Positions 1 through 22,519 of a DNA stretch of 22,519 bases are shown piece by piece (the stretch's first letter is position 1; every line of letters starts with the position of its first letter). The position numbers and the translations under genes were made by a program. Source of the DNA: a virus. The stretch is from the IMG/VR virus record IMGVR_UViG_3300049846_000450, positions 1 through 22,519 of that record. One strand, given 5' to 3'. Under the pieces are notes generated by a model, which saw nothing but the letters and a program-made list of their open reading frames with translations, did no database searches and had not been told where the DNA came from.

Positions 1-47
1 TTGCAGCGGATAAGCAAGTTATAGCACTGTGGTGGAGGAGCATGTAA
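1..47 (+). CDS. C-terminal end of an upstream gene, probably terminase large subunit (partial)
   Basis: Only the last 14 codons are inside the window. The frame beginning at base 3 reads AADKQVIALWWRSM and stops with TAA at 45-47, one base before the portal ATG. The close spacing, and the portal Shine-Dalgarno lying inside this coding end, fit an operon. In phages of this layout the gene before the portal is normally the large terminase (packaging ATPase and nuclease). The ending is compatible with terminase C-termini, but it is too short to prove. Identity is therefore inferred from gene order; the open frame and stop are seen directly. Confidence 0.4.
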   Translation, partial: AADKQVIALWWRSM

Positions 48-48
48 C

Positions 49-1590
49 ATGGATGGCATGAAATCGAAGAAGGAAGAATCGACTACGGGTAAAGTAAAGT
101 CGTGGCTACGGGAGTCAGTTAACAACTCCAGAATGGTCCAATTGATTGATGGATGGTCAAACGTTCTAACAGGAATGAATATCAGAAACAGGGATGCAAG
201 GATGAGTTCCTGCGTTGCCTGGACTCCGATGACCGAAGCTCAATTGGAAGAGTTCTATGCGGGTGACGCTATTGCGGCAAGGGTTTGCGATCTGATAGTT
301 GATACATCGCTATCAAAGGGATGGAGAATAACTGGAGTAAAGCCAGAGCAGGAGGACTTTCTAAAGTCCAGGGCCTACGATATTGGCTTTGAATATGCGA
401 TTTCACACTCAGCTAAGAAGGCAAGAATTTACGGAGGCGCTGGAATAGTTAAGGTCTATAGAGATTCACTGAAGCTCGATACACCGAAGGAAGAGAAGTC
501 TGAGATCCTTTCATTGATATGCCTCAACAGATACAACCTTGAGGTCCATTGGGAGGACGTACAGAAGGACATCATCTCACCGAGATATAACCAGCCCGTA
601 TGGTACACCTACACTCGCGGCTATATGGAGTCGAAGACAGTTTACACCAAGGTCCACCACAGTAGGGTAGTTCGTTTCGATGGGATCTGTCTTCCCGATG
701 AACTTAAAAAGGGTAATCAGTGGTGGGGTGATTCGGTCATCAGCAAGTCTTATACCGCAATAAGAAACTACGCGGACGCTCATGATGGTGTGAACGCGGC
801 CCTAAAGGATTTATCCGTCGGTGTATTCAAGCTACGAGGACTCGCTGATATAGTCTCGGCTGATAACGACAAGGCCCTGATGAATAGGCTCAATATCGTG
901 AACATGGGGAAGAGTATCCTTCGTTCGATAGTTATCGACGCCGAGGGTGAAGACTTTGACTACAAAACTAGAACACTAACCGGTGCTGTGGACCTAGTGG
1001 AGAAGGCTGAAGACAGGTTATGCGCCGAGGTCGGTATACCTAAGACGGTACTGTTCGGCCAGTCACCAAAGGGCGGACTTGGACAATCTGGAAACCACGA
1101 GTCGGAAATGTGGTATTCGTGCGTTGAGGCTTATCAGACCAGTTATCTAAAACCGAAGATGATGGAAATCCTTGTGGAATTGGCCGAAGAGGCAGGAATC
1201 CCAACGGACGAATTGGATATTGAATTCAATCCATTGTGGCAGATGTCCGACAAGGAAGAAGCCGAGGTAAGGGGTAAGCAGTCCGAGACGGACCAGCGAT
1301 ATATAGATATGGGCGTGCTTAGTCCAGAGGAAGTCAGGGAGTCCAGGTTCGGTGGTGACGCGTATTCGATCGAAACATCACTGGATGATTCTATAGGCGC
1401 TGACGACCTAATCGAAGAGCCAAGCGATGAGGAACTTAAGGCGGTTAAGGTAAATTACGATTTTATTGAGGAGCGCGGCGGTAAATGGGTCGTGTTATCA
1501 AAGTCCGGAAAGGTGCTTGGAACTTTCTCAAGTAAGGCCGAGGCAGAGAAAAGATTGAAACAGATTGAATGGTTTAAACACAAAGGATGA
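49..1590 (+). CDS. Phage portal protein (DUF1073 family)
   Basis: The 513-residue protein forms the dodecameric ring at one capsid vertex through which DNA is packaged and ejected. The N-terminal half carries the DUF1073-type pattern: MTEAQLEEFYAGDAIAARVC near residue 60-80, DLIVDTSLSKGWRI just after it, and SAKKARIYGGAGIV near 122-135. The later LFGQSPKGGLGQSGNHESEM segment matches the conserved portal 'LFG.SP.GL..sG..' stretch. Residues about 470-513 form a small separate module ending in AEAEKRLKQIEWFKHKG, a tail I recall from other phage structural proteins. The start is chosen at ATG 49 because GGAGGAG at 34-40 precedes it at good spacing. The stop overlaps the Shine-Dalgarno of the next gene. 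Database entries sometimes label this family as anti-CBASS Acb1; I see no phosphodiesterase HxT motifs, so portal is the function called here. Confidence 0.92.
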   Translation: MDGMKSKKEESTTGKVKSWLRESVNNSRMVQLIDGWSNVLTGMNIRNRDARMSSCVAWTPMTEAQLEEFYAGDAIAARVCDLIVDTSLSKGWRITGVKPEQEDFLKSRAYDIGFEYAISHSAKKARIYGGAGIVKVYRDSLKLDTPKEEKSEILSLICLNRYNLEVHWEDVQKDIISPRYNQPVWYTYTRGYMESKTVYTKVHHSRVVRFDGICLPDELKKGNQWWGDSVISKSYTAIRNYADAHDGVNAALKDLSVGVFKLRGLADIVSADNDKALMNRLNIVNMGKSILRSIVIDAEGEDFDYKTRTLTGAVDLVEKAEDRLCAEVGIPKTVLFGQSPKGGLGQSGNHESEMWYSCVEAYQTSYLKPKMMEILVELAEEAGIPTDELDIEFNPLWQMSDKEEAEVRGKQSETDQRYIDMGVLSPEEVRESRFGGDAYSIETSLDDSIGADDLIEEPSDEELKAVKVNYDFIEERGGKWVVLSKSGKVLGTFSSKAEAEKRLKQIEWFKHKG

Positions 1591-1598
1591 GGTGACGA

Positions 1599-2528
1599 AT
1601 GGAACGAGTATTTTTGGCAACTCTACAAGACGGAACGCCACAGATTGTTATGGAGGCGAACAGCGCGCGTAAGGGTTTCATCATCGATAATCTTAGCGAG
1701 ACGATTCCAGTAATCGTTACAGCAAAGGGACCAAAGCCAGGCTCGGACGTAGACCAGGTTCAGGATATTTCCTTTAGTAAGGTGCCGACATCCGGAAGTT
1801 TCAAGTTCAGGTACTTCGGTCAGGAGAGTGTGGCTTGTGACTTTGACTTCCTTGACTCTGATGTTCAAACCCAATTGAGGTTGATACCAGGACTTGAGAA
1901 TGTGGTAGTTACGGCGGTCGCAATGGACAGTGGAATCGATGAGGGATTTTCTGTTACAATGACGGGAGCCCCAACCCCTGGCCCACTTTTAGAAATAATC
2001 GAAAACACACTGAAGGTAGACGGACAAGCGGACGTCCAAGTTATATCGTTTGATTCCGTTCCAGACGCAGGGACTTGGAAGATTCGATATAAGGAAGTCT
2101 TCAATAAAGTTTTGTTCTCTGTGCTTACACAGGAGTTTGCGTTCGATATAACGTCCTCTGAACTTCAGTCTTATCTTCGTGGATTTTTTAACGATAGCAC
2201 GCTAACCGTAACGGGGGACTTCTCATTAGGATTCACGGTAACTTTCGGAGAATGGAAAGGATACAGAAGTGAGTTCACTTTCGAGGAAAATAAACTCACC
2301 GATGGTGGAACACCTGTCGAGATTACGGCTGCACATAGCCAAAACGGAATACTTGATGAAGACGTTACCGCATCCCTATCGGAGAGCGTTGCCGGTGTTT
2401 ATCAAGATACCGGATGGGTCGCCGACCCAGAGGGAGCAGTTAACTCACAAGACTCCAACACACAGAACGTCATCTATGCAGAGGCCACAGGAGGCTCGGC
2501 TCAGATTCGCGTTCAAGAAATATTCTAA
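1599..2528 (+). CDS. Beta-rich phage structural protein with two internal modules
   Basis: The 309-residue protein has no function I can name. Residues about 5-45 (VFLATLQDGTPQIVMEANSA) form a short leading domain. Two related modules follow, at about 54-143 and 146-250. Each begins with VQ.ISF..VP..G..K.RY, continues through a VQ/LQ..LR segment, and ends in a VT..(G)F.VT strand pair. The same module occurs in the baseplate J-like protein at 16337-16639. The C-terminus (residues 268-309, ending GGSAQIRVQEIF) looks like another beta segment. No signal peptide or membrane segment is present. The position between portal and Mu F-like gene suggests a virion protein, perhaps a capsid surface or portal-associated component. 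It starts at ATG 1599 behind GAGGTG at 1589-1594, and its TAA touches the next ATG. Confidence 0.8.
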   Translation: MERVFLATLQDGTPQIVMEANSARKGFIIDNLSETIPVIVTAKGPKPGSDVDQVQDISFSKVPTSGSFKFRYFGQESVACDFDFLDSDVQTQLRLIPGLENVVVTAVAMDSGIDEGFSVTMTGAPTPGPLLEIIENTLKVDGQADVQVISFDSVPDAGTWKIRYKEVFNKVLFSVLTQEFAFDITSSELQSYLRGFFNDSTLTVTGDFSLGFTVTFGEWKGYRSEFTFEENKLTDGGTPVEITAAHSQNGILDEDVTASLSESVAGVYQDTGWVADPEGAVNSQDSNTQNVIYAEATGGSAQIRVQEIF

Positions 2529-3395
2529 ATGTCTTTCTACGCCCCTACATATCTGGAGATCGCTGCTAGAAGGTTTAGGGGAAAACGTCTTACGAAACAA
2601 TTCGCCCCACGCTCGCCGATTGCCGTCGAACGAAGTTACGAGCGAGATTTGGCTGATATTGTTAAGTTTATTGCTTCTCTTATTGACGTGTATCTAGTTA
2701 GGGAACTCCCGAGATTAGTATCCGCTCAGAATTGGATGCGGCCACAGGCGGTAAAGGCGGACGCTCCATCGGACGACGTGAAGTCGATAATGAAAAACAT
2801 CCGAATAAGGGTAGAGGAGAAATATACCGAGCAAGAACTAGCTAGGATTGCAATGCGAAGGGGGCTGGACGTATCAGAACATAATAAGGAAACGATAGGA
2901 CGAAACATAAAGAAGGTTATAGGAATCGACCCATTATTTGCGGATAACTCGTTGAATGATGAACTCGCGGCGTTCTCGGTTTCCAACGTGAACCTGATTG
3001 AATCAATACCTGAGAGGGCACTGTACGATGTTCAACAAAAAGTATTTCTAGGATTCCAAAATGGGAGTCGAGCTGAGGATATCGCTGAGGACATACAGAA
3101 ATACATAGACCCTGATAGTGGAAATGTAAGGGCGAAGGCGAATCTTATCGCGCGTGACCAGATAAATAAGTTAAATGGACAGCTCACAATGTTACGTCAA
3201 ACCGATTTAGGAATCGAAAGGTACACTTGGAGAACGATGCAGGATGAGAGAGTAAGAGATTCTCATAGGGTAAAAGAAGGAAAGGTTTACAGTTGGGACA
3301 AACCGCCCGCTGACACAGGGCACCCAGGAGAAGATATCAATTGCCGATGTTATGCAGAACCTTTGCTTGAGGATTTGCTCGAACCTTCCGAGTAG
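2529..3395 (+). CDS. Phage head morphogenesis protein (Mu gpF / SPP1 gp7-like minor head protein)
   Basis: The 288-residue protein is a minor capsid component carried into the prohead, usually bound to the portal and linked to DNA ejection or head assembly. The C-terminal domain has the family signature in order: LIARDQINKLNGQ (207-218), WRTMQDERVRDSHR (234-247), a GK.Y.WDKPP loop, HPGEDINCRC (265-274). The conserved Arg/Asp/His residues and the CRC pair are typical. The N-terminal 200 residues are helical and less conserved, as usual. The ATG directly follows the TAA of the preceding gene with no clear Shine-Dalgarno, so translation is probably coupled. The gene continues the portal-F-protease order of Mu-like heads. 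Confidence 0.88.
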   Translation: MSFYAPTYLEIAARRFRGKRLTKQFAPRSPIAVERSYERDLADIVKFIASLIDVYLVRELPRLVSAQNWMRPQAVKADAPSDDVKSIMKNIRIRVEEKYTEQELARIAMRRGLDVSEHNKETIGRNIKKVIGIDPLFADNSLNDELAAFSVSNVNLIESIPERALYDVQQKVFLGFQNGSRAEDIAEDIQKYIDPDSGNVRAKANLIARDQINKLNGQLTMLRQTDLGIERYTWRTMQDERVRDSHRVKEGKVYSWDKPPADTGHPGEDINCRCYAEPLLEDLLEPSE

Positions 3396-3437
3396 TCCAT
3401 TGCGAAAATATGAAAGATAGTCCAGAGTAATCTAAAG

Positions 3438-4601
3438 ATGCCTAAACGTTTCCATAACTCCCGCGTTGATAAGGGCGAGAAGACAGGACAGGGATTCCTA
3501 AAGGCGCCCGCATTTCTCACTAAGGTTGGTGTCTTTAAATACCGATTGGCAGATGGATCAGTGATGGCGGAGCTTCGCCACCCGGAGGATGTATTCGCAT
3601 TGGACTCAATCGAGAGCCTGAAAATGGCTCCGGTTACCGATGACCATCCGAGCCAATTCGTTTCACCGGAGAACGTTCAATCGCTTGCGGTTGGTTGGAT
3701 CGGTGATAATGTTCAGGCAATCGATGGCAAGATAGCAGCCTTCGCGGTAATCACCGAAAAGAACGCAATTGCTAAGGTCGACGCTGGGAAGGTAGAATTG
3801 TCGTGTGGCTATTACGCGGATGTGATCCCAGAGGTTGGGACGTATGACGGGGAGAGCTACCAGTTTCGCCAGAAAAATATCCGCTACAATCATGTAGCAC
3901 TCGTTGATAAGGGTCGCGCTGGACCGCAAGTTCGGTTAAGGTTGGATGCGGACGACGCGGAAGAGTTCAACGATAACGGAGGGGAAATGAAAAAGGTAAC
4001 CATCAACGGTAAAGAGTTTGAGGTATCGCAGGAAATTTTCGACGCCATCACGGCAGAGCAGAAGGCTCATACGGATGCAGTCGAGGCTGCAAAGAAGACC
4101 ACTGAGGGAACGGTAACGAAAGAAGCCGCAGACCAGATGGTCGTGGAGAAGACCTCCGAACTGAAAAAGGTAAACGACGAACTTCAAGCGAAGATTGATA
4201 CGTTGACCGAAAAGCTTGAAAAGAAAGCCGATGGATTGAAACCAGAAGAGGTTTCGAAACTAGTCGCTGAGAGATTAAAAATCGAGCGAGTCGGTTCAAA
4301 GGTTTTGGGTTCCGAAGCCAAGTTTGATGGCAAGACGGACATGGAAATTAAAAAGGAAGTGATCAAGAAGCACTCTCCTAAAGCAGATCTTGAAGGGAAG
4401 ACCGAAGCGTATCTCAACGCCCGGTTCGATGCCATCGTTGAGGAGGAAGCCTCCATTGACGAACGGCGTACCCAATTGACGATAACGAATCCTGGCGACA
4501 AGCGGGATTCCAAGGAATTCGACGCTGCGGCGGCCCGTGAACGAGCCATCCAGGAATCGAAGGATGCTTGGAAGACCAAGACGTCAGTAACCAAGAATTA
4601 A
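3438..4601 (+). CDS. Prohead maturation protease fused to scaffold (DUF2213 family)
   Basis: The 387-residue protein has two parts. Residues 1-175 are a DUF2213 domain, which I place with the herpes-assemblin/HK97 prohead proteases. Candidate catalytic residues are His70 in VTDDHPSQ, Ser122 in KVELSCGYYAD and His152 in RYNHVALVDKGRAG. Residues 184-387 are charged and helical, with a likely coiled coil at about 230-265 and a low-complexity end rich in Lys, Glu and Ala, as expected of a scaffold that fills the prohead and is then degraded. The ATG at 3438 has only a weak ribosome site, although the protein matches the family from its first residues. A strong internal start at 3987 could make the scaffold alone. 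The gene lies just before decoration and capsid genes, as in lambda and Mu. Confidence 0.87.
   Translation: MPKRFHNSRVDKGEKTGQGFLKAPAFLTKVGVFKYRLADGSVMAELRHPEDVFALDSIESLKMAPVTDDHPSQFVSPENVQSLAVGWIGDNVQAIDGKIAAFAVITEKNAIAKVDAGKVELSCGYYADVIPEVGTYDGESYQFRQKNIRYNHVALVDKGRAGPQVRLRLDADDAEEFNDNGGEMKKVTINGKEFEVSQEIFDAITAEQKAHTDAVEAAKKTTEGTVTKEAADQMVVEKTSELKKVNDELQAKIDTLTEKLEKKADGLKPEEVSKLVAERLKIERVGSKVLGSEAKFDGKTDMEIKKEVIKKHSPKADLEGKTEAYLNARFDAIVEEEASIDERRTQLTITNPGDKRDSKEFDAAAARERAIQESKDAWKTKTSVTKN
3978..3984 (+). promoter_or_regulatory. Internal Shine-Dalgarno for nested scaffold start
   Basis: GGAGGGG lies four to five bases upstream of the internal ATG at 3987. It is purine-only and complementary to the 16S 3' end, unlike the poor site before the full-length gene at 3438. 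As coding sequence it encodes a short linker (DNGGEM) between domains, where no strong constraint on amino acids is expected. Confidence 0.5.
3987..4601 (+). CDS. Probable nested in-frame scaffold protein
   Basis: The protease-scaffold gene contains an in-frame ATG at codon 184 directly behind GGAGGGG (3978-3984). That start lies at the boundary between the protease domain and the helical scaffold region. Initiation there gives 204 residues beginning MKKVTINGKEFEVSQEIFDA, with a coiled-coil-like middle and a charged tail. Lambda C/Nu3 and other phages make their scaffold this way so that it exceeds protease in the prohead. The frame, ATG and ribosome site are seen directly; that this start is used is inference. 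The Shine-Dalgarno is much better than that of the full-length gene, which supports higher output of the short form. Confidence 0.5.
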   Translation: MKKVTINGKEFEVSQEIFDAITAEQKAHTDAVEAAKKTTEGTVTKEAADQMVVEKTSELKKVNDELQAKIDTLTEKLEKKADGLKPEEVSKLVAERLKIERVGSKVLGSEAKFDGKTDMEIKKEVIKKHSPKADLEGKTEAYLNARFDAIVEEEASIDERRTQLTITNPGDKRDSKEFDAAAARERAIQESKDAWKTKTSVTKN

Positions 4602-4610
4602 GGGGGAGAT

Positions 4611-5099
4611 ATGCAAACAGAATACTCGATCGATCAGTCCGCGGGTAAACCGGGGATGATCTATGACAATTCTCTCAAGGACGCAATCTCCTTGAAGAAT
4701 CCAGATGCGGAACTTAAATGCGGTTGTGTTGCTACATTGGGGGCGGCGGAAGATGAAGCCAAGCACCCAGCAGCAGCCACCGACGTAACGGACGAAAAAA
4801 AGGTCCGTGGCGTTGTCATCAGCCACCAAGCTGTTGAGAGCGTTGAAGACGGTGAAGAGCCGGGTTACTCCACAGGTAAAGTAGTTCCGGTACTCCGCAA
4901 AGGACGAATTTGGGTGAAGACGGAAGACGCGATCACGGTCGGAACATCCACCGTAAATGCGCGTTTCATGGGCACCGGCCAGGCTGGAGCACTCCGTGGA
5001 GCTTCCGACTCTACATTCACGGCGGTTCTTCCAAAATCAAAATGGGTAAAGGGTAACAGCGGGGCAGGCGAGTTAGCCGTCCTCGAAGTTGACCTATAA
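4611..5099 (+). CDS. Capsid decoration / structural cement protein
   Basis: The 162-residue protein lies between scaffold and major capsid genes, the usual place for head decoration proteins that bind the capsid outer surface and stabilise it. The start IDQSAGKPGMIYDNSLKDAI resembles phage cement proteins of the 'structural cement Gp24' type, which begin with a similar G.I.D motif. A beta-rich remainder follows, including GKVVPVLRKGRIWVKTEDAI (about 88-108) and a C-terminal strand ELAVLEVDL. No signal peptide or catalytic motif is visible. GGGGGAG just upstream of ATG 4611 is a strong ribosome site, fitting a protein needed in hundreds of copies. Family assignment is by resemblance and position. 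Confidence 0.72.
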   Translation: MQTEYSIDQSAGKPGMIYDNSLKDAISLKNPDAELKCGCVATLGAAEDEAKHPAAATDVTDEKKVRGVVISHQAVESVEDGEEPGYSTGKVVPVLRKGRIWVKTEDAITVGTSTVNARFMGTGQAGALRGASDSTFTAVLPKSKWVKGNSGAGELAVLEVDL

Positions 5100-5117
5100 T
5101 CACGGGGGATAAATAAA

Positions 5118-6080
5118 ATGGAACCCAAATTCCAAAATTTGAATATGCAAAAACTCGATGCTGACGAGTCGGCATTCTTTGCTCGGGAACTCGAGTACGT
5201 CAAAGCCAAATCGTACGATAAGAAGTACGCGGACCTTAAAGCCCGCATGTTACTTCCAATGTCGTCCGATGCTGGCGAGTGGGCAGAGTCGAGTGTTTAC
5301 GTACAATACGACAGCGTCGGAATGGCGAAACTCATCACCTCCTATGCGGACGATATCCCGCGTTCGGACGTGAAGGGTAAACAATTCATCCACCCAGTGG
5401 TTTCGATGGCTTCCGGTTACGGATACTCCATCCAAGAAATCCGGGCGAGCCGAGCCAAGGGAAAGAACCTAGAGCAACGTAAGGCCAACTCTGCAAAGAG
5501 AGCCATGATGGAGCTCGAAAATCGGTTGGCGTTCCTTGGTGATAGCAGCGTTGGTTTGAATGGTTTCCTTAACCATCCGAATATGCCAGAAGCTGTTATC
5601 AAGAACGATAACACCTCATCGCAGAAGCCTTGGACGGATGCGAACGGTGTCGCTTTAAAGAGCGGTGCCCAGATCATTCGAGATATGCATCTCGTATGCA
5701 ACTCGGTGGTCGATAACTCATTGGGCAAAGAAACGCCCGACACGTTGCTACTTCCCAGAAGCCGGTTCCTCTACATCTCGTCGACCCCGTGGTCCACGAG
5801 CACAGAGGCGATGACCATTTTGGAAGTATTCATGAAGCAATCCCTCTACGTGAAGAACGTCGAGTGGTTGAATGAACTTGAGATAGCCGGTGCCGGTTCG
5901 ACCAAGCGCATGATTGCCTATCGTAAGGACCCGGATGCGGTGACGATGGAAGTCCCGAAGGACTTCGAGCAATTCGCCCCTGAGGTGCATAACCTTGAAT
6001 ACAAGGTATCGTGCCACCAACGTTACGGCGGCGTGTTGTTCTACTGTCCGCTTTCCGCCTGCTTTGCAGACGGTCTGTAA
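5118..6080 (+). CDS. Major capsid protein (DUF2184 family, HK97 fold expected)
   Basis: The 320-residue protein builds the icosahedral head shell. It matches the DUF2184 capsid family in its N-terminal helix region (DADESAFFARELEYVKAKSY), in WAESSVYVQYDSVGMAKLI followed by a D.P..DV segment, and in the long helix with RASRAKG and LEQRKANSAKRAMMELENRL. The C-terminal part, with LLPRSRFLYISSTPWS and VSCHQRYGGVLFYCPLSACF, fits the P and A domains of HK97-like capsids. There is no separate cleaved delta domain, consistent with a scaffold encoded upstream. GGGGG at 5104-5108 precedes the ATG. An intrinsic terminator follows the stop by 29 bases, so this is the last gene of the head operon. Confidence 0.93.
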   Translation: MEPKFQNLNMQKLDADESAFFARELEYVKAKSYDKKYADLKARMLLPMSSDAGEWAESSVYVQYDSVGMAKLITSYADDIPRSDVKGKQFIHPVVSMASGYGYSIQEIRASRAKGKNLEQRKANSAKRAMMELENRLAFLGDSSVGLNGFLNHPNMPEAVIKNDNTSSQKPWTDANGVALKSGAQIIRDMHLVCNSVVDNSLGKETPDTLLLPRSRFLYISSTPWSTSTEAMTILEVFMKQSLYVKNVEWLNELEIAGAGSTKRMIAYRKDPDAVTMEVPKDFEQFAPEVHNLEYKVSCHQRYGGVLFYCPLSACFADGL

Positions 6081-6108
6081 TAGTTAGAGTAGGTCGCTAT
6101 TTGATTTC

Positions 6109-6143
6109 GGGGTACCCTCACAAGGGGTGCCCCTTTTTCTTTT
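6109..6143 (+). terminator. Rho-independent terminator after the major capsid gene
   Basis: A nine-base-pair stem (GGGGTACCC at 6109-6117 with GGGTGCCCC at 6125-6133, one G-U pair) encloses a seven-base loop and is followed at once by TTTTTCTTTT. This is a textbook intrinsic terminator. It sits between the head genes and the next module, so it would limit read-through and raise the ratio of capsid to downstream neck proteins. Confidence 0.92.
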
Positions 6144-6205
6144 GACCACGATAATCCTGGCAGGCAGAATCCGGCCTATATAACCCAATTCAAGGAGATC
6201 AAGGA

Positions 6206-6664
6206 ATGATCATCACGTTAAATAAACAATCCATCTTGAGGCTTGAGGGAAGGCTATTATTACCAGGGCCAAATCAGGTCGATGCGTCATGGTGGAAGAG
6301 TGCAAGGGGACTCGTTCCAGAGAAATTGACCGGACGTAGCCCAGAGATCGTAGAGGAGCAGGATATCGATAAGGTTGCTACAATGTCGAAGGAGGAGGAG
6401 AAGAAGGCGGACGTTAACCTACTGAAGAAGATGAAGCCTCAACAGGCTATAAACCTTGTAGCTCAGACGACGCAGGTCCCGGTGCTGGAAGCATGGCTCA
6501 AAGTAGAAAAAAGGACAGACGTAAAGACGGCGATCACCGAACAAATCGAGATGATGAATACACCCCTTGAGGATAGGGATAGGTCGAAGCCGCGCACCGC
6601 ATCCGGTGAGATCAAGTCAATCGAGATAAACCTAGAGTCTAAGCCAGGTTCAAAGGATGACTGA
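6206..6664 (+). CDS. Hypothetical phage protein after the capsid gene
   Basis: The 152-residue protein has no domain I can name. The N-terminus (MIITLNKQSILRLEGRLLLP, then GPNQVDASWW) looks like a short beta domain, and the N-terminal 'L.PG.N.v....W' pattern occurs in proteins encoded next to phage capsid genes. Residues 55-115 are charged and helical (EEEKKADVNLLKKMKPQQAI), and the last 30 residues are polar and probably disordered. AAGGAG at 6192-6197 supports the ATG. It is the first gene after the terminator. Its TGA (6662-6664) is followed by eight bases and then a perfect hairpin, and the same frame remains open to 6859, so a read-through product of about 217 residues is possible. Function unknown; a head-associated role is inferred from position. 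Confidence 0.7.
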   Translation: MIITLNKQSILRLEGRLLLPGPNQVDASWWKSARGLVPEKLTGRSPEIVEEQDIDKVATMSKEEEKKADVNLLKKMKPQQAINLVAQTTQVPVLEAWLKVEKRTDVKTAITEQIEMMNTPLEDRDRSKPRTASGEIKSIEINLESKPGSKDD

Positions 6665-6672
6665 ACTGGAGA

Positions 6673-6694
6673 ATTGGGGAGAAATCTCCCCAAT
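6673..6694 (+). repeat. Perfect inverted repeat (RNA hairpin or operator)
   Basis: ATTGGGGAGA and TCTCCCCAAT are exact reverse complements separated by two bases. As RNA this makes a nine-pair stem with a four-base loop, starting eight bases after the TGA of the preceding gene. No T-run follows, so it is not an intrinsic terminator. It could promote stop-codon read-through, control re-initiation, or bind a protein as DNA. Confidence 0.75.
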
Positions 6695-6859
6695 GTTCCA
6701 CATGAAACTACCGATAATGTTACAGTCCCCGACGGCGCTAGGGCCTACCGAGTCGTGGGTAGACGCACAGAGAATATTCCCTGTGACGGGGACCATACGG
6801 GCTGTATCATCGTGCTAGGAGGGTTTGATGGTTTCAGTAACATACGAGGACGTCATTAA
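6674..6859 (+). CDS. Uncertain small frame, or read-through extension of the preceding gene
   Basis: This frame is open from just after the TGA at 6662-6664 to TAA at 6857-6859, in the same register as the gene at 6206. From TTG 6674 it would encode 61 residues (MGRNLPNVPHETTDNVTVPD, then GARAYRVVGRRTE). That TTG lies inside the hairpin stem, and the nearest Shine-Dalgarno-like GGAGA is too close, so independent initiation is doubtful. The codons are rich in purine-N-pyrimidine triplets, about 21 of 45 by my count, against about 4 of 41 in the competing frame 6693-6818 (a 41-codon ORF beginning MFHMKLPIML). It overlaps the next gene by 32 bases. It could be a read-through extension, a degenerate gene or chance. 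Confidence 0.27.
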   Translation: MGRNLPNVPHETTDNVTVPDGARAYRVVGRRTENIPCDGDHTGCIIVLGGFDGFSNIRGRH

Positions 6860-7223
6860 AGTCGCACCAGAGTTTGCCACTCTCGCCGAGGACGTAGAAG
6901 GACAAACACAGATAGAAGACCAGATTGAACTCGCGAGGTTATTCGTGAGTGAAGATAAATGGGGCACTGGACATAAAACGGTGAAGGCTATCTCGCTCGT
7001 TTCTGCGCATCTACTGAAAGTATTAGGATTTGGAAATACTCAGGGAAGTACGGTATCCGGTCCCGTTACGATGGAGAAGGTCGGAGATCTACAGAGAAGC
7101 TATTCACAGCTTTCGATGGATAAGATGTCGGTTAGCGAGGGATTATTTTCTCAAACGTCCTATGGACGGACGTTTTTATTATTGCGAAAAACCTTGATCA
7201 TAACCCCATTGGTGACGAACTGA
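6828..7223 (+). CDS. DUF4054 head-completion (adaptor-like) protein
   Basis: The 131-residue protein resembles DUF4054, small helical phage proteins compared with head-tail adaptors such as HK97 gp6 that bind the portal and begin the neck. Supporting features are the N-terminal SVTYEDVIKVAPEFATL, the helical middle (IELARLFVSEDKWGTGHKTV and AISLVSAHLLKVL) and the late TSYGRTFLLLRK, matching the family's 'YG..f..L.r' end. The start is placed at ATG 6828 rather than TTG 6825, because AGGAGGG at 6817-6823 gives five-base spacing to it. The stop overlaps the next ATG as TGATG. A terminator-like hairpin lies inside the 3' end at 7153-7180. Confidence 0.8.
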   Translation: MVSVTYEDVIKVAPEFATLAEDVEGQTQIEDQIELARLFVSEDKWGTGHKTVKAISLVSAHLLKVLGFGNTQGSTVSGPVTMEKVGDLQRSYSQLSMDKMSVSEGLFSQTSYGRTFLLLRKTLIITPLVTN

Positions 7224-7444
7224 TGAAAGTTGAACAGGAATCCAAATTTAGAAATAGGCTAGTGAGATTCCATTGCGGAGAGAATCTATTAGAGTGCTCT
7301 TATAGGGGATTCACAGAGGGTAAGACCTACGTGGTTAGAAATACCGAAGGGGTTCATGATGGCGGTCCAGGGTATTTATGGGTTTTGAATGATAACAGAA
7401 TACTGATGAGGGTGAGGGCGTGCCACTTTATTCTCGTGCGATAA
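7223..7444 (+). CDS. Small hypothetical phage protein, possibly SH3-like
   Basis: The 73-residue protein reads as one compact beta domain: a leading RLVRFHCGENLLECSYRGFT, a GKTYVV turn, YLWVLND and a final VRACHFILV strand. This arrangement resembles small SH3-like barrels with a 'GK.Y.V.nd' core that occur in phage genomes, but I recognise no specific family. It is coupled to the upstream gene by TGATG and overlaps the next gene by 25 bases. The tight packing argues that it is real. Function unknown; a neck or assembly role is suggested only by its neighbours. Confidence 0.6.
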   Translation: MKVEQESKFRNRLVRFHCGENLLECSYRGFTEGKTYVVRNTEGVHDGGPGYLWVLNDNRILMRVRACHFILVR

Positions 7445-7974
7445 AATTCACTATCAAGCGCGTGAAAAAGTTCGCGGATAAGGTGGATAAAGCCCATAAG
7501 ACGATGGAGAAAGGCCCATCGGTTGATGTTGGAATAATGGGCTCTAAAGCCTTGGCTCAGAAGAAAACGAGGGAGAAAAGGTCATTCGATAGAGATGGTG
7601 GATTTAAAAGTTCTGCTCCCAATGTATCACTGGTAGAAGTTGCTCACTTTCACGAGTATGGCGTTCCAAGTAGAAACATTCCAGAACGTTCATTTCTCAG
7701 GGCTACGATTCGAAAAAACCATTCCGAGTACAAGAAGTTTTTGGAGAAGGCAGTCACTCAGATATATTTGGGTAAGTTGACCGTGAAACAATCGTTAGCA
7801 CTTCTCGGAGAAAAAGCTGTGAGTAACATCAGGACGAGAATAATAAAACATATTCCACCACCTCTCCAACCCGAGACGATATGGAGGAAACAATCGACGA
7901 CTCCACTTATCGATACCGGTCAACTTTTGAATTCAATAACTTATAAAGTAAACGCGGATACTAAGAAGAAATGA
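7420..7974 (+). CDS. Head-tail completion protein (Mu gpG / HK97 gp10-like)
   Basis: The 184-residue protein resembles tail-completion/virion morphogenesis proteins of the Mu G and HK97 gp10 kind, which act at the head-tail joint. Diagnostic segments are VDVGIMG (about 36-42), VEVAHFHEYGVPSRNIPERS followed by FLRATI, and the end PLIDTGQLLNSITYKV. In this family 'A..hEfG....IPeRpFlR' and 'PLiDTG.L..SI' are the conserved blocks. The GTG start at 7420 is used because the frame has no better start and GGTGAGG lies just upstream. A 36-residue polar insertion (TREKRSFDRDGGF region) precedes the first block. The ATG of the next gene overlaps the stop by four bases. Confidence 0.82.
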   Translation: MPLYSRAIKFTIKRVKKFADKVDKAHKTMEKGPSVDVGIMGSKALAQKKTREKRSFDRDGGFKSSAPNVSLVEVAHFHEYGVPSRNIPERSFLRATIRKNHSEYKKFLEKAVTQIYLGKLTVKQSLALLGEKAVSNIRTRIIKHIPPPLQPETIWRKQSTTPLIDTGQLLNSITYKVNADTKKK

Positions 7975-8618
7975 TTTCACTTGGCGCTGATACTATTGCA
8001 TCACTAGACGGACAGGCGCTCACGGTTGTGCGCTCGGCTGGTGGCGGCTATGTCAATGGATTTTGGGTAGAGAATGCCGAAGAGGAACTGGATATAATCG
8101 CATCCGTCCAACCGCTCAATGATATCGAGATAGAGTTTCTTCCAGAGGGAGATAGAACAAAAGCTGCACTGAAGATTTATACGGCGACAGAGCTAAGGGT
8201 TCATGATTCTGAAACATCTGCAAAGCCGGACCTTGTGGAAATTGATGGGGAATATTACAAGGTGATTCGGGTTCAACGGTGGCATGGGCACTACAAATGT
8301 TTAGTTGTGAGGGAATCGGAGAAGCCATATATCGACCAAAAACCTGGCAATTTCACATTATCCGTTACTGGAGGAAACTTAAGTTTCGCTTTGAGTTGGA
8401 CTACATCTCAGAGAGCAACGTCATATAACGTCATGCGTGGCACTTCCCCTGGTGCCGGTATCAACACCACGATTCAGACTGGATTGACCTCTACCACCTT
8501 TAACGACAACACTACTCTGAATAACATCACGTACTATTACAAGATAGTCGCCGTTAACGCTGTCGGTACTAAGAACTCAAATGAGGATTCGGATGTATAT
8601 CTGGAGGGCACCGAATGA
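7971..8618 (+). CDS. Head-closure/neck protein with C-terminal fibronectin type III domain
   Basis: The 215-residue protein has two domains. Residues 1-118 resemble phage neck proteins with pattern 'tv.R..GGGYVNG.WV......i.aSVQPln..e.efLPEGdRtk'; that block occurs here as IIASVQPLNDIEIEFLPEGD. This kind of protein lies between the gp10-like and tail-terminator genes and helps close the head or join the tail. Residues about 124-211 form an FN3 domain: a leading PGNFTLSVTGGNLSFALSW, then SYNVMRGTSPGAG and a closing YYYKIVAVNAVGT, the classic 'Y.Y.V.A.N..G' strand. FN3 domains on virion proteins are thought to aid weak binding to cells or surface glycans. It is coupled to both neighbours by four-base overlaps. 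Confidence 0.78.
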   Translation: MISLGADTIASLDGQALTVVRSAGGGYVNGFWVENAEEELDIIASVQPLNDIEIEFLPEGDRTKAALKIYTATELRVHDSETSAKPDLVEIDGEYYKVIRVQRWHGHYKCLVVRESEKPYIDQKPGNFTLSVTGGNLSFALSWTTSQRATSYNVMRGTSPGAGINTTIQTGLTSTTFNDNTTLNNITYYYKIVAVNAVGTKNSNEDSDVYLEGTE

Positions 8619-9121
8619 CACTCGCAACAATTCGCCAAGCCCTCTACGATTGGGTAACCGATGTTACAGGAATTGAAACGATTTACGCAGACCAGAGCAC
8701 ACACCGGCCAGACCTCCCATATGCTGTCATTAACTTCAAGAACGCAGCCTCAAGAACTGGCATTGACGAGATCCGATGGAACGGTGTGGACGGGTTCGAC
8801 CAGGTAGGGGACCGATCAGCTCCATGCACAATTGATATTTTCGGCGCAGAGGCCAACGATAAAATGGCAAACCTTCTGGACACGCTGCACAAGCCAGAGG
8901 TAATTGAGGCATTTACGGCAGCGGAAATAGTTTCCACGGTGGTCAGTGGTCCTGTAGACTTGACATATCTGGAGGACGAGACCGACTACGTCGAACGCAG
9001 CCAGATGGAACTCTCGATTTCTTACACGAAATCAAGGGATGCTGAAGTCGATCCGATAGAGACGGTTGAGGTCGATGGAAATATTGAAGACGTCGATATA
9101 GACTTCACAGTCGAAACCTAA
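8615..9121 (+). CDS. Neck / tail terminator protein (gp12-like, LIC_12616-type)
   Basis: The 168-residue protein caps the tail tube and joins it to the neck. It resembles the phage neck terminator gp12-like family: N-terminal ATIRQALYDWVTDVTGIETI, then RPDLPYAVINF, a beta segment SAPCTIDIFGAEANDKM, and DYVERSQMELSISYTKS, matching the 'P.PYv...f' and '.yrp.aqmdl.vry.' blocks of such proteins. The last 25 residues are acidic (EVDPIETVEVDGNIEDVDID) and probably flexible. It starts with ATG overlapping the preceding TGA and is followed 14 bases later by the sheath gene, the usual order. Confidence 0.78.
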   Translation: MTLATIRQALYDWVTDVTGIETIYADQSTHRPDLPYAVINFKNAASRTGIDEIRWNGVDGFDQVGDRSAPCTIDIFGAEANDKMANLLDTLHKPEVIEAFTAAEIVSTVVSGPVDLTYLEDETDYVERSQMELSISYTKSRDAEVDPIETVEVDGNIEDVDIDFTVET

Positions 9122-9135
9122 TTTGGGGGAATACA

Positions 9136-10416
9136 ATGACACTCTTGGACAGAATAGTTTCCGTAAGCATCACTCGAAGTGGGGTCAATCTCACCCAACA
9201 GGGTTTTGGAACTCCGTTGATCTTAGCAGCATCACCTGAGGAATCTGGAGTCGTAGCGTACGGGTCTCTCGATGAAATGATTGACGCTGGATATGCCACG
9301 TCGCACATAGCATACAAATTGGCAGAAAGAATATGGCAACAGAACCCACGGTTACCTGAAGTAAAGGTAGCTGCTCTTACCGCTGAAGTTGCCCAAGTTG
9401 ATACTTTAACTCCAACGGTTGCAAATAATTTTGAGTACACGGTCACCATTAACGGAGTTGAATTCAGCTTCACCTCGGATGCTGATGCAACAGCAGCGGA
9501 AATCGTTGCGGGGCTGATAGCCGCTATCAATGCCGGAACGGAGCCGGTTACAGCTTCCGGTTCAACTACTTTGATCCTAACTGCTGATGATACAGGCGTT
9601 GGCTTCACCGTGGATGAAGGTCCGAACATGGCTATCGCCCACACCACGCCAAACAATGGAGCAGCGGAAGACATTGCGGCGGCCAGAGACATTGATGACG
9701 ACTGGTACTTTCTATTGCTTGGTTCGGTTTCAGATTCCCATGTGAAGAGTGCAGCGGCCTACATTGAAACACAGACCAAGATGTTCCTATTTAGGAACGC
9801 AGACTCGGATGTGAAGACAAGCGCCACGGACGATTTGGCATCCGAACTTAAAGCACTCGGTTACGACCGAACTGCCTTCTGTTACAGCGACGACTTAACC
9901 AATTATCTGGATGCCGCGATGGTTGGAAAGTGCGGACCATTAGACCCAGGCTCAGAGACATGGGCAAACAAGACATTGATTGGATCGGCTGCTGACTCTT
10001 TCACGAGCGCGGAACTCGGCTACCTGGATGACAAGAACGTAAACTTCTATATCACCATTGCCGGGTTAAGCGTGACCCAAAATGGTAAGTGCGTAAGCGG
10101 AGAATATATCGACGTAATCCGATTCATTGACTGGTTGCAGGCCAGAATGCAGGAGGGAATCTTTGCCGATATCGCATCGGCCAATAAAATCCCATACACC
10201 GATGCGGGAATCGCGGTAGTTGAAGCTCGAATGAGGGCGGTCCTCGAATCCGGTAAACGGGCTGGAGGTCTTAACAGCTACACCGTGACCGTCCCAGAGG
10301 TCGCAGATATTTCGGACCAAGATAAGGCGGATCGTAACCTCACAGGGGTTTCGTTCACTGGCCAGCTCGCCGGAGCGGTCCATAAGGCCACAATCGTTGG
10401 AACGGTAACACTTTAA
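9136..10416 (+). CDS. Contractile tail sheath protein (DUF3383 family)
   Basis: The 426-residue protein is the sheath subunit that contracts to drive the tube into the cell; its presence identifies the phage as a myovirus. The start LDRIVSVSITRSGVNLTQQG with FGTPLIL, then LAERIWQQNPRLPEVKVA, matches DUF3383 sheaths. Residues 86-172 form an extra surface beta domain (TVTINGVEFSFTSDADATAA, then EIVAGLIAAIN) common in the family. The C-terminal domain (about 300-426) contains FIDWLQARMQEGIF, a Y.TV.VP strand and final TGQLAGAVHKATIVGTVTL, the segment that interlocks with the tube and neighbouring subunits. GGGGGA lies nine bases before ATG 9136, fitting high expression. Confidence 0.93.
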   Translation: MTLLDRIVSVSITRSGVNLTQQGFGTPLILAASPEESGVVAYGSLDEMIDAGYATSHIAYKLAERIWQQNPRLPEVKVAALTAEVAQVDTLTPTVANNFEYTVTINGVEFSFTSDADATAAEIVAGLIAAINAGTEPVTASGSTTLILTADDTGVGFTVDEGPNMAIAHTTPNNGAAEDIAAARDIDDDWYFLLLGSVSDSHVKSAAAYIETQTKMFLFRNADSDVKTSATDDLASELKALGYDRTAFCYSDDLTNYLDAAMVGKCGPLDPGSETWANKTLIGSAADSFTSAELGYLDDKNVNFYITIAGLSVTQNGKCVSGEYIDVIRFIDWLQARMQEGIFADIASANKIPYTDAGIAVVEARMRAVLESGKRAGGLNSYTVTVPEVADISDQDKADRNLTGVSFTGQLAGAVHKATIVGTVTL

Positions 10417-10426
10417 GGGGGATTGA

Positions 10427-10843
10427 ATGAAAACGTATGACCCAAAACAAGTTCAGGTAATCGTAAACGGAGTAGCCCTCCAGGGATTTTCAGAGGATTC
10501 GGTTGTGAAGGTAACGCGTCAAGCCGATGCCTTTACCCAAACAATAGGGGTCGACGGGGAGGGAACTCGGTCTAAGTCGAACGACCACTCGGCGGAGATC
10601 GAGGTAAGCCTAAAGCAATCATCCGAGTCAAACGTAGTTCTTTCTGCACTTGCCAACGCGGACAGAGACAGCAATGCTGGGCTCGTAGCTGTAATGGTGA
10701 AGGACAATAATGGTGATTCCCTTCACATGTGCGAGCAGGCATACATCAAAAAGATGCCCGACAGCGAATACAACAAAACGGCCACGGACCGCGTGTGGAC
10801 GCTCGTAACAGACAAGGTCGTGGATAATATCTCTGGGTATTAA
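10427..10843 (+). CDS. Tail tube protein (DUF3277 family)
   Basis: The 138-residue protein forms stacked hexamers of the inner tail tube. It matches DUF3277: KTYDPKQVQVIVNGVALQGF at the N-terminus, VKVTRQADAFTQTIGVDGEG in the middle, a SN..A.I.V.LKQSS strand, and the C-terminal KMPDSEYNKTATDRVWTLVT. The length and the tube beta-barrel pattern are typical. GGGG just before ATG 10427 is a strong ribosome site. The order sheath, tube, chaperones, tape measure is the standard one. TAATG overlap with the chaperone gene couples translation. Confidence 0.93.
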   Translation: MKTYDPKQVQVIVNGVALQGFSEDSVVKVTRQADAFTQTIGVDGEGTRSKSNDHSAEIEVSLKQSSESNVVLSALANADRDSNAGLVAVMVKDNNGDSLHMCEQAYIKKMPDSEYNKTATDRVWTLVTDKVVDNISGY

Positions 10844-11289
10844 TGAAGCAGTCTGAAAATATAGTCGTCGACGGCAAGTCCTATACAATCAACCCATACA
10901 TAACATCCACCGGGGTAATGCTCTGGTGGGATATCATATCCAAGTTTGGAGAAGGTATCGTGTCCTTTGCCTTTCAGTTGAAGGAGTCGATGGGTGAAAA
11001 GGATTCAGTCCAGAACCTCCTCAAATCGGAGGTCAAACCCGAGCAGATATCGCAGTTGATGGCCGGAGTTAACCGGATGTCACCTGAGCAATTCCAATCG
11101 TTTATATCCCGAGTTCTGGCAAATACTTGTGTCGGAAGCAGATCCGTAATGGAGGACTACGAGACGAGGTTCACAGGGCAGTATAAGCACCTGATGAAGC
11201 TTGTCTTTAAGACCTTGGAGGTTCAGTTTCGGGATTTTTTTACCGCAAGTGGCGCCAACGTAGGCGTCGCGAATTCAAATCCCGCGTAG
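10843..11289 (+). CDS. Tail assembly chaperone, short form (G-type)
   Basis: The 148-residue protein lies between tube and tape-measure genes, where tailed phages encode a chaperone that coats the tape measure during tail assembly and is absent from the virion. The N-terminal IVVDGKSYTINPYITSTGVM is beta, and helical segments follow (GEGIVSFAFQLKESMG, LKSEVKPEQISQLMAGVNRM, FKTLEVQFRDFF), typical of tail assembly chaperones. The zero frame ends with TAG at 11287-11289. Just before that, a T7 run and hairpin allow a -1 shift giving the long form described separately. The position, pair structure and shift signal together make the call firm. Confidence 0.85.
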   Translation: MKQSENIVVDGKSYTINPYITSTGVMLWWDIISKFGEGIVSFAFQLKESMGEKDSVQNLLKSEVKPEQISQLMAGVNRMSPEQFQSFISRVLANTCVGSRSVMEDYETRFTGQYKHLMKLVFKTLEVQFRDFFTASGANVGVANSNPA

Positions 11290-11486
11290 CGCCCTCCAAT
11301 GAGATATGCTGGGAGGTGTGGAGGCTTATATTAGCCGAACCGCCCCTTGGGACACTGGTAGATATTGAAACAAGGTGGTCGTTTAAGGACCTATTAGATG
11401 CAAATGAGGCCCTGGATATTCGCGAGGAGCTGATGGAAGAGGCTCACGAGAACTCTAAGCGGGCCTCTGAAAAGGGTAGACGATGA
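10843..11486 (+). CDS. Tail assembly chaperone, long form made by -1 ribosomal frameshift (GT-type)
   Basis: Shifting -1 at the T7 run (11235-11241) keeps the first 133 residues and adds 81 more from the frame beginning at TAC 11241. The extension runs YRKWRQRRRREFK, then WEVWRLILAEPPLGTLVDIE, FKDLLDANEALDIREELMEE, and stops with TGA at 11484-11486, overlapping the tape-measure ATG. The total is 214 residues. The 'DLLDANEALDIR' helix is the kind seen in second chaperone proteins (lambda T and relatives), which link the chaperone to the tape measure. This frame has no start with a proper ribosome site, so frameshifting explains its existence. Open frame, signal and exact ATGA junction are seen directly; use and efficiency are inferred. 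Confidence 0.85.
11235..11270 (+). promoter_or_regulatory. -1 programmed ribosomal frameshift signal
   Basis: The slippery heptamer T TTT TTT lies in the zero frame at 11235-11241 (codons GAT TTT TTT). Seven bases later a hairpin begins: GTGGCGCC (11249-11256) pairs with GGCGTCGC (11263-11270), eight pairs including two G-U, with a six-base loop. Slippery site, 5-9 base spacer and downstream stem are the three classical parts of a -1 signal. Confidence 0.85.
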
Positions 11487-12892
11487 TCACGGAAGAACTG
11501 ATTGCGGTACTCGGGTTCGAGTTAGACGATAAGAACCTGAAAAAGTTCAAGACTGGAATCGAGCAGGCCGCCACGGGTCTAGCTGGATTTACAGCCACCG
11601 TAGGCGCGTCCGCACTCGCCCTTGGCGCAATGGTCATTACCAGCATCCACACAGCAGAGGGAATCATAAGGGCATCCACAGCTGCCGGACTTGGAGCGGA
11701 GGAGTTCCAGAGATTAGCCAATGCAGCCTCGCTATCTGGAGTGTCATCCGACGAACTAGCTACTAGCCTCAGATTCCTATCTAAGCAGGTATATGAGGCC
11801 ACAACAAACCGAACTAGCGATATAGCAATGGAGTTCAGGAAGTTCGGTGTAGAGTTATTCGGCGCGAATAATCAGGCGAGAACGACAACTGATATTTTAA
11901 AGCAACTTTCCGCCAGGTACTCGACTCTCGATAACGCACAGAAGAAAGCAGCTCTATCACAGATGTTCTTCGGTCGAGGGGCGGGTGCAATAACGAACTT
12001 TTTAAATGAGGGACCCGACAAGATAGCCGAGGCCGCGGCGGAGTTTGATGCGCTGTTTGGTGTCCTATCGACGAAACAGATAACTAATCTTAAAAACCTC
12101 GGAGACGAAATAACTAAAATTCAGGGCTTCTTCTCCGGCTTAAAAAACCAGGTAGCGTCAGAGCTAGCGCCAGCGTTTACCGAAATATTAAAGGACTTTG
12201 TCGGAGTCCTCATTGAGAATAAGGACACTATAAGGGATATTTTCCAATCGATGGTAAAGGGTCTGTCCGCATTTCTAACATTGATAGGAAAGGCATTTAG
12301 ACCAGCCATTTTATTCTTCTTCCTTCTGGCAAAGCATATAGGAGGAGTCGAAGAGGCTGTTGCGCTTCTAACCAGCGGAATGGCTTTGATGTTCAGCGCG
12401 TTCATGCTGGCAGGACTTGCAAAGGTAGCGGCTGCGATACTTTCGATAGGTGGAGCAGCATTACTAGCTCAGTTGGAGTTCGCTGCACTTCCTTTGGCCG
12501 TTGTTGCAGCACTCGGAGCTGTAGCTTTAGCGATAGATGACTTCGTAGCGTGGTGGCAAGGAAGACCGTCAGTTATCGGATATTTACTCGGAGAAGAGGA
12601 TAAAAACGCTGCACAAACTGCCGCCCGACGAAGAAATATTTTTGATAAAGTTACCACTATTGGACCATTAGGACTCGCTGGTAGTATCGGAACTAAACTC
12701 GGCGTCAATCTTGGTGAGAAACTTTATAATGCGGCCTCATCTTATTTTAATCAAAATAACACTATAAATATAACTATCCCTCCAGGAATGAACCCAGAAG
12801 ATGCGGTAAGTGCTGTTGAACGAGGAACGTCGAGCGGTGTGCAACAAGCAACCGATAGAGCGGCTGTAAACGGCGGAGGCATCGAACCTTAA
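11483..12892 (+). CDS. Tail tape measure protein
   Basis: The 469-residue protein sets tail length and passes through the tube during infection. It begins ITEELIAVLGFELDDKNLKK and is helical over most of its length. Residues about 35-50 and 270-350 are hydrophobic, the latter including PAILFFFLLAKHIGG and GLAKVAAAILSIGGAALLAQ, as in tape measures that insert into the inner membrane. The IDDFVAWWQGRPSVIGYLLG segment (351-370) is a conserved feature of this kind of tape measure. The C-terminus is low-complexity. At about 0.15 nm per residue of helix, the tail would be near 70 nm. The start overlaps the chaperone long-form stop as ATGA. No lysozyme or peptidase domain is visible. Confidence 0.88.
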   Translation: MITEELIAVLGFELDDKNLKKFKTGIEQAATGLAGFTATVGASALALGAMVITSIHTAEGIIRASTAAGLGAEEFQRLANAASLSGVSSDELATSLRFLSKQVYEATTNRTSDIAMEFRKFGVELFGANNQARTTTDILKQLSARYSTLDNAQKKAALSQMFFGRGAGAITNFLNEGPDKIAEAAAEFDALFGVLSTKQITNLKNLGDEITKIQGFFSGLKNQVASELAPAFTEILKDFVGVLIENKDTIRDIFQSMVKGLSAFLTLIGKAFRPAILFFFLLAKHIGGVEEAVALLTSGMALMFSAFMLAGLAKVAAAILSIGGAALLAQLEFAALPLAVVAALGAVALAIDDFVAWWQGRPSVIGYLLGEEDKNAAQTAARRRNIFDKVTTIGPLGLAGSIGTKLGVNLGEKLYNAASSYFNQNNTINITIPPGMNPEDAVSAVERGTSSGVQQATDRAAVNGGGIEP

Positions 12893-13686
12893 TGGCTCTA
12901 GTGTCACTCATTCTAGGACAGGTTCAGAAGGGTACTAGGATCGCACGTGACTTCACGGGAGCTGGAATCACATCTTCGTTATTTTTGGATGCTACTGTTG
13001 CTGAGAAGTTCAGTGCGCCAAGCGAAGTGACAGAACACCCAATCGAAGAGGGTGGAGAGATTTCCGACCACATCATCATAAAATCACAGAAATTAAATAT
13101 ACAGGGAATCATCACGGAGACACCATACACCGTTGGTGCTCAAGTGGCTGGCGTCATAAGCACGGCAGCTGCAAGGATTGGTCAGTCGATAGGTGGTTCG
13201 GTAGGAGCGGTTTTAGGAGCTGTTGGTGTTTCAAAGGCCGTTACAATGGCTGGAATAATAACTCCTAAAAGCGTAACTGGTCAGGCGATAATCGACGAGG
13301 AGAGGGACGACCGAGAACAGAACAATCTACCAGGTGATAATATTCGCCTACGTGATGCAGTAGCAGAATTCCTAAATATAAGGGCGTCTCGACAGACGAT
13401 AAATATCATCACCGGACTAAAGCTATATAAGAACTTTGTGATGACAGGATGTGAAATCAGTAGGGATAAGACTAGCGGTCAATCCATATCTGTAAGTTTA
13501 GAGTTTATGGAAGTTAGAGTGGCGGAGAGTGACCAGGTCAAGGTTGCAATTCCGTCGACAAAGAATGGATTGAAAAAGCAAGAAATAGGTAGATTATCCC
13601 CGCTACCGACTAAGAACAACGGATCAGCTGCTAGGTCGTTTGCTGCTACTATTGGGTCCTTACCTCCGGTGCCGACATCCCCATAG
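12892..13686 (+). CDS. Dit-like baseplate/distal tail protein
   Basis: The 264-residue protein resembles Dit-like phage tail proteins that start the baseplate around the tube end. The N-terminal domain has the key block VTEHPIEEGGEISDHIIIKS followed by LNIQGIITETPY, matching the family's 'evTdhPvE.G..isDHv...p..l.l.G.is' pattern. A glycine/alanine-rich, mildly hydrophobic linker lies at about 83-125. After it come a helix (RLRDAVAEFLNIRASRQTIN) and a beta segment (GLKLYKNFVMTGCEISRDKT), again as in the family. The C-terminal 35 residues are polar and probably flexible. It is coupled to the tape measure by TAATG. Confidence 0.8.
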   Translation: MALVSLILGQVQKGTRIARDFTGAGITSSLFLDATVAEKFSAPSEVTEHPIEEGGEISDHIIIKSQKLNIQGIITETPYTVGAQVAGVISTAAARIGQSIGGSVGAVLGAVGVSKAVTMAGIITPKSVTGQAIIDEERDDREQNNLPGDNIRLRDAVAEFLNIRASRQTINIITGLKLYKNFVMTGCEISRDKTSGQSISVSLEFMEVRVAESDQVKVAIPSTKNGLKKQEIGRLSPLPTKNNGSAARSFAATIGSLPPVPTSP

Positions 13687-13693
13687 GTGAAAT

Positions 13694-14017
13694 ATGGCTT
13701 ATTTAACTCTTCCAATATCTAGTAGCTATTACGACCAAACGTTCACGGCGGAACTTGAGGGAGTCGTATATAATTTTCGATTCAAGTACAATTCGAGAGC
13801 TGGACGATGGACGATGGATATTTCATCAGAGGATGGCACCCCTATAGTGAACGGAATTCCTATCGTGTCGAGTTTTGAATTGATAAGAAGATTTGCAAAG
13901 AGTGAACTTCCTCCTGGTCGTATAGTGGCAGTTGACCTATTCGAGAGCGGCGAGGAGCCTGGTGAGTTTTCATTCGATTCTGGATTTGAACTTGTTTATG
14001 CAGAAACTGGAACTTAA
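13694..14017 (+). CDS. Baseplate plug protein (Pam3 gp18-like)
   Basis: The 107-residue protein matches phage baseplate plug proteins, small beta proteins first assigned in the Pam3 baseplate, which close the hub channel before contraction. It starts YLTLPISSSYYDQTFTAELE, continues YNFRFKYNSRAGRWTMDISS and ends with ELPPGRIVAVDLFESGEEPG. The 'f...L.g..y.f.f.yn.r...W.mdi.d..g..i..g.pi' pattern is clear. AGGTGA between the preceding stop and ATG 13694 serves as ribosome site. It lies between the Dit-like and hub genes, the expected order. Confidence 0.85.
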   Translation: MAYLTLPISSSYYDQTFTAELEGVVYNFRFKYNSRAGRWTMDISSEDGTPIVNGIPIVSSFELIRRFAKSELPPGRIVAVDLFESGEEPGEFSFDSGFELVYAETGT

Positions 14018-14020
14018 TCG

Positions 14021-14881
14021 ATGTCTGAAAACATTAAATTCGGTAGGGCATATGAGCTAATTATTGGGCCTAAGAATGGAACACAGATATCTATAAAGGA
14101 CCTTCGCGTAAGTTTCGCAATCGATAAAAACTTAGAAAAGTATCCAAACAACTCTCAATTTCAAATTTATAATCTATCATCGAAGACGCGGTCTTTCGTC
14201 GAGAAAGAAAACGGAATAATAATACTGCGCGCTGGTTATGGAGAGACCCTCAAAGGTATATTCATAGGTGATATTGTTACCGTCACGCACAAGCAAGATG
14301 GACCAGATATCATTACGACAATAGAGGCTGGAGATGGTTTATCTGGTTTCATGAATGGAAAGATAGATATTTCATTCGCTCCAGGTGCCACAAATAGAAA
14401 TATCCTAGACGTAATAACCAACGCTACTGGATTCGCGCAAGGGTCTATAGTTGGTCTCAATCAAGGCAAACAATATCTTAATGGAACGACGTTAAGCGGT
14501 CCGGTGTCAAAACATCTCGATGATATAACCTCTCAAAACAACGCCGAGTGGTCGATTCAAAACGGTCAGCTTCAAATAATACCTAGGAACGGAACCACAG
14601 AGAACACGGCCATATTATTAAACAAGGAGAATGGTTTGATCGGAACTCCTTACAAGAACAAAATCATAAATGTTAGCCTTCTCAGCAAGAAGGATGGGAA
14701 GACGCTTGATGCAGGAATACATTGTGTGTCTCTACTTAACGGTGATATCAACCCTGGATCGGCTATCAAAATTGAGTCGAGATTTCTCAATGGAATATTT
14801 AAGGTCGTCCAGGTAAAGCACTTTGGGGACAACTATGGTCAGCCGTGGTATTCGGAGATTGGGGCGAGGGAGTATAACTAA
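14021..14881 (+). CDS. Baseplate hub protein (gp27-like)
   Basis: The 286-residue protein is the likely central hub below the tube. It shows the pattern of phage hub proteins related to T4 gp27 and P2 gpD: an initial tube-like domain (SIKDLRVSFAIDKNLEKYPN, NNSQFQIYNLSS), then IIILRAGYGETLKGIFIGDI, which is the conserved 'v.v.AGY.......if.G.v' block, followed by a segment ILDVITNATGF and DITSQNNAEWSIQNGQLQII. The C-terminal strand FNGIF-type region is LNGIFKVVQVKHFGDNYGQP. No lysin domain is attached. It has no clear Shine-Dalgarno and lies three bases after the plug gene, so it is probably coupled. Confidence 0.82.
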   Translation: MSENIKFGRAYELIIGPKNGTQISIKDLRVSFAIDKNLEKYPNNSQFQIYNLSSKTRSFVEKENGIIILRAGYGETLKGIFIGDIVTVTHKQDGPDIITTIEAGDGLSGFMNGKIDISFAPGATNRNILDVITNATGFAQGSIVGLNQGKQYLNGTTLSGPVSKHLDDITSQNNAEWSIQNGQLQIIPRNGTTENTAILLNKENGLIGTPYKNKIINVSLLSKKDGKTLDAGIHCVSLLNGDINPGSAIKIESRFLNGIFKVVQVKHFGDNYGQPWYSEIGAREYN

Positions 14882-15525
14882 TGGCTTCACTTGAATACGT
14901 AATCGAGGAAGCGATAAAGGCGAAGATAGCAGACCTTCATACCTGTTTCCCGGCAAAGGTCGTCGCTGTTAACGTTTCAGAGGGTTGGTGCAATGTACAA
15001 CCCACCATTAAGAAAAAGTATTCTGATGGGACCATTCCTAACCCACCCGTGATAAATCGGGTTCCAATAGCTTCGTACCGGGCTGGAAACGCTTTTATCT
15101 CACTGCCTCTGAAAGTTGGTGACTACGTGATGGTGGTCTGCGCGGAGAGGTCTATTGATATTTGGAAGTCCAAGGGCGGCGTGTTAAGTCCTTTAGACTA
15201 TCGAAAACACCATCTGTCGGATGCGATAGCCTACCCAGGTGTCTACCCATTCACTGACCCACCAACCGGGGCATCAGCTGATGATATCGTTATCAAGAAT
15301 GAGACCTCAAAGATCACCGTAAAACCCTCAGAGATTCATTTATGGGGCTCAGGGGACGCCGTTGCGCTCGCATCCTTGGTCTTGGCCAGGCTCAATCAAA
15401 TAAAAAGCGCATTCGATAGTCATACACATGGGGGAGTGAGCTCAGGAGGGTCTTCCACTGCTCCGCCATCCTCTGGAATAGGCTCCATTGGCTCGGTAGC
15501 ATCCACAAAGGTTAAAGCAGAGTGA
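14881..15525 (+). CDS. Baseplate central spike (Gp138 N-terminal domain family)
   Basis: The 214-residue protein forms the trimeric puncturing tip under the hub. Residues about 20-115 are an OB-fold of the Gp138 type (HTCFPAKVVAVNVSEGWCNV, VPIASYRAGNAFISLPLKVG, then DYVMVVCAERSID). A repetitive beta segment follows (ADDIVIKNETSKITVKPSEI). Near the end, HTH at 181-183 in FDSHTHGGVSSGG resembles the His-x-His iron-binding tip of phage spikes. The small-residue C-terminus (GGSSTAPPSSGIGSIGS) is usual for this family. It starts with TAATG overlap. A 12-codon mini frame (15522-15560) begins on its stop and ends one base before the next gene. Confidence 0.88.
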   Translation: MASLEYVIEEAIKAKIADLHTCFPAKVVAVNVSEGWCNVQPTIKKKYSDGTIPNPPVINRVPIASYRAGNAFISLPLKVGDYVMVVCAERSIDIWKSKGGVLSPLDYRKHHLSDAIAYPGVYPFTDPPTGASADDIVIKNETSKITVKPSEIHLWGSGDAVALASLVLARLNQIKSAFDSHTHGGVSSGGSSTAPPSSGIGSIGSVASTKVKAE

Positions 15526-15561
15526 CTGGTCTAACTGCGCTGCAGAAGGTAGGATTCTAAG

Positions 15562-15924
15562 ATGGACTTGGCATTGGATTTAAATGGGGACCTGGAACTT
15601 CAGAATGCCGACCTATATACACTCTCCGACATCGACGCGGTGAAGCAGTTCTTACAACAGCAGTTCAGGATGTTCCTTGGAGAGTGGTTCCTGGACCAAA
15701 CAAAGGGGATCTCCTGGTTTGATGATATTCTCGTTAAGAATCCGAGGGCAGTCGTGATTGATACCATTTTTAAAAATATGATCCTAAGCACTCCAGGGGT
15801 AGTTGAACTCGCATCGTATGACCTACAGTTGAATGGTGTCACAAGGGAGCTTACCCTGAACTTCACGGCCAGGGTTGATGGTGGAACGATCGACTTCAGC
15901 GAAACTTTCTCGATAGGGGGATAG
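15562..15924 (+). CDS. Baseplate wedge protein, gp25/W-like
   Basis: The 120-residue protein resembles T4 gp25 and P2 gpW-like wedge proteins (DUF2634 type) that initiate sheath polymerisation. The core AVKQFLQQQFRMFLGEWFLD followed by QTKGISWFDDILV is diagnostic: 'l...lr...gEwflDp..Gi.y...il'. It ends with LTLNFTARVDGGTIDFSETF, the conserved strand pair. A GGTAGGA purine stretch (15548-15554) precedes the ATG at eight bases. It is followed immediately by the J-like gene, as in P2 and Mu. Confidence 0.88.
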   Translation: MDLALDLNGDLELQNADLYTLSDIDAVKQFLQQQFRMFLGEWFLDQTKGISWFDDILVKNPRAVVIDTIFKNMILSTPGVVELASYDLQLNGVTRELTLNFTARVDGGTIDFSETFSIGG

Positions 15925-15925
15925 A

Positions 15926-17410
15926 GTGGCGGGTCTCGATGAAAATGGATTTCTGAAAAAGACTTTACTGGAAATAAAGACTGAGGTTGAAGACGACCTT
16001 AAGACTGTCTTTGGACCTTCGATAAACCTACTTCCAGGTAGTGTATTTGCCACTTTAGTAGGAATATTCTCGGAACGAATTTCTGAGGTATGGAACGTAT
16101 CAGAAGAAATTTATAACTCGCTTTCACCAAATACCGCTGTCGGTGTGAGTTTAGATAATGCCGTATCGTTAAACGGAATCACCAGACTACCTGCGGCTAT
16201 GTCTTTGGCGCCTGGAGTTTTTCTATTCGGCACTCCAGGAACAGATGTCCCCTTAGGAACCCAAGTGCATGTCCAGGGAAATACTTCAGCGGTATTCGAA
16301 AGTCTCACAGCAGTTACCCTTGGCGCTGGAGTTAATTGTGAGCAACTAATAGAGTTCTCAGCGGTGCCGGATGCTGGAACATTCACGATAACCTACCGTG
16401 GAGAGACAACAGTACCTATCGCATACAATGCGAATGCGGCGGCCGTGCAGACAGCTTTAAACGACCTATCAAACCTTTCTGGCGTCACCGTTACCGGTAA
16501 TTTCACCTCTGGATTTACTGTAGTATTCGACGGTGATGATGGATTACAGCCTCAATCATTACTAGAAGCAACAAGTTCATTAACCGCATTGATGGTTGCT
16601 GTAGATATAGACATAACCGAAACCGTAGAAGGAGAATCACAGGCGACGGTAGATTTCAGGGCTGTTGAAAATGGAGTAGTTGACGCTCCACTGTATACAC
16701 TGACAGAGATAGACACTCCAGTTTCAGGACTTGATAGAGTTTGGAATACAGAAGAAACAGTTCTAGGAAGAGATATTGAAACCGACTCCGAGTTAAGAAT
16801 TAGAAGAGCATCAAGTATACAAGTCGCTGGAAATGCCACCGTTGAAGCAATTCGTTCTAAGATTTTGAATATTCCAGGAGTTTCAGCAGCATTTGTTTTT
16901 GAGAACGATACACTCGCCGTCGATATTGATGGTCGTCCTGCAAAGAGTTTTGAGGTGGTCGTTCAGGGTGGAGATAATCAACTCATAGCTGATACAATTT
17001 GGGAATCTAAGCCAGCCGGAATAAAAACTTACGGGTCATCGTTCGAGACGGTAGTAGATACACAAGGCATATCGCACGACATGTACTTTTCACGACCTAC
17101 CGAAGTTCCAATATACGTTTCGATTGACCTCACGGTTGATGGCGCATTCCCGGAAGATGGCCCAGGACTAGCCCAGCAAGCAATCCTAGATTACGGCCTA
17201 TCACTTAATATCGGTGATGACGTGGTCGTTTACCCAAGGTTGGTCGCATCGTTGGATTCAATCCCTGGAATAATAGATATGATTATCAGGATAGATGATT
17301 CGGCTGTATCGACGACGCCGGAAGACCCTGCGGTAGATGACAACGTCGTAATAGCTGCTTACGCAAGGGCGACATTCTCGGCACCTAACACGAATATAAA
17401 TATCTTATGA
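15926..17410 (+). CDS. Baseplate wedge protein, J/gp47-like, with an inserted beta module
   Basis: The 494-residue protein is a baseplate arm (T4 gp6, P2 J, Mu gp47 family) that transmits the contraction signal. The N-terminus GLDENGFLKKTLLEIKTEVE followed by FGPSINLLPGSVFATLVGIF, and LSPNTAVGVSLDNAVSLNGI, are typical. After the insertion come TLTEIDTPVSGLDRVWNTEE and GRDIETDSELRIRRASSIQV, the 'G.D.EsD..lR.R' block, then a C-terminal domain with ILDYGLSLNIGDDVVVYPRL. Residues about 138-238 are an extra module, CEQLIEFSAVPDAGTFTITY through VTVTGNFTSGFTVVF, shared with the protein at 1599-2528. Start GTG 15926 follows GGGGG at 15916-15920. Confidence 0.9.
   Translation: MAGLDENGFLKKTLLEIKTEVEDDLKTVFGPSINLLPGSVFATLVGIFSERISEVWNVSEEIYNSLSPNTAVGVSLDNAVSLNGITRLPAAMSLAPGVFLFGTPGTDVPLGTQVHVQGNTSAVFESLTAVTLGAGVNCEQLIEFSAVPDAGTFTITYRGETTVPIAYNANAAAVQTALNDLSNLSGVTVTGNFTSGFTVVFDGDDGLQPQSLLEATSSLTALMVAVDIDITETVEGESQATVDFRAVENGVVDAPLYTLTEIDTPVSGLDRVWNTEETVLGRDIETDSELRIRRASSIQVAGNATVEAIRSKILNIPGVSAAFVFENDTLAVDIDGRPAKSFEVVVQGGDNQLIADTIWESKPAGIKTYGSSFETVVDTQGISHDMYFSRPTEVPIYVSIDLTVDGAFPEDGPGLAQQAILDYGLSLNIGDDVVVYPRLVASLDSIPGIIDMIIRIDDSAVSTTPEDPAVDDNVVIAAYARATFSAPNTNINIL
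16337..16639 (+). other. Beta module inserted in the J-like protein, shared with the gene at 1599
   Basis: This coding segment interrupts the baseplate-J fold between FESLTAVTL and the ATVDFRAVENGVVDAPLYTL strand. Its sequence aligns with both internal modules of the protein at 1599-2528 (1758-2027 and 2034-2348): (V/E)Q.I.FS.VP.aGtf...Y, then VQTALNDL, then VTVTGNFTSGFTVVF. Length is about 100 residues, fitting an exposed immunoglobulin-like or similar beta domain. Confidence 0.75.
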
Positions 17411-17979
17411 TAGGGTTCACTACAGAGCATGTTGAGGAGGCAATAGCAAAGCTCCTACAACAATACAAGGGAAAGCCAAATATCGAAGGCTTTGTATCCG
17501 CACTTGCTGAGCAGGTTCAGAGTATCGAAAACATGCTTAAGCAGTTGTTCGAAGAAACATCCATCGATACGGCTGTAGGGGTGAATCTCGACATCATTGG
17601 AGTGATAGTCGGACTAACGAGGACACTAGGACAAGCTGATGAGGACTATCGAGAAGACCTTAGGGTGAAAGTAATTCAAAATCTTAACGAGGGAACTCCA
17701 CAGGAGTTCATTGATGCCGCCCTATATTTCATCGGTGCGACATATGTTGAATATTCAGAACTATACCCAGCTTCAGTTGGTATTGTGGCAAACGTAGCTC
17801 TTACGCAAGCTCAGGCTGATGCGATCAAGATTAGGCTAGAGGCATTTCTGCCAGCTGGAGTTAGTCTTGGAAATTTCGGATTTATTGACCCATTGAACCC
17901 TTTCAAGTTCAATGTAGGCTCCGGGTTTGGAGATTTTTATGATGCAGGTGTCGGAGGGCTCCTATCTGGAGCGTACTAA
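17407..17979 (+). CDS. DUF2612 baseplate/tail protein (P2 gpI-like position)
   Basis: The 190-residue protein matches DUF2612. A helical N-terminus (HVEEAIAKLLQQYKGKPNIE) is followed by LEQ-type helix QVQSIENMLKQLFEETSIDT. The hallmark AVGVNLDIIGVIVGLTRTLG comes next, then DEDYREDLRVKVIQNLNEGT with PQEFIDA. A Gly-rich C-terminus includes KFNVGSGFGDFYDAGVGGLL. In many myoviruses this gene directly follows J and connects baseplate to fibres, like P2 gpI. The start overlaps the J stop by four bases (ATGA). The next gene is a fibre/spike protein, consistent with that role. Confidence 0.87.
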   Translation: MIGFTTEHVEEAIAKLLQQYKGKPNIEGFVSALAEQVQSIENMLKQLFEETSIDTAVGVNLDIIGVIVGLTRTLGQADEDYREDLRVKVIQNLNEGTPQEFIDAALYFIGATYVEYSELYPASVGIVANVALTQAQADAIKIRLEAFLPAGVSLGNFGFIDPLNPFKFNVGSGFGDFYDAGVGGLLSGAY

Positions 17980-17991
17980 ACGGAGGTTTGA

Positions 17992-18660
17992 ATGGCTGAA
18001 CCAGATGTAAATCTAATAGATTGGATGACGGACATTACGTCCGACCCTGCGAAGATTATTGAGCCGTCATCAGAAAAACAGATCGACGGATGGAATCCAA
18101 CTGAGGCACCAGCCGCTCAACATTTTAACTTCTTCTGGCATTCTACTGGTCGATGGCTAGCATGGATCAAGGCTCTGGTGTATGCCGATATCTATAGCGT
18201 CGATGTCGGTGGAAATGCTCTATACGACAACTTGGAGGACGCAGTTGCAGCCCTTCCAGTTGGCGGAGGAATCGTTGAACTCCGGTCCGATTACACTCTC
18301 ACGACGGACTTGTCGCTTCCAGATGGTACGGTTTTACGAGGACGCGGATTTAAGACAAAACTGACATTGTCCGGTTCTGGAAAACTTCGTCCTCAGGGTA
18401 ACTGCATGTTGAAGGACTTCCATCTTTTCACAGCCCTCACTTCTGGAATAATGTTAGAGACACAGGGAGATTATAACCACCTCTATCACATGAAATTCGA
18501 AGTACCGTCAGGCGGAACAACGGAATGCGTGAAGTGGTCATCTGATGGAAATCATGTCGGAGCATCTATTTTTAAGGGAGTTGCCACACCCTCAACCGGA
18601 GTCGGCATCAATGATACCGGGGCTGACAATAGTGAAGCTGATAACGTATACGAGACATGA
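17992..18660 (+). CDS. Tail fibre/spike protein with beta-helix start (short)
   Basis: The 222-residue protein has a virion-anchoring N-terminus: KIIEPSSEKQIDGWNPTEAP followed by HFNFFWHSTGRWLAWIKAL, a 'GW.p.e.P....fN......W..wi' motif found at the start of many phage fibres. Residues about 76-215 look like the first rungs of a right-handed beta-helix (YDNLEDAVAALPVGGGIVEL, then LPDGTVLRGRGFKTKLTLSG), as in pectate-lyase-like tailspikes. Typical tailspikes continue for several hundred more residues with catalytic Asp/Glu pairs; here the gene stops, so it may be a short adaptor or a truncated spike. GGAGG at about 17982-17986 is a strong ribosome site. The stop overlaps the region serving the next gene's GAGG site. 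Confidence 0.75.
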   Translation: MAEPDVNLIDWMTDITSDPAKIIEPSSEKQIDGWNPTEAPAAQHFNFFWHSTGRWLAWIKALVYADIYSVDVGGNALYDNLEDAVAALPVGGGIVELRSDYTLTTDLSLPDGTVLRGRGFKTKLTLSGSGKLRPQGNCMLKDFHLFTALTSGIMLETQGDYNHLYHMKFEVPSGGTTECVKWSSDGNHVGASIFKGVATPSTGVGINDTGADNSEADNVYET

Positions 18661-18669
18661 GGTTAGTTA

Positions 18670-20604
18670 ATGCCATCGATTAAGGGAACGGCGGCGACCG
18701 CATACCGGAACACGAAGTTCAAGAATACCAGACTCGGTACTCCTATGTTCGGTCGCGCACGCGACGGAGATATCGCTTCCGTAACTGTAAGTAGAAATCT
18801 GAATTCTGTCAGGATTGGTTCCGGTCTAACAAGAACCGTCGATATGGCAGCGGCCTCCGTCACGGCAATAGCAGGATTGAACCTAACTGTGACGATGAGG
18901 GCCGGAGTTATTACTGACTTTAAATCCGGCGATATATGTCTCGTTATTAATCAGCAGGGCGATTCGACAAATAACTCGAACGTCGGAAATTGGGAGCTCG
19001 TAAAGTTAACAGCCGACGGAACTGGAAGCACGATTGCAATCGACCAAACGCTGACAAAAGTTTACGGCATATCTGACAATCTGAATCTAACCGGACAGAA
19101 GATAACCATATATCGAATGCCTGAGTTCGGCGACCTACCGATAGGAAACGGCGGTACAATAACCTGCACTTCCTGGAACGGTACATGGGGTGGAGTTCTC
19201 GCATTCTTCGTCGGTAAGACACTTACATGTTCTGGTACTGGTGTCGTGTCAACTGCCGGTGCTGGATATCGCGGTGGTGCGGTTGCTGGTGGTGCTGGAG
19301 AGGGATACGGCGATAATTACGGATTTCAACAGACGACGAATAATTTTGGTGGTGGTGGAGGAGGAAGAAATAACAGTCCAATATCCGGTGGAGTAGGTGG
19401 CGCCGGATATGATTCCCCAGCCCCAAATCCAGCTCCATTTACAAGGGCAAGTTCGGCTGGAGGTGGTTCGGGTGGAGCTGGCGGTGGAGCAGGCGGTGGA
19501 GGAGGACACGGAAATACGGGAGGTACGAGCAGCGAAGGGAAGCGCGGTGGCGGTGGCGGCGGAGCGAACAATCACCTAACGAATAATACTAATCCAGGCG
19601 GCTATGGGGGTGGTGGAAATACACCTGGTCCCGGTGGCGCCGGTGAACCTTCGGAAACTGGTTCACCCACAAATAATTTTTGGCCCGCTGGTGGAGCAGG
19701 CGGTTCAAGCGGAAGCATTCCCCCAGGTACATATTCAGGTGGGGCACCATACGGGGCAGCAAATATTGATAAATTATTTATGGGCGGCGGCGGTGGTGCT
19801 ACTGGCTCAGGAGGGAATGGAGCAGCTGGAGGAGCCGGAGGAGATGCAAGGCCTGCTCTAAGTTTCGCCGGAGGAGCTGGAGGAGGAGGCGGCGGTGCTG
19901 GTGGAGGCTACGGAACTGCCTCCGCTGGATCAGGCGGAGCCGGTGGCCCTAGTTTAACTCCAGATTCTGGACTTTCTGGTCAACCTGGTTCTGCAGGAAC
20001 GGCGACACCTTCATCAAGCATTAATGGTGCATCCGGTGGTGGTATTATTCTCATTTACGCCAAAACACTATCAACAGTGACTTTGAGAATAAATGGACAC
20101 GATGGAACATCAGGTAAGACTGGTGGCGTTGGTGGTCTTAGCGGTTACGCTAGGCTCACATATCCACAGACACCTCCAACGGTAGCTGGTGGCGGGGGAG
20201 GAGCTGGTGCTGGTAGCGGTGGCTCTGGAGGCGGGGCCGGTGGAACGTGTTTGATTTGGTGTAAGGAGCATACAACAACCACAGTTCTAGGTGCGGGTGG
20301 TACTGGCGGGACCTTTGGTGCTGGTGGAGCCGGTGGTGGGTCATCCGAGACATTTAATACGAATGCTGGCGGAAGTGCTGGTAATCCTGGTAATCCTGGG
20401 TCTATATCACCAACAAAGAATGTTGCAGGCTCTGGAGCTGGTGGTTCCCCTGGCGTTGCTGGTGGAAATGGTGCGGGTGGTAGAGTGAAAATTGTTTCTC
20501 TTCTTACGAATGGATCACTCACATCTCAAACGCCTGACGGCCCATCACCTACTTTAGCGCCAGCTGGACCAATAGCAGGAACTGGATATAAGGCTGCACT
20601 CTAA
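18670..20604 (+). CDS. Glycine-rich tail fibre / adhesin
   Basis: The 644-residue protein is probably a receptor-binding fibre. Residues 1-150 form a beta domain ending TGQKITIYRMPEFGDLPIGN. Residues about 160-205 (TCTSWNGTWGGVLAFFVGKT, then GTGVVSTAGAGYRGG) match the 'W.G..GG.laf......vsG.i...G.G.RGG' lead-in found before Gly-rich arrays. From about 200 to 605 runs of GG and GGG alternate with short beta strands such as GGGIILIYAK and GGTCLIWCKEH, with scattered NPG and PPG. This layout recalls the polyglycine-II Gly-rich adhesin domains known from T-even gp38. The last 40 residues are Pro/Thr-rich. GAGG eight bases upstream supports ATG 18670. Two cysteines bracket the CLIWC strand. Confidence 0.8.
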   Translation: MPSIKGTAATAYRNTKFKNTRLGTPMFGRARDGDIASVTVSRNLNSVRIGSGLTRTVDMAAASVTAIAGLNLTVTMRAGVITDFKSGDICLVINQQGDSTNNSNVGNWELVKLTADGTGSTIAIDQTLTKVYGISDNLNLTGQKITIYRMPEFGDLPIGNGGTITCTSWNGTWGGVLAFFVGKTLTCSGTGVVSTAGAGYRGGAVAGGAGEGYGDNYGFQQTTNNFGGGGGGRNNSPISGGVGGAGYDSPAPNPAPFTRASSAGGGSGGAGGGAGGGGGHGNTGGTSSEGKRGGGGGGANNHLTNNTNPGGYGGGGNTPGPGGAGEPSETGSPTNNFWPAGGAGGSSGSIPPGTYSGGAPYGAANIDKLFMGGGGGATGSGGNGAAGGAGGDARPALSFAGGAGGGGGGAGGGYGTASAGSGGAGGPSLTPDSGLSGQPGSAGTATPSSSINGASGGGIILIYAKTLSTVTLRINGHDGTSGKTGGVGGLSGYARLTYPQTPPTVAGGGGGAGAGSGGSGGGAGGTCLIWCKEHTTTTVLGAGGTGGTFGAGGAGGGSSETFNTNAGGSAGNPGNPGSISPTKNVAGSGAGGSPGVAGGNGAGGRVKIVSLLTNGSLTSQTPDGPSPTLAPAGPIAGTGYKAAL

Positions 20605-20613
20605 GGAGACTTC

Positions 20614-20847
20614 ATGGATACGTTGAAAGATGAACTTGTTACTCTTTTGGATTCATATCAGGCAGAAACTGACTCAGCGGCGAAGCTAGTCATTCTCGAA
20701 AACGCTATCGCAAAGGCATACGAGATAAGAGATGCGATAGTTTCTGAGACCGAAACAAATAACACGACAATCACCGCACTCGAGTCTGCGAAGATTACAT
20801 TATCGTCACCTACAGATATGACCGATGTACTAGCTCTGTATTCCTAA
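20614..20847 (+). CDS. Small helical protein after the fibre gene
   Basis: The 77-residue protein is predicted to be mostly two amphipathic helices (LKDELVTLLDSYQAETDSAA, then KLVILENAIAKAYEIRDAIV) and a short tail (PTDMTDVLALYS). AAGGAG right before ATG 20614 and the nine-base gap after the fibre stop show an operon. Its size and position would fit a fibre-folding chaperone or a small fibre-linked protein, but there is no motif to prove it. It is the last plus-strand gene of the structural block, and its TAA overlaps the stop of the convergent gene on the other strand. Confidence 0.68.
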   Translation: MDTLKDELVTLLDSYQAETDSAAKLVILENAIAKAYEIRDAIVSETETNNTTITALESAKITLSSPTDMTDVLALYS

Positions 20848-21431
20848 CAGAACGGCGGTCCTGTAACCCAAAACACCAATGACCATCTATTGCCCTTGGT
20901 GACGGTGTGAACACGGTGAGTTTTGTAGGACGGAAATAGAATCAGCGTTCCCATTTTGAGTTCACTTGGTTGACCCAATCGCGCAAACTCAAACTTACCG
21001 CCAGAGAAGTCTTTATTGAGTAATACCACTCCTGATAACTTACGGTGAGAGAACCCAGGTTTATTTGAGTTATCTTCATGCCAATCATAGTGACCTTTTA
21101 ATTTTCCACCTGGATAGTGCGTAAGTTGTAGTGCCTCATTTAGTCCAGCCAAGTGAAATTTCCAGAACCGTGAGTTGTGCTCGAATACGGTATTGGCCAG
21201 TCTCTCGAATATCCAATTGTATTCGGATTGCCATTCAATCCAATATAAATTCGACATCCTTTTTGTTTTATCGACGATAGCACCGTCGATAGTTGAGATA
21301 TGTCCATCGCGCTTCTTTATATTCTTACTAATGGAAATTACCTGTTTACACTCCTCTGTTGAAAAAATCCCATCCTGATAACTATATTCTGCGAACTCCG
21401 TGTCGTTTGGTTGGTTGATTACGTACGGCAC
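20844..21431 (-). CDS. 2-oxoglutarate/Fe(II)-dependent oxygenase (PiuC/prolyl-hydroxylase-like)
   Basis: From GTG at 21431 this encodes 195 residues. The jelly-roll core contains LQLTHYPGGKLKGHYDWHED with the metal motif His-x-Asp (H114/D116; H118/D120 is an alternative pair). Then come KLSGVVLLNKDFSGGKFEF and GTLILFPSYKTHRVHTVTKG followed by NRWSLVFW, giving the distal metal His (H172) and the 2-oxoglutarate-binding Arg (R182). Family members hydroxylate side chains or small molecules using O2 and 2-oxoglutarate; the substrate is unknown. A 214-residue form from ATG 21488 is open, but its first 19 residues lie over the preceding gene. GTG 21431 overlaps that gene's TAG by one base and has GGGGAG nine bases before it, so it is preferred. 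Confidence 0.85.
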   Translation of the reverse strand: MPYVINQPNDTEFAEYSYQDGIFSTEECKQVISISKNIKKRDGHISTIDGAIVDKTKRMSNLYWIEWQSEYNWIFERLANTVFEHNSRFWKFHLAGLNEALQLTHYPGGKLKGHYDWHEDNSNKPGFSHRKLSGVVLLNKDFSGGKFEFARLGQPSELKMGTLILFPSYKTHRVHTVTKGNRWSLVFWVTGPPFC

Positions 21432-21958
21432 TACTCTAATCTCCCCATCCAAGTTGTAGGAACGAAATGGAAGAACGCGAGTGTGCAATAAGTTGCTGGA
21501 GAATCTTCCCTCATTGGTTTTCTATAGTGAGGGTCATTCGTGCCTGAATATAGAACTGCTTCGCCATCGCAAATAGAAATCTTTTTATCATTGATATATA
21601 TTGGCCAAATTCCATCAGATTCAATTGAGAGGTCGACTGTGAACTGACATTGTGGTCTATCGGTGTGGAGAGGGCAAACCCCATGTGGTCCGTACATCGA
21701 TAGAAAAACGTAACTTGGTTTTACTGGCTCTCCAACCATCTCTGAAACTTTTTGAATGAAGGATGGCTCGTGGTGGTAATCGACAAGGACTGGAAGGTTG
21801 TGCCACTGCCATCTATTGAACTTACAAGTTTCGTTTTCTTCCTCCGCATCGTGGTACGGTATTCCAGGATAATCGAATGCCCTGCGTATCTCTTTAGTAT
21901 GAGTTTTTATGTCGTGGAATTCTAGAACATCGAATGGTTTAAAAATTATTGGTTCCAT
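21431..21958 (-). CDS. Second 2-oxoglutarate/Fe(II)-dependent oxygenase-like protein
   Basis: The 175-residue protein has a double-stranded beta-helix pattern. SYVFLSMYGPHGVCPLHTDR places H98-x-D100, then come CQFTVDLSIESDGIWPIYIN, a GEAVLYSGTNDPHYRKP block with distal His144 and nearby Arg, and a closing TLAFFHFVP strand. This is the 'HxD...WPl.v...GdavlY.G....H.R' layout of an oxygenase family often found in viruses and bacteria; I cannot name the substrate. It differs clearly from its neighbour, so the pair is not a simple duplication. ATG 21958 is preceded on the minus strand by AGGA at seven bases. It is the first gene of a two-gene minus-strand operon. Confidence 0.8.
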   Translation of the reverse strand: MEPIIFKPFDVLEFHDIKTHTKEIRRAFDYPGIPYHDAEEENETCKFNRWQWHNLPVLVDYHHEPSFIQKVSEMVGEPVKPSYVFLSMYGPHGVCPLHTDRPQCQFTVDLSIESDGIWPIYINDKKISICDGEAVLYSGTNDPHYRKPMREDSPATYCTLAFFHFVPTTWMGRLE

Positions 21959-22017
21959 GACCGCATCCTGCTACGGAATGCCTTTGCAGGCAAGGGCTTA
22001 GGGTGTAGCTTCATTAC

Positions 22018-22519
22018 GTGGAAGAACTTCAGATCCAGAAGATCCAAATACCCGCACATCACCTTCCGGCCTACTGTATATCTGAGGCTCTCGAAAGAGG
22101 TCTTGGAGGTAGGTGGTTAATCAATGTTTTCGGTGGCTTGGGTGATGTCGTATGTGCCGAACCAACTGTCAGATATATGCTGAAACACTTTGCTGGTGAG
22201 TTTTCAATCTGCACTCGAAACCCTGAGTTATTCTCTCACCTAAAGTTCAAGGAAGTGTTCGACAGGACGAAGGATAAACCAGATTGGGATAAATACTTTT
22301 CTTTTCACACGATGAAGCACGAAAACGATTTAATATCGTGGTTTGTTTCATACCCTCTAATGAGTCCGGTGGACTACGCTTCTATATGCTCCGCAAGAAT
22401 GATTCTCCCGAATAAGGATAAGGAAATACAACTACCTGAGTTCGATACCTCTAATGAAACAGTATTAAAAATTTGTATGGACTCGGATAAGTACGTCGTC
22501 ATTCATGCTGGAAAGACCT
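22018..22519 (+). CDS. Glycosyltransferase-like protein (GT9/heptosyltransferase fold), partial
   Basis: The frame is open from GTG 22018 to the end of the window, 167 codons. Residues include LINVFGGLGDVVCAEPTVRY, a Rossmann-like 'GG.GD.....P..r' start seen in family-9 glycosyltransferases and relatives. Later come FSICTRNPELFSHLKFKEVF and, at the cut edge, KYVVIHAGKT, resembling the 'hPG' block that opens the second domain and binds the sugar nucleotide. An in-frame TAG lies just upstream, so GTG 22018 is the first possible start; its ribosome site is weak and a later start is possible. The C-terminal half is missing. It is divergent from the oxygenase pair. Confidence 0.68.
   Translation, partial: MEELQIQKIQIPAHHLPAYCISEALERGLGGRWLINVFGGLGDVVCAEPTVRYMLKHFAGEFSICTRNPELFSHLKFKEVFDRTKDKPDWDKYFSFHTMKHENDLISWFVSYPLMSPVDYASICSARMILPNKDKEIQLPEFDTSNETVLKICMDSDKYVVIHAGKT

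Follow-up and report, generated by a model that had tools for sequence, protein, structure and literature searches.

A contractile-tailed phage represented by the IMG/VR record IMGVR_UViG_3300049846_000450 is predicted to produce its tail assembly chaperone in two forms, a short protein of 148 residues and a long protein of 214 residues, through -1 ribosomal frameshifting at a T_TTT_TTT heptamer. From comparison with related loci, we assign this reading a probability of about 0.93. The window, that is, the whole stretch of 22,519 bases analysed here, encodes portal, capsid, sheath (DUF3383), tube, chaperone, tape-measure, Dit-like, hub and baseplate J proteins in that order, and the succession of sheath, tube, TAC and TMP places the chaperone ORF between the tube and tape-measure genes, as in systems of the G/GT type. 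The window shares further hallmarks of that type, namely a T_TTT_TTT heptamer in a conserved column and an open -1 extension that lacks a start of its own. The features relevant to the argument are as follows.

10427-10843: tail tube gene, directly 5' of the chaperone gene
10843..11289, plus strand: zero-frame tail assembly chaperone, short form, 148 aa (Pfam PF21822, PHROG 1613, AlphaFold)
11217..11221, plus strand: SD-like GGAGG, putative upstream stimulator, 13 nt before the heptamer (conserved in the two closest contigs, L001 and L002; family-wide SD excess)
11235..11241, plus strand: slippery heptamer T_TTT_TTT, encoding Phe-Phe of RDFF (canonical X_XXY_YYZ at this column across the family)
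11241..11486, plus strand: -1 frame extension of 81 aa, giving the predicted 214-aa long form (open frame, PHROG 4625, third-position substitutions, AlphaFold)
11249..11270, plus strand: stem-loop of 8 pairs (11249-11256 with 11263-11270), with a 6-nt loop and a 7-nt spacer (folding; same in L001 and L002)
11483..11486, plus strand: ATGA overlap of the tape-measure start codon with the extension stop codon (read from the sequence)
11483..12892, plus strand: tape-measure protein gene (PHROG 8125, tail length tape measure, E 3.5e-41)

The original prediction of a two-form chaperone had placed the zero-frame stop at 11289, a slippery T TTT TTT at 11235-11241, a hairpin of eight pairs seven bases past it, and a -1 frame that lacks a usable start codon and adds 81 residues before a TGA over the tape-measure ATG; all of these elements were recovered as described. 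The chaperone ORF (10843-11289) ends in TAG, and the local reading GA(T TTT TTT) ACC sets the run as T_TTT_TTT in the -1 slip register. Runs of seven T occur only twice in the window, counting both strands, which is fewer than expected by chance. The -1 frame is open from 11211 to 11486, and the extension, YRKW...EKGRR, terminates at the TGA of 11484-11486, which overlaps the ATG at 11483. The SD-like GGAGG is a third signal element that the prediction had not listed.

Assignment of the zero-frame product is supported by matches to Pfam PF21822 (Phage_TAC_15; E 8e-12, 46.2 bits, above the curated cut-off of 22) and to PHROG 1613, tail assembly chaperone (E 5e-10); its AlphaFold model has a pLDDT of 79. 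Only one solved structure showed even weak similarity to the TAC_15 chaperone: PDB 5ir0, island ORF19 of a V. cholerae PICI-like element, which resembles it slightly in sequence (E 0.025) and in fold (TM 0.69 by target, E 0.8), hinting that a phage satellite may encode a tail-chaperone-like protein.

When used directly as a tblastn query against phage records, the window chaperone returned no match; the extension protein was the better probe for relatives and retrieved Erebus, Pam3, Rhizobium phages and others at 34-42% identity. Each named relative encodes the extension in frame -1 relative to its chaperone gene. The codons homologous to (G)DFF read T_TTT_TTT or T_TTT_TTC, except in Roomu-2, whose slip site is G_GTT_TTT. 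The closest loci, two IMG/VR contigs with 63-66% chaperone identity to the window (L001 and L002), carry T8 in the same register and match the window in stem, zero-frame stop position and extension. For the family-wide analysis, loci were gathered by similarity to the extension protein alone (an IMG/VR scan with an extension profile, plus the named phages). In this discovery set the extension is -1 relative to the chaperone ORF in all 94 loci with a complete chaperone ORF, two truncated contigs without one being left outside this count; 80 of the loci are non-redundant. A replication set, drawn from bacterial genomes and additional scans of viral sequences, comprised 109 loci with an HMM-recognised chaperone, of which 58 share less than 90% identity with the discovery set and were counted as independent; here, too, the extension is in the -1 frame in 109 of 109. 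PF21822 was matched by 77/77 aligned chaperones of the relatives (E up to 0.001). Neither an in-frame fusion nor an opposite-frame extension occurred among the 94 + 109 loci. Homologues with a stop in the -1 frame, or with an independent start and no slippery run, had been named in advance as counter-evidence; in the search for them, the -1 frame proved to be kept at every one of these loci.

At the codons homologous to the window heptamer, a canonical heptamer is present in 128 of 138 non-redundant loci: in 73/80 of the discovery set, at most two codons off the aligned column, and in 55/58 of the independent replication loci. Elsewhere in the same chaperone genes, 0.42% of codons carry the motif in that register. 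Heptamer types in the discovery set are T_TTT_TTC (37), T_TTT_TTT (15), T_TTT_TTA (10), G_GGA_AAG/A (5), C_CCT_TTN (4), T_TTT_TTG (1) and A_AAT_TTT (1). Over all 138 loci T_TTT_TTN is usual, with G_GGA_AAR, C_CCT_TTN or A_AAT_TTT found sometimes. Conservation of the slippery run among homologues, which had been proposed as a check, thus holds at the level of the homologous codons, though heptamer identity varies. The accompanying view that the T7 motif is less common than the GGGAAAG of lambda does not hold here: T_TTT_TTN, the P2 type (PMC3931495), is the commonest in the family. Codon choice points the same way, the first Phe codon of the slip site being TTT rather than TTC by 68:1 (discovery) and 50:0 (replication), against 189:351 and 173:203 elsewhere in the chaperone genes. 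Moreover, where Phe-Phe has been replaced by Gly-Lys the heptamer is still slippery, an indication that selection acts on the slipping and not on the amino acids. This natural series of heptamers swapped at a single site offers material for the study of slip-site evolution. Among the ten loci that lack the canonical heptamer, at least five have G_GTT_TTT, the published variant. Five loci (L012, which is pOW20-A, L064, L078, L133 and L165) have a -1 extension with neither a canonical heptamer at the conserved column nor G_GTT_TTT. In E. coli, U_UUU_UUU promotes shifting less readily than A_AAA_AAG does (PMC5009743), and the efficiency of the predicted shift may therefore be low.

The window also contains the flanking elements of a dnaX-type signal, with the SD-like GGAGG 13 nt upstream of the heptamer and a stem-loop within 5-9 nt downstream. 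The 13-nt gap falls inside the 6-17 nt spacing range used in PMC4066793, and across the family the gaps cluster at 11 and 13 nt. SD strength upstream of the heptamer exceeds that of codon-usage-matched synonymous randomisations by -2.0 kcal/mol in the discovery set and -2.3 kcal/mol in the replication set (controls about +0.2), with p values of 2e-15 and 2e-12 that are indicative, related loci having been treated as independent. Upstream Glu codons are GAG rather than GAA by 46:11 and 36:1, compared with 372:352 and 206:287 elsewhere (discovery and replication, respectively), and the SD criterion of PMC4066793 picks out 57/80 and 34/55 loci against 17-18% of controls. This scoring assumes a standard host anti-SD, just as the shift model assumes a standard tRNA-Phe. 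No extension-frame start codon was found 4-12 nt after the SD-like element in the family loci, and the element is accordingly not a ribosome-binding site for the extension.

Downstream, the window stem has a folding energy of -14.5 kcal/mol (z -2.64, a stability reached by 2 of 200 shuffled sequences), with a z of only -1.2 when computed in a 50-nt window; an Rfam search gave no match. In the discovery set, stems of at least 6 pairs starting 5-8 nt after the heptamer occur at 32 of 80 loci versus 10.4 expected, with a peak at 7 nt, and in the replication set at 17 of 55 versus 6.9 expected (the maximum among 200 shuffles being 14). Conservation of stem and spacer among homologues had likewise been proposed as a check: both are the same in L001 and L002 and stems are enriched family-wide, but, clear as the stem is in the window lineage, the tests on 135 loci detected one in only about 49.

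A frameshift could be real even if the SD-like and stem elements were mere by-products of protein sequence or composition rather than stimulators. The protein motifs LEV and L-K/R/Q-E can be encoded with GGAGG, and many loci are without stems; against this, the SD excess outlasts codon randomisation and GAG is almost fixed, both in two sets, and no extension-frame start follows that would give the element another role. We regard the by-product explanation as unlikely. The stimulatory role suggested for the two elements resembles, by analogy, the three-part signal of dnaX.

An identical long protein would result if RNA polymerase added a U on the T7 run, yielding mRNAs already in the -1 frame, and T7 in the window and T8 in L001 and L002 are homopolymers of the slip-prone kind. 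Most family members, however, have only six T (T_TTT_TTC, T_TTT_TTA), loci with G_GGA_AAG, C_CCT_TTT or A_AAT_TTT give the same frame without a long run, and a phase-specific register, an SD-like element and a stem at fixed distance are all features of signals read by the ribosome. Transcriptional slippage is thus very improbable.

Residues 1-22 of the extension form a loose or flexible linker in the AlphaFold model (pLDDT 85), followed by three helices with a W-R...DxxDAxEALD motif, an arrangement fitting a linker joined to an interaction domain; a PDB fold search with the extension found no solved structure resembling it. The window extension matches PHROG 4625 (E 1.5e-4) and scores 12.8 bits against Pfam PF21829 (DUF6889), below the curated cut-off of 23.9. 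Among 82 aligned extensions, DUF6889 is matched by 40 at E up to 0.01 (best 7e-9, 35.7 bits) and PHROG 4364 by 68. All three families are annotated as of "unknown function"; given these matches, the most fitting interpretation is that they represent the C-terminal domain of chaperones made by frameshifting, which would make them a defined part of such proteins.

Substitution patterns are those of coding selection on the -1 frame. Between the window and L001, the sequence past the chaperone stop differs at 15, 5 and 39 sites in codon positions 1, 2 and 3 of the -1 frame (39 of 59 at third positions), with 28 synonymous versus 16 non-synonymous codons; read in the other frames, the same region contains 7-9 stops and hardly any synonymous change. 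Third positions of the -1 frame are favoured by the changes in the overlap as well, which suggests that it is the zero-frame tail that can be dispensed with. The extension might instead be a separate gene, translated alone or by reinitiation after the chaperone stop, and a short separate ORF is indeed annotated in Erebus, RHph_N17 and KPP10. In the window, the only in-frame start codons are GTG 11316 and ATG 11433 (17 aa); GTG 11316 is abutted by GGGAGG, has no spaced SD, and as a start would cut into the conserved core. In the family, 126 of 135 extensions are without an SD-preceded start codon before the core and 70 are without any start codon. A separate gene would, moreover, leave the conserved heptamer column and the linker, both upstream of any start, unexplained, and we consider it hardly credible. 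As had been anticipated for a plain ORF caller, Pam3, RHEph04 and RHph_I65 leave the extension unannotated, and most relatives' records show either this or a short hypothetical ORF; the -1 relation provides a simple rule for correcting many phage annotations in which the extension domain is missing or called a separate gene. Homopolymers are prone to sequencing or assembly errors that could split one continuous gene, but the same split recurs in more than 130 non-redundant loci, some of them in isolate genomes and some with heptamers that are not homopolymers, which leaves such an error a negligible likelihood. Transcriptional slippage, a separate gene and an assembly error were all rejected.

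The mechanism itself is already known: it was established for lambda (PMC5009743) and P2 (PMC3931495), and a 2025 paper on related Pseudomonas phages (PMC12846349) argues for a homologous -1 frameshift with GTTTTT in Vandenendeviridae and Andersonviridae. Lambda gpG/gpGT, like the window, has a two-form chaperone 5' of the tape measure and a -1 extension without its own start. Its heptamer is G_GGA_AAG rather than T_TTT_TTT, and G_GGA_AAR stands at the equivalent place in six discovery-set relatives (L037, L045, L047, L076, L085, L093). For P2 gpE/E+E' and P2-like phages, the extension overlaps the start of the next gene (Christie 2002, as cited in PMC3931495) as it does in the window; the P2 heptamer there is T_TTT_TTG, and the likeness rests on arrangement, not on protein homology. 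Closest is TAC-N/TAC-NC of Pakpunavirus Adele and other Vandenendeviridae and Andersonviridae. According to the passages of PMC12846349 covered here, this is a homologous locus: as in the window, the chaperone gene lies 5' of the tape measure and its C-terminal part is encoded in frame -1, and annotations often show only a hypothetical gene or a gap there; its slip motif is GTTTTT (G_GTT_TTT) versus T_TTT_TTN here, and these passages do not mention an SD-like element. The PHROG 4625 profile covers both extensions, whereas the window phage is far from the genera of those two families. Outside phages, E. coli dnaX likewise combines an SD-like sequence, a heptamer and a downstream stem-loop (PMC3711429), with A_AAA_AAG as the heptamer and a shift that yields a shorter protein, in contrast to the longer one predicted here.

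In the proposed mechanism, most ribosomes would translate 10843-11289 into the short chaperone. A minority would be slowed by pairing of GGAGG with 16S rRNA and by the stem at the moment when T_TTT_TTT is read and the P and A sites both hold tRNA-Phe; the two tRNAs would then slip back by one base to pair with UUU UUU, and the ribosome would continue in the -1 frame to 11484, adding the flexible linker and helical domain. By analogy with gpG/gpGT, the short part may coat the tape-measure protein and the added domain may recruit tail tube subunits. It is also reasonably probable that the whole TAC_15/DUF6889 lineage uses a dnaX-like three-part signal, with an SD selected 11 or 13 nt before a swappable heptamer, and that DUF6889 and PHROG 4364/4625 constitute a C-terminal domain made only by frameshifting. 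If the SD-like element is functional, these phages would tune tail-length control with a signal of the sort found in bacterial dnaX. In the open-access papers searched, no such element is described for a tail chaperone. What the present analysis probably adds to knowledge is this element, the exchange of heptamers at a single site and the assignment of DUF6889.

The ATGA overlap at 11483-11486 could couple tape-measure translation to frameshifted ribosomes; among the 102 loci where the tape-measure start could be assigned, 30 show the same -1 overlap of this start with the extension stop. Elsewhere in the window, a 644-aa glycine-rich protein without Pfam or PHROG match occupies the tail-fibre position (18670-20604). 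At the end of the structural cluster lies a 2OG-Fe(II) oxygenase gene (20844-21488, minus strand; PF13640, E 3e-14), adjoined by a minus-strand ORF without Pfam match (21431-21958). A domain of about 80 residues (VPDAGT...TVTG.F..GFTV) is present in two copies in a 309-aa protein encoded after the portal gene (1599-2528) and in one copy, as an apparent insertion at about residues 133-214, in the baseplate J protein (15926-17410; BLASTP E 1e-10).
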